Shown one piece after another: positions 1 through 64,000 of a stretch of 64,000 nucleotides of DNA. Every line of letters starts with the position of its first letter. Position 1 is the stretch's first letter. Both the position numbers and the translations under genes were made by a program. The stretch spans positions 10,666,001 to 10,730,000 of the forward strand of contig NC_088316.1 in assembly GCF_910592395.1 (NCBI RefSeq), given 5' to 3'. This stretch comes from Lineus longissimus. Taxonomy: Eukaryota > Nemertea > Pilidiophora > Heteronemertea > Lineidae. The notes below the pieces were generated by a model. It searched no databases. It saw nothing but the letters and a program-made list of their open reading frames with translations, and was not told the origin of the DNA.

Positions 1-400
1 ATTGTCAGATTAGCAGCAAAAAGTTTCAATTATGTTATTTATCCAGCACAAATAACATTAATTGAAAAAAGGCCACAGGGTGCATGTTACTATGTGACAC
101 TCTGTATATCATATTTGAAATTATTTCAATAAAGGCAACCCATATGAAATATAGGTCATGCTGGCAGAATTGATGATGTCATCATTTTGTACTGTAAACA
201 ACTTTATGAACTTTTTATGAAGTACCACTTTTCCAGTTGAAATTCATCAGTTTATTCATTAGGTACACCCCTATTGAGTTTGGTGAGGGGTAGGTTACAT
301 ACTAAACCCAGACCTAACCTGTCATTAATTTGAAATCAGTGAGTGTTGTGTTTTTGGCTGAAGATTTACTCAGTCAGTCACTGATCAGCAACGCAGTTGA
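1..400. other. Non-coding sequence, nothing recognised
   Basis: No convincing coding frame, RNA gene or repeat boundary is visible here. It is AT-rich intergenic sequence leading into the inverted repeat that starts near 401. Confidence 0.5.
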
Positions 401-1420
401 TCGGTACGGGTAGTTGTAAAACAAGAAACACAGAAACGAAACAGAAACACAGAAACACTGAAACGAAACGCAGAAACCAGTCTTGTGGTGAATTCTGGTC
501 AGCAGACTCCATCTTGTTGCCATGGTTGTGGCCGCGAACGCGGGTGTAACTAAAACTGGTATTCAGTCGGAATGGAAGGAGGAATGCTCATTTCCCAATA
601 CCCCTTTTAGCCTCATCAACGTGTGCGCAGATTGGCAGCATCCGGCCTTGATCGTGCCAATACACTACATGTATGTACTACACGGCGTAAATAGAAAATA
701 GTCCTTCGAATAGCGAGTCCTGTTCTTTTGTACATTCCATGCCCTGTGCACGACACTAGGTTGAACTTCCCTACTGCAACCTCATTAACATAAACATATA
801 TTTAAAGGGACTATTTAAAGGCAGCAGCTGGGCAGGCAAGATTGAGTTACTCCAAGTCCAAGTCTAGTGCCCGCCCCCCCCCCCCCCCCCACTTTACTCT
901 ATTCTAGTCGCCAAAATTGGTCTCTCACGTCTCACATAACGTCGAAATGATTCACCCATGTTCTGGTACCGTACCTTGCATTTAGTGCTGCATCAGACGG
1001 GATTTGTAGGATGATCCTGGTACTTCATGTAAATTGAACACTACAAGGCAAGATGTTGCACTGCACCTTCATTTAAAATAACATGCTGTAGGAATCGAAT
1101 CGAACCTACCAAGGTACTACACCACCACCTCAAAAGACTTCACCCATATCGTGCCGCCCCCTCCCTCCCCCCCCCCCCCCAAGTTGCTCCATGTATCCCC
1201 TCAACAACTCTATTGCATTCCGGCTGACCGCAACCCACCAACCTCAGATTTTACTTTTAAACGACAATAACAACGGATTGGGCAAGGAAAGTATCGGCGT
1301 GCCGCTTGATTCCAACTTTTATGAAAACCCGTTTGATTTTCGTTTCTGCGTTTCGTTTCTGCGTTTCTGTGTTTCTGTTTCGTTTCTGTGTTTCTTGTTT
1401 TACAACTACCCGATCGGTAC
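401..1420. repeat. Inverted-repeat element with CAGAAAC-rich arms
   Basis: The left arm (about 401-478) and right arm (about 1331-1420) are reverse complements. Both hold the stretch GGGTAGTTGTAAAACAAGAA followed by many copies of a CAGAAAC/CGAAAC word. The interior of about 850 bp has two poly-C runs (874-890 and 1157-1180) and no credible ORF. The layout fits a fold-back or non-autonomous DNA transposon. Target duplications are not clear. Short frames across the right arm only translate the simple repeat. Confidence 0.6.
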
Positions 1421-3002
1421 ACTACAGTGTACTGTGTGCTGGCCGACACACACTACAGAGAAACAAACACTGCCGACAGCAGATATGATGATAATCCATG
1501 ACAAGCCTATCGGCGTCTGATTCACAATGTGGTTTGTGAGGAGTGTCATAGTCGTCAACAGTGTAGCTTACGTATTTCGAAGACCAGTGGAATTGGCGGC
1601 GTCAAATTATTAGTGAAATTTATAATTTACAATACAAATTACAAATCGTTTATTGAAACCGTGTAAAAAGTTACATTTTACATAAGATGAAAGTACAATG
1701 ACCATAAGTGCAGTGTGGACACATTCGGTAAGAAGAAAGAGTGGGAGAAGATTGGTGATCATAAATAGGTATGTAGTATTCAGCAGTGTTGACCTACAAG
1801 GTTCTAATATATATAGTAATCGGCTATACAGTCTTTCTTATCTGGTAAGCAAAAGGAAGTAAAATTGTCGTGGGGGGCTGGCGATTGTATTGGCTATGGC
1901 AGTTTACGGCACACGATTTGATGGAGAGTTTCATGCATTCATGTAAGTGTAGGACTGCAGCGTTATGCCAGCTATGAAAAGTTCGAAATGTGGCAACTAT
2001 TTGAAACAATCGGCATCTATCACAGGTAGTCTATGATGTTTGTGAATTTATGATCATAACAATTTATTGCAATTAATGACTAAAATCCTTGTGGATGATG
2101 TTTAGGATGACCCATTTTCAACTAGCAGAGAATGAAGCAGCCAGCAAAAGAATGAATACCCTAATGGCTGCAGATGACTGCCTGAGGACAACGTCACAAC
2201 CTGGGTTTGAGACCAAATGCAGGGACACTTATCTTCTATATTCATCAACACTAGCTTAAACCCATGCTCTGCACGGTGGTTGAGGGAGTTTATATAAAAT
2301 AAAGTGTCAGTTTCATTTGTGGTGAAGTTGTTAGGAGCGTTTTTTGCGTACCAGTATCTTGCCGGGAATGTGATGGTGTGCGGAAAATGTCATAGATTGA
2401 TCTACAGTATTTCTTTGAAGACAACGTTCCGTGTTATGGTTTTGTCCTATCGTAGTCCTTGGTTGCTGTTGTTGTCGACTTTGATGAACGTCCTAGCACC
2501 GGAGAACGTCCTAGCACCGGAGAAGGCGACATAGAGTTGGCCATGTGAGAAGACCGGGGCGGGCAGGTATATGCCTAGTCTATTGAATGTTTTTCATTGG
2601 GCCTTGCTGATTGTAATTGAGTTGGCAACGCGCACTGGGAACTGTATTCGTTGTAGGGTGAACGGCAAGTTGGCGTCGGACGGCGCAAGTCTAATCCTGG
2701 GTATGAGTGCCCTAACTGCTGAAAACAGCTCTGAGGCTGCCTGGCAGGTCAAGTAACTTACATATTTTCCTCATAGACAGCAGCACTTGCTGATGATGGA
2801 GGTGGCCCATTCATAGAGCAAAAATCACGAAAAACAGCATATTCCGATGAAAATTTGGTTTCGGAATATAGCGGATCGTCTTCAGGACGTCCAAATACCC
2901 CTAAATAACCCTCAACATGGCCAATTCATTCAGTGGTTTCAGAGGAGATAGAGCAAATTACTCTTCAGACGTCTCCAGTAATAATATATAGATGCCTGAC
3001 AG
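1421..3002. other. Non-coding sequence
   Basis: No gene is supported. The only structure noticed is a short direct duplication of the word AACGTCCTAGCACCGGAG at about 2485-2522. Confidence 0.5.
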
Positions 3003-3800
3003 TTGGTGCCATCTAGCGCAAAGCATGATGAACTAAATAACTGGTGTGACATTGTTGTGGATTTGGTGGTGTGCAGCTGGAGGAATGGACAATGTCACAA
3101 CCAGGGTTCCTACATTATATACAGTGGAACCTCCGTTAGTAGACACCTCTCTATTAAAGACAACCTTTCCAATAAGGACACTAGTTTTGGTCCCAAATTG
3201 GTTGTTTCCATTCAATTTTGACTTCTCTAATCAGTCTTTGGGTGTTCCGAATGCTTGACACATTTCGAACATGTTTTGGTTGGAAACAACCCTACAGTCT
3301 TACACTTATGGCTGAATGAATGACAGTGCATTTTCGTGTAAGCTCGGTGACGAAATGCTGCGACACTATTCGTCACCAACATGCTTGATGGGTGGTGCCA
3401 TCTGCACAAAGGACGATGAATTAAATAACTGATGTGACATTGGGTGATATGAATAAAGACTAGCAAATGCTTTTACTTCAATTTTGTACAGAAAGGCCTA
3501 GTGTAAATGTACATGGAGTTTTAGATAAAATCATTTGCTAGTCTTTATTCATATCACCCATTGTCGCTGCATTTGCAGGTGTCCACATCGAGGAGTAGAT
3601 GATGTCACTACATGTACCAGGGTTTGTACTTTCATATACAGTGGACCTACTTTTTGTGGACACCTTTCTATTGAGGACAACCTCTTTAATAAGGACAGTA
3701 GTTTTTGGTTCCAAATTGGTTGTTTCCATTCAACTCGACTTCTCAGATTAGGACACCTCTCTGTTAAAACAGCACTTTTCAGTCCCTGGGGCATTTCTGG
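3003..3800. repeat. Duplicated CAGTGGACCTCC-type repeats and a hairpin
   Basis: Two related segments start with TACAGTGGAACCTCC-like sequence (about 3120-3240 and 3637-3760). Both continue with CCAAATTGGTTGTTTCCATT. The sequence before the first (about 3003-3055) is repeated at about 3385-3441. Between them, 3438-3469 and 3532-3563 are near-perfect inverted arms (30 of 32 bases) around a 62 bp loop. The CAGT...ACTG style of ends resembles pogo/Tc1-type miniature elements, but the class is inference. No coding sequence is supported. Confidence 0.55.
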
Positions 3801-4428
3801 AAATTTCATGCTATAGAGCAATTAGTTCAGCTAAGTGACAAGAACAGTACTATAAGACGGTTTTAAAAAGTTAAAAATTATTTATTTAAATGACATATGA
3901 ATGGTTCAGCAGTAATTGGCAGTGTGCATTATGTAATGAAATATGATTTACATAATATAACATTTTTGTGACAAATAGTACAGATGATGGATAAATCGAT
4001 ACAGTGGATAGCTGTTAGAATATGCAATACATGCAATAGCATTTGTTTTTATTGAGATTTTGCGAGAACCAAGTGGTATTTTGACAAGATAATTGAAAGC
4101 CAATAACACTACAAGAACATGACTTCAATACATTGACATTGTAGTACCGGTACTTGGTATACTAAAAATATTCAAAGATGGGTATCTTGAGTTAAATGTC
4201 AAAGTACAAGATGTATGAATGAAGGAGGCACTCGGGTAAGAAATGGTGTCGCTAATGAAAGATTAGAATTAAGACATATCTCTGTATTTCATGTGGTGTA
4301 CTGACAAATTGTGCAGTTTGTTAGCAATTTTGTACATAGTTGGTGTGTCATGTTTATTCATACATCTTGCTATATAAAAGCGAGTGAGAGAGGCATTGTG
4401 ACATTAGAGTGTTGTATATATCTATAGA
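3801..4428. other. AT-rich non-coding sequence
   Basis: Nothing coding or repetitive is recognised. Confidence 0.5.
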
Positions 4429-4625
4429 ATATGTGACCCGTCACAGCAAAACCAGGTACATGTCGCACAGAACATGAGCCTAAATGACACCAGGAGATAA
4501 TGGAAGAAATTGATGTGCTCATATTTTACAAAAGGCAGACAATAGATAAATGAACAAACAGTCCGTCTCAACCTGCCAAGCTCAGAGCGACATGTGCCTG
4601 GTTTTGCTGTAACGGGTCACATATA
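4429..4625. mobile_element. Miniature inverted-repeat element, 197 bp
   Basis: The ends are inverted copies: ATATGTGACCCGTCACAGCA at the left, and its reverse complement with one change at the right. The match runs on through AAACCAGG and ATGTCGC, giving arms of about 38 bp. The interior is non-coding. This is the form of a MITE. It sits in AT-rich sequence where a TA duplication cannot be resolved. Confidence 0.75.
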
Positions 4626-5065
4626 CAAAGTTTACATAAAACAAGATTTGTATGTTTATTTAGGAGGAGTACAAAAGTTGTATATAAAATGCCGACTTCA
4701 TAATGATTTATAGGACACAAAATTTGACATGACAGCATTTTATAAAATATGAATAATCTATAATGAGAATAGTTTTGTAGCACCAATGATTTGAAAAAAC
4801 TGAATTTATTTATTGCATGAATAGAAACACAAAAAACAGGATGATTACATGACTGTCACATGCGTGAAATATATTGTCATGGATGGGCATTGGGAACAAA
4901 AAGAATTGCTGTTATCAGCTGCATTGGTAGCGATTGCTTTAGCTGATTTTCAGAAACTGACAGGAATGAGAATGTTGATATAGTGTTAAAAAAATATTTT
5001 TATAACATACATTGCATTCAAATAACACTAAGAAGTAGACGAGTACTAATTTCGCACACTTGAAA
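4626..5065. other. Non-coding sequence
   Basis: Nothing recognised beyond AT-rich sequence. Confidence 0.5.
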
Positions 5066-5366
5066 ATATATGGACATTGACTGTCACTGGTAGTGGTAGT
5101 AGAGTAATTACATGCCATCAGCAGCACTAATTCAGACAGTTTTCGCTGTGCTTCAGTAACTGACTGGAATGACTAAGTTTGATTGTGCTGAAATGATACA
5201 TAATAACGTACATTGCATAAACAAAATGATTACAAGATTTGTTCTGTCTTGAAATATATGGACAGGGACAGTCACTGGAAGTTTGACATGCCATCAGTTG
5301 CACTGCTCCCGACAGTTTTCACTGTGCTTCAGTAACTGACTGGAATGACTAAGTTTGATTGTTCTG
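5066..5366. repeat. Local direct duplication, about 115-125 bp
   Basis: Positions 5066-5190 and 5253-5366 are diverged direct copies. Both contain AAATATATGGACA, CAGTCACTGG-like sequence, ACATGCCATCAG and a long shared stretch that includes GTGCTTCAGTAACTGACTGG. No coding frame spans them. Confidence 0.65.
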
Positions 5367-6843
5367 TATTTGCCTCCATTTGGATTTTGTGAACAAAAGT
5401 TACTAACCTTGTGTAATTGAAGTGTCGAATTCGCCTTGGTCGAAATGATAATACAGTAAATAAATCTATTGAATGTTGCTGAAAAGAAAACATTTACTAC
5501 GTTAGAAGCCATGTACATGATAACACCACCACCACCATTATCAATATCATCACAAGTCAACTGGGGAATATGTGTGATATTTGTTCAAAACTTGCGTATA
5601 TGGTATTTGCAGGTCTATTGTATTGTAACATATTTTTCACTTTCAAAATTAACTTTTTTACTAGAAATTATGAATCAATACTAACCGTAAGAAGCGTATG
5701 AAATTACAGAAGGCCTTCGTCGAAAAATGTAATGTACTTGTACTCATTCGTGTCATTAAACCTGAAAGCAGCACAGCATAACAGTGAAATTACCGTGACA
5801 TCAATGGATGTCAAACTAACGTAGTGACGTGAATTTGAATTCGAAGTGCACAATTTCACAATTAAGGTTTTGAACACATTGAGAACTGAAAAACTTCATA
5901 CAAATGCTTTCACACCAATGATATGATTGTGGCGCTCCTGATGAGGTATCGCCCTCTGCTAAACAGCTTTGGTCGTAACTAGGGTAAATGTTTTTTTCAA
6001 GTGATATGAGCGATGCAATACCTTAGTTACCACCAGCGCCACGTAGCAGTCAATGAAGTTGTGCTGGTACCCCATTAACGTCATGCTTCAAATTTGAAGA
6101 AATTAATATTACCTTCATCAAGTACGTAATATTACACCAGGCCTTTGTCGAAAATGTAGATCTCGGAAGTCTAACTGTATAAATGAAAGAAAACATCAAT
6201 GTGACAATATGGTCTACTATGTATGAGGGGGAGAACGGGTATTTTCGGGACACTGGGATGGGCCGAAAATAACTGTCGGGATTCGGGATAGACACCCTTA
6301 TTTTAGCGGGATTCGAGACAAGCCGTGTTTTGCGTCACTATTCGGCTAAAATTGCTTATTGAGAAACGGGATAAGCCTTTTTTCCTAACGGGACGTCGAG
6401 ACAGTTACCCCCCGTCCCTTCCCCGTTCCCACCCTCATGACATGTAGCATTGATTGTAGGCCTATTTTTACTCACTATCTATTTTTTTGTAATTGATAGG
6501 CCTACTGGTAGTATCAATGTGAAATATGCCACACGTTGGGAGCATGCAAGGCCTATAGTTATAGTACAATACACCATCATCACAATCAAATAAGTATTTC
6601 AATAATACACTGTCAACGAGAGTGAATGTTCAACCATCAATCACGTGCATTGTAGTGTACATCACATTCGAATTTCAAAACTACCACTTATTTTTGCCGT
6701 GAAACTGACCTGAGTTATCGAAACACCGTCACCCCTTCGAACGGATTACGAAAAGAGGAAGAAGCAGGTCCGCATTTATCGAAATATTGCTAAATATAAT
6801 TGTCAAAATGTCGACCAAATTACCAATTAAATCACAATAAACT
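5367..6843. other. Non-coding sequence
   Basis: No gene supported. A GGGA-rich stretch near 6225-6425 (words such as CGGGAT repeated irregularly) looks like decayed simple repeat. Confidence 0.45.
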
Positions 6844-6927
6844 TATCAAATGTTCACTCATGCCTTTAGGTGAAAAAATACTGATTATCAAATGTTCACT
6901 CATGCCTTTAGGTGAAAAAATACTGAT
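6844..6927. repeat. Exact 42 bp tandem duplication
   Basis: Two identical adjacent 42 bp units begin TATCAAATGTTCACTCATGC and end with AAAAAATACTGAT. Identity indicates a recent slip. Confidence 0.9.
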
Positions 6928-7775
6928 TTTTCAATCATTCTCAATTTTACAAATCACCAATCACAAAAAGAAATAATGATGCAATTACCCAAAATAGATG
7001 AGATTTGACCACTGGTATAATTCCGCCATCTTGGATATCGGCATCGTCACCACCACTTCAAATTCTAAAGTCTTATTCAGGCCTAATATGTGTCACCTGC
7101 TGTGGTAAAATGGCTTGTTTTATCAATAAATAACAAAATATGATCTTTGTAAATAAAATCGGAGATCTTCTGGTGTGTTTTTATGTGAATTTATTACGAA
7201 CTATCAATGCAGCGCAGGGCAGCCATCGTGTTCTCATGCGTAGTGGCGATGCGATAGCCATCCGCGGCACTGCTTTTCAAGATGGTGGCAATTGCCCAGT
7301 GCTAGAGGCGTTGTAAGGAAAATTGAGAGCAGGCCCCTAATGAATGAACTCTCAACGATATCGATATATTTTCGTAATTCCAGCACAACTGTTCAACAAT
7401 GAACGTCCACCGACAATCCCACTTAACGAATATTAATATCAATTCATATCATGTATCTTAAAACGCGTTTATTTCATTTTAAAAAGAGTTATCGAGTGAA
7501 CGATGACCTCCTACCGTACCCTCGAAATAAACAGCCAAAATGACCACAAAAACACATTTTTAGAAAAAAACAGCGATTTTTACGAAATAAATGTCATCAG
7601 AGACGAAACTAGACACTAATTTAGCTAGGTATGCACAGTAATAGTACCTGAAGTGATCGATTTCAAGGAGAAAATACACTGAAAAAAACTTTTCAGGAAC
7701 AGAAATAAGATCACATTGTGAATAATAATATAGCACTACAACAGGCCAGTCTAAAGACAGTGGCTTAGAAAACAT
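6928..7775. other. Non-coding sequence
   Basis: I looked here for the second exon (remaining catalytic D and E) of the transposase at 7835-8450 and found none. Confidence 0.45.
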
Positions 7776-7813
7776 TTCTCTCTCTCTCTCTCTCGGGGGG
7801 GGGGGGGGGGGGG
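7776..7813. repeat. (CT)n plus poly-G microsatellite
   Basis: A CT dinucleotide run is followed directly by a G run of about 19 bases. It lies in what would be the first intron of the minus-strand transposase gene. Confidence 0.9.
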
Positions 7814-7834
7814 TAGCTATAGGATGCTACTCAC

Positions 7835-8450
7835 CTTCATGATTGCAAATGCCCTGTACATTTATTGAGTAGAAATGCTTCCTGCAGAAAAAGGCAGCCT
7901 CATACAGCATTGGGTGAGCCATGGCCTCAGCAACTTCTCTTGGTGGATAGGGGACTTGGATTTTGATGTGGGTCCCATCCACACATCCAATGACGTTTGG
8001 AAATCTGTATTTCTCCATAAATGTTTGCCTGATGTGTCTTCGCTCCCCTGCATCAGGCCACCTGATGAACCTGTCTTTTTGTTCCACCAGGGATGCAGCC
8101 ACCGTATGGATGATTCTCGATACAGTCCCCTTATCTATGCCAAAAATGTCACCAACATCGTCCAGAAAAGATCCGGATGCAAAGAATTTGAGGGCGACCA
8201 ACACCTGTGTTTCCACATTCAGGCTGTGATTTCTGTCCGTGTCCCTCATCAAATCATCCCTCACCAAGTCACAGATGAAATGTATGCCTTCAGAATTGAA
8301 TCTGTACTTTTTCTGCAATTTTATCTCACTAAATTCCTCCAACGGCAATGGTCTGTGGCGGAAATTACGCTGAAATCTGCGATTTTGGGCTGGAAAGTCC
8401 AGGAGCAGCATCCTGTGCGCAGCCATCTTGGATGATAGAGCAGACGACAA
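7835..8450 (-). CDS. PIF/Harbinger (HARBI1-like) transposase, first exon only
   Basis: This is the N-terminal exon of a DDE nuclease of the Harbinger family (DDE_Tnp_4). Residues 76-125 form the usual helix-turn-helix (VLVALKFFASGSF, then DKGTVSRIIH). GCVDGTHIKI at about 155-164 carries the first catalytic Asp (D158). The exon ends at CNHEG, where the minus strand reads AAG|GTGAGT, a strong splice donor at 7834. Family proteins are about 350-400 residues, so roughly half is missing, including the second Asp and the Glu. No matching downstream exon lies at lower coordinates. The element is therefore partial and probably dead. Start chosen at the first ATG; an upstream exon is not needed. Confidence 0.85.
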
Positions 8451-8648
8451 ATGCTAGCGGTGGCTTAGCAAGGAGATATCGGTGCCCCCTGGGCCCGCTA
8501 AATATGACCAGATTTAGCAGGGAGATAATGACCCGCTAAGCAAAAAAAAAATTTGAACAACCCAATTAGCGACTCGCTAAAGTTAGCAGGGGTTTATCCT
8601 GTACCTAGCCAGTCGCTAAGAGTTAGCGGGGCTTTGAACAACCCAGCC
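8451..8648 (-). mobile_element. Harbinger element terminal region (5' side)
   Basis: This non-coding stretch holds repeated TTAGC/GCTAA words and two copies of GGGTTGTTCAAA-like sequence on the minus strand (about 8552-8565 and 8633-8645). It lies between the HARBI1-like exon and the point, near 8645-8650, where the BEL gag frame stops matching its family. The last eight or so residues of that gag ORF are read from this sequence. I read it as the terminus of the inserted Harbinger element. The partner terminus was not found. Confidence 0.55.
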
Positions 8649-9733
8649 CTTCTCTTTAGCAACCTTCCATCTTTCGGGTACCGAAAGTTTGTACCACCTC
8701 CTGCAGTTGCTGACAGAATGTGTATCCTCACACAAAGGACAACTTGAGGTTGAGGAAGATTTCTTCTGTTGAACTGATATTTGTTTCTGAGTTCCAGTAT
8801 CAGTTTTCGCTGCACCAGTTTGCTGTGTAGTGCTGTTCGATGTATCCGGTGCTGAGCTTGAATGTACTTGGCTTTTCTGAAATTTCTTGAAGTCCCTAGG
8901 GTTCTTTTTGGACGTCGACGTCGATGATCCTCCTTGCTTCTTTATAGGCCCCTTCAACTCGGCCATTTCCAGTCGTATCGCTATCTGGCGACTTAGCCAC
9001 CTGGTGAATGTACTGAGTCCATCAACACTCGATGAAAGTAGTGTGTCTTGGTACTGTAAAAGCATCCGATCAGGTATCTTTTGGAGCACTATTGTGTACA
9101 GCGCGGAGGTGCCTATAAGTTCATGATCTTGGTTAGCCTCCTGCAGATTTGCAACTAAGTCGCACAGTTTATTTGAAAAGTCTGCGAGTTCTGTCAGATC
9201 TTCCTCTTTCAGGGGTGAAGTAGCTAAGACTAGGTCAATGTATTGCTGTAGCAAGCGTTTTTTGCCGCCATAACGTATTTCCAGTTTTTCAAGGGCCATT
9301 TGGTACTGAATGTCTGTGTAGCCCAATCTCTGAACCAATTCTAGGGGGGTTCCTGTTAAACAGTTTTTGAGCATTATCACCTTGTATTTAACTGGTACAT
9401 CAGTCTGATCGACGAATATATCGAATTGTTCTCGCCAGTCCTGATAACGTCCCCTTTCACCTCCAAATTTTGGTAGAGACGGTTTCGCCATTCCCTGAAA
9501 AAATATCCTAAGATCCGTAGACCCTTCTTTTTTTGGCGATGTATCAACAGGTGTGAAAGCCTCAGGTTTGATCATTGACAATCCTACAGAAGGTGGCATT
9601 TTCCACTGGACAGGTTTTCTTTTTATCTCCGGCGGCGGTTTTCTATTTTCTATTTTCTGAGCCAATCTTTCCGGTGGTAATGTTGTGGTACAGGAGTAAC
9701 CAAGTGGCTCCAAATCGACTTTACTTTCATTAA
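8616..9733 (-). CDS. BEL/Pao gag, C-terminal half (interrupted)
   Basis: This is the downstream part of a BEL/Pao retrotransposon gag-like protein. It contains the DUF1759-type core (LPKFGGERGRYQDWREQF, then KVIMLKNCLTG and LEIRYGGKKRL). A Ser/Thr/Gln-rich linker follows, then the BEL-type zinc motif CPLCEDTHSVSNC and a basic SVPERW motif. The open frame runs from an ATG at 9758, but 9734-9758 belongs to the end of an inserted TTAA element, so the true gag sequence resumes at 9733. Codons from about 8648 downward are read from the Harbinger end and the frame stops at 8616. No protease, reverse transcriptase or integrase follows. The upstream half is at 13904-14805. Confidence 0.85.
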
Positions 9734-10013
9734 AGGTATAACTGAGTGGCACCAACATGTTGGTTTAGAAGATCTAAGTATGCATTAAGACAACAATTAA
9801 TTTAAAAAAAATCGATTTCAAGCAATGTGGTTCGTTTTCTTTCAACTTTTATTCCCAAACCACGCCCATCCAATAAAAACGAAAATCTTCGGGAATCTTC
9901 GGCGATGACGACAACAAAGGAAGACCGAGCGCTCTCAGGAATATCATGGCGGTCGGTGCAGTGCATTTGCATGTGAATAGTTTCTTGAGATATCATGCGA
10001 AATATCAATTGAT

Positions 10014-10229
10014 ATGGTGAATAGATGTGTTTTGTTCGGCTGTAGTGACACGGCCGATGCATCGAGTGCTCTTTCGAAGCATTCATTCCCGAAAAAAACA
10101 GCAATTCGACGTCAGTGGGTGAAGTTTGTACAAACAACGAGAGTGGACTTCGTGGATCCGAAACCGACCAACACTTCGGCCGTAGTGTGTTCAAAACACT
10201 TCACTGACGATTGTTTTGAAGTACCATGA
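10014..10229 (+). CDS. THAP zinc-finger domain exon of the transposase
   Basis: This 71-residue frame is almost entirely a THAP (C2CH) DNA-binding domain. It has C5 and C10 in RCVLFGC, the FP pair at 25-26, the conserved W35, and C59/H62 in VVCSKHF. It ends at CFEVP, where the AVPTIF-like end of the domain is expected. THAP domains act as the site-specific DNA-binding module of P, Kolobok and related transposases. The ATG at 10014 starts the domain, and a stop follows at once. Either the exon splices out near GAA|GTACC, which is a weak donor, or the gene is broken there. The matching transposase C-terminus lies 1.45 kb downstream on the same strand. Confidence 0.85.
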   Translation: MVNRCVLFGCSDTADASSALSKHSFPKKTAIRRQWVKFVQTTRVDFVDPKPTNTSAVVCSKHFTDDCFEVP

Positions 10230-10248
10230 TTATTGTTTGCTCAGGAGC

Positions 10249-10357
10249 AACTGCAGAATACCCGGGACACTCTGTGCTAAATGATAGGAATGTGTACATA
10301 ATGTACAGAGGGACAGAGTGTACATAATCATACTACTGTCCCGGCTATTCTGTAGTT
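10249..10357. repeat. Short inverted repeat, about 109 bp
   Basis: AACTGCAGAATACCCGGGAC at the left is mirrored by a near-complement of GTCCCGGCTATTCTGTAGTT at the right. The centre contains two copies of ATGTGTACATAAT-like sequence. This could be a small MITE or a solo hairpin. It lies between the THAP exon and the 1 kb element. Confidence 0.6.
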
Positions 10358-10370
10358 ATCGAAATGTTAT

Positions 10371-11375
10371 GGTAGTTGATAAAGTATGGAATTAGTGAAA
10401 CCTTGGAAACACTGATAAACCTTGGAATATTCAATGTAAACCATGGAATCACTGTGCAAATAGCGCGGGAAATCGGGTGCGTTCGTTCCACGATTTATAC
10501 CCTCCCAACTGACAGTCTCGTCCCAGCTGACTTTATTGATAGCAATTTGCCAGTTAGTTCAGAAGCCAACATTTTTAATGTAGAGGATGACGTCATCAAT
10601 TGGCAATGCGCTGTGGTCGTTAAAATATTTTATTTCTCTTCAATGGAAGCAAAAATTAGTTTTTATGATTGTTTTGTATTCCATAGACGATAAAGTATTA
10701 TGCTCGGTACTAGATGCACGAGATCATAGGACAAACACACACGTGAATAAAAAAACCGCTTAGAACTGGTGACGTCACAAAGATCTCTGCATCCCTCGAT
10801 GCGTACTGGAAGATGTAAGAAATCGCTCACGGCGAAGGAAATTTTCATCCGCAAACTTCGGTAATAAACATACATGACTAGGCTTCTTTTATTCATCGTT
10901 TGTTATAAAATATCAGTCAATCATAGACAATTAGGCCTAGACATAGTCGTCAACCTTATCCATGCATAATGCATGACAGGCCCCCAATTTTCTCTGTATC
11001 ACCCTGTATGAACAGACCGATCCGTAGTTCAAATAGGCCCCGCGTGGTGGTGGCGTATTTATAAGCGGAGCGCTATTGGTCCATATTATGGGTGTGTGGT
11101 GGGCGTGTCTTCCCATATTTGGGAGATCAGTACTGTACACTGGAGGCGAGGTACAACTGGGTTGTTCTAAAATATAGACTATATCGGATATGCGACAGAT
11201 TTCTAAATTACCATAAAATTCCGATCTGATCATGTAAGAATAAGCTCCAAATGTTGATTCGTAACCACGTTAGGTTCGAATGGCATTATTTCATGTTTTT
11301 ATGCATTTTAAGGAGTGTTTCCAAGGTTTATCAGTGTTTCCAAGGTTTCACTAATTCCATACTTTATCACCTACC
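10371..11375 (+). mobile_element. 1.0 kb non-autonomous inverted-repeat element, copy 1
   Basis: The left end (GGTAGTTGATAAAG...) and right end (...CTTTATCACCTACC) are inverted repeats of about 58 bp. Each contains several CCTTGGAA words. The same element occurs in the opposite orientation at 38038-39149, and interior blocks match over most of its length. An example is the ATGACGTCATC block at about 10587-10600. No ORF with family resemblance lies inside. It sits between the THAP exon and the transposase C-terminal exons of the host transposon. Target duplications could not be fixed. Confidence 0.85.
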
Positions 11376-11682
11376 ATTTATTGTGTTGAATACTCAGGTG
11401 ATGTGGGCATGTGCATGGTTATAGCCTACATATAAGCCAGGCCTGACATTGACATATTTAGCATATGCATAGGGCCTTGCACGCAGGCAGGCATGGTCTA
11501 TCACTCAGTCTTGTGTGATGTGTCGTATGACTTCATTCAATGGTTATGACATTTCCACTTGGCACTCAACTATTGTACCCATCAATGTAGTTTTTTAAAG
11601 ACTACATAAGCATAAGCATACATAATTATGCCAAACTGACCGCTCACATTCACATGTTAATATGTTTCTACTTGTAGGCTAG

Positions 11683-11824
11683 TTAGCTGGACTCCACTTC
11701 AATGAGAACAGTGGCAGGGACCAAGCCAAACTCGAGAATGGGGCAGAACAATTCAACATTTCATTCCCCAAATTCGAGAAGGGATGCTTTTCAGTGAAAC
11801 GTGTTCTGACCAAGTGCACATTCA
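11683..11824 (+). CDS. Transposase C-terminal exon (Kolobok/THAP type)
   Basis: This spliced exon runs from an acceptor at GGCTAG (11677-11682) to a good donor GTAAGT at 11825. It encodes LAGLHFNENSGRDQAKLEN and then FNISFPKFEKGCFSV. The pattern LAALDHNxNxxRxQA...FPK is what I know from the region after the catalytic core in THAP-bearing, TTAA-type transposases of invertebrates. Splicing to the next exon keeps frame and gives continuous sequence across the junction. The core DDE exon(s) that should precede it are absent from the window. Confidence 0.7.
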
Positions 11825-12110
11825 GTAAGTCTGTATTATTTTGTTCTAAAAAAATAGGCCAGGTGAAGGAATCTACGATGTTCCCCTGCGGATGAGTACC
11901 ATTTCCAAAGTAATACTACAGGGTGGTCCATGAAAAGTGTCCCTAGCCAGTCTTTCAAGTGAATGGGGAAACGCTTCAAAACATCCTGTAATTAGAATGT
12001 GCTGGCAGTTTTCAAATGAACACATGTAATTTGAAATATTGACCAGCCCCTTTACCTAGGTCACCGCTGACTAATTGCTGTTCATCACCACAACAACTGT
12101 CTTTTTTCAG

Positions 12111-12343
12111 ACTATGTGACTGAACTTCAGAAAGAGGTGTGCAGAATCATCCGAGCTGGAGAAATCTGTCAGAATGAAGAACCCCACCCCCACTTTCCAG
12201 TGCCTTCGAACATCCGGATAAGCAGGAAGCCATCAACAAATACCAGAGTGGAAAACGCTACGTGGAGCATGTGGGGAAGTGACTTGTGTTGGACTTCTAG
12301 ATTCCAGTGTAAACTGTATGTGGTGGGAGCCAATTCGGTTTGA
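12111..12343 (+). CDS. Transposase last exon, frameshifted
   Basis: The exon starts after a clean acceptor (CTTTTTTCAG at 12101-12110) and continues the previous exon in phase with YVTELQKEVCRIIRAGE. The open frame runs to a stop at 12343. From about 12205 a neighbouring frame reads more plausibly as family sequence (EHPDKQEAINKYQSGKRYVE) and stops near 12283. A one-base shift near 12200 is therefore likely. Together with the THAP exon this marks the ends of one transposase gene whose middle has been lost. Confidence 0.6.
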
Positions 12344-12570
12344 CGACCATCAAGTTGAAGCTATCACAAATTGCATCCTTGGCCTTGGGCCTAGTCATCA
12401 TTGATTTTGTACGGGTCCTGTTTAACAAACATAACATCACCAGTATTGGCATTTTATATGAGCAATGTATTTAAAATTTGAAACTTTAAAATTTTGTACA
12501 GATGAACAAATACATGCAACTGAACACAATATTTCTTGTTCGTCAATGTCATTGTACTTGTAGTCAGTGT

Positions 12571-12968
12571 CTAGTCAGAGTCCCCTTGATGAAAACCTCT
12601 GAATTCAGCATCCTCCTCGAGTCCGGGGGGGCATGAACTGTGCCCTTATCCGACTCACCGCACATGATCGCAAAACCACACGGACATCCCGCCCCAGAAA
12701 CCCCCAACACCACCTCGCTAACTGTCTGTAGCTTATGTGCCGCATCCTCTTCTCATACGGCCCATCATATGCTGCCCGACCATGCTGCTGTCTGTATTGA
12801 AGCCAGGCCACCTGCAGGACATGATGGTCCAGGCAAACTGGGTGTTGGATGATACATGTCGTCCCCTCGGCCTCTATCTCTGCCATCTTGTCTTGGACCC
12901 TTTGGATCTCGTGGCAGCACGTACATTCATCCTCTTTTTGCTGGATCTGACAGTTGTCGCAGTGACAC
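12571..12968 (-). CDS. P2X7 'ballast'-type domain protein, second exon
   Basis: This exon follows an acceptor (CATTTCAG on the minus strand, exon starting at 12968). It encodes a cysteine cluster (CHCDNC and CTCCHEI) and a domain very like the cytoplasmic ballast of vertebrate P2X7: HHVLQVAWLQYRQQHG, then RHISYRQLARWCWGFLG, then a Cys-containing basic segment. The human ballast binds zinc and guanine nucleotides, and free-standing homologues occur in invertebrates. The open frame ends at 12605. Across a C run at about 12627-12633 a different frame gives EDAEFRGFHQGDSD and a stop at 12571, which aligns with the P2X7 tail (…YSGF…). One indel in the C run is therefore likely. The gene lies inside the TTAA transposon, convergent to the transposase. 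Confidence 0.8.
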
Positions 12969-13383
12969 CTGAAATGATAGTAATATAGGCCTGTATTTAT
13001 CATATCAGTTACAGTGACATTGTAGTCATGAGATTAATAAGCAGTGTCATGGTAGTAGTACTTGGTCGACTTTATTCACGAAGTAAGTCCACGCAACGTT
13101 AATAAGAGTACACAAATCTTTTGTGAGTTGGGATTGAACAAAAGGACACCCGCAAACGGACAATAGCTCATGCACTGCGGAAAGTCATGAGGCCTTTGTG
13201 AATATGGTATACGGTACCGGTAGGCTATAGATAGTTGGCGATGGTACTGGTAGGTAGGTAGGCTCTTCATTTATAGTGTTCAGTGGGTGACAGTGCTTGA
13301 AAATAATGGCCTCCGTCTCCAACATGCTGGGCACGGGTGTCTAGATAAAACAATAAAACTGTAATATTCCATACCAGTCAAGA

Positions 13384-13674
13384 TTATCTCGCCTCGTTGG
13401 CCGCTGTTCTTCTTCTGCTACTACAGTACAGCTGCCTGCGCCTGTACATGCTCATGCTGATGCTGTACTTCATCTTGTTCAGGACAGGTACGGGTTCAAA
13501 CATGTAGGGTTCTATCGGTCCAGGAACTGGCTCTGGATCCCCAACATCGTCGAATAACTCATCAGCATCACCACTATCGTAATCGGCAGCAAGAAATTGG
13601 CTGAGAGCAGACGATGAAGTACTGCAATCGCTACAAATTGATGAAGAATCGCTTTCGCTGTATGCATTCGCCAT
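13384..13674 (-). CDS. P2X7 'ballast'-type domain protein, first exon
   Basis: The exon begins with a Ser/Asp-rich stretch (MANAYSESDSSSICSDCSTS), then acidic sequence and the motif IEPYMFEP. I associate YMFEP with the N-terminal exon of invertebrate ballast-domain proteins. The frame remains open to 13384, but the real exon probably ends earlier at one of several GTAC donors. The intron to the ballast exon at 12968 is about 0.4-0.5 kb. The ATG at 13674 sits just downstream of a CRE/ETS-like promoter patch. Confidence 0.65.
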   Translation of the reverse strand: MANAYSESDSSSICSDCSTSSSALSQFLAADYDSGDADELFDDVGDPEPVPGPIEPYMFEPVPVLNKMKYSISMSMYRRRQLYCSSRRRTAANEAR

Positions 13675-13711
13675 GTTTTGTTTGGTTCTGATATTCCTGA
13701 GATGCCTGAGA

Positions 13712-13726
13712 TGACGTCACTTCCTG
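13712..13726 (-). promoter_or_regulatory. Candidate promoter sites: CRE plus ETS
   Basis: A perfect CRE palindrome TGACGTCA (13712-13719) is followed by CTTCCTG (13720-13726), an ETS core. They lie 38-52 bp upstream of the ballast-gene ATG on its strand and near the end of the TTAA element. The position suits a TATA-less promoter. Function is inferred from motif and place only. Confidence 0.4.
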
Positions 13727-13903
13727 TCTGGCCGACGAGTGATTTTCGTTTTCGCAGGTGGCGGGATTTACAATTTACAAAAGCTGATTATGCTGAACCT
13801 GCTAAATCAATCATGTTGGGATATCAGTGTATACCTTATTTAGTTAGTAAACTTGCCATTGTATAAAAAGAATGGTTTAGAGAAATCAAAAGCCGTTATA
13901 CCT

Positions 13904-14805
13904 TTAAGTAATTCCTCCTGTGTCCATAACTCAGCTTCCAATCTGGCTCTTTGAGCTTCGTCCTTTTGTTTTTGAAGTAACAACTGTTCTTTAGCATCTC
14001 GCAACCTACGTTCCCTCTCAAATCGCTGTTTTTCCTGAAATACTCGTAGCGATGCGACTTTATATTTGATCTGGGCCTCCTTCGATTTAATGGAACCTTC
14101 GCTGAGTGTTTCATCCTTGCCAGCTCCCTGCAAATGATCTTCGAAGTTTTCCTGGTCAAATGCTTCTTTCATGACACCTTCCTGGTTTCCCACCGATGTG
14201 TGGGAGACTGAATTTTGCTGAGTGTCAATATTCTCCTCAATTCGAACATGGGGAGTTGAAGACTTGACTTGTGTTTCCTGAACACTACTAGGACGTTGAC
14301 TCGCCGAACTCCTTTCACTGGCAACTGAGGGAGCTTCTCCGCTTCTGATTTCCAGTGTCTCTGCAATCAGATCCTGATAATCTTCAACTACTTGCTTTGT
14401 CCTGTTGAGGAAACTTGCGCATTCATATGCATCAAGAGGCAGATCCTCTTCACCGGCTTCAAGAATTCTGTTGGTGACTTCTTTGAGGTCCTTGAATGAT
14501 TTTTCTAGTCTCTGATCTAACCTTTTTAAGGTAGATTTACTTCCATTTTTCGTGATGAGGTCTTGAACTTTTTTACAATAAGCCGTAACATCCTGGCTAA
14601 TGAAGTCCCGTTCTGTTCTTAAACGTTCTAATTTTGAGGAACGACTGGAGGTTTGTGATTCGGCGTCATCACTGAATTTTTGTAAAACAAAGTCTCTAAG
14701 ATGGCCGGGTAGCTTAATTGGACGATTGGACCGCCTAGGCATATCCATTTCTTTGTTTAACTTATGCATCCTGTCTTTTCTCGAGAATTCAATCATGAGT
14801 TTCAA
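13904..14805 (-). CDS. BEL/Pao gag, N-terminal half (interrupted)
   Basis: This is the N-terminal part of a BEL/Pao gag-like polyprotein. It starts near RRSNRPIKLPGHLRDFVL, the family's typical opening motif (RRS.R...P.HLRDF). Helical sequence, a Ser/Glu-rich linker and a long charged coiled coil rich in Arg, Glu, Leu and Gln (about residues 235-300) follow. The frame stays open to 13840, but the last 20 or so residues are read from the inserted TTAA transposon. The reading frame resumes at 9733. A protein of about 670 residues is expected for the two parts. It is the third layer outward from the 1 kb element nested in this locus. Confidence 0.85.
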
Positions 14806-15022
14806 AATTGGTCAGGCGAACTTGACTATTCCTAAATTTTCCAATAGAGTTCGGGCTAGTTTACAATCCAACCACGAACTAGACTATTCCTATATTTACC
14901 GATGTCGTGAAACCAACATGAAACTATGACTAATTTTAAAAAGACCAGCGATATATCATGAAATCAAACTTGAACTGTATGGTCATGGATGACGTCACTA
15001 ATTTGTCCAACTTTCATTTACT

Positions 15023-15646
15023 TTAATGACGTAACTCCGAGAACCTACGAAGTCCAATCAAAATGGCTTTTCTAATACTGAAGTGATAAAGCTCCAGTCC
15101 TCTGGGAGATGTGATATGAATATCATCTCGAGATAATCTATCATGTAAGCTGACTAAAATTGTCCTATCGTGTTTGTAGGTATAAATATGGGAGTTCCTC
15201 CTAGCTTCCCGCTGAATGATTTGATTATACCTTAATCTATGAATATCAAATTCCTCTCTGGGGCATGCCCTTGTACGTCTGCGGCTAACTATTTGGCAGA
15301 GTACAATACAACGAACAGATGTGTGGCTTAAAAGATAACCGCTAAAGTTGATGACTGTTCTTGCAAGATCATCTGGTAAAATGTTATTGGTCAAATAATT
15401 TGTTCCCAATTCTAACACTAGGATCTGGGGTTGAAGTCGATTTACGTGTCCTTCAATATAATTCAGTCCTGTACGGTCTGCCTGCAAGCCACCTTGCCCA
15501 TGTACATATACAGAATGTCCTTGAATCCCAAGACAATTTTCATAACTAGTCGATGACGATGTCCTATTATATGACTGGTTTTGGAGATTCAGGTAATTTC
15601 TGTAGCGATTAATAAATGAATGTCCACATACTAATAATATGTTCAT
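15023..15646 (-). CDS. SGNH/GDSL-type hydrolase-like ORF upstream of BEL gag
   Basis: This 207-residue frame has the four SGNH blocks. Block I is LLVCGHSF with Ser10. Block II glycines lie in VHGQGG (about 48-53). Block III is LELGTN with Asn83. Block V is DDIH with Asp174 and His177. SGNH folds are usually esterases or acyl hydrolases, and transposon-linked versions occur in some retroelements. The set of catalytic residues looks complete. The ORF is on the same strand as the BEL gag, 217 bp upstream of its ATG and about 50-65 bp downstream of an LTR/primer-binding-like site. It may be the first ORF of the same element or an unrelated gene. Substrate unknown. Confidence 0.7.
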   Translation of the reverse strand: MNILLVCGHSFINRYRNYLNLQNQSYNRTSSSTSYENCLGIQGHSVYVHGQGGLQADRTGLNYIEGHVNRLQPQILVLELGTNYLTNNILPDDLARTVINFSGYLLSHTSVRCIVLCQIVSRRRTRACPREEFDIHRLRYNQIIQREARRNSHIYTYKHDRTILVSLHDRLSRDDIHITSPRGLELYHFSIRKAILIGLRRFSELRH

Positions 15647-15699
15647 TTCTCGAAATCTCCGTCGATTATGCTATTTCCTATCAAATCCGGTCGGAGAGA

Positions 15700-15717
15700 C
15701 CATGTGTTATGGCGCCA
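15700..15717 (-). other. Candidate primer-binding site of the BEL element
   Basis: On the minus strand TGGCGCCATAACACATGG starts one base after ...GTGACACA, a plausible LTR end. TGGCGCC is a common start of tRNA-primer sites in LTR elements. Because no second LTR lies in the window the LTR border is inferred. Confidence 0.45.
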
Positions 15718-15718
15718 C

Positions 15719-15960
15719 TGTGTCACTAGGACGAAAACTAAATCAAGACAAAATGTCAAACAACATAGACTTACCGAGGGAGAAAAAATCTGTTGTTATT
15801 CATTCACTCCTAGTAGAGTTCGATCCACTCTGTGTCCTTGGAGCGGTTTCCGTTTATTCTAGGGATGCCATCCCTTTATGGCAGTTTATAATAATTTGCA
15901 TTGATATATACTTTAGAATCGAGAAAAAATCCAACCCGAATAAATGAACGAATGAAAATC
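15719..15960 (-). mobile_element. Candidate 5' LTR (part) of the BEL/SGNH element
   Basis: On the minus strand a TATAAA (15885-15890) is followed about 30 bp on by AATAAA (15854-15859). The sequence ends ...ACACA just before the primer-binding-like site. This order of TATA box, polyadenylation signal and terminal CA fits an LTR. The outer edge is unknown because no matching copy is present. Confidence 0.4.
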
Positions 15961-16189
15961 GGCAAAGAAGCCGAATTAGTTATCAAAATTCCAAAATAAA
16001 AGGGCGGACGCAATTTAACTGTTCGCGGATCGTGTGCACACAATAAATCAATAAATCAAGTCATTAATTGTTCGAATTGAACGGATTGAACGTATAACTA
16101 TAATTTCTCACAAGTTTACGGAACATAAGACGGTGGTTGGCTCCTTGCCAATTCAAATACATGAAGTACGCGAGTCGCACGGCTATAAT

Positions 16190-16925
16190 ACGTCAATAGA
16201 CAGGATTAGCAGACGCCCGCCTCCGACTCCGAGAACGAGGTGATTCTCTTTTTGCGCTTTACGTCATCAACAGTGCGGGGGTTTCCCAAGTGGTCACTCG
16301 TACTCGCTCGTAAATTCCGAGTTGGACGTCCTCTATTCGTAAGTGCGCTCCCAGTGCAAATTTCTCTGTTATCATCGTAGATTCGGAGTATTTCCTGATC
16401 GTTTTTAAATGTAAATGCTTTCAAGGATATGTCAATGCCCAGCAATGTAGTTCTGGTGGAAAAAAGGTGCTCTGTATGGGCATCTTTGTTGGGTGGCATT
16501 CTCGCGATTTTTTTGCACATCGATGCGCATGCGATGCGTGTACATCATGTGTACATGCGATGCATCATGTGCATGGTAGTAGTTATCAATGGTTATTACA
16601 AGTGAGGAAGCATGCAATTGCCCTTGGGTTATTTTTTGCTCCCAAGTCCAAGATGTAGGCCTATCTGCCATTTCTCTATAACTGGTTTAATTCACGATCA
16701 AAGGAAAATCACTGCCGATCAGCTGATTGTTTCCGTCGTCTGCTATGTTTACGTTTTGCAGCGCCATCTAACGTAAAACACCTGGAACTGAGATCAACTC
16801 TGACCGGGAGTCGTGACGTTGCTAATCGATCAAACTGAACATTCGCGCGCGGATCCGACTCTGACTCGTACTCGTACTCGGAGTCAGAGTCGGGCGGCTG
16901 CTAATCCTGGCTATTGTCAATAACG
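16190..16925. mobile_element. Inverted-repeat element, about 735 bp
   Basis: Left sequence GACAGGATTAGCAGACGCCC, followed by CTCCGACTCCGAGAACGAG, is mirrored at 16860-16916 (CTCGGAGTCAGAGTCGG, then GCTGCTAATCCTGGC). A GTCAATA word flanks both sides (about 16189-16195 and 16916-16922), so it may be the target duplication. The interior is non-coding, with repeated GATGCG/ATGTGTACATG words near 16520-16570. I read it as a non-autonomous DNA transposon. Confidence 0.6.
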
Positions 16926-17241
16926 ATTCCCGCGGTCGCAATGTCAAAGAATAATCGACCAAAACGAGTTAACAACATGTTCATCGAAATTGCCAACTGG
17001 CCACACAAATTCTAAAACGATTCCTCTTCCAAATCCATCGCACTTCAAATGGTGATTCGAACTATGAAGCATAAAAATTGGGTTTGAAAACACTAATCAC
17101 GAACTATAATTTGTCTCAAACCGCCATTATTTGTATTTCCCCCCCCCGCTTTTCGCTGTTGTTTCTCAACCATTCTCAACTGCTTCCGAACGGGCCGCAT
17201 TCAATCGGCGGGGCGTCTTCGGCCCGACTACGACTTTCGTC
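16926..17241. other. Non-coding sequence
   Basis: Nothing recognised. A short C run occurs at about 17141-17149. Confidence 0.5.
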
Positions 17242-17911
17242 CCAACAGTTTCCAACCCATTTTCTCGCAAAAGACAGTGGCACTGGAAGACACACGTGTC
17301 AATAGACATGTTGGGAAGGTAAACGTGGTCCCCTGGAGAATCCTTCATTTATGGTAAGGGTGTGTTTACAAACAGATGTATACAATGATAGCGCTGTACA
17401 GAAATGTCAATGATGTACACAAAACATTTGGAGGAAATAAATAACCTAACTTAGTTTGAGCAGAGTTTTTCAAATAAATTATTTTGAAAGACTCTGGTTT
17501 GAGTGATGAAAACATGTTTTAACCATTTTCCTAGGAACATTACGGTCCTGAGTCGTCTGTGTGCAGCACCTCTCTTGCAGCTCCAGCGCGGATACAATAT
17601 CCGCGCAGCGCGCTCGGCATCCCACGTCGCCTTCCGTCACTCCATCAGTATCTTGGGTAGCCTTCTGGTTCCATTCGATCACGACACGTGTCCACACACC
17701 AATTACGCTGCTGATCTTATAAGGGGAATATGGGAAAGATAGATCAACAGGGTATAGGAGAGTTGGAGAAATCGGGTTGTTATTCCCCTTATCTTTCGCT
17801 ATACGATAACACAGTGTTCGTCGTCATTCGTCGTCGTCGTCGTCGACTATCTGTGCCATTGTGTCAGACGCTAAGGGCTTCCTCATCCGCAATAGACAAC
17901 TACAATATATA

Positions 17912-17998
17912 TACAGTATAACCTCTATCAATGACACCCTTGCGACTGACAAGTACATGTACTGTTCTTCATAGAGAGGAGTCCTGAGAGGTACTGTA
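17912..17998. mobile_element. 87 bp TACAGT...ACTGTA miniature element, copy 1
   Basis: It starts TACAGTATAACCTCTATCAA and ends GAGAGGTACTGTA. The ends are imperfect inverted repeats beginning with TACAGT, as in pogo/Tigger-type MITEs. Close relatives lie at 18374-18459 and 33608-33693. Copies 1 and 2 are inside a tandem duplication, so they duplicated with it rather than by transposing. Confidence 0.6.
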
Positions 17999-18096
17999 CT
18001 TGCTCCTCAAAAGATTCAGACTCGTATCTTTGGCCAGCCCTACCAAGACATTTCCGAGCGAAATGACTATCAGCAGAGTAAACGTTTTTCTTTTAG

Positions 18097-18164
18097 ACTG
18101 ATATGTGGAAAGAAAGAAGCACAGTTGGACTACCCTGGAAGCACTACGACGAATGCGTCTACCA
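18097..18164 (+). CDS. Small duplicated exon, copy 1
   Basis: This 68 bp candidate exon is bounded by a clean acceptor (TTTTCTTTTAG) and donor (GTAAGT at 18165). It reads LICGKKEAQLDYPGSTTTN in the open frame. The tandem copy at 18550-18617 preserves both splice sites, the length and the frame. Family not recognised. It may belong to the same gene as the kinase-like exon downstream. Confidence 0.5.
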
Positions 18165-18373
18165 GTAAGTTAAAATGTTTTTTAGATTAAGTTCTTCTAT
18201 CATATATTGGTTGGCGGCTGATCCTCCCCTTCGACGTCCCCCTAATGATGCTGGAAATGTTGGAAGGGTAAGAGCAGATCAAGCCCAGCGATGTGGCTAG
18301 CGCTGGACATGTGCCGTTGTGTAAGACGTTAAGGGCTTCCTCATCCACAATAGACAACTAAAATATATATATA

Positions 18374-18459
18374 TACAGTGTAATCTCTATCAATAATACC
18401 CTTGGAACTGACAAGTGCTGTTCTTCATAGAGAGGTGTCCTAATTAGAGAGGTACTGTA
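18374..18459. mobile_element. 86 bp TACAGT...ACTGTA miniature element, copy 2
   Basis: Same family as 17912-17998, within the second half of the 453 bp tandem duplication. Confidence 0.6.
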
Positions 18460-18549
18460 CTTGCTCCTCAAAAGATTCAGACTCGTATCTTTGACCAGCC
18501 CTATTTCCGAGTGAAATGACCATCGGTTGATTAAAGGTTTTTCTTTTAG

Positions 18550-18617
18550 ACTGATATGTGGAAAGAAAGAAGCACAGTTGGACTATTCTGGAAGCACTAG
18601 GACGAATGTGTCTACCA
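18550..18617 (+). CDS. Small duplicated exon, copy 2
   Basis: Tandem copy of the 68 bp exon at 18097-18164, with acceptor TTCTTTTAG and donor GTAAGT at 18618 intact. The reading is LICGKKEAQLDYSGSTRTN, so the differences are amino-acid substitutions without frameshift or stop. This favours a coding origin, though the segment as a whole may be decaying. Confidence 0.5.
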
Positions 18618-19223
18618 GTAAGTAAAAAGGTTTTTAAAAATAGGTTCTTATATCAGATATTGGTTGGCGGCTGATCCTTACCTTCGACGTCCCCCTAATG
18701 ATGCTGGGAATGTCGGAAGGGTAAGACCGGATCTAGCCCAGAGATGAGGCTAGCGCTGATCTCACTCACTTCCTACTACGAGTTGATATTTCTATGTCAA
18801 CTGTAGCATTACGGTCCTAAGTCGTCTGTGCTGCAGCACCTCTCTTGCAGCTCCAGCGCTCTCTGCATCGCGGGATACAATATCCGCGCAGCGCGCTCGG
18901 CAACCCGCGTCCTCATCGTCGTTTCCCTCCAGCAGCCTTAGGTTGTCATTCCATCAAACCAATCAAACCTAAACCAATTACGCTGCTGATCTCATCAGGG
19001 GGGAAATGGGAAAGATAGACCAGCAGGGTATAGGAGAGTTGGAGAAATTGTGTTGTTATTCAGCATATTTTTTTGGTCACGATTCCTTGGGCCAGGGCAC
19101 AATTTTACCTTCATGTTTTCCAAAGATCCAAAAGAATTTGAAACTGTTGTGTACTACTAAAATAACCGACAAATATCGTGGTTTCAATGCCATTTGGAGC
19201 TATTCTTGTTTCTTTTGACTTTC

Positions 19224-19540
19224 AGTTGACGAAAATGACGAGGACGGTACCCTTTAGATAGTCAAACGTTACCAAGAGGGCAGTCATCTCCTGCCTTGCG
19301 TGGTAGAGGAGTCATTGAGTCCCACGCATTGAAGACCAAAACGCCCTCACTGCCGCTGCGGGACATGCTCAGCGTGCTAAAGGATGTGGCCAAATCCATG
19401 GCATCGTTGCATGAAACAGGCCTGATTGCGGGCAGTGTAACTGTAAATGAAGTGGGATAATTGTAAGCACCGGAAATGAGGTAGGACAGGTTGATTTCAG
19501 CTACACTACGAGGATTCATTTGACTACAGACATTGTCCTT
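19224..19540 (+). pseudogene. Kinase-like exon, copy A (disrupted)
   Basis: Homologous to the open exon at 33859-34187. It follows an acceptor TTTCAG. It keeps PLRDMLSVLKDVAKSMASLH and GLIAGSVTVNE, but a TAG stop replaces the AAG codon after GGT ACC CTT near 19255, and small indels break the frame further on (for example near 19310 and 19460). It is therefore a non-functional paralogue. Confidence 0.65.
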
Positions 19541-19595
19541 GTGAGCAACAGTTTCTGACACAATGTGCTCATCTGTCTCTTTGGATAGCCGTGCT

Positions 19596-20298
19596 GTGAC
19601 CCACTGGACTGGCCATCACTTGACTTCTTAACGGGTTACTATCGGCAAAAGCAAAGTAGGTCAGAATAAGTTACGGTACACGAAGGCCTTTTTAGTCTCA
19701 CTATCGAAACTTTATACCTACCGCTGAATCAAACACAATCTGAGTCTTTTTAGACTTTAAATTTACCTCCTAGTTTCTGCCTATAGTCTCCCTTTAAGTG
19801 ACGTATTTCATGAGGTTCTCTGGTACATTAAATTTTGTCGCATTTCATGAGACCTATGATGCAGTGGCACAAGGGTGCTGGTATCCTAAAATCGAGTGTT
19901 TCCTTGAACTGCGATACGCCGCGATCAGTTATTTCCCCAAGTCGAAATGTTGGATACGTAAGGCTAGTGGTGTGTATGGAAAATTACTCATGAACTAGGG
20001 TTGTATACCAACAATCCATTGAAAGCAGGTGGCCAAAGTGAGCTGGACAGTGATCAAACTAGGCCATATTATCTTATTTCAGAAAGTAACGACGACAAGC
20101 AATGTAAAATCAGCATTCCCATGTTCAGGCGTGAAACAAACGTTGATTCCGCAAGATTTGAACGAAAATATCAAGGATTTCGGCAACCTATGCAAGCAAC
20201 TCTTACGTAACCACACCACGAACAAAAATTAGAATTGCCGGTGTTATGGGATCAGTTTTTGTTCACTGTGACAGGATATACCCATTGAGTGCGTCGTT
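19596..20298. other. Non-coding sequence
   Basis: Short overlapping frames at 20001-20232 have no family resemblance. Nothing supported. Confidence 0.45.
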
Positions 20299-20302
20299 TT
20301 AA

Positions 20303-20746
20303 GGGTTGACCATTGCCAAAAAATTGCTAATGGCCGCTTGTTTTCTTCCATTTCATATTTCAGCCACAGTATTTCTCCTTCAAAACTTGGAGTAAACATA
20401 ATGAAACTACGGGGAGTGCGCTCTTTCTGTAGTGTAGACTGAACTCGATACCTCTTTATGCCCTTTTCTCTTGTTTTCAAGGTGTGTTAATTGCTGCAGA
20501 AGTTTGAGTACATGTTGAAGGATTTTGTCAGAAATTGAAATTCTATGAGCAATGAGAACTTCTTCAAATTATGGTGAATGTACATTTCAAGGGTTCGAGT
20601 CCATTCTGTAATAAGCAAATAACGCACTTCCCGTAGTCTCATTATGTGTACTCCAAGTTTTTAAGGAGAAATACTCTTGCTAAAATTTAAAGTGGTAGAA
20701 AGCAAGCAGCACTTTGCAATTCTTTACATTTACCCATGGTCAACCC
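20303..20746. mobile_element. TTAA-flanked MITE, 444 bp
   Basis: TTAA at 20299-20302 and 20747-20750 flank a sequence that begins GGGTTGACCATTG and ends CCATGGTCAACCC. The terminal arms are about 120 bp. The left arm includes AACTTGGAGTAAACATAATG and ACGGGGAGTGCGC, mirrored at about 20620-20665. TTAA duplication points to the piggyBac or Kolobok group. Its ends do not match the 4.17 kb element at 9734. Confidence 0.8.
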
Positions 20747-21003
20747 TTAAAAGCTGTTTGAGACTTGCTTTGGACGAGTAATTTCACGTCAGATTATCGA
20801 CTAGACTCGATGTCGCACCACTAGATTCATTGTATTGGCTCGATATCTTAATTTCACTTTTACATGATCGTGTGTTCGTCATGATAGGACGGAGATATAT
20901 GTCTTTGGAGATGTTCGACAATTGACTTGCTCATTCAACATATTAACGGTGTTCCGTTTGAACTTAACACGAAGAGTCACGATAAAAACGACAACACTCC
21001 GTT

Positions 21004-21119
21004 GCGTCACTATGGAAAGGACAACAAACCGAGCGTTACCATGGAAAGGACAACAAATCTAGCGTTACCATGGAATGGACAACAAACCGAGCGTCACTAT
21101 GGAAAGTACAACAAACCGA
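21004..21119. repeat. 29 bp minisatellite, four units
   Basis: Four units of the pattern GCGTtACcATGGAAAGGACAACAAACCGA are arranged head to tail with a few substitutions. The short open frame across it only reads the repeat. Confidence 0.85.
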
Positions 21120-21601
21120 TGCTTCACAATTCAGTAAAACATGTATAATGGTATGTTTCATTACACATACCTGCAATAAGAATTTAGTGGGCGTTATGAT
21201 GCTAACCTTTCCGACACGTTCTTGCTATAAGGATGTTCCAACTGAATAATTTCCAATACAACATCTATGCGTAACACATATTTCTTTCTAACGGGAGAAC
21301 CCGGTTTACACACGATATATGAGATGATATTCATAGGGTGTGTACGCACATCTTCTTCAGTTTTATTAATACAAGTATATTTACTGAAAATAACGATCTG
21401 GGGGTTTCGTAATCCACCAAAGAAACACAAATCGTGAAAATTCTATTTTCCTGAAATCTTCGCGTATCACAAAAACGAAGAGGCGTGAGAATTCCTTGAC
21501 GGTTTACAATTACTATTTCACATTCTCCTCAAACACAACACAATATAGTAGAACCGCCTTGTCACGCTACTATTACATGTACTACGCGGAGTATGTTTAT
21601 T
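21120..21601. other. Non-coding sequence
   Basis: Nothing recognised. Confidence 0.5.
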
Positions 21602-21839
21602 TCATTGCCTAGACGCGTAAATTGGTTTTGCAAGGGCAGGTTGTGTGGTCATGGTCTTGATGGCCAAGTATAAGTGACAAAGCCTTGTGGAGGTATCATA
21701 ACTAAATCCGTTGAACGTGGAATGGTTGATACAGGCTTGCAAACACGCCATCTTTCTGCTGCACGTCACCGATTGCATGAGTCGGGTCGCAGTGGTAGTT
21801 GGGTTGAAACGTTTCAAGAAGTATTGTTGGCAATCGAGA
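21602..21839 (-). CDS. PAN/apple-like exon of a secreted-protein gene (last exon)
   Basis: After an acceptor TTTTACTTTCAG the exon reads DCQQYF, then CSRKMACLQACINHSTFNGF, SYDTSTRLCHLYLAIK and a stop at 21602. The spacing C...ACLQACI...CNGFSYD-like...C resembles a PAN/apple extracellular module, which binds proteins or carbohydrates and is disulphide-linked. A decayed copy of this exon lies at about 28895-29060. Exons with a GxVxGW/Y motif lie upstream on the same strand and probably belong to the same gene. Confidence 0.55.
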
Positions 21840-22141
21840 ACTGAAAGTAAAATAAGTCGTGCAGTTTACAAACTACTAAACTTTGCTTAGATTTACCAGT
21901 ATATACTCCATATTAGTACTGTAAACTTGGCTGAATCTGGTATGTCGCGTTGCTCATTTGAACCAACAAATATCTCCCGAAGCTGCAGGACTATACACGT
22001 TCAACCGCATCTCCGTTTTCGTAGTTTTTAGCGCAATTTTCCTGCACTAAACAGGTCTATTGTATCACCACATGTATTGGCATGGGCTACGTTGTTCAAT
22101 AGGCGACAGTGTTGCCGTTGGCGCTTATAAGTCCTAACCTT

Positions 22142-22373
22142 TCATGCCTTTTGAACATCTCTAACTACAATCGCCCTCAGGGCTACCTTCCTGCCTTCAA
22201 CACGACCTTTAATATATATCCTTTTTGCTGAGAGAAAATGGCTACTGAACTTCGCTTTGTCATAAATCGCCCGCCAATCGTACGCGGAGAGGCCAAGCTG
22301 AGTTGCCAAACCGTAAGACAACGTTTTATCACTGTGATAACCAGTGACATCACCAGCTTGGACCTGTAAAGAC
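22142..22373 (-). CDS. Extracellular-domain exon with GDVTGY motif
   Basis: A good acceptor (ATGTCTTTACAG) precedes VQAGDVTGYHSDKTLSYGLA. The frame then stays open to a stop at 22142. The start resembles the GHVIGWQ segment of the next exon upstream, which suggests a repeated or shared module. The frame is also open for 62 bases upstream of the acceptor, but that part looks intronic. Family not named with confidence. Confidence 0.45.
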
Positions 22374-22916
22374 ATAAAAACTTCACGCAGTACAAACACG
22401 AGTATAGAGGTAAGAACCCGTCGCCCAACACACACGGCGCACAGGGCGACTTGATCGCTAGGAAAGTTTACATTGATATTGTTGATTCGCTCACACTGTC
22501 ATGCGATTGGATTCTGGCTCTAGCCCTGCATCTTCTGATGTTGTTCCTTCAACTCTATACTCTACCTGTTGATGACCAATGACAAGCCTTTTACTATTGT
22601 TTTAGTATGAGTGCGGGTAACCTACAAAGGGTGTTTTAAAAACAAAGGAAAATTTATGGCTAGAGAGACCAATTACACGAAACCACGATTGGTCGTGGCA
22701 GGAGGACACATAAGAAGCAGGCGTATGTTTTTTGGCTTAAGCCATGCGAGAGACTTATCTATATTCAGTCAAAGTACATTGTAATTAGTTTCAATAGACA
22801 ATCGTACTTGACTCCGGACCGATCAAGCAATAGCTCGACATCGAATTCGTAAGTGACAGTAATTCCTGCTGCAGTGGAAAACAAGTTTTGCTGTCAATGC
22901 TACAGGCAGATTACTA

Positions 22917-23288
22917 AGTATTCAGAAACATGTAGATAGTTGCCTTGAAAGGTTTCGAAAAAAATGTCTTATTTCCGATCGTAGAGTCTGTAACCTCTGT
23001 TGAGTGGACCAGGTCGAACGTCATTGCAACCCCAGGGACGGGTCTGAATATATCCACATAGTACGTTTCGCTGTTGAATCTGTTGTACAGTTGCCATCCG
23101 ATAACATGACCTTCTTTGAACGTGTATGAAACGGACAAATGGATGTTGAGCCAACCGCCGTAGCTGCTGGGGAGAGCAGTCGGTTAGAGTCCCTGAAGAT
23201 ACACATCCTTGCAGTTTGGGACCACAGCGACAGTTGGAAAAATGTCGAAAAGCAGGAAACACAATAAGGCAATAAAAACTACAAGCAT
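22917..23288 (-). pseudogene. Signal-peptide exon with GxVxGW domain and an in-frame stop
   Basis: From ATG at 23288 the frame begins with a strong signal peptide (MLVVFIALLCFLLFDIF, then PTVAVVPNC). After 34 codons it meets TAA at 23184-23186. The same frame continues without shift into YGGWLNIHLSVSYTFKEG, HVIGWQLYNRF, YYVDIFRPV and FDLVHSTEV, ending near 22917. The GxVIGW...YYVD.FRP...FDLV pattern looks like an extracellular module, which I cannot name. One point change accounts for the break. The allele may be null, or the 5' part may splice around it (CTCTCCCCAG lies just after the stop). Confidence 0.55.
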
Positions 23289-23309
23289 TGTACCCGTGGC
23301 GCAGGCATG

Positions 23310-25080
23310 CAGGTTCAAATGGGCTATACCTTGAATAGATTGAATTGCAATGAAAATCTAATGCAATATCAAAGGAGCGATATCGAAGAGACAAATTAAA
23401 CCAACCATTTGTCCACAGACTCGGACCTAGCTGTGGCGTGCTGTATGCGTGCATATAAAAGTATATCAGTTGGTCTGATATAGAGATGATGAGGCAATGC
23501 CTCGTTCCTTAGTCAGCAATGCCCCTTTTTATACGGAGAAGAAGGAGTACCCTGATAGGCCTTCACATGTCGGCCTCCAAATGGCTCGAACCAATTGCAC
23601 TATCACTACTATAACTTTAAAATGCGTGCTCCTCCTACATGTAGCCAGGTCTCGGGCAAGGCACTTACTCGACAGACAAGCTAGAAGTTCAGCACCGTGA
23701 GCAGCACCTTGATAAGGCCATTTCAGGTTCAGCGCGCCTCTTCAAAAAGTATTGAAAGCTGTGGTGAGCGGTGTATCGCCATTTTGCCTACAATCATTTC
23801 GCCTACAGCCATTTCGCCTACAATCATTTCGCCTATGACCATTTCGCCTACAGCCTTTTCGCCTATAACCATTTCGCCATTTCGCCTACTAGCCATTTCG
23901 CCTACTAGCCATTTCGCCTACTTGTCAATTCACCTACCAGCCATTTTGCCTACTTGTCTTTTCGCCTACTAGCCATTTCGCATACTTTTACTGCTATTTT
24001 TGTTTTTTTATGAATTGGAAGGAAAGTAGGACTTTCTGGATATTTGTATTGAACAGAGGTGGTTTGAGGCAAATTTTTAGCTGGCAGATAGGAGTACGGT
24101 CACTATACATTAGCAGAAAATTAGTTAGTTTGCTTTTGTTGTGTGACACACTTTATAGTGATCCAATTAATCAAGTAATTAATCCAGTAACCAAATTAGA
24201 GCTTGAACAACAACAAATTAGTGTATGATGATTGGGACTCTAAAAGGGAAATGGGATACAATCCTCTGCTACAGTAGGCCCACATGGGGCCAAACATATA
24301 TTTTTGACAGATACCAAATAAATGTGGTGGATTTGCAAATCCTCTGCAACAGTAGGTATAAGGCCTGATAACTTATATTTTTTACTGATACTGGTATCAA
24401 TATGGAAGATTTAAAACAAATATATTCAGAATTATGTGAAATGGCATTTTCTGTATGTTGGCGAAATGGCAGTAGGCAAAATGGCGAGTAAGCGAAATAG
24501 CGGATAGGCGAAATGGCAGGTAGGCGAAATGGCAAGTAGGCGAAATGGCTGTAGGCGAAATGACGGTAGGCGAAATGGCTGTAGGCGAAATGGCATTTTT
24601 TGGTAGGCGAAATGGCTGTAGGCGAAATGATTGTAGGCGAAATGGCGATAAACCGTGGTGAGCACATAAAAAGACCATGGTAACCTTCATTATCAAGGGC
24701 TAGCTCTGGCTAACACAGCACCCATAAACAATAGACCACCAATTTGACCCCAGCTCCTTACTGCGGGAAAACCCAAGTCCAGCAACCGAAAGTACCAAAA
24801 ATACATTTTTGTTTACATTTGAACTGCACACATACGTTTGTTTACAATTTCTTTCCCCGCGAAATCTCGAACATCAGGTGACCTGCAATCGTGGATTGAA
24901 AATAACATTAACCTTAGTTCAGCAGGTCAACAGGTACAGGCTGTTCCAATCATCCCCCTACAGCCAGCTGTTCAACAGGTAATGTTAGCCACCCCACAGG
25001 GAGTGCAGGTAATTGATTAAGCCCCTGCATAATTAAACAGCAATGACCTGGCTTCTGTGAGTGGTAAGGAGAATTGACAG
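23310..25080 (+). repeat. Duplicated segment, copy 1 (filled site)
   Basis: Matches 47375-48295 along its length except for the inserted 884 bp element at 23771-24654. Shared blocks include CATATAAAAGTAT, CCTTCACATGTCG, TTAGAAGTTCAGCACCGTGA and a Gln/Val/Pro-rich frame near 24838-25020 (GQQVQAVPIIPLQPAVQQVM). In the other copy that frame is shifted. It may derive from a gene with a TATA box at about 23455, but no family is recognised. Confidence 0.75.
23771..24654. mobile_element. DNA transposon with tandem-repeat termini (CATTTCGCCTAC), 884 bp
   Basis: The left terminus GGTGTATCGCC and right terminus (inverse GGTTTATCGCC) each lead into an array of about ten copies of a 15-18 bp unit built on CATTTCGCCTAC. 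The arrays (about 23771-23985 and 24440-24654) are inverted relative to each other. GTGGTGAGC occurs on both sides (23762-23770 and 24655-24663). The homologous segment near 47840 has a single GTGGTGAGC and no insert. The 9 bp duplication suits a Mutator-like element. The centre (24000-24430) has no transposase. Frames full of ISPT or RLQPF are only the repeat read through. Confidence 0.9.
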
Positions 25081-25359
25081 TGTCCGATTAAAAATCCCTC
25101 ATTACTGCTCTGCTGAAGTAAATTTCCGAAAATAAACATAACGTTGCATCAGGATAACATATCACCTGCAAACGTGCAAAATTTCGAGACGAAACACTAC
25201 CCCCAAATGGCACTTTATCGAGCCGCCTTATAGTATTATGATATAGACTGGGTCAATTGCATTCCACTCTGGTGGCTTGACAAACTTGTGATTTTTTCAT
25301 AAGCATTCAGCATCTTTACTAATGCATTGTCAGAGGTCACCTGACATGGTGGGTCCTGT
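25081..25359. other. Non-coding sequence
   Basis: Nothing recognised. Confidence 0.5.
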
Positions 25360-25475
25360 GTGCAAAGTTTCAAGTCCATAGCTCTAGCGTTTAAGAAACG
25401 TGCCACTGTTTTTGAAACAGGATACAGACGACAACGGACGACGACGACGACGGACGACAGACACAGCGGACAGTT
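25360..25475. repeat. Fragment of the (GAC)n element 3' part
   Basis: GCAAAGTTTCAAGTCCATAG, then GAAACGTGCCACTG, then GACGACGACGACGGACGAC resembles the 3' part of the elements at 49767 and 54370, before their terminal hairpin. A degenerate fragment. The open frame of 139 codons that starts here is not supported as a gene. Confidence 0.55.
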
Positions 25476-26689
25476 GTATAGATTCCTCTACCATCAGCAA
25501 AAAAGGAAGCGTACTGAAACTCTCAAAAGGCGCAATGCACGTCAAACGAGCAAAATGAGCAACTTGCTCGCGATCGACTCTTTAGTGGGAGAGAATGGTT
25601 CTGGGACCAGTTTTAAGACAGGACTGAAGACGCTGCTCTTTTTTGAAAGCGCCCGTGTGCAGGACACTTGGAGTGGGCGCTATACATTTTACAAAACACT
25701 AGTACCAATGACTTTCAGCTCCGTCAAAACGTATCAAGTATCAGCATGGAAAATATGTATGACGCCTGCGGTTAAGTGACACGTAAGTAGGATATAAAAT
25801 TAGCTTCAGCACCGATTTTATCCGTGTGCAATTTGTGAACAGCTGAAGAGATACGTGGCAATGAGGACGCCCCTAATTTCTCCAAAAAACCCACATCAAC
25901 GTGATCTACAATATTTCTCAAACCATGATATTATAGAGATGGAAGATGATAGAAGTCTCAATTTAGCAGCAAATGCAAGTTAAATTGTTCAATATCATGA
26001 GTACGTACTGTTTCCCGCATGGAATACAGTTCGTATGTATTTTCGTATACAAGTACTTACGCGGTGGCACTTGTCTACACAAACTTATGACGTCACTCGC
26101 AGATACGTTATATGGGCAGGAGATCCGACGGTGCTCAAAGTCTCTACTTGATACTGACTTACAATGCCACCTTTATAATCATCATGCCACCAAAAGATCA
26201 TATAGCCTAAGCAGACTGGTGCAGAAACGAATAACATCTAATGCATGCTATTGACATGTATCATCTTGGAAAGGAGGTTCAATTTTAGTACACCAAACAG
26301 GTATAAGGAGATACAGTCTCATAAGGCCTACCTACAGTATAATAAATCATGGTTCTTGCTTTATATTACGTATGCTTTGACGTATGTGACGTATATATGT
26401 ACATGTATTTCAGGTTTCAGAGTGCTTTTAAAGTAGCCTACCTTATAGATCTAAGTAAGAAGTTCTCCCCAAAGGCATCAAGTCCTGAATTTATTTCAAT
26501 TTACAGCAGCAACACGAAGACGGATATATGTATGATTGAAAAGATTTATTAACAAAACATTACTATTTTGGCAGTAATTTCCTAACCCGGGACGCCGAAT
26601 CAGACTCTGCGTGGCGCGCCCAGCCGTTCAGTGGTGACCATGGTTGTGGTGCTGGAAGATAAGGCCAGCTAGGGAGATTCGTGGCACGT
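25476..26689. other. Non-coding sequence
   Basis: No gene family, RNA gene or repeat recognised. Confidence 0.45.
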
Positions 26690-27430
26690 CAGGGAAATCA
26701 TGGGCAGAATTCCGTACACACCATATTTATGACGAAATGGGTCCTTTTTTTAGCTTTGGTATTAATGCAAAAACATTCCTCGGGATTTGACCACTGTACA
26801 TCTTCCCACCGCTGAAATTGAAAGCGTGAGAGAGCGTCAGCAATTTCATTATTTGCCCCGGGATAATGTTTTGAGAAAATAGCGAAGCCCATTTTGGCGG
26901 CGGTCATTGCAATTGTTCACATGAGGTCCATGATTTTAAGACTTTTTGAGCGACCTTTCTTCAGAATATGGACTGTTGCCATGTTATCGCAGTGGAAAAA
27001 GATTTTTCGACCATTTACTATCCCCATAACAGGGCAGCGACAATAATCTGAAAAAGTTCAAGATACGCCATGGACAACTCATGATTGAGTCGGAGCAGAC
27101 AATCATGCGACCAGGATCCCGAGAACCAAAGCCCTTGAAAATAGTCACCAAAACAAATTGTGCCAAGAGCAACTCAAAATCGGCTGCTTGAGTCAAATGT
27201 AAATCCATGAAGATGGCAACTCCATTCCATGATTGAAGAAAATCCGCCCATGCTACCAGATACTTTCTGGACTCTGAATATAAGGTGACGTGGTTATGTA
27301 GTCTCTTGACCTTCATGGAAAGTTTGATAATAGAGGAAACGAACGCGCCATAAAAATGGTCTTGATAATAGCAATGATAAAAATAACTAGAACTATGAAT
27401 TTGCTTGGCAGCAAATTGAATGGTCCCCAC
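26690..27430 (-). pseudogene. DIRS-type retrotransposon RT/RNase H remnant
   Basis: Several frames on the minus strand give pieces of a DIRS-like RNase H region in the right order: HVTLYSESRKYLVAWADFLQ followed by SWNG (about 27190-27300), FHCDNMATVHILKKGRSKS (about 26940-27000), and GANNEIADALSRFQ (about 26815-26860). These match the usual H.V.L....R.DL.WW..FL..WNG, CDN...V.IL..G.S and NN.IADALSRFQ motifs. At least two frameshifts and a stop separate them. No tyrosine recombinase or split terminal repeats were found. Confidence 0.75.
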
Positions 27431-27707
27431 TAATTAGGGTTGAGGGAGGTGTGAAGATGTACAATGGAAGTTGTGAGGTAGGGAGGCACCTGGGTAGAAG
27501 AGCAAAGAAGGTAGTTGCTTTGTGGGATTAAATCAAGTACTTCTGTATTTTGGAGTTGTCCATAGGACTAACATAGTAGCAGCATCTGGTTTTCCTCAGA
27601 ATTGGCTAGTGGTGGTGGTTTTCATGGCAGGCACAGCTGCTTTGGTCCATTTAGGAATAATTGAGTTGTCATTTGAAAAGGTATGCCGTGTCATGAAAAT
27701 TGAAGAT
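27431..27707. other. Non-coding sequence
   Basis: Nothing recognised. Confidence 0.5.
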
Positions 27708-27870
27708 ACAGTCAACCTTGCCAAAGTTGAACTTGCATATGCCGAGATCTGATTAAGTTGAAGCAAATTTCATGCTTTTCTTTTGAATAATCATCACCTA
27801 AGTAGACTTTGTGTAAGTCGAAGAAAAATCTATGGTCCCAATAGGTTCGACTAAGGTGAGGTCTACTGTA
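27708..27870. mobile_element. 163 bp pogo/Tc1-like MITE
   Basis: Begins TACAGTCAACCTTGCCAAAG and ends with the near-inverse GGTTCGACTAAGGTGAGGTC followed by TACTGTA. The TACAGT...ACTGTA ends and the GTTGAA/GTCGAA words are characteristic of Tigger/pogo-type MITEs with a TA duplication. Confidence 0.7.
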
Positions 27871-28894
27871 CTACGTTTTGTTTTGAGATGACAATTCAAT
27901 TAAATCCTTTTTTATACTTTTGATAGAATATGGGAACGAGTTTACAATCCCCGATCACACCCCAAAAAAAGGTCATCGGTTGACTAACCAAGCACCACTG
28001 TTCAATGGATTTATAGTTGAATGCGATCAAACTACGTCATTTCCGATCGGGGATTCTAAAGTTTAGCCAGAATATGAATAATTAAGATACAAGAGATTAC
28101 TAGAAATTTGAAATTTGCTTGTCAGCAAATTTGATAGCCCCCACGGGCCCACACAGTACACGTATGGAGGATTGAAGTCTATTCCGTTTCGCGGATGATC
28201 TATTTCCGGACAAACACGCTCGCGCTTTCTCAAAATCACACGATCAATAACATTTAAACAACACCCTAACCTTTTCAGATGGGCAGGATGGATCATCGAT
28301 AAGCATTTAAGGCTATTCCTTTATTTTATTCCTACATTCAACCGTCGTTCTTTGCTCAAAATACTCGACAGCTCGCCAGTTCGGCAAAGAGACACCGCCG
28401 CCATGATGCATGAGGATATGACGTCACCATTACGGGGCGGAGCTTATGCTAATATACGTGTGATTGACAGAATCGTGCCGCAAATCAGAAAAATCGGCGC
28501 ATAAAAACGCTTCAAAGTCATCAAAATTATCCAAATTTCGAAAAGTCTTTGGTGACGTTGAATGGTTGGGGTTATGTTTGGTGGTATACGGAAGAAAGAT
28601 TTTTGGTTTATTTAGGTGTTTTAGAGAACACTCACAATAATGTTTGTGGGTGAACAGATAGATAGATAGATAGAAGAATGTAGAACTTCCAGCAATCTCA
28701 ATATGGTCCCCAGACTGTTGGTCTGGGGCCCATAATTATAATTAAGTTCAGATGATAATATTTACGCCATTCCTTTTCAGAGACCGTCACTGCGGATGCG
28801 TTCGCAAGAATGACACCAGGATTATCCCTATGCTGCTTTCTGTTACAGGATCCACTCTAAGAAAACTTCAGCCTCTTCAGTTTTCGCAGCTGCC
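27871..28894. other. Non-coding sequence with a CRE/GC-box cluster
   Basis: No supported gene. At 28400-28455 a Kozak-like GCCGCCATG, a TGACGTCA, GGGGCGGAGC and TATGCTAAT lie close together, as in a promoter, but the frame from that ATG is only 34 codons. A short (GATA)n run is at about 28660-28673. Confidence 0.4.
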
Positions 28895-29060
28895 CATTTT
28901 GATCTGGTGGGCCAAGTTTACGTGACAAAGTAATATATCATAACTAAATCCGCTGCAGGAAGGATGGTTGATAAGGCTTCCGAACGCAGGATCCTTCTGC
29001 TACTCCTCTCCCATTTGAGCAATTGGGTCGCATTGGTAGTTAGTTTGAAAAGTTTGAAAA
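28895..29060 (-). pseudogene. Decayed copy of the PAN-like exon
   Basis: Colinear with 21640-21825. Shared blocks include GGCCAAGT, GTGACAAAG, TATCATAACTAAATCCG, GGATGGTTGATA, GGGTCGCA and TGGTAGTT. Small indels break the frame. A dead paralogue of the secreted-protein exon. Confidence 0.6.
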
Positions 29061-30170
29061 AATCGTGTTCTTATTATTATCACCTCTGGAGCTCAAATCG
29101 TTAGGAGATTTTCAATGAAATTTCACACACATATCAGTTGGGGGATATGAACGAAAAAGGCTTTGTCCTTTTTATCACTGATTACGTAATTTGCATGAGA
29201 TCTATTGTTTTATGGCTAATTTTGGCCAAATTTTAACAAAAAATGTCAGCACAACACTTCCGTAACCGCTTGGCGGAGAGCACTGAAACTCTCAAGGATG
29301 ATAGGTGATATGTTGAAGTTGTGCATGTGGGTTCGATTATTTCAGTTATGTAACTAATTTACATAATAATGCGCTCCATAGTTAAGATCTCACTAACCAG
29401 TATTGATCAGGCCCGGATATTACCTACCCCCCCCCCCCCCCCCCAGTTCTTCAATCTCGGGCGATTACCATGGATACCGATGGTCTACTCTATCCCTATT
29501 GCTTCTTGTTCAAATGTAAATGTCCGAGGTATTTTGTGAAGGGGTAGCTCTGACGATTATTTGAGGAAAATCACAGCTTCTTATGTACGCTTACGCGGTG
29601 AGCAGGCCCTGCATGCTATTTATAGCTCAAGAGGAAGTTGACATAGACTGGTTCCTGTGAGATTGCAAATGTAAGGTAAAGGTAAAAAACTCAAACAAAA
29701 GCCACAACGACAGCCTATTTTTATATAAAATATTGAAATAGTTGTCAGTTGGTTTTCTAAAGGTGATGAGTAGATCTTGTTGATCTTGAAGATATAAGGC
29801 ATACAGGTGAATTTTTTCAAATTTGCGTTGACATACAGGGTGTCGCATGCATTGTGCCGCATCAGTCAATGCATGACCGTATGTCTAGATGAATTTGAAA
29901 CTTGGCCAAATGCCGAGTTCTAGGAGTCACAAGCTATTCAGAAATGTATATGTTTTTTTCGAGAGTAAGATACTGCCAAGTCTACAGCCGCTGGAACAGG
30001 GGTATGCATGAAATGACGTCGCGTCATTTATGGAGGCAGGTAGGCGTGGCCTCCGCACTGACTAGTGAGACCTAATACGGTTAATGAGGAAAATTAAAAC
30101 AAGTGTTTCTTTCGTCCAATCTGCATTAAAAATAGAGAAAGCTGTAAAAGCCTTGGGTCCATGGTGTAGC
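29061..30170. other. Non-coding sequence with a poly-C run
   Basis: A C run lies at about 29428-29444. No gene recognised. Confidence 0.5.
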
Positions 30171-30924
30171 GGTTTATGCCTGTTTCGCCTATTCCTGTTT
30201 CGCCTACAAAATTCCTGTTTCGCCTATTCCTGTTTCGCCTACTTTCCAGTACCCCTACAATAAATCGACTCTCCCACGGGGAACCTTAGGGATGCATGTC
30301 CATTTTATGGGGAAAATGTGAGGGGACAATTGGATGATGTTAACGATGTGATGACAATTTGACTAATCAAATGCCATCAACTTTGTTATGCCATGACCGT
30401 TTTGAAAGAGTCACCTTGAAAGCGGGGACAGTCCGGGACTTATTTGACCATAGGACCATAGGACCATACTGACACACAGTAAAAACTAATAGATTAAGTA
30501 GAGTAAAGCAGTCGTTTATTTTATGAAAACTGAATTCATGAGTTTTTGATAAAAATACATAATATTGTACATTCTCATAATTATTTGATCAAAATCAGCT
30601 GTAAAACCCATGTCATAATATACATGTAGGTACAGCACATACAAAGTCAAACAAGGTGGAAAATACATATCATGATATTATGTCAGACAAGGTAACTGAT
30701 GGCATCAACGTAACTCATTATGTCCCTCTCTCCATTGACGTATTGTTTCAATGCGTACATATGTGGCTCTCCTCGGGTTTGGTCGGTCAGTAAGGGACGG
30801 TTCATATTCCTACGTCTGTGGGGAGGTTAGCAATACATTTGAATAGGCGAAACAGGAATAGGCGAAACAGGAATAGGCGGAACAGGAATAGGCGAAACAG
30901 GAATAGGCGAAACAGGAATACACC
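30171..30924. mobile_element. DNA transposon with tandem-repeat termini (CTGTTTCGCCTATTC), 754 bp
   Basis: The left end GGTTTATGCC and right end (inverse GGTGTATTCC) lead into four and six copies respectively of CCTGTTTCGCCTATT, in inverse orientation. The terminal GGTKTAT and the TTTCGCCTA core are shared with the element at 23771-24654, while the variable half of the unit differs. The interior has no transposase. A target duplication was not found. Confidence 0.75.
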
Positions 30925-30999
30925 ATGTACCCTGGGGGGTCATTACTCTCCATTGATCTCGTTAAACCGACGTCGCGACGGCGTCACTTGCAACTTCGA

Positions 31000-31115
31000 A
31001 TCGATTCTTGTTTTGTCACTAACGCAGGCCTTAACGTAGTGTTAAGTCTAATGGCTTAACTGACGGAGATAACGCCAATTTAAGATAACTCCAGCGTAAG
31101 TGACAAAATTTGTTT
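31000..31115. repeat. Hairpin-like MITE, about 115 bp
   Basis: GTTTTGTCACTAACGCAGG at the left is mirrored by CCAGCGTAAGTGACAAAA at the right, with TTAA-rich sequence between. Confidence 0.55.
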
Positions 31116-31616
31116 CGAACAACCGGGCCCAGGGGGAATAGAATGACAGCCCGTTTACGCTCATCTTGACCCTCAATGTATTGACATTGCTCAGCTGGGG
31201 GAGGCCACGGAGGCAATACTGCTGAAGTTCAGTATGATTTACGCTGTGTACTAGCAGCTCTTTCTGACCTTAAAAAGTTTGTCGAATTAGTCAAACATGT
31301 GTGATGGGATGTTTTATTAAACATACCTATCATTGATGAAAAATGTCACACAAGAGAAAGGCCGTTGTGACTGCCTCGTGTCGGAAAATTAATGGATCCG
31401 CCTTCACCAAGTTATCTTATAAATTAGGCCTACACATGTCAAGGTGAAATGGCTTTGAGCGAGGGACGAATATGGCGACCTGGAAATGCAACGAAAAAAA
31501 AAACCGATTTTCAAATCTTTTCCTCCAAACCGACTTTGGCATGGTAAGACATCCGAATTTTGCCCTTAATCAACAGCTTTCTGGCATGATTAGAATATTA
31601 CTAAGAGACGAATGGG
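31116..31616. other. Non-coding sequence
   Basis: Nothing recognised. Confidence 0.5.
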
Positions 31617-33607
31617 TCAACTGTTTCCACCCTTTTTCTAACAACAGACAGTGGCACTGGCAGACACATGTGTCCATAGACATGTTGGGAAGGTAAACGT
31701 GGTCTCCTGGAGAATCTTCCATTGAAGGCAAAGGTTTGTTTACAAACAGAGGTATACAATGCTAGCGCTGTACAAAAAGGTCAATGATGTACACAAAACT
31801 CACTTATTTGGAGGAAATAAATAACCTTAAACTTAGTTTGAGCAGAGTCTTTCAAATAAATTTAAAGATCTCTATTGTAGCTCCAGCGCGGATACAATAT
31901 CCGCGCAGCGCGCTCGGCATCCCACGTCGCCTTCTGTTTTGACCATTGCGGACTGTATGTATCTATATCTACTCTAAATAGGTTTATCTTACCAGCAGGC
32001 TAACGTATTCTTGAAAACTGGAATCTGGATCCCTGGCATGAAGATTCAGCAGGCGGTCCTCGAAGATCCTATTGTCGACATCGGTTCTCCTCGAAAGGGG
32101 CAGTTCAATGTTATAAAGTCTTCGTTTGGTATGACCTTATAGGTCGTTTAAATATAATGACTTAAGAGTGCTTTCAACTATTTAGCACTACATTGATATT
32201 TACTATTGACTAACAAGCGTTCACAGCAGTAAATGCTTAAAATATATATGCCAGTATGACCAACTAACTAAAGGTTCAAACTGGAATGATAGTGAACTCA
32301 CAACGTTTACTCGGCTGACCACGTCTGGCTTCTCACCCGTCACATCAGATCAGCAACATATATGGCAGCGACCTCCAACAGCAGGCGACATCTACCGCGG
32401 CAACTTCCACAGCAGGCGACATCTACGTTAGTTTGACGGTAATAACGGGGATTTACAAGTGACATCTGGCTCAACGACTTGACATCACTATGGCAACAAC
32501 GGGGTACGAACGGCGTCCGGCTAAACGACTAGACTGCAACAGGTATCATCTATAATGGCGACATCTATCTAAACATCTGTAAATGCATGGCAATTCTAGA
32601 TGAAACGCAATCCCCATACAGCTGGGCAGCTCGACGATCGGTGAGACTGGTCAACCAGCTGTGAGACACAGGTGCAGCAAATGCACAGAGTGAAATGCAC
32701 TAAATACTGTGCTGCCGGCTAATTCCGAAACAAACAGTATGTAACTGAAGACGGTGTACTATACAGTGTACATCCGCCATGTAATAATATGTTAAAAGAC
32801 TAAACAAGTCAACATGATTGTCTAACTAAAGTCCTAAAAACATGGACGTCAACACATAAATTCAGTTAAAATTGGCCAAAGTTCGGAAGAGAGGTTTTTA
32901 AGGTTTTAAGGGGATCCCCTGCCAAGTAATTATGATCTTATTTAGCTATTTTCAAAAGTTTACGATAAGACGGAGTTTTCAAAAATGGCGGCCACGCCTT
33001 TAAACTTTGAATGTTTTGACTGGATTCAAAAGTTCAATTTTTACGATGGATACAAGCTGCTCACTCCTTTCTTCTCTAGGTCGTCCGTCTGTGGAAACAG
33101 CAGGCTTCGTTCTTCTATTTTCCTGGCATGACGTTCTCGAATTAGGGCGTTTTTTTATCCCGAAAAAAAGGCGATCCTCTCTCCTCCAAGACTTCTCTGT
33201 GTGTAGCAATGATCCAACTCCGAGCGTCTCGAAGTCAGAAAACCAACCAATCAGGGCGCTCGATTATAATATGACCTTGACCCTCATAATAATACTAATA
33301 GCAGACGCTTGAAAACTACATCGTCAGCACACCTTCTGTCACTCCATCAGTATCTTGGGGAGACTTCTGGTTCCAATCAAGACACGTGTCCATACACCAA
33401 TTACGCTGCTGATCTTATAAGGGGGAATATGGGAATGAAAGATCAACAGGTTAAAGGAGAGTTGGAGAAATTGGGTTATTATTCCGCATATTTTTGGCTA
33501 TACAGTATCACAGTGTCCGTCGTCCTTCGTCGTCGTCGTCGACTATCTGTGCCATTGTGTCAGACGCCAAGGGCTTTCTCGTCCACAATAAACACATACA
33601 ATATATA

Positions 33608-33693
33608 TACAGTATAACCTCTATAAATGACACCCTTGGAACTGACCGGTGCTGTTCTTCATAGAGAGGTGGCCTGATTAGAGAGGTACTGTA
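33608..33693. mobile_element. 86 bp TACAGT...ACTGTA miniature element, copy 3
   Basis: Same family as 17912-17998 and 18374-18459, at the homologous place in duplication copy B. Confidence 0.6.
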
Positions 33694-33858
33694 CTTGCTC
33701 CTGAAAAGATTAAGACCCGTATCTTTGACCAGCCCTACCAAGATATTTCCAAATGACCAAAGATCCAAAAATGTTTGAAACTGTCGTGTTCTACTAGAAT
33801 AACCGACTAATATCGTGTTTCAAGCCATTTGGAGCTATTGTTGTTTCTTGACATTCAG

Positions 33859-34187
33859 TTGACAAAGATGATGAGAACGGTGCCCTTAAGATAGTCAACT
33901 GTTACCAAGAGGGCAATCATCTTCTGCCTTGCGTGGTAGAGGAGTCCAACATGCTGAACCTCGCCCACGCCATGAAGACCGAAACGGCCTCACTGCCGCT
34001 GCGGGACATCCTCAGCGTGCTAAAGGATGTGGCAAAAGTCATAGCATCGTTGCATGAAAGAGGCCTGATTGCGGGCAGTGTGACTGTAAATGAAGTTGGG
34101 ATAATTGTCAGCACCGGAAATGAGGTAAGGCAGGTTGATTTCAGCTACTCTATGAGGATTCATTGGACGACAGAGATTGTCTTGTGA
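33859..34187 (+). CDS. Protein-kinase-like exon (copy B, open)
   Basis: After an acceptor (TTGACATTCAG) the frame is open and reads DKDDENGALKIVNCYQEG, then LPLRDILSVLKDVAKVIASL, HERGLIAGSVTVNEVGI and VDFSYS before a stop at 34187. The order matches helix E (the ASLHERGLI segment), the catalytic-loop region and a DFG-like motif of a protein-kinase C-lobe. The HRD aspartate is not seen and DFG is DFS, so it would be an inactive or highly divergent kinase. A good donor (GAG|GTAAGG at 34125) would end the exon before VDFSYS. Upstream exons were not recognised. Probably a fragment of a duplicated multi-exon gene. Confidence 0.5.
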
Positions 34188-34232
34188 GCAACAGTTTCTG
34201 ACACAATGTGCACCTTGGATAGCCGTGCCGGG

Positions 34233-35110
34233 GCATTATATTGTCTATCATACCATCCACTATAAGTCTCCAGTCACTTGCCCACCTAGTGAGATTATAG
34301 GCTCAATAAGATTGGTCGATTGCTGCACCTCCACCATTGCCTCCAGTCACATGTTTCCCTGACGACTGATCGAGCTATATATAACTTATGATATGGTTCT
34401 TAATTTACGGGGGGTCGGAGTGAGACTCATTAAGCCTTGGAATTTAAGTGAAGAAACCCCAAAGTGCAACACAGTAGTGAACAGTCTATCACTAGAGAGT
34501 GTCGCAGAAAGGCCAATTGGGCTGCATACCCAAGTCTCTTGTCTCCCAAGATGGCAGTCATGGTGAGAGTGAAGTTTTGAATGGATCAAGTAAGTAACAC
34601 GTAAACAAGAATATTATTTAATGACACAATTTTAATCACCAATTCATATAAAAGATACAGGAACTTTTATCAAATGCCCTGAAAAGAACCATTACCTTCT
34701 TATTAAAAGCTGGGTTTACATTTTCACCCTCATTTCATTTCACATCATGCTATCATGAAAGCCAAAGATGCTATGAGAGATGAAAAGTGACAACGTGCAT
34801 CGTACATGTATGAATTACCAAGAATTACCAGGAATTACCAGAGCCTTTATTAAACCAATTGACACAAGTCACATATGCTGTCTATAACAGAGCCGTAACA
34901 TACATCGAAATATATAGACAGGACATAGATATATACATGACGAATACAAAAGGCCAAACAGTAAGTAAATGACTAGAATTAGTAATTGAATCTTCTATCG
35001 AATGCCTTATTGACAGAGTCAAGAATGACACCAATTACCTCAGTATCACCTTGGTTATAGGACATAATAAAGATGAAAAGTTCAATGGCGGTCAAATATT
35101 AATTAATGTA
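34233..35110. other. Non-coding sequence
   Basis: AT-rich, with a repeated GAATTACCA word at about 34812-34840. Possibly LINE 3' sequence belonging to the fragment at 35110-35320, but this is not shown. Confidence 0.4.
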
Positions 35111-35320
35111 TAATCAAGTTTGCTGAAAAGAGAAGACCTCAGTTCAGAGGTAAGTTTACAGTCAAGTAGAAAATGGCATTCATCCTCAACAGAACCATCA
35201 TTACAAATACTGCAAGTTCTGGATTCCCCCGGTATGGGGGTCTTTTGTCCCTACCGGCTTCAATGTTTAATCTATGAGCCCAATTTCGAAGCCGGGAAAA
35301 ATACTTTGCATGTAAACCCA
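35110..35320 (-). pseudogene. LINE ORF2 C-terminal fragment
   Basis: Two minus-strand frames joined across a run of five C at about 35226-35230 read HRLNIEAGRDKRPP and then CSICNDGSVEDECHFLLDC. This is the Cys/His cluster at the C-terminus of many non-LTR retrotransposon ORF2 proteins (GR......R.C..C....EDE.HFL..C). One frameshift and no upstream reverse transcriptase. It resembles the C-terminus of the LINE at 53142. Confidence 0.7.
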
Positions 35321-37343
35321 GCACTACATGCAGCCTTCACAGCTCCTATATACTGAGTTTACATAGAGGTCACATATTCACTAGTTTTCAAAGAGCTGGC
35401 CACATGGGATACACAATGGAGAGGTTAAGATTTTGATCTGAGAACGAGGACAAGATGGGTTTTTTCTCTGGTTGACGGCATCAAGTCAAACTGATTGTTT
35501 TTTGTTTTATTATTTTAAGGCATACCAGGCTTTATAAACACACTGCCTCATTTCATTTTTTGACAACAGGCAATATGGTACATATCGTCAAAATACCACC
35601 TTGTTTTCGTTCTCGGATCGAAAATCGTATCCTCTCTTGTCTCTTTTCATCTTTATTTCATGTCGTGACATATTTTCAAGCACCAGTCTAGGAACGCATG
35701 CTTCTGACAAGTGACATGTGCCATGTGACAAGTGACATAGGTGAATCCAATGTAAAACTAGTAAGTCTATATGAGAAACAATTGTGCAGAATTTAGTATA
35801 CCAGGTGATCTGTTCTGGTGCCGACATGGCATTATCTTGAGACATGTCTCCTTTGACAGATTTATATAGTTTTTGTAGACATTTCCTGCATGGATAGCAG
35901 TTGACATAATAGGAAGGTAACGATAAACGACAACAGTAGCGACAATGACGTCATCCTCCAAATCGTCTACCGTTTCAATGATGAATAAATGTCGTTTGGT
36001 TCAGAAGGTCATTACAGGCCTATAATGCACCTCTTGTGAGCGCAGTGCAGACCTTTATGAAGGTTATGAATAGTGCTTTCACACACATAGATGCTGCAAT
36101 CCTTATAACTCCATGTAAGACAATCGTAGCCCAGGTGAAACCCTGTCGACCCGGGCCGATTGATCATTCACTTCTGTTAAGTTTATTTTAAACATATTTC
36201 TATTCAAAACAATAAGGATTAGACATAAGTTTCAAAGAAACTTATAAATGTCCTTTCCTTGATACAATACAAAGTGTTTTACTAATGGTGAATAAACAAA
36301 TATAGATTTACATACAGGTGATTTTAGGGAAATATATATGGTGGTGTTTTGTCAACAGAGTTCTGAAAAACTGTTATTACATGTGATTGGGTGGTAGCGG
36401 CCTTTGAAGGGTAAATCTATTTGTATGGATAATAAAACTTCTGTTCAGTCACTCAAGTGGAACATGCCGCCGAAGTTTTGTGTCTCTCCAGAGCAGGATT
36501 TGCTGCTGCTCGAAAAGTGTCACGCACATCTACACGTCTAAATTTGATGAGGTAATTCATTGAATAGCCGTGAACAACAGGCCTTGGAAGGCCAAGAAAT
36601 GTTCATGCAGGATTCTATTGGCATTACAAGTCACATTACATAACAAATTACATAAGTCAGTTAAAAGGCCTAGTCCTGGCCTTTCCTGACTCGGATCAGT
36701 GTCAGCCAAATGAACATTTTACATTTACCGGAAATTCAATGTATGCTTCTTAACCCAACCAACGATATTTCTTCATGATAAATGTAATGACATCATTGTT
36801 GTTACCTTTGTCGTTTATCGTTCGAGTTCTTTACCTCCCTAGCATCAGGTTTAAAACTTCAGTACCAACATTGTTCATGACCTAATATTATTGCTGGCAT
36901 GCATTTGTGTGTTGTCCAAAATTCTATGCGTAAACTCCTCCTTTGAACGTAGCATTCTTGTACCACATATACTTTGTACAGAAATATAAAATAAAATAAA
37001 TGGCATTGTTGAACATAATACATTGCACAGACAACATAAGTGTGATAAATGGCATTGTTAAAGTTTAACGCAACTCATACTTCTTGACCCACCAAGTCTT
37101 TGACATCACAAGACTGCTCTGCTTGTATAACTGCTGAATCATGTACAACAAAAACATTAACAAATAATTGAATACCAGAAGTATACTGAAGTGGCAACTG
37201 GAAACTTCAAATCACAAATAACAAGGGAATAAGGGCTAATTCAGGAGCCTACCAACTATGATATCAATACCGAATTTGATAACTTTCACAACTTACTCTG
37301 TAAGGCAAAGGATGACAATCTTCCCTTGATCAGAGCTATAACT
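35321..37343. other. Non-coding sequence
   Basis: No gene or clear element boundary recognised over about 2 kb. Confidence 0.45.
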
Positions 37344-37880
37344 CAATGAAATGGACAGGGGCCATTGTGCTCACCGTATAGATATTTGGTGGTAAGGAAT
37401 TCAGTGTCAGAGGTTACATGAAGTAGGGAGTCATTCGTACTAAACTGGGAGCCCATAGCGATTTGTTTAGCATTGCGAGTACAAAAGGTTTGAGGCTGGA
37501 GATATGAAGGGGGAGGTTGTGGGACCCTCAAACAGTCATTCTTAAGTTCCATCTCCTGTACCAATCCTGGGGGGGGGGGGACCACTCAAAGTATCCCCAA
37601 TCTCATGTTTAATTAGCATAGTCGAGTACAAGAATGAAACCAATGCTAAAATGTTCATATTGTTGGTAGGAATCAATATCCAACATTCTTAAGTTCCAAC
37701 TCCTGTACTTAATCAACTTAAGAACGCCCTTAGTTAGTGCTAATGAGCAATTTAATTAGCATAATTGAGTACATCAATAAAACCTCTACCAATATATCTA
37801 TTAGGGTACCCTAAATAAAGATCAGTCATTCTTAAGTATCAAATTATGTATCAAATCTACTTAAGAATGGGTTGAAAGTT
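37344..37880. repeat. Start of a (GAC)n-family element, then three diverged ~145 bp repeats
   Basis: CAATGAAATGGACAGGGGCC at 37346 and ATTGTGCTCACC match the first 30 bp of the elements at 49767 and 54370, then diverge. Three direct copies built on CATTCTTAAGT...CTCCTGTA...TTAATTAGCATA...GAGTAC start near 37538, 37683 and 37828. A G run lies at about 37569-37580. Confidence 0.5.
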
Positions 37881-37971
37881 ACCATCTTACACAGTTTTTT
37901 AAATGTTTTTCACTGTTCCAAGCCATTTTACTAGTTCAAATCTTTATCACTAGGCCTGTTATTGTTCTACC

Positions 37972-38037
37972 ATGATTGACGGGCTCGAAGGTGTCGCCTC
38001 CATCCATGATGACATTACCGTGTACGGTGATGGAGAC
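37972..38037 (+). pseudogene. Gypsy/Ty3 reverse transcriptase fragment
   Basis: The frame reads MIDGLEGVASIHDDITVYG, the catalytic DD box of a Gypsy reverse transcriptase and the residues around it (…GL.GV....DDI.VYG). It stops at the border of the 1.1 kb inverted-repeat element. The RNase H part resumes at 39150, but roughly 100-130 residues expected between are missing. Confidence 0.75.
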
Positions 38038-39149
38038 GGTAGTTGATAAAGCTTGGAATCAGTGAAACCTTGGAACCAGTGATAAACCTTGGAATCAGTC
38101 CTAAAAATGCATAAAAACATGAAATAATGCCATTGGAACCTAAAAATGCATAAAAACATGAAATAATGCCATTGGAACCTAAGGTGGTTACGAATCAATA
38201 TTTGGAGATTATTTTTACATGATCAGATCGGAATTTGACGGTAGTTTAGAAATCAGTCGCATATCCGATTCAACAATCTATATTTTAGAACAACCCAGTC
38301 ATACCTCGCCTCCAGTGTACATTACTGATCTCCCAAATATGGGCATGCACGTCACGACACGCCCACCACACACCCATAATATGGACCAATCAGCGCTCCG
38401 CTTACTACGCCACCACACGAGGCCTATTTGAGATACGGAGCGGTGTGATCATACAGGGTGATACAGAGAAGATTGACTACATCATGCAGTACCGGCTGGC
38501 ACTTATCCGTACATCATCTTAAACATGACAAGAACCGTAGATGATGGTTTATTACCGAAGGTTTTAGCCGGGTTTGGAGATGAAAAATGTGAACAAATTC
38601 CTTCGCTGTGAGCGATTTCGTACATCTTCATGTACACATCGAGGGATGAAGATATCTTTTCGTGATGTCACCAGTTCTAAGTGGACACATTTTTTAGTGA
38701 TTCCCGTGTGCATGTTTGTCCTATCTACCAAGCTTAATCAGAGCATTATATATACAAAATGATTCTTCTAATAAAAACGTTTTATTTTAGTATATGGAAT
38801 ACAAAACAATCACAAAACCTTTCTTTTGCTTTCATTGAAAAGAAATCATTAGATATTTGCAATTGCAGCCCGTCATGAATATAAGTTTATTTTTTAACGA
38901 CAACGCATTTCAAATGCATTCCATGATGACGTCATCCTCCACAAAAAGGTGGTTGCTGGAACTACTGGCAAATTGCTATCAATAAAGTCAGCTGGGACGA
39001 GATTGGCAGTTGGAAGGGTATAAATCGTGGAAGGAACGCAACCGATTTCACGCGGTACTTGCACAGTGATTCCACGGTTTAGTTCTGACTATTCAAAGGT
39101 TTATCACTGGTTCCAAGGTTTCACTGATTTTTAAGCTTTATCAACTTCC
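38038..39149 (-). mobile_element. 1.1 kb non-autonomous inverted-repeat element, copy 2
   Basis: Same family as 10371-11375 in inverse orientation, with ends GGTAGTTGATAAAGCTTGGA and ...AAGCTTTATCAACTTCC. It lies inside a Gypsy pol relic. A 39 bp subterminal unit (ATGCATAAAAACATGAAATA and following) is tandemly doubled at about 38099-38178, but single in copy 1. Confidence 0.85.
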
Positions 39150-39300
39150 ACTGCGTACGCATCGAAAAGCCTCTCTCCCGCCGAGAGCAGGTATGCGAAT
39201 ATTGAACGTGAACTTTTAGCGTGCATTTTTGGGGCTGAACGCTTTCATACATACGTGTATGGAAAATCATTTCTAATCGAATCCGATCACCGACCTTTAG
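39150..39300 (+). pseudogene. Gypsy/Ty3 RNase H fragment, part 1
   Basis: Open frame with TAYASKSLSPAESRYANIER, then ELLACIFGAERFHTYVYG and ESDHRPL. These are diagnostic Gypsy RNase H motifs (AYASK.L...E..Y..IE.ELLA..F...RFH.Y..G and .DH.PL). The frame is cut at TTAG (39297-39300) by an inserted 434 bp element and resumes at 39739. Confidence 0.85.
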
Positions 39301-39734
39301 GAGACAAGACCACAATTGATTTTTTAAGCCTTTTAGCAGTTAAATTGTCAATGTTTGACCGCGACGCATCAAAGAATGCGTCAACTAGTGAAACTGAAAT
39401 TCGGATGATATACGGGTTGCGATTAAACTGGTGCGATTTAAATTGGTGATTGACCACGGAAATTTTTTTATAATCGACAAATTAGACAGACTTTGATATT
39501 TCCACTCTTTTCAGCCAACTGGCAGGAAAAACTCAAAACACGCCCCCTATTACCCAATTAGCATTAGCAAATTAATTTTTTCATCAAATAATTTCTTTAT
39601 ATCTGTAGACTCGCCACAACAAATATTTTTCCAATACCTCTCCAAATATGTACTTGAGAGTAAAAAACATGCACTCGTCTAATAGATAGGCCTCGACCCT
39701 CCAACCTATGAATATTCATTAGTGGTCTTGTCTC
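39301..39734. mobile_element. 434 bp MITE with 13 bp terminal repeats and TTAG/TTA duplication
   Basis: Begins GAGACAAGACCAC and ends with the exact inverse GTGGTCTTGTCTC. TTAG flanks it at 39297-39300 and 39735-39738. Without the insert and one TTAG, the Gypsy RNase H frame runs on. A 3-4 bp TTA(G) duplication is compatible with the Harbinger group. Non-coding interior. Confidence 0.85.
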
Positions 39735-39800
39735 TTAGAGATGATATCAAAGAAAGATCTAATGGCCGCACCGGCACGTCTTCAGCGAATGCTAATATGT
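39735..39800 (+). pseudogene. Gypsy/Ty3 RNase H fragment, part 2
   Basis: The frame MISKKDLMAAPARLQRML is the continuation expected after the DH.PL motif in Gypsy RNase H. It degenerates after about 39800 into C-rich sequence with no integrase. Confidence 0.8.
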
Positions 39801-40439
39801 AAAGTCAAGGACTTGGTGAGCCCCCCTTTAGGTCGGGGGAGCACCCCCGAACCCCCCTACGATAGCGTAACGTTTTTACCCAGTACAATGGAGGGGAAAT
39901 CCCCCAAATCCCCCCCCCCCCCCAACCCCCCATGTTGGGACAATCCATAGTTCCTTCCGACACATTTTTGTTTTGTAATGTAATACATTGTGATTGTCCT
40001 TATTCACGGGAATCGGGCGTTTCCAGTGTTATACGACACAAATGGGTTGTCCTCATGCATTCACTTTGGAAACGCATTTTAAAATAGATGTTACGTCCTG
40101 TTAATGGGGCACGTCATCATCGCGTACATTTGGGAAAAACTCCTTAACGAGACCGGAGCAGACGGCTGGGAGTAGTTTAATTATTGGCCGCTAGGGTGCA
40201 GTGTGTCGCTCACCCGAATTTTTCACGCAGCTTTTGCTAAATAGAGCTAGTTCTAGTTTGTGATTCATTTTGATACTTCAGATTTGGGCAGTAGACCAAT
40301 ATAACTTAGTCGGGAACGACTTTGGAATCCCCGACCGGAAGTAAGGTGCGCGAAGGAGTATGATAAAGTAGTCCCGGAGATCAGTACGAGCCACTGCAAG
40401 ACATGGCAAGAGAGTGGTTGACTAAGCGACTCTAAGCAA
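39801..40439. other. C-rich and other non-coding sequence
   Basis: Poly-C/G-rich words between 39815 and 39930. Nothing coding. Confidence 0.5.
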
Positions 40440-40620
40440 AAGGCAACAGTTGGTAGTAGGTCTCAAGTTGCATGTGGAGAGTTTGGGGAAAAGGTTTAAC
40501 AATGGTGGTCGTAGGTCGCAAGTTGCAGGTTGTGTTTGTAGAAAAAAAAAAACAGTTGGTAGAAAGTCGCAAGTTGCAGGTTGAGAGTTTGGTGGTCGTA
40601 GGTCGCAAGTTACAGCACTC
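40440..40620. repeat. Imperfect tandem repeat (GTCGCAAGTTGCAGGTT)
   Basis: Four diverged copies of GTAGGTCGCAAGTTGCAGGT with variable spacers. The ORF across it is the repeat. Confidence 0.7.
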
Positions 40621-40834
40621 TAAGAACTATAGTTTTGTCCAAGTTGTTAAGAAATCTTGAAATTCGCTCTGATTTCCAAGATATCTCAACAATTTGGACA
40701 AAACTCCCCCAGAAATATTTTAAAAATTAGAACACTAGAGACAATTTTTCCCGGCATTTCAGCACCAAAGTGCAATAGAGATTGGAGTCCTTTTGGAAAT
40801 GTTAGATGCGACGTCTCGCAATGCTTTCTGGCAA

Positions 40835-40870
40835 CAAGAGGCCCAAGGGCCTGGCGCTCAGCTGAAATGG
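40835..40870 (+). repeat. Palindromic SINE-like head, copy 1
   Basis: CAAGAGGCCCAAGGGCCTGG followed by CGCTCAGCTGA. Repeated at about 46791-46822. The GGCCC..GGGCC core is self-complementary. It may be the start of a dispersed repeat family. Confidence 0.5.
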
Positions 40871-41048
40871 ATAGGTGAAGGCAAGGGCCAAGTGTGTGTC
40901 GGTACCGTTATTATGAGGCAACGTGAAGCTATAACGTCTAGCAGGCAGAAGTGCTGGTGCGAAGACCTTCTTGCTATATCAGTGCATGCTGAAGTACTGA
41001 GTTGACGTCACCCTGCTATATGACGTAAAGTCATTTCTATTGCCGTTG

Positions 41049-41525
41049 CAAAATGCTCTGGCGCTTTTCAAGAGAGATGTCTTGTTTAGCTACAGAGCGT
41101 GAAGGCTGGCTTTCTGGATCTGCCAGGACTTACTAAAAACATCTGAACATCATTATTTATACCTAATTTTACACACCCCTCATGGGTAAATAGCCTAGCC
41201 CAAATATCAGGCTCTGAGCCAACTAGCACTCAGTAATTAAGAAAACAACCAATCAGTACACAGCAGCATCAATACAAGATTATCAGACAGGGCCAAGGGC
41301 AGGAGCCTAGTAACCAGCTGCTAATCAGGAAGATCATAAAAGGGGTCAAACAGCTTAAAAGATAAAGATTATAAAACAATGAAAAGGGGCAATTAAGAAA
41401 GCAGGTGTTGAAACTCATAACGGTTTAACGATCCTGGGTGTCTGGGTTCACCAGGGCTAGAGAGAAACACAGAAATAATAATTACAGATATACAAATGTA
41501 GTAAGCAATTCCTAATATTGTCACA
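41049..41525 (-). mobile_element. 3' LTR segment of the Gypsy element
   Basis: About 477 bp is nearly identical to 45928-46404; I noticed one difference, AAAGATAAAG against AAAGATAGAG. On the minus strand it starts TGTGACAATATTAGG, directly preceded by GTGGGGGCAA, a polypurine tract. It stops matching beyond CAAAATGCTCTGG. The 5' copy appears to continue about 300 bp further, so this copy seems truncated at its U5 end. Confidence 0.9.
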
Positions 41526-41712
41526 TTGCCCCCACAAACGAAAAATTGATGTCCCCATCAACATATAAAATCCAAGTGAAATATAGGAATTGTAAAATTT
41601 ACAAATACTGTACAAATATAGATATATGCAAAACTTTGACGACGAAAAATATTCAGTTAATACAAGTAAATGCAAGAACTCTAAATATCGTCACATTGCC
41701 CCCACAAACGAA
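41526..41712 (-). other. Polypurine tract, duplicated
   Basis: CACATTGCCCCCACAAACGA occurs beside the 3' LTR (41522) and again at 41692. Both copies are followed by AATTGATGTCC. On the minus strand each reads as a G-rich polypurine tract. Only the first abuts the LTR. Confidence 0.65.
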
Positions 41713-41874
41713 AATTGATGTCCTCATCAATAATGGAACTTAAGGAAACAGATACATAATAAATGAGTGACAAGAATGAAATAAGTATACATCAAATTAA
41801 ATCGAATTAAATGAAATGAAAATGAATTAAGAAAGATAACGAGGTATCCGGTTAATCACATGAGATGAACTGCT

Positions 41875-43311
41875 CTAAGCACAATTAATCGAATACATGT
41901 CCAAAAGTCTTAATGACCAGCACAACTGGAAAACTAAATATCTCAGCACTTTCATATATAACAAAATTGTTAATTCCATTGAGTTTGAAGTCCAAGGCGA
42001 AGTTGATGGACGTATGGTTCCTTGTCTCAGCAATTTCTTTATACAGTCTTTCTCTTCATCTTGAAATGCCAGTGCGGCGCGACGAGGATGTTGCTTAACA
42101 GGCCTGGCATCGCCAGTTTCAATCTTATGTTCAATGAGTGAGGTACGCCCTATATCATCTTCGTCTTTTGAGAATACATCTTGAAATTCAATCAAGAGTT
42201 TCAGGATTTCGAGTTTCTCTGAATGGGACCTGGATTTACTTGACCTTTCATAGAGGTCAATTAGGTGATGGGGAAGCTCACCATGCGTTATTTCGGGTGA
42301 CTTTGAGCTGGTTCTTTTAGACTGTACAGAGTTGTACTTGTCTCGTTTCTTTGGCCTAGATCGTGCATTTTTCTTATTTTCATAAGATTTGCAGTCTTTA
42401 GGTTGTTGGAGGCATAGTCTTCGGACACTTTCAAAATTCTCGGATAGTTTAGGATTTTCTTCTACCGCGACACATTGTTCAGGTGGCGCAACTTTCTCAA
42501 CTATACCAACTGCCGTGTCTTGCTTAATGGATTTATCATCCTTGAAAGGATTTAATACTCTTATCCTAATAGTGGTACTCTCAGCGGCATTTACAAGACA
42601 GGGAGCTATGAGCATGCCTGTTTTCTCAGTAAACGTTTTACTATTTTCAATCAATAAGCATGAGTCATCTTTAGTACTTTGTTTTCCATCTGACTCAACA
42701 AAACAATCAACCATTTTCTCACTCAATGCTGGTACAACAAAATGGTCTGCTACCATTACTCTCCGGGCTTGATAGGGAGTACCTATCCTAATCAATGGAA
42801 TCTTCTTTCCATGAAACACCATCTTATTTTGACTCAACAACAAGTCGGCCGGGCCGGCTGGATCTCGGATCAGAATGTCTGCTCCGATTAAAATTTCATC
42901 TTCAATGTCAGCGACAATGATTGTTCTCTCAACTTGTAGGGGGCCTAACCCTAGTTTAAATACTGCTTTACCAAAACGGGAGATTAAAGTCCCATCTGCG
43001 CCCGTCATAGGTCGTGATTCAGGATTTGCTATAAGCTCAGGCTTCACTTCACGAGGAATTTTCTCATACACTCTCTTCGACATAAACGTCCTAGTCGCTC
43101 CTGTATCAACGGTGAGTAACACAGCAACACCTTGAACAGAGCCTTCAATATAAACACCACTACACCTCGGTTTCTCACGCCTTGCTTTCTGCAAATCTAA
43201 TTCGTCACTTATAACATTGTCATTGGCACTTTTTCTCATCTCATTAGTTGTTAAATCAGTACTTTCACCAGAATTGGCTAACTCTTCGCCCGCAGAATTA
43301 GCCTTTACCAC
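41875..43311 (-). CDS. Gypsy protease with residual reverse-transcriptase start
   Basis: A 478-residue frame in the -1 register relative to gag. Residues near 60-75 hold LLTVDTGATRTFMSK, the aspartic protease active site (DTGA), with a second signature ILIGADIL near 140. A linker follows, then the head of a Gypsy RT (LIEHKIETGDARPVKQHPRR, then IRPSTSPW). Just after SPW, where the RT fingers and catalytic palm should follow, the sequence leaves the family. The frame ends 45 or so residues later, so RT, RNase H and integrase are deleted. This copy cannot be autonomous. The start is not an ATG: the frame is entered at GTG just past the gag overlap. Confidence 0.85.
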   Translation of the reverse strand: MVKANSAGEELANSGESTDLTTNEMRKSANDNVISDELDLQKARREKPRCSGVYIEGSVQGVAVLLTVDTGATRTFMSKRVYEKIPREVKPELIANPESRPMTGADGTLISRFGKAVFKLGLGPLQVERTIIVADIEDEILIGADILIRDPAGPADLLLSQNKMVFHGKKIPLIRIGTPYQARRVMVADHFVVPALSEKMVDCFVESDGKQSTKDDSCLLIENSKTFTEKTGMLIAPCLVNAAESTTIRIRVLNPFKDDKSIKQDTAVGIVEKVAPPEQCVAVEENPKLSENFESVRRLCLQQPKDCKSYENKKNARSRPKKRDKYNSVQSKRTSSKSPEITHGELPHHLIDLYERSSKSRSHSEKLEILKLLIEFQDVFSKDEDDIGRTSLIEHKIETGDARPVKQHPRRAALAFQDEEKDCIKKLLRQGTIRPSTSPWTSNSMELTILLYMKVLRYLVFQLCWSLRLLDMYSINCA

Positions 43312-45503
43312 TTTCCCTGCTGGTTGTGGTAGCGTGCATTGCCTGTTGGCCCATTACGGTTTTGTGATTGCGGTCTAGGTCTGTCTAGATAATGTTGATT
43401 ATGGGAGTTCTGAGACTGTCGCGCTCTGTTGGGTTGATTCCCAAGGTTGGCGATAGTGTCATCATATGATTGGCAGTTCGCAGCTACGTGACCAGGCATT
43501 TTGCATGTCCAACACAGTTGCGGCGGGTACTGAGTATTCCTTCTATTTTGGTGAGTGCCCCCATCATGATTACCTTGCCGGTTATGATGATGTTGCTGAT
43601 CTGAGTTAGATCTCTGGCCCTTTGAATATTTCTCAAATTCAAACTCAATCGTTTGCTGGACTAGCTCTGTTAGTACTGAGGTAAGGCCTGACTTTCCATC
43701 AGTATCCGAGCTACTAATATTGGCAGGTTTTACATGTTTTGCGGAATCTGACTTCTTCTGATTTTGTGGGCTCGCCCTGGTGATCCTTGCTGCGTCTGGA
43801 TCAGGGGTACTGTCACTGTCATCAGAGTCGGATATAACTACAACGTTACCGTCAACTCGGGGATGTTGTTTTGAACTTCTACTGGTAGCAGTAGATGAAA
43901 ACCGTTGGCGCGTCTCATTGTAATTGACTACCAGACTAAGGGCCTCGTCAACTGTCTCGGGTGATTTAAAGAATTCAATCTGAATCTTTGTATCTTGGTC
44001 GTGCAGACCATCGAAAAATTTTCGAACAAGATCTTCTTCTCGGATCACTTGGGTCCTGTTCGGGTATGCCTTATTGTATAGACGTTTTAGTTCAGCGCAA
44101 TATGTTTCGGGAGTTTCTTCTACTCTCTGTCTACGGTTAGAAAATTTCTTCGCGTAGGTCTTAGTAGACTCAATCTTTCTGAACCTACTGTTCAATTCGG
44201 CGATAAGTTTAGTATATTTGCCCCTGACTTTACTGGGTAGTTGTCCATAGACAAATTCGCCAGCTTTTCCCTCAAGTCGAGGTAAAAGTTCATCTAACTT
44301 CTCATCCTCATCCCAACCGTAGCGAGTAGCTACATCTGAAAATCTATTGTACCAGATTTCCCAAGGTTCTGAACCAGTAAAAGCAGATAATTTCGGGCGC
44401 TTAGAAGCCTTAAACTTGTTTGAGCGGTTGGAGCTGACTGTTGATTGGCAAGCAGAAGACTTTCCGTCGTCATTACTGTCAGAGCCTGACAGGTCAGATT
44501 CGGGGTCTACGGTCTTCTCTTTTAGTTTAAGGTTTGATCTAGGGGTACTAGATATCGGCGGCTTAGTACAGTTTTTGACCCGCTTTGGTGAGTTCGGCAG
44601 AGTTGTAATTACAGGGTCTGCATTTTCACCTGGCATCGTTTCAGAGGCTACGTTCCTCGAATTTTTTATCATATCAGTGCAAGCCTTAGATATAACTGCA
44701 CCCATCGTCTCGGTATTCTGGAAAAGAGCCTTTTCCATACTATTGATTAGTTGGACATTGTTCTGCGCTTGCGTAGTGGATATCTCAGTCAGAAGTTTAC
44801 TATGTTCAGCCCGAATCTCTTTTGCGGGGTCGAAAGTTTTCGAGCGCAGTTCATTGATCAACACGGTGTGATTTTCAAGGTTTTGCTGCATTATATGTAG
44901 CTGTTCAGCCTGCGCTTGCTTGTTTTCGCTTTGCCCTTGAATAACAGCGCTGTGGTTTCGAGCGACTGCAGAAATTAGTCTACCCACTGTAGCATCTTGT
45001 TGGTGGTTTTTTTGATTGACTAAGTCAGAGAGTATTTTTGTCTGATTTAGCATTTCCTGTTTCACTGATTCGAGTGCACTAGTGAGGGTTACGAGGTATT
45101 TAATCATCGGTTTGTCATAGTTTATCCCTGGGTCCGCCATATCACCATCATGAATGCTTGCATTATCTAGTACATCAGGGTCAGCCCTAGCGGCATCGCC
45201 CCTAATATCCACTAACTCAGGGTCAGCCCTAATGGCATCACCTTCACGACCTACTAAATCAGGGTCAGCCCTAATGGCATCACCTTCATTATCTGAAGAT
45301 TCATCATCCCCATCATGATTATTATCTTCATTACCAGAGTGATCATTATCATTGTTTTCTGGAGTGTTAGCCTTGGATTCCGAGTCAGAGTTGCTATATT
45401 CTAATTTTTCAGGAATTTCGTTTTCTATTCCATCATCTGATTGTTCAGTATTTTGGGATTTGCCCGACTTTTGAACTTTCGGGGTCTTCCTACGTCTAAC
45501 CAT
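43305..45503 (-). CDS. Gypsy gag polyprotein
   Basis: A 732-residue frame starting at ATG 45503. The acidic N-terminus contains three repeats of GDAIRADPDLV-type sequence (about residues 70-115). A Gln/Asn-rich helical region likely to form coiled coils follows. The retrotransposon gag core runs from about 370 (PKLSAFTGSEPWEIWYNRF), with GLHDQDTKIQIEF near 490. The C-terminus has a zinc knuckle CWTCKMPGHVAANC and a basic Asn/Gln/Arg-rich tail. Gag forms the particle and binds RNA. The stop TAA overlaps the protease frame. The intact frame with near-identical LTRs suggests recent insertion. Confidence 0.9.
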   Translation of the reverse strand: MVRRRKTPKVQKSGKSQNTEQSDDGIENEIPEKLEYSNSDSESKANTPENNDNDHSGNEDNNHDGDDESSDNEGDAIRADPDLVGREGDAIRADPELVDIRGDAARADPDVLDNASIHDGDMADPGINYDKPMIKYLVTLTSALESVKQEMLNQTKILSDLVNQKNHQQDATVGRLISAVARNHSAVIQGQSENKQAQAEQLHIMQQNLENHTVLINELRSKTFDPAKEIRAEHSKLLTEISTTQAQNNVQLINSMEKALFQNTETMGAVISKACTDMIKNSRNVASETMPGENADPVITTLPNSPKRVKNCTKPPISSTPRSNLKLKEKTVDPESDLSGSDSNDDGKSSACQSTVSSNRSNKFKASKRPKLSAFTGSEPWEIWYNRFSDVATRYGWDEDEKLDELLPRLEGKAGEFVYGQLPSKVRGKYTKLIAELNSRFRKIESTKTYAKKFSNRRQRVEETPETYCAELKRLYNKAYPNRTQVIREEDLVRKFFDGLHDQDTKIQIEFFKSPETVDEALSLVVNYNETRQRFSSTATSRSSKQHPRVDGNVVVISDSDDSDSTPDPDAARITRASPQNQKKSDSAKHVKPANISSSDTDGKSGLTSVLTELVQQTIEFEFEKYSKGQRSNSDQQHHHNRQGNHDGGTHQNRRNTQYPPQLCWTCKMPGHVAANCQSYDDTIANLGNQPNRARQSQNSHNQHYLDRPRPQSQNRNGPTGNARYHNQQGKW
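43311..43317 (-). promoter_or_regulatory. Candidate -1 ribosomal frameshift site (GGGAAAG)
   Basis: On the minus strand gag ends ...CAG GGA AAG TGG TAA. The heptamer G GGA AAG has the X XXY YYZ form in the gag frame, one codon before the stop. A -1 slip there enters exactly the protease frame. Whether a downstream structure supports it was not computed. Confidence 0.6.
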
Positions 45504-45599
45504 CTTGAAAATATATAAAATGAGTTTGTAAATAAAATTCTAGATATTGTGGCAGAGCTCGTATCACTGGATTGAGGTTTGTCCTTATAAATAAGGAGT

Positions 45600-45632
45600 A
45601 CTTGTCGATCCCACAGCTGTCACCAAAAATGT
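45600..45632 (-). other. Primer-binding region of the Gypsy element
   Basis: The minus strand reads CTACATTTTTGGTGACAGCT followed by GTGGGATCG. This is the familiar junction of many Gypsy elements, with the LTR ending ...ACA just before TTTTTGGTGACAGC. It implies that the 5' LTR extends to about 45631. Confidence 0.6.
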
Positions 45633-46404
45633 AGCGGTAAAAGGGCTTATAATATTTGTCACCGTATAAACTTCGCAACTCTGAACTCGAACCCAAAGAC
45701 TAAACCAACTAAGATATATATTTACATTATTTATTATCCACGTCCCTCTAACCTCATATTTACAACCGACACTAAAATATTACAAAAATATGGCGCACAA
45801 TAAAATATCAACAAGAGATCATATAAAAGAATCTTACCATGCTGTAAGGTCAAGGGTGAAGTCAATTAAAATACTCTGGCGCTTTTCAAGAGAGATGTCT
45901 TGTTTGGCTACAGAGGGTGAAGTCAATCAAAATGCTCTGGCGCTTTTCAAGAGAGATGTCTTGTTTAGCTACAGAGCGTGAAGGCTGGCTTTCTGGATCT
46001 GCCAGGACTTACTAAAAACATCTGAACATCATTATTTATACCTAATTTTACACACCCCTCATGGGTAAATAGCCTAGCCCAAATATCAGGCTCTGAGCCA
46101 ACTAGCACTCAGTAATTAAGAAAACAACCAATCAGTACACAGCAGCATCAATACAAGATTATCAGACAGGGCCAAGGGCAGGAGCCTAGTAACCAGCTGC
46201 TAATCAGGAAGATCATAAAAGGGGTCAAACAGCTTAAAAGATAGAGATTATAAAACAATGAAAAGGGGCAATTAAGAAAGCAGGTGTTGAAACTCATAAC
46301 GGTTTAACGATCCTGGGTGTCTGGGTTCACCAGGGCTAGAGAGAAACACAGAAATAATAATTACAGATATACAAATGTAGTAAGCAATTCCTAATATTGT
46401 CACA
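45631..46404 (-). mobile_element. 5' LTR of the Gypsy element
   Basis: The outer 477 bp (45928-46404) is near-identical to 41049-41525. The inner about 300 bp runs to the primer-binding region and contains a second copy of the word CTCTGGCGCTTTTCAAGAGA (about 45873), a short tandem duplication near the U5 end. The minus strand starts TGTGACAATATT and would end GCTACA (about 774 bp). If instead the LTR is only the 472 bp shared block, the inner 300 bp is leader. No target duplication was found. Confidence 0.75.
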
Positions 46405-46560
46405 GTATTTTGTGAGGTGGGGCCTGGTGCTTTACAATGGTCAAATGAACCGACTGTTGTCTGGACATTGATGAAGTGGATGCAGCCAAATGTTTGGGAC
46501 GGTCTTTTTTGTATGTGAAGAAAATAAAATAAAGAGTTGGTTAACAAAATGAACTTTATT
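46405..46560. other. Non-coding flank of the Gypsy element
   Basis: Nothing recognised. Confidence 0.5.
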
Positions 46561-46655
46561 GGTGCGACAGATATTTGATGCCTTTCGGCAGATATTTGAA
46601 GCGCCTTGCGGCAGATCAGTATTTGTTGCCTTGCGGCAGATATTTAATAACGCTC
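46561..46655. repeat. CGGCAGATATTTGA minisatellite
   Basis: Four diverged units built on CTTGCGGCAGATATTTGA with spacing of about 27-31 bp. Confidence 0.7.
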
Positions 46656-47374
46656 TCCGGGAATGGAAAGCAGTAAAACGAGTAAGCACACCTTACTCTG
46701 AATGTGGGAACAGCAAGTGCTTTCCTGGACTTGAAATGTGCCAACGACTCCTCTTGCAATAACCAACAACAGTAAATCTGTAAAAAACAAGAGGCCCGAG
46801 GGCCTGGCGCTCAGCTGGATGACCTAATAACATAGGACTGAGGGTATAAAGTAGTAAATATCGGCTTTATACTACTGTTTGAAGGTCAAGAGAACACGTT
46901 ATACCACTAAAATTTCCAATGCTGAGCTGCCAGCTGGATGAAATATGATTGAACTAATCAGCCATGGTATGTAAATATTACAGGAGGCAACCGAAGATAT
47001 CCCTAGTTCAGTATGTTGTATCGGTAGCTTTACAGAAAAGAAGTGTCAGAGAGGATGAGACTTCTCCATGGACAATTGTGGTATGTCCTGGCTGGGTTGT
47101 ACAGCACAAGGATACAAAATGCTGTTTGTAATTGAGAGGTATCCTGATCAAACAGAGGTCAAGATAAATAGAAATTACCATTTTGGGACTAACACCACTG
47201 TCTTTTTTTTTAATACGGTAGAGATTACAGGAGTCAACAAAATTAATTTTATTGAGAGAAATTGACCTGTCCTGCAGGTGATTGGAATTTACAATACAAA
47301 GGGTCGTTTTTCATGACATTGTGCTCTACTGCGTATCCCTAGTGAGTCGATCTGGAACCAATCTATCCTTGGCG
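46656..47374. other. Non-coding sequence with the second palindromic SINE-like head
   Basis: CAAGAGGCCCGAGGGCCTGG at about 46791 repeats the word at 40835. Otherwise nothing recognised. Confidence 0.5.
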
Positions 47375-48295
47375 CAGACAGGTTCAAATTGGCTATATCT
47401 TGAATAGATTAAATTGCGATGAAAATCTTATGCAATAAAGGAGCAATATCGAAGAGACAAATTAATCAAACCCATTGTCCACAGACTCGGACCCTGAAAT
47501 GGCATGATGTATGCGTGCATATAAAAGTATCAATTGGTCCCATAGAGATGATGAGGAAATGTCAATATGCCTTGTTCCTTAGTCAGCAATATGCCCCTTT
47601 TTATACGAAGAAGAAGGAGAACCCAGATAGGCCTTCACATGTCGACTTCCAAGTGGCTCCAACCAACTGTACTATCACTGCTATAAATTTAAAATGCGTG
47701 CTCCTCCTACATGCAGCAATGTCTCGGCCAAAAAGGCACTTAGTCGACAGGCTGTTAGAAGTTCAGCACCGTGAGCAGCTCCTTGGTAAGGCCATGTCAG
47801 GTTCCGCGCGCCTCTTCAGATACATCAAGTATTGAAAGCTGTGGTGAGCTGAGCACATAAAAAGACCATGGTCACCTTAAGTTGAAAATCCCTTCATAAT
47901 CAAGGGCTACCTCTGACTAAAACAGCACAATAGACCACCAATTTGACCCCAGCTCCTAACTGGGGGAAAACCCAAGTCCAGCAACCAAAAGTACCAAAAA
48001 TACATTTTTGTTTACATTTGAACTGCACACATGCGTTTGTTTACAATTTCATTTCCCGCGAAATCTCGAAAATCAGGTGACCTGCAATCGTGGATTGAAA
48101 ATAACATTAACCTGGGTTCAGCAGGTCAGCAGGTATACCGGCTGTTCCAATCATCCCCCCACAGCCAGCTGTTCAAAAGGTAATGTTATTCACCCCACAG
48201 GGAGTGCAGGTAATTGATTAAGCCCCTGCATAACTTAACAGCAATGCCAATGGCTTGGCTTCTGTGAGTGGTAAGGAGAATTGACAGTTTTTTTA
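47375..48295 (+). repeat. Duplicated segment, copy 2 (empty site)
   Basis: Homologous to 23310-25080 without the 884 bp inserted element. The single GTGGTGAGC lies near 47838-47846. An open frame (MSRPKRHLVDRLLEVQHREQ and following, about 47716-47835) spans the pre-insertion site and ends RYIKY. It is not recognised as a family. A TATAAAAG at about 47521 is conserved with copy 1. Confidence 0.75.
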
Positions 48296-49766
48296 TGGGA
48301 GTAACATTATTGTGTTGCTTAAAACGTCTACTTTTTACTCATGTAAGAATCGTAGTACATGTACTAATAATAACTTCAACTTATTTTCCGGTTATGATAA
48401 CACAACACGCATCTTCATCATCATGATCTTTCTCAAACTAACTGAGTGAATGACCTAATCGCCTTGGACGCACAACCTAACCACATATCAATCCGCCCCG
48501 ACGATCGACACATCCATTCGATTCGAGAACACTCGATAAAGTTTGATAAATAAACTAGAACTGAGATTTCACATACACAGGAGCACCTGTGAATTCATGA
48601 CTCCAGGATTGTTTTGAGGGCGATATCGTAAGAGTTGGTCTTGAGTATGGGGACCTGTGAAGGTCCGTGTCTGTGAGGCACCTGGAGAGAGAAGACTAGT
48701 TGAACGATGGGATCTGACACGGACACTACTATTGATCTCATTATATGAATACCATTTAATTACAAACAAGTGAAAACAGATCATATCATATTCCTTGGCA
48801 TAAATTAAAATAGGAGTGCGGGAACAAGGTTTTTTTAGCAGGAGGAAAGCGAGAACATTTTGCGCCGTCGTATTCCGATTTGACTGGTTAGTGGTGAAAT
48901 CTGCTTTTAATTCTGCAAATTAACATATTCGTTTTACTGGTTCTAACGTTGTCTGAATTAAAGATGCTTTCCCAATGCTTGACTGGTCTGGCAAGAGGCA
49001 TTGCCAGGAAAACGTGACGTCATTTTGGCCATTCTTCTTACCGCACGCCCTCTCTCTCCGTAAAACTTCCTGACATGGTGTGTAGTGGGAGGGCGCACAA
49101 TGGGAACCACACTGCCGCGATGTTAGTAGTTTCTATTTATAGAATTCAGCGGCAGAGATTTTAAGCATGGAAAAAGTAGATTAACTCGGCTAATCTCAAT
49201 GGATTTTACTCAGGAATGTTTTCAAGGCGAGAGAAACATCTGATTTAAGTACTGCGCTTATTAGATTTCATGTTCAGGCCGAAGATTGGCCTAAAACGTG
49301 GACGAAAAGAGTGCATTATCGAGTGTTGGAGAGGTCACGTGATTGGACGAGAAACCTGAGCGAAAACAATACTGACTCCAGCTCCCAGTCATAACAAAGT
49401 TTTCGTGCTTTTAGCTGTCAACATCAATGGCTATAATATACTCCTGCAGAATAGTAGAACTAATAGAACTAATTTCCGAAGTTTCCAATAGTTTGAACAC
49501 AAATCAGAACATCAACCATCAGCTGGACTCAGATCTGCATAAATTACGATAAATAATGAGGTCGTCGCTTCAATTTTGCAAAGAAAGTTGACTCCATTCG
49601 AAGGTTGTTTTGACCAAATTCCGTTGAACTCATCGTTATGAGGGCATTTGAACACATTCTCGTTGATCTTTTCTATAAACGTGCGAAGTTTCGTACCAAA
49701 ATACATTTCCGTAAAGGCTTAAAAAAGAAAATTTGTAACTTACAAAATCATCGCTCCGGTAGAAAT
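48296..49766. other. Non-coding sequence
   Basis: No gene or repeat recognised in about 1.5 kb. Confidence 0.45.
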
Positions 49767-50816
49767 AATGAAATGGCCAGGGCCATTGTGCTCACCTCAT
49801 GTGGAGGAAAGATGGATAAAGAGCATGGTATTGTGTCATGTAGTGTTAGGTTTGATGTAGGTCCAAGCAATTACAATTTCCCCAAAATGGCCAATTTACA
49901 GTACATTCGACCTCTGTGACCTTGAAAAGTAGGTCAAATCAAAGAAGACCCGGGTGACACATTGAATGGTTGTTAGAATTAGATGTACCTATGATATAAA
50001 ATTGGTGCGAATCGGGCAAGTCATTGCTAGGAATAATGGCATTTTGAAGAATTTAGGATTTGGCCCCCTCCCTGGAGGCCAAACGGCAAATCAGATTGCA
50101 CCAAACTTCGGTACCTAAGATCACCTGACCAAGGGGTACATGTGTACTTAATTTGTGATCAATAGTCATTGCTGTTAAGAAACGTGCCATAGTTACGGCC
50201 TGACGGCGAATTTACGCCATTTGACCTCTGTGACCTTGACAAGAAGGTCAAATTACAAACCTGTGTGACATATACTGTATGGTGGTTAGATGTACCCATG
50301 ATATCAAATTGGTGGCAATCGGGCAAGAAGTTAAGGAATAATCGCATTTTTAAGGTTTTTGGATTTTGCCCCCTGGTGGTCAAGTAATGAATCATATTGG
50401 ACCAAACTTCGGTCCCTGAAATCACCTGACTAAGGGGTAAATGTGTACCAAATTTGGTATCAATAGTCATTGTAGTTTAGAAACGTGCCATCGTTACATC
50501 CTAACGGCCAATTTACACCATTTGACCTCTGTGACCTTGAAAAGGAGGTCAAATCAAAAACCCGGAGGATATATGATGCACCTTTGCTAGAAGTACCTAC
50601 CATATTTTTTTCAAAATTTCCCGACTACTATTAAGGGAGATATTGCATATTTTCACTTTTAACGTTTGGCCCCCTGGTGGCCAAACCATGAAACGAATCG
50701 GACCGAAACTTAGTCTCCAAGGTGTCATTACATAAGGGTACATGTGTACCAAGTTTCAACTCAATAGCTCTAACAGTTACGAAACGTGCCCTGCTAACGG
50801 ACGACGGACGACGACG

Positions 50817-50869
<53 letters not shown>

Positions 50870-50925
50870 ACGACGGACGCCACGGTATGGGATAAGCTCA
50901 CCTCTGCTAAGAGGTGAGCTAAAAA
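49767..50925 (+). mobile_element. (GAC)n-tailed non-coding element, copy 1 (about 1.16 kb)
   Basis: Starts AATGAAATGGCCAGGGCCAT and ends with a perfect hairpin (AGCTCACCTC, loop TGCTAA, GAGGTGAGCT) followed by A5. A (GAC)n array precedes it (about 50797-50870). Inside are three diverged units of about 300 bp (from about 49909, 50219 and 50520), each with GACCTCTGTGACCTTGA and GAAACGTGCC. No protein is encoded: frames through the array are runs of Asp, Arg or Val. A hairpin near a CTAA-like end recalls Helitron-type 3' ends, but 5' hallmarks are missing. Near-identical to 54370-55520. Confidence 0.85.
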
Positions 50926-52815
50926 GGTCACCGCCATTTTCTTGATGATAGTACTCCAGGTAACCTCGGCGGGAAATTTAAAGCGGAATCATCTGGGGTC
51001 AAACAACAGTTTTGCTCACTACCGCCAACTGGTGATACAAATCGACACTAATCTATTTTATATCAAAACTTCTGTATCATGAAGACCTTTTTCAACTTTA
51101 TTTCAAGCTTTTTATCTGCTGGAATAGAGCGTCAAAAAATAGTTTTTTCATTTACGCATTTTGCCCCCTGGGGAGCTGAATTTGAGTCGAATTGCCCAAA
51201 TTTTTTTCCGTAAGCAACATTTTCTGCGGTGTTTATAAGCAAGACTAGATTTGAAGTACCTCGGTTGTATGATCACAAAATGCCCAATTAGCTCAGCTGA
51301 CAAAGTCAGCTGAGCTAAAAAAAGAGAGAAATTAACACTGACTGAATAAAAAAGGGTGACATAGACGGGGAAATGTACACCACCGAATACAGTCTGTGCT
51401 TGACCAGGCATCGGTCAGATGATATCCTGAACAAGGCATCCATGGAAGCAAATCCAGAAAGAGACTTAACCTTCGAAGGGCACACTTATTACTCAGTGAA
51501 AAGTCAGTCCTGTGGGCTGTTTTCCAATTCAAAATAAAAGTGTAACCTCTTTAAATTAGTCTCACAGACTGAACCATAACACTCAACAGCCAACCGTGCC
51601 CACATGATGTGAGCCGAGAGCTGGGCTTAAAGATGAGCGAGTGGTGTACTACATTTTGAAAATTGTCTATCGTCTACGACATGTGACAGAACAGGATCTA
51701 GTGGACTTAATGATGAGGTACTATCAAATAAGGTGTCCATCAATTGAATCATGAGGGCCTGTTGAGTTATCCTCTTAGCCTGCTATCCTATAGGGTTAGG
51801 CTATCGTTTTTGTCTTTTTTTACAGCCAACAGTACAACCATGCACAGCGCAGTGTACAGACAGTACAGGACATGAGCATTGCTGCCTAACGAAACTGCAG
51901 TGGAATTCATACTACGATGTCATAATGTGACTTTCAAAATAATTTTTTTCACGGCCAATGACCAGACAGGGAGAAAACAAACGTAAATGGCGAAATTTGT
52001 TGCAAAATTGCCAACCACAACAACTCAGGGACCGTAGCCAAAATGGCCGACGGCGAATTCTCCGGTCGCTCGCGCAGTCCATAAACAAGCATCATTTTAC
52101 CAACTTTGGGTGCAAGCTTGGTCATCAAAGTTACAGAACTGTTAGAAATACATCTAAACAACATAAATATACAGTTAAAAGTGCATAAAAATCCCGTTTC
52201 AACCTCCGGGCGCTACCTTTTTTTCACCGCCAGACTTCGGGCCCTACCGGTCGTTATTTAGTGCGACCACCACCAGAGTGTTTATCACGATCTTTCGCCG
52301 TTTTAATTGCGCGTTTTAGGCAGATTAATCATTTATTACATGCATGCATTATATATCACCGAAATGATAATTGCGTAGGCTATTTGAAACTAAGTTCAGA
52401 TATTATTTTCGATCTTTGAACTGAATTAAGGCGAGTGATTCTTGACACCCGGTCGACAAATCAGGACTTACAAAATTCACGTGAGATCGCTTGCATCATC
52501 GGCACGTTTGAAAGCCGAATTTCACAAATTCCACAAATATTTATCACATACTATATGTATCACCACAAAGGTAACTCTCTAGACTATTTGAAAGCCAAGT
52601 TCAGATACTTATTTTCACAAAAATTCGAAGCTATTGTTGTATAATAGTTATCTGGTCTACATCTTACAAATTTGCGTAACCTCTCTAATGTGTATTTACC
52701 AACTTTGCACTTAGTGATCTCCCGCCTTTTCTTGTTATTCTTGAACCTTTGTCATTGAGGCCATTGAGGTCGTTTCTATGACAACGCAAGTGCACCATCC
52801 ATTCAATCATAATTT
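50926..52815. other. Non-coding sequence
   Basis: A small palindrome (TTAGCTCAGCTGAC, then GTCAGCTGAGCTAA) is at about 51288-51320. No gene recognised. Confidence 0.45.
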
Positions 52816-52850
52816 AATCAATTCAATTCAATTCAATTCAATTTATTGCA
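52816..52850 (-). repeat. (TTGAA)n 3' tail of the APE-type LINE
   Basis: On the minus strand the pentamer TTGAA/AATTG is repeated about six times, as in the 3' tails of several LINE clades. It lies about 300 bp downstream of the ORF2 stop at 53142. Confidence 0.65.
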
Positions 52851-53141
52851 CAACTATCAAAGGATAAGACAGTATGGCAGTACATATATATACAAATACA
52901 ACACATACAAAAATATTTTTAAAAGAAAGTTACATGTATATGGTAATTAAAATAAGACCACAATGACTTATTAATTAGTGCCCCTGAAGAGCTGTTTGTC
53001 TTTCTTCAAAGGCTTTCGAGATAAAAATAGCGGTATCTAAAATAATCTTGTTGTCAGTACTACTCATAATAGAAATAAAATCCAGATTTGAAAATAATTG
53101 ACTACATTTATAAAAATTTATATTTGTGAGATACTCGTCTC

Positions 53142-54369
53142 TTAATTTATTGTTAGAGGGACATCGTGCAAAAAAGTGGAACTGTCCTCGACAACGTTAT
53201 GCCCAAAAGGACAGAGACGCTTTTCTAACTGAGTACCAAAATGTCTACCTTTTTCGATGAGTAGGTTGTGATTGCTAAGGCGAAACTTAGCCATTTTTGA
53301 AAACAACCCCCTGTTTTTTAGAACATTAAGGTAGGGCTCAAGTTGGTACTCAGTTTTAAAAGTTCTGTAGGTTCTGAGTTTGTTTTTTTGACTAGAATTT
53401 GACCTTTTGTCATTTTGTAATACAGAGAAGAAATGAGAATGATACAATAATTCGAGTGAATTTGATACATTAGTACTACTAGACGAGAGATCGAGATTTT
53501 TCTGAAATTTAGTGTTTAACACATCAATAGTTGCTGATACAGATTTGTTGATACTACAGGACGAAGTGAGCTTTTTGTCAACTTCATAAGCTTCATTAAG
53601 GATTGTATTACTGGAGTTTTTAACATGAGATAGGTAATCAAAAGTATGTTTGAACATAAATACAAGGAAAGGATATTGTCCTAGTTCTGCCTTCACTCCG
53701 CAGTTAGATGTAAATCTATTAACACCCAAGATCCATTTACAAAATTTAGACAATAATTGCTCAAATGGAAAACGATCCAGTTGTTTGACAAATTTATTGC
53801 TGTCGTTAATAAGTAGTGACTTGAGAAAAGCGAAACTCCAAATTTCACAGTTATACATGAGAATTGGCCTGATAAAGCTATTAAACAAACGAATAGCAGT
53901 ACGAGGTTCTATTCGATTGGAGTTAATTGTTTTCATCAGAACATAAAATGCTTTGGAGCCTTTTTTGGTAAGCACTTCAACTCCAGACTTAAAAGAGCCC
54001 TTGTAGTCAATGAATGTTCCAAGATATGTGAAGTCATACACCCTATCAAGTATAACATTGTCCAGTGTAAAAGGTACCTGATCTGAGAGTTTCTTTTCGA
54101 AAACCAAAATCTTTGACTTGTCCAAATTGATTTGAAGTCTCCATGTATTACAATATTGTGACAAGCCGTTGAGACATGTCTGAAGACCTGTTGAGGTTAG
54201 GGAGAAGAGAACCAAATCATCTGCATACAGTAAAGACGACAATTTGGTTGTATCTAATAATGCTGGCGATGGATTAGTCTGATCCAGTACATTTACAATA
54301 TCATTGATAAAAAGATTAAATAGTGTGGGACTAAGAACATCCCCCTGGCGAGTACCAACTTTGACTTTA
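53142..54369 (-). CDS. LINE ORF2, reverse transcriptase C-terminal half
   Basis: The frame begins, after the inserted element, at KVKVGTRQGDVLSPTLFNLF (RT block 4). It contains the catalytic YADDLVLFS (block 5), WRLQINLDKSKILVF, YLGTFIDYKGSF and a long C-terminal region ending with LLIEKGRHFGTQLEKRLCPF, the start of a Cys/His cluster that is broken at the end. An APE-type endonuclease is found upstream on the same strand (56450-57285). Clade not assigned with certainty. The true frame is interrupted at 54370-55520 by the (GAC)n element, so the ATG at 54473 lies in foreign sequence. Confidence 0.85.
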
Positions 54370-55409
54370 AATGAAATGGCCAGGGCCATTGTGCTCACCT
54401 CATGTGGAGGAAAGATGGATAAAGAGCATGGTATTGTGTCATGTAGTGTTAGGTTTGATGTAGGTCCAAGCAATTACAATTTCCCCAAAATGGCCAATTT
54501 ACAGTACATTCGACCTCTGTGACCTTGAAAAGTAGGTCAAATCAAAGAAGACCCGGGTGATACATTGAATGGTTGTTAGAATTAGATGTACCTATGATAT
54601 AAAATTGATGCCAATCGGGCAAGTCATTACTAGGAATAATGGCATTTTGATGAATTTAGGATTTGGCCCCCTCCCTGGAGGCCAATGCCAAAAAAAAAAC
54701 GCACCAAACTTCGGTACCTGAGATCACTTGACCAAGGGGTACATGTGTACTTAATTTGTGATCAATAGTCATAGCAGTTAAGAAACGTGCCATAGTTACG
54801 TCCTGACGGCGAATTTACATCATTTGACCTCTGTGACCTTGACAAGAAGGTCAAATTAAAAACCTGTGTGACATATACTGTATGGTGGTTAGATGTACCC
54901 ATGATATCAAATTGGTGGCAATCGGGCAAGAAGTTAAGGAATAATCACATTTTTAAGGTTTTTGGATTTTGCCCCCTGGTGGTCAAGTGGTGAATCATAT
55001 TGGACCAAACTTCGGTCCCTGAGATCACCTGACTAAGGGGTAAATGTGTACCAAATTTGGTATCAATAGTCATTGCAGTTTAGAAACGTGCCATCGTTAC
55101 ATCCTAACGGCCAATTTACACCATTTGACCTCTGTGACCTTGAAAAGGAGGTTAAATCAAAAACCCGGAGGATATATGATGCACCTTTGCTAGAAGTACC
55201 TACCATATTTTTTTCAAAATTTCCCGACTACTATTAAGGGAGATATTGCATATTTTCACTTTTAACATTTGGCCCCCTGGTGGCCAAACCATGAAACGAA
55301 TCGGACTGAAACTTGGTCTCCAAGGTGTCATTACATAAGGGTACATGTGTACCAAGTTTCAACTCAATAACTCTTACAGTTACGAAACGTGCCCTGCTAA
55401 CGGACGACG

Positions 55410-55471
<62 letters not shown>

Positions 55472-55520
55472 ACGCCACGGTATGGGATAAGCTCACCTCT
55501 GCTAAGAGGTGAGCTAAAAA
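54370..55520 (+). mobile_element. (GAC)n-tailed non-coding element, copy 2, inserted in the LINE RT
   Basis: Near-identical to 49767-50925, with the same start, three internal ~300 bp units, (GAC)n array (about 55402-55470) and terminal hairpin plus A5. It splits the LINE between RT block 3 (SSCIKFPQGMS) and block 4 (VGTRQGDVLSP). No obvious target duplication beyond A/T bases. Confidence 0.85.
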
Positions 55521-56427
55521 CCGTGACATCCCTTGAGGGAATTTGATACAACTTGACATAGAACCATAAAAGTTTTTTATATAATTAAGGAAGTTGCCAG
55601 AAATATTGACGTTCATCATTTCAGAGAATAAACCACTATGCCAAACACTGTCGAATGCCTTTTTAAGGTCGACAAAACAACAATATATTTTTTTACCTTT
55701 GCTGAAGTACTTGTTAACAATGGTTTTGATGAAAAAAATGTTGTCACTAGTTCTGGCACTTTTCTTAAAGCCATTCTGACAATTACTGATAACATTATTC
55801 CGATCCATATATGATACAAGCCTGGCATTTAGTACAGATGAGAACAGTTTACATAAACAGCTGGAAATAGTAATTCCACGATAATTATTAGGGTCAATGG
55901 GGTCACCTTTTTTTTAAAAAGAGGGACAATATAACCATATCTCCATTGAGATGGAGAAAGTGAACTACCTAAAATTAGATTGAAAACTTTGGTGAGGAGA
56001 GGCAAAAGGTGATCTGAGCCAGTTTTAATCATTTCATTAGAAATTGAATCAAAACCAACTGCCTTACCATTTTTGAGCTTTTTAATGGATTTTTTAATTT
56101 CACCAATAGTGAATGGTTTGTTGAGTTCTGCGACTTCTGAATCAGAGATGGAACAATTATGTAATTGAGCCTGAGGATTGGATCCCTGTACAGAATCACA
56201 TGTAGGACTACTACTACCTTTAAAGTCTGAAGGAAGAGCAAGATCCTCAAAATGCTTTAAAAAAACCGATGGATTGACATTATTTTGGGCCGGCGTCTGA
56301 GCACTTTAATTTAATTGTTTTATAGTTTCCCAGAACATCTTTGGGTCTTTTTTCTCGGACTCACATAGTTTGTTAACAAGAAAATCCTTATTTTCTCTTT
56401 TGGCTCTTTTGATCGCTTTGTTATATA
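55521..56427 (-). pseudogene. LINE ORF2, reverse transcriptase N-terminal part with frameshifts
   Basis: From high to low coordinates the minus strand reads the linker FTIGEIKKSIKKLKNGKAVG (about 56050-56115), EMIKTGSDHLLPLLTKVFNL, YIVPLFKK (about 55915), then NCQNGFKKSARTSDNIFFIK and CCFVDLKKAFDSVWH. These are RT blocks 0-3. An extra A in the run at about 55912-55920 shifts frame, and at least one more shift lies near 56250-56430. Ends at the (GAC)n element (55520). Confidence 0.8.
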
Positions 56428-57285
56428 TTAGTTGCACATAGCTCGAAGGCGACTTACGAGATAAGTATTATTGGGCTCGCGGGCGAGAGTCTTTGATAGA
56501 CTTCGGATATTAGACCGCAGATATTTGCAGTTTTCGTTATACCAACGTTTGTGCGACTTCTTGGGATTTGTCCTCTGATGAGGTTTAGAGCCTATGGATA
56601 TTTTTAGACTGACCTCAGCAGCTTCAGTAAAAATACGGTTCACATCACGAATGGCTGCGTCTATACCAGATTGTTCGTTACTGTATTGTATGCTTTGAAA
56701 GTACCGTAACTGTGCATTAATTGCCTTAGATTCCAATTCCTTAGCAAATTTCAGTTTACCATCATCATTCCATAAATACTTTTTTGGTAATGGAGTCAAA
56801 TCACACAGTGACTCATCAATCCTATCCTTTGTTAATAAATCTATCGGTACATTGATGTCAAAAGAGATCTGACAATGATCGGACAGAGCAAGATCAAAAG
56901 GATGTACACAAAAATGGTTTACAGATGCAAACAGCTCTTCAGAGACAAGTGTGTGGTCTATTGCACTTTTAAACACTTTATCCTGGCATACTTTAAAATA
57001 TGTGAAGTTACCAAAATAATCACCAATGTCTCTACCATTCAAAAATCTAAGTTTGTTTCCAACAGCAATATCAATCAGGGATTTACCATGTCTGTTGAGA
57101 ACATTATCACGATGAAGCCTCATTGGGATACTGTCATCATCACATACATAATTCAAATGGTCACCAATTGGCAAATGGTGGATGGAATCTTTCTGAATAA
57201 AGTCGAGTTCTCCACCGATTCGACTATTGAAATCACCGGATAGAGCTATCATACCCTGACTTTTATACATAAGTACCTCATCCTC
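56428..57285 (-). CDS. APE endonuclease C-terminal part of the same LINE
   Basis: Contains GDFNSRIGG, SAIDHTLVSEEL and LALSDHCQISFDI. These are the GDFN, DH and SDH signature motifs of the APE-type endonuclease of non-LTR retrotransposons, followed by a linker with KSHKRWYNENCKYLRSNIR. The N-terminal catalytic part is missing. The open frame continues upstream into a different LINE at 57286, making a chance chimeric ORF of 373 codons (56428-57549). Confidence 0.8.
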   Translation of the reverse strand, partial: EDEVLMYKSQGMIALSGDFNSRIGGELDFIQKDSIHHLPIGDHLNYVCDDDSIPMRLHRDNVLNRHGKSLIDIAVGNKLRFLNGRDIGDYFGNFTYFKVCQDKVFKSAIDHTLVSEELFASVNHFCVHPFDLALSDHCQISFDINVPIDLLTKDRIDESLCDLTPLPKKYLWNDDGKLKFAKELESKAINAQLRYFQSIQYSNEQSGIDAAIRDVNRIFTEAAEVSLKISIGSKPHQRTNPKKSHKRWYNENCKYLRSNIRSLSKTLAREPNNTYLVSRLRAMCN

Positions 57286-58534
57286 ATCGCCGCAGTCTAA
57301 TGCTTGTAGCCAAGCATCAACTGATTCAAGAAGAATTGTGACACAACTCTTTTTATCCATGAAGCCATGTTGGTCTTCGGACATGAGGTTGTTCATTTTG
57401 AGGTGGTCCCAAACTGAGTCTTTTACAATCTGTTCAAGAAGTTTGCAGCAGATGCTTGTCAGACTTATAGGTCTGTAGTTAGACGGGAGATGTTTATCAC
57501 CTTTTTTGTGGATTGGGATAACAGTAGCCATTTTCCAATCGTCGGGCACTGTTGACGAGGACAGGCATTTATTGAATAGAATAGTGAGGGGGGGTGGTCA
57601 ATTCTTCCTGGAGTTCATGCAGCATGTGAGGGTGTAGTCCATCAGGGCCTTGACTTTTGTTAGGTTTTAGCTGGCTTAGTTTCTTTTTAACTGTATCCTC
57701 TGAGATGTTGGGTTTGGCGATAGGTACATTTATCTTTTTTTCCGGTGGGTTTGGCATATTTGTTTTGGATTCGTCAGTGAAGACGCTAGCAAAATAGTCG
57801 TTCAATAAGTTAGCGCGGTCTATATCTGAGGTGAAAGTTTTACCGGTTTCATCTCGTAGATCAGGGATACCTTGTGGTGATTTAGTTTTACTTTTGTAGT
57901 ATGCCCAGAAGGCCCTTGGATTGCATTTGGACTCTTTTGCGATTTTTTGCTCGAACTGTCTTGTTGCTCTTCGTACTTCTTTTTTGGCTAAGTTTCTCGC
58001 CGCAATGTATTCCTGGTAGTCGTGGCCCTCACGGGTTTCAAGGTATCGTCTGTAGGATTTATGTTTAGCACGGACCTTGCCAAATGCTTTGTTATTCATC
58101 CATAGGGGTTTCACCTTCTTTGAGTTACCAATGAAAACCCGGTTCGTAGGGACGTATTTGTTCCTGAGGGCCAGTAAAGTTGATTTGATTTTTTCCCATG
58201 CATCGTTTGCACCCATGTGCAAGATCTCCTCACTTAAAGTACCATTTCTTAGTTCGTCTTTAATGGCTTTATAGTCCGCTTTCTGGTATTGATACTTAAT
58301 TTTGCCAATAGGCTCAAACTTGTGGTGCGGGCAGACGACAGTGAAAGTCAGTACATCGTGGTCGCTTTTTCCCAGGCCTGACCTATGGGAAACTGAGCCG
58401 TCGATAACTTGGTCTGAGGAGATGACTAGGTCATCAAGGGTGGACTTTTGACCATCACGGTGCCTGGTGGGAGCGGACGTGTGTTGAGAGGCCAGGGAGT
58501 CCTTGAACGTGTCTAGGAATATAGATGCCGCGTG
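57286..58534 (-). pseudogene. CR1-like LINE ORF2 fragment, inverted arm of a palindrome
   Basis: From 58534 downward this encodes endonuclease tail (STLDDLVISSDQ, SGLGKSDHDVLTF), linker (LWMNNKAFGKVRAKHKSYRR, FWAYYKSKTKSPQG) and RT start (KPNKSQGPDGLHPHML, VIPIHKKGDKHLPSNYRPIS, DQHGFMDKKSC). It breaks off after ALDCGD at 57286, before the catalytic palm. One extra C in a C run (about 57587-57593) shifts frame against the other arm. It is nearly identical to 58560-59422 in reverse, except for 384 bp present only here. Confidence 0.85.
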
Positions 58535-58559
58535 GTTTTTACCTACCTTAGCGTCTGAG
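58535..58559. other. 25 bp centre of the LINE palindrome
   Basis: Non-repeated spacer between two head-to-head LINE arms. The flanking CACGCGGCATCTATATTCCT and its complement are exact. Confidence 0.85.
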
Positions 58560-60539
58560 CACGCGGCATCTATATTCCTAGACACGTTCAAGGACTCCCT
58601 GGCCTCTCAACACACGTCCGCTCCCACCAGGCACCGTGATGGTCAAAAGTCCACCCTTGATGACCTAGTCATCTCCTCAGACCAAGTTATCGACGGCTCA
58701 GTTTCCCATAGGTCAGGCCTGGGAAAAAGCGACCACGATGTACTGACTTTCACTGTCGTCTGCCCGCACCACAAGTTTGAGCCTATTGGCAAAATTAAGT
58801 ATCAATACCAGAAAGCGGACTATAAAGCCATTAAAGACGAACTAAGAAATGGTACTTTAAGTGAGGAGATCTTGCACATGGGTGCAAACGATGCATGGGA
58901 AAAAATCAAATCAACTTTACTGGCCCTCAGGAACAAATACGTCCCTACGAACCGGGTTTTCATTGGTAACTCAAAGAAGGTGAAACCCCTATGGATGAAT
59001 AACAAAGCATTTGGCAAGGTTAAAAAGAAACTAAGCCAGCTAAAACCTAACAAAAGTCAAGGCCCTGATGGACTACACCCTCACATGCTGCATGAACTCC
59101 AGGAAGAATTGACCACCCCCCTCACTATTCTATTCAATAAATGCCTGTCCTCGTCAACAGTGCCCGACGATTGGAAAATGGCTACTGTTATCCCAATCCA
59201 CAAAAAAGGTGATAAACATCTCCCTTCTAACTACAGACCTATAAGTCTGACAAGCATCTGCTGCAAACTTCTTGAACAGATTGTAAAAGACTCAGTTTGG
59301 GACCACCTCAAAATGAACAACCTCATGTTCGAAGACCAACATGGCTTCATGGATAAAAAGAGTTGTGTCACAATTCTTCTTGAATCAGTTGATGCTTGGC
59401 TACAAGCATTAGACTGCGGCGACAGCATAGACGTCATCTTTCTCGACTACTCTAAAGCTTTTGACTCCGTCCCGCATGCAAGACTAATTTCTAAACTAAA
59501 GGGTTATGGCATTACCGACCCTTGGCTAAGCTGGATAGAAAACTTCTTGGCTGACCGAACACAAAATGTCCAAATAAATAACAGCCTATCCCATACTAGA
59601 CACGTAAAGAGCGGTGTCCCACAGGGTAGTGTCCTGGGACCTCTACTTTTTATAATTTTTGTTGATGACCTTACTGACTCAACCACATCGCCTACCAAAC
59701 TCTTTGCGGATGACGCAAAAACCTTCGAAACGATCAACTCCACCCAGGACTGCCTACAACTCCAGCAAGGCCTCTCCAACATAGACGATTGGTCGGTAAT
59801 ATGGCAAATGGGTTTCAACCTTGCCAAGTGCAAGCACATGAGATTTGGCAGATTCAAAATTGACCATCATTATACGCTAAGAAATGAAGCAGGGGGGCTC
59901 CATCTGATTGAGCGGGTGTACACTGAAAAGGACCTCTGTGTAACCCTCGATCCCAAACTTTCTTTTGATACCCATATCAATACCATCATAAAGCGAGCGA
60001 ATAGTATTCTCGCAACAATTAAACGCACTTTCACAGAGCTTAACAAAAGCACCTTCCGGCTCCTCTTCAAGTCGCTCGTGAGACCGCACTTAGAATATGC
60101 TCAGGAGGTCTGGTCCCCCTACTGGAAAGGGGAACAGGATGCTATAGAGAAGGTCCAACGACGGGCCACCAAACTCGTAAAAGGTATCAAAAACCAATCA
60201 TATGAGACCAGATTAAGGGCCCTCAATCTCCCTACTCTAAAACACCGGAGACTAAGGGGAGATCTCATTAGTACGTACAAGATCACCCATGGGTCCACCC
60301 TCACGAACCTGCAAATCCCCTACTCCGACAATAAAAACTTGCGGGGACATCCCCTCAAACTAGCCCCTATCAGAGCTCAACACCAACGAAGATGCCACTT
60401 CTTTTCCAACAGGATAGTAGTCCCTTGGAATGACCTACCAGAGGAAATTGTAATGTCGCCTAGTGTTAACACCTTCAAATCCAGACTTGACAAGTTTTGG
60501 GTCTCAAAGGGGAAAAACATTTATGCCTATAGCTGGTAA
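58560..60539 (+). CDS. CR1-like LINE ORF2 (RT to C-terminus), internal deletion
   Basis: An open frame of 678 codons from 58503; the first 19 codons read across the palindrome centre. It carries the SDH end of the endonuclease, then RT blocks NYRPISLTS, FLDYSKAFDSVPH, SGVPQGSVLGPLLF and the catalytic LFADDAKTF. The CR1/L2-type C-terminus is LFKSLVRPHLEYAQEVWSPY, EKVQRRATKLVKG and LPTLKHRRLRGDLISTYKI. Compared with the inverted arm, 384 bp (128 codons) between FGKV and KKKLSQ are missing in frame, with GT at both break points. The endonuclease N-terminus is absent, so the copy is 5' truncated and not active by itself. Confidence 0.9.
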   Translation, partial: HAASIFLDTFKDSLASQHTSAPTRHRDGQKSTLDDLVISSDQVIDGSVSHRSGLGKSDHDVLTFTVVCPHHKFEPIGKIKYQYQKADYKAIKDELRNGTLSEEILHMGANDAWEKIKSTLLALRNKYVPTNRVFIGNSKKVKPLWMNNKAFGKVKKKLSQLKPNKSQGPDGLHPHMLHELQEELTTPLTILFNKCLSSSTVPDDWKMATVIPIHKKGDKHLPSNYRPISLTSICCKLLEQIVKDSVWDHLKMNNLMFEDQHGFMDKKSCVTILLESVDAWLQALDCGDSIDVIFLDYSKAFDSVPHARLISKLKGYGITDPWLSWIENFLADRTQNVQINNSLSHTRHVKSGVPQGSVLGPLLFIIFVDDLTDSTTSPTKLFADDAKTFETINSTQDCLQLQQGLSNIDDWSVIWQMGFNLAKCKHMRFGRFKIDHHYTLRNEAGGLHLIERVYTEKDLCVTLDPKLSFDTHINTIIKRANSILATIKRTFTELNKSTFRLLFKSLVRPHLEYAQEVWSPYWKGEQDAIEKVQRRATKLVKGIKNQSYETRLRALNLPTLKHRRLRGDLISTYKITHGSTLTNLQIPYSDNKNLRGHPLKLAPIRAQHQRRCHFFSNRIVVPWNDLPEEIVMSPSVNTFKSRLDKFWVSKGKNIYAYSW

Positions 60540-60707
60540 TAGTCCACTGCTCGCCTGTCTATGCATACCATATTATCATATTTATAACGATATTATCTAT
60601 TCTGTGTGAAGTGTGTTTTTCTAGTTACCCATTTGTAAACTTTCTATCACTGCTCTACAATCTTATCCCTGTGACAAACTTTCAAACATACCATTATCAT
60701 CTTCCAG
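60540..60707 (+). other. Probable LINE 3' flank or leader
   Basis: AT-rich, ends TTATCATCTTCCAG immediately before the ATG of the next ORF, which resembles a splice acceptor. Confidence 0.4.
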
Positions 60708-61475
60708 ATGGACAACGAACCGATTATAGACACCGATCTAGATTACGACGATGATTCTGACGATTCCGTAGACACCGGGACGACTCAGTCCGAGCCGAGC
60801 GACAGCGGCACCGAGGAAGGTAGGCTAGAAGACGATCATATGCCACCGGCATCCAACGACATCAGACACGTGGTGATGGGGGGAGTGTGCGTGTACAGTG
60901 AGAATATCCATGAGGATGATGTAGGAATGAATTTTGTCACCATTGGACGCCCTACGGGCAGCAGCTGTCCGATCTGTCCCCATCAAACCACAAGGTTGAA
61001 GCGGCACGTGCTGGTGGTCCACCTGCCATGGTTCACGCGTGGAAGCTCCGCATGCTTCTCCTGCAGGCACCAGCACGGGTGTCGACCGATACTAGAGCGG
61101 ACACACCCCAACTGCCCGAAGAACGAGGATCTGCTAACCATGAGTCTGTGGGCGGAACGCGTACACAGAATGCTTATCCGCCTCGCCATGGCTTTCAACC
61201 TACCAAATCTCCACTGCCTATTCCTCAAAGTTATAAACGAAAAACTCTTCCCACCTCAACCGAAACTGGGAGCTTATAACTCGCCCTTTGATCCAACAGA
61301 ACAATCCTTCATGCACAGATATGAATTCATGTTCAATCCATATCACAAACCTACAACAGTCTTCACCGCATCGCCACCAAACAGTCCTATCGCTATAGTC
61401 CACTGGAGAACCCTGTTAAACATCATAAGCATCGCTCCAGTGGACACTGTCGCTGCTATCTTCAACTTCCAGTAA
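60708..61475 (+). CDS. Zinc-finger protein with acidic N-terminus, family unnamed
   Basis: A 255-residue ORF. Residues 1-55 are strongly acidic (Asp/Glu/Ser). CPICPHQTTRLKRHVLVVH (about 92-110) is a C2H2-type finger, followed by LPWF and a second Cys/His cluster, CFSCRHQHGC...HPNC. The rest is helical with no motif I know. I associate the pattern CPxC...LxRH...HLPWF...ACxxC with invertebrate retroelement-linked proteins, but cannot place it further. The ATG follows an acceptor-like CTTCCAG, so the ORF may be an internal or 3' exon. It lies 169 bp after the LINE stop. Confidence 0.6.
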   Translation: MDNEPIIDTDLDYDDDSDDSVDTGTTQSEPSDSGTEEGRLEDDHMPPASNDIRHVVMGGVCVYSENIHEDDVGMNFVTIGRPTGSSCPICPHQTTRLKRHVLVVHLPWFTRGSSACFSCRHQHGCRPILERTHPNCPKNEDLLTMSLWAERVHRMLIRLAMAFNLPNLHCLFLKVINEKLFPPQPKLGAYNSPFDPTEQSFMHRYEFMFNPYHKPTTVFTASPPNSPIAIVHWRTLLNIISIAPVDTVAAIFNFQ

Positions 61476-62101
61476 ATGTACCCAACTACGACCGGCAATG
61501 CCTCGTATTGGGAATCTCATTGTACATTGTCATATCTAAACATGTCCCTCATCACTCCATTAGTATGGTCGACAGGTATATGCCTCGATCATGTCAAATC
61601 ATCTACCCATCAAATTCCATTGACGCTGTAAATACTACCCCATATCATGCGTTTTTGAGACCTGAACAACGTCAATAGGTCCATGCCTTGACGTCACCCT
61701 CTGGTCATCAACCATCATTTAAATCCATCTTGTAAATACAAGTAGCCAACAACTCACCATAAATTCATTATCCGGCAAAAGGCATCGCCTTGGCCCCGTC
61801 CATCATCCATCACCAACACCCGTTAGCCAGTCATTGCTCTCACTAAACCATCTTTCACCACTAGCCATCAAACATATGTCGATATGGTGCCGCCTCGACA
61901 TAATATATCTTACCATTGATGCTTCATCGCCATTACCAAATATCTTCGCCTGACAATCCATATAATAGATCATTATCATACTATTCTAACAGTTAACTGA
62001 ACATTCAAGAACCACCTGGCAGACTAGTGTCACGCTGAACAAATTCGACTTCAAGCAAAGAACGCCAACCAAAGGAAGCTTCTAGGTCAGTAACCATTGC
62101 G
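61476..62101 (+). other. Non-coding interval, possible intron or 3' UTR
   Basis: CA-rich sequence with many CCATCA and CATTA words. No frame. Confidence 0.4.
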
Positions 62102-62404
62102 ATGTTCACGCCCACGAGCGAACACTACAGCACAATCTACGATCACCACTGCCATGACACACCAGTCCAGGTTCAGGCTGTTATATGCGAACCTGACTTA
62201 AAACACTCTGCACCAGACATATCTGTTCCACTCATCGCACTGCACTCCTTTGTGTTGATATTTGCACTACTTTCTCACTTCTTTCTATTGTTTGCTAATG
62301 ACAGCATGTTCAAAACTAAGAAAGCAAGATGGTCTCAAGAAGAAAATGGCATATTGTTCAGGGACATGAAAAACTTGGAGGAACAAACACTCCAGCTCAG
62401 ATAA
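62102..62404 (+). CDS. Hypothetical 100-residue ORF with a transmembrane segment
   Basis: From ATG 62102 the frame holds DHHCHD near the start, a hydrophobic span VPLIALHSFVLIFALLSHFF (about 42-61), then a basic/acidic tail KKARWSQEENGILFRDMKNL. The tail looks like the start of a Myb/SANT-type helix. It may be a downstream exon of the zinc-finger gene. Coding status is uncertain. Confidence 0.35.
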   Translation: MFTPTSEHYSTIYDHHCHDTPVQVQAVICEPDLKHSAPDISVPLIALHSFVLIFALLSHFFLLFANDSMFKTKKARWSQEENGILFRDMKNLEEQTLQLR

Positions 62405-63477
62405 GAACAAAGGAACAACCTGGTGATGGAAAAACAGGAAGTCGTTTTGCCAAAGTCCATCGAGGCCATGAGAGCAGACAATAACAAAGATTAGATTTGC
62501 TAACTGAGCCCCCCCCCCCCCCCCCCGTATATCTAAAGTGTGTTCATCCACATTCAGCTCAATTGAGGAAGTTCCAATGTCTTGTTCTACTATCAGGTTG
62601 TGGAGTATTCTTAAAATGAAACCTTTATTGTGGGGCATATGGTGGAAAATAATGTATAGCGTGAAAATTTCTTTTGCAGAACATGTTTACAAATTCTGCC
62701 AGGTGTCTGTAAGTTGCTAAAATATTCTTTCACAGATTTTAGACCCCTCCCCCCCCCCCAGATTTGGTGCTGCTGCTGTGAATATCTTCTAAAGGGTTTT
62801 CTTTACATTGAACATAAAAACATGGAAATCCTGACACAAAGCTTCGTTTCTCACCTAATTAATTTTGGTATTGGTATCACTTACCTGTCTTTGCCACTAG
62901 AAGTGATGTGTTCGTGGCCTAGTGTGTGTGGTCATGTCATTGATGATGTGGTGTGTCTCAAACATGGTATGCAAGTCGCATACTCCGGTCTCCTAATACC
63001 TCATCAACAAAAAGCCAAATGCTTCATTATTTTTTGAGTAATTATAACAATACTGTAAACCAAGAAATGTGCATAACCATTAGCATTTTGTCAATTTGTT
63101 TTCCATTTAGGATAGTGTTTTGGAGATAGGGTTCAATTTCATTCCATTTTATCTTACTTTTTGCATAGAACTTTACATGTCATTCACAATTAGTGAAACC
63201 AAAACACATAAAAAGGCACACGAATAGTTATTGGTTTATAATAGGCTTGTTTAATAAGCACAGAGTATGTTGCCGAATTATTTTGTGGATGATGTTTTGT
63301 CATTACATTTGTGATAAAGCAAGGGTCAATTTTTTCCTGATTTGTTGGATTACAACGTGAGGAAGTTAATGAGAGGGCAAGTACTTCTGAATTTCATGCG
63401 CAAATTTTCAAATCACGTCCATAAGCAGGTTACGAAAGCCCAGTCATCTGTTGCTCGCTCCAAAAAGGTTGTGTTCC
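62405..63477. other. Non-coding sequence with poly-C runs
   Basis: C runs at about 62510-62526 and 62749-62759. Nothing else recognised. Confidence 0.5.
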
Positions 63478-63800
63478 TTTTATCATATTGGAGCTTCAAT
63501 ATTTGACAGTGTGCTCTGGTTTCGTCCAGTCTATTACCAATCATTTTGTTACAAGCACTCTGGTCATGTTGACAACTCAGTGTGTGTGGTAATTGTTTGT
63601 CTTGCATAATGTTTTGTTCATTTTATCATATTGGAGATTCAATATTCGACTGTGTGCTCTGGTTTCGTCCAGTCTATTACCAATCACTTTGTTACAAGCA
63701 CTCTGGTCATGTTGACAACTCAGTGTGTGTGGTAATTGTTTGTCTTGCATAATGTTGTGTTCATTTTATCATATTGGAGATTCAATATTCGACAGTTAGT
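63478..63800. repeat. 143 bp tandem repeat, about 2.2 units
   Basis: Units start TTTTATCATATTGGAG at 63478, 63621 and 63764. Each full unit contains GTGCTCTGGTTTCGTCCAGT and CACTCTGGTCATGTTGACAA. The copies are almost identical, so expansion is recent. No coding potential. Confidence 0.9.
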
Positions 63801-64000
63801 CCATGAGCTGGAGGGCCAATTGGTATCAGTCAGAGGGACAAAGCCTCATGCCGATTTTCTAATTGCTTTATGTCTATATTTAATGAATTGATGTGATAGA
63901 CTTTTATATCGAGTAGCTTTTTGGTGGTTATCACCCCTTGAACATGACGAAGCACTCACCATTTCGGTAATTCTGTTTTGGGGTAGGGGAAACTATATTG
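63801..64000. other. Non-coding sequence at window edge
   Basis: Nothing recognised. Confidence 0.5.

Follow-up and report, generated by a model that had tools for sequence, protein, structure and literature searches.

How does a gene for a P2X7-type ballast domain come to lie inside a DNA transposon, and is it a stray passenger there or a regular part of the element? The question is raised by a 64,000-nucleotide stretch of the genome of the nemertean Lineus longissimus (contig NC_088316.1, positions 10,666,001 to 10,730,000; hereafter the window), in which a TTAA-flanked element interrupts a BEL gag gene and carries transposase exons on one strand and a ballast-type gene on the other. The ballast has been described as an ancient animal domain, in an account that names no transposons and in whose text 'transpos' is absent (Rump et al. 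2020, PMC7016195). The Kol0 group of Kolobok transposons encodes, in addition to the transposase, a protein termed KolX that is similar to residues 476-595 of P2X7, and P2X7 has been proposed to originate by fusion with KolX (Kojima & Bao 2022, PMC9587614). The window element is almost certainly a Kolobok DNA transposon of this Kol0 type that has suffered an internal deletion and is non-autonomous. A preliminary description of the same DNA had allowed that the pairing of transposon and ballast might be undescribed; the link was published in 2022 (PMC9587614). The element is real, and of a kind already known.

The element spans positions 9730-13907 (4178 bp), with copies of the TTAA target site at 9730-9733 and 13904-13907. 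Its left inverted end, AGGTATAAC (9734-9742, plus strand), and its right inverted end, GTTATACCT (13895-13903, minus strand), are complementary at 13 of 13 bases when TTAA is included (9730-9742 against 13895-13907), and the termini read AG...CT, that is, 5'-RR and YY-3'. Among the 17,208 pairs of TTAA sites lying 0.2-12 kb apart in the window, a perfect inverted match of at least 9 bp adjoining TTAA occurs five times; the element ends are one such pair, and three of the remaining four sit in one palindrome. Further inward, a subterminal inverted repeat with perfect blocks of 12 and 14 bp joins 9876-9946 on the plus strand to 13689-13752 on the minus strand, the latter directly upstream of the KolX start. 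This inverted match scores 33.5, whereas shuffles average 16.2 (sd 2.9); none of 1000 shuffles and none of 859 random window pairs attains its score. Chance inverted ends were rejected on the shuffle, random-pair and TTAA-pair tests.

The insertion site can be rebuilt. The host BEL gag runs on the minus strand in two halves, a downstream half at 8616-9729 (PF03564, DUF1759, 52.8 bits) and an upstream half at 13908-14811, whose open frame continues, over one TTAA, into the downstream half. Joining the flanks with a single TTAA gives 286 bp that form one open gag frame throughout, which also supports the two target-site copies. The borders and the BEL gag insertion proposed in the preliminary description are therefore borne out to the base. 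Adjoining the gag, a GDSL/SGNH-like open frame occupies 15026-15670 (25.1 bits, under the cutoff of 32.9). Elsewhere in the window, a TTAA-flanked stretch of 452 bp with 11-bp perfect inverted ends, GGGTTGACCAT (20299-20750), is probably a small element from a different TTAA-targeting family, and a long inverted repeat in which TTAA sites are mirrored (58234-58860) overlaps two large opposite-strand open frames, one of them with RVT_1. The open frame at 7830-8453, with a weak HTH_Tnp_4 match under the cutoff, we take to be a possible Harbinger-type transposase.

What remains of the transposase lies on the plus strand. The first exon (10014-10229) encodes a THAP zinc finger covering positions 1-61 of the 87 in the profile (PF05485, 44.3 bits, cutoff 23.9). 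Two C-terminal exons in good splice contexts follow, one at 11683-11824 (LAGLHFNEN..., donor GTAAGT) and the last at 12111-12343 (NYVTELQKEV...), which, judged by splice context and frames, presumably continues the same protein. Neither exon finds a match in Pfam, and nothing relevant to the HFNEN motif turned up in the literature; a query with the transposase end found one stretch encoding a relative among viral contigs (0 loci given), and the genome contigs searched in the same series gave no relative. These exons are confirmed as transposase because the same exon trails the DDE core in two longer copies of the family, L059 and L061. The window copy has itself lost this core in a deletion of about 3.2 kb, with its junction at 11573/11574 and the missing DNA present in L059 and L061, and is consequently non-autonomous. 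The THAP and C-terminal exons first read from the window are upheld, by the THAP score and by the place of the C-terminal exon after the DDE core in these two copies.

The copy has also received insertions of its own. A nested element of about 1 kb with 59-bp inverted ends (10369-11377) is missing in L048 and L056 and represents a later insertion, giving the order BEL, then Kolobok, then nested insert. Next to it, a short stretch whose inverted ends were spotted by eye (10244-10368) is probably a small insertion; it is absent from L059 and L061 and present in L048, L056 and L060. A diverged second copy of the 1-kb element, which is assigned to no known family, lies at 38038-39150 of the window. 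L060 contains retroelement-like open frames of 420 and 702 aa inside its Kolobok copy (971-4843), and the two blocks that flank this insert are those that flank the nested element in the window copy.

The ballast (KolX) gene runs on the minus strand, convergent with the transposase exons. Its exon 2 (12608-12968) encodes a P2RX7_C domain with seven zinc-type cysteines and scores 28.8 bits against PF20478 (cutoff 23.5), or 27.0 bits over a longer stretch; exon 1 (13375-13674, MANAYSESDSS...EPYMFEP) has a counterpart in L060 and no match in Pfam. The profile searches advised in the preliminary description thus placed both the THAP and the ballast exon over cutoff. Its two-exon, zinc-binding ballast gene on the opposite strand stands as well, with the correction that the gene is frame-disturbed: the start frame of exon 1 hits a stop ahead of the likely donor, and the C-terminal end is in a frame unlike that of L060 but common to L048. 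In an alignment of nine ballast exons from this genome, C3, C5, C8, C19, C20, C40, C47 and C104 (window-exon numbering) are invariant, and all seven conserved cysteines of KolX are present in these exons. A profile of the nine exons retrieves P2X7 477-583 from the PDB at E 2.2e-8, where the single window exon reaches P2X7 at E 0.028 only. A single-sequence structure prediction of the exon (mean pLDDT 40.7) was left unused, and the exon had no relative among viral contigs.

Is this arrangement peculiar to the window? A DNA search of the genome (391 Mb, 30 contigs) with 11680-13907 returned 40 pieces, the best eleven of which, window included, are 93-100% identical over at least 2.0 kb. The best twelve places, again with the window (L047) among them, were read with 1.5-kb flanks. 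Eight of the twelve keep the right end together with TTAA, unaltered in seven and with one changed base in the eighth, and these eight have eight different flanks; in the other four the right end is truncated or missing. Both ends with TTAA on each side are seen in six copies that were read from end to end and share the same left end, namely the window copy (4178 bp), L048 (3254 bp), L056 (3271 bp), L060 (7064 bp), L059 (6369 bp) and L061 (6403 bp), while L058 shows the left end only. The DDE core is retained in L059 and L061, which align with the transposase, of Kolobok type, in L041 and L039 over the whole span between the first D and the last E. L061 reads GDARMDSMGH, TTDGH, DVWH and LEGYH, followed by the window's own LAGLHFNENSGRDQA exon, and both copies have a DDE signature with DxxH between the second D and the E (GDARMDS, TDGH, DVWH, LEGYH). 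In-frame stops in these alignments fall in unaligned, intron-like stretches, apart from one further stop within the aligned part of L059. Copies with the same ends and both genes, which the preliminary description had proposed to look for, are therefore at hand in L059 and L061.

These features bear directly on the class of the element. Termini of 5'-RR and YY-3' are a criterion for Kolobok (PMC9587614), and THAP and H2CH are Kolobok features (PMC6004289). The assignment to Kol0 rests on a comparison of sequence features with the published description: ends, TTAA target, THAP finger, DDE with DxxH and a second protein of ballast fold are common to Kol0 Kolobok and the window family (PMC9587614, PMC6004289), whereas the window copy departs from that plan in its missing DDE core, its nested 1-kb element and its disturbed KolX. 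The TTAA target would equally suit an element of piggyBac type, a group in which a few families also have a KolX-like protein (PMC9587614). That identification is nevertheless exceedingly improbable, given the THAP domain, the RR..YY ends and the DxxH between the second D and the E, and given that the KolX-like proteins of piggyBac lack most of the seven cysteines (PMC9587614), all of which are present here.

Two genes on opposite strands might also reflect a ballast gene that landed by chance in a THAP transposon, through secondary insertion or capture by a single copy, and the window by itself does not separate that reading from a regular pairing. A P2RX7_C search of the genome found at least 96 ballast places (187 candidates, 150 scored), a list outside which the window's own place lies. 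The best 30 of these were read with 1.5-kb flanks at a transposase threshold of E 1e-4, and 25 of the 30, which include near-identical copies and are not 30 independent cases, have a transposase match within 1.5 kb; in 24 it is convergent and lies 3' of the ballast. The match at L016 is not convergent, and within 1.5 kb of the remaining five (L012, L014, L020, L026 and L033) there is none. The same queries gave no match at E 0.01 in the 59.8 kb of the window outside the element, or at three THAP loci (L001, L002, L006). As a lead only, 19 THAP places chosen by eye from the 150 listed were set against the at least 96 ballast places; ten pairs lay within 12 kb of each other, all ten convergent.

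Larger stretches were fetched around eight ballast genes (L039-L046). Two have a clear pair of TTAA ends with both genes between them, L039 (30-6005, 16/16 bp) and L045 (2123-8201, 15/16 bp); one end of the L039 family is found in L040, L043 and L044, and L041, L042 and L046 gave no clear TTAA end pair. The same pair of genes hence recurs within the window family, in the full copies L059 and L061, and again in L039 and L045, which belong to other families and have different ends; a convergent transposase also accompanies 24 of the 30 best ballast loci. A chance insertion is left with only the slightest probability, and the 24 of 30 further imply that the ballast gene belongs regularly to elements of this sort. 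It had at first been read as cargo; it is instead KolX, the second gene by which the Kol0 lineage is defined. Neither of the two refuting outcomes named in the preliminary description came about: ballast genes do lie between such ends elsewhere, and the gene is retained in full copies whose ends are the same.

The full copies suggest how the family would move. The transposase encoded by a full copy would use its THAP finger and the subterminal repeats to bind the ends, and would most likely cut the element out and insert it at TTAA, a cut-and-paste reaction acting on shared ends. Deleted copies, the window copy included, would travel in trans as passengers. Indeed, the deletion junction is joined in six of the twelve places (window, L048, L051, L052, L056 and L057), not joined in five (L049, L050, L053, L055 and L058), and gave no match in L054; the occurrence of the deleted form in several copies suggests such movement in trans. 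KolX exon 2 is still matched in all six deleted copies, and this raises the idea that they are more than debris, either supplying KolX or depending on it as passengers. We consider this improbable, as exon 2 has stops in L048 and L056, the match in L057 is partial, the window frame is disturbed, and one deletion, with the deleted form then spreading in trans, accounts for the retention of KolX.

What KolX does for the element can be approached through its likeness to P2X7. Like the C-terminal cytoplasmic ballast of P2X7, KolX of the window family has the seven zinc cysteines, an RH..Y motif and SC....IR..F; unlike P2X7, the window ballast is a stand-alone transposon gene in which no P2X channel part is seen. 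The nanor and nanor-like (ZCD) proteins are likewise stand-alone and of ballast type; in the account of Rump et al. 2020 (PMC7016195) they are host genes, a few in each species, in contrast to the at least 96 places here, most of those examined being beside a transposase. Our best guess is that KolX acts as a zinc-bound accessory protein, a co-factor of transposition. It may possibly also bind a guanine nucleotide as the P2X7 ballast does, because R546-H547, which lie in the P2X7 pocket (Rump et al. 2020, PMC7016195), align with R78-H79 of KolX, invariant in all nine rows. The histidine of this pair has been reported as not found in invertebrates (PMC7016195); RH is present in all nine ballast exons of this genome.

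A bolder proposal joins these guesses. In this genome the ballast domain would chiefly be a multicopy transposon protein; KolX would be a working transposition factor with a conserved, nucleotide-pocket-like RH..Y motif, kept even where the transposase core is gone, and the GDP-binding ballast of P2X7 would be a domesticated co-factor. We regard this as rather unlikely as a whole. If true, the original biochemistry of the P2X7 ballast could be assayed in living elements.

Taken together, these observations provide independent, genome-scale support for the brief claim of 2022 that places the P2X7 ballast domain in a lineage of transposons (PMC9587614). They also alter the numbers: at least 96 ballast places occur in this one genome, against an earlier picture of fewer than ten ballast genes per species (PMC7016195). 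With full copies standing alongside deleted ones in the same genome, what the ballast fold originally did becomes testable.
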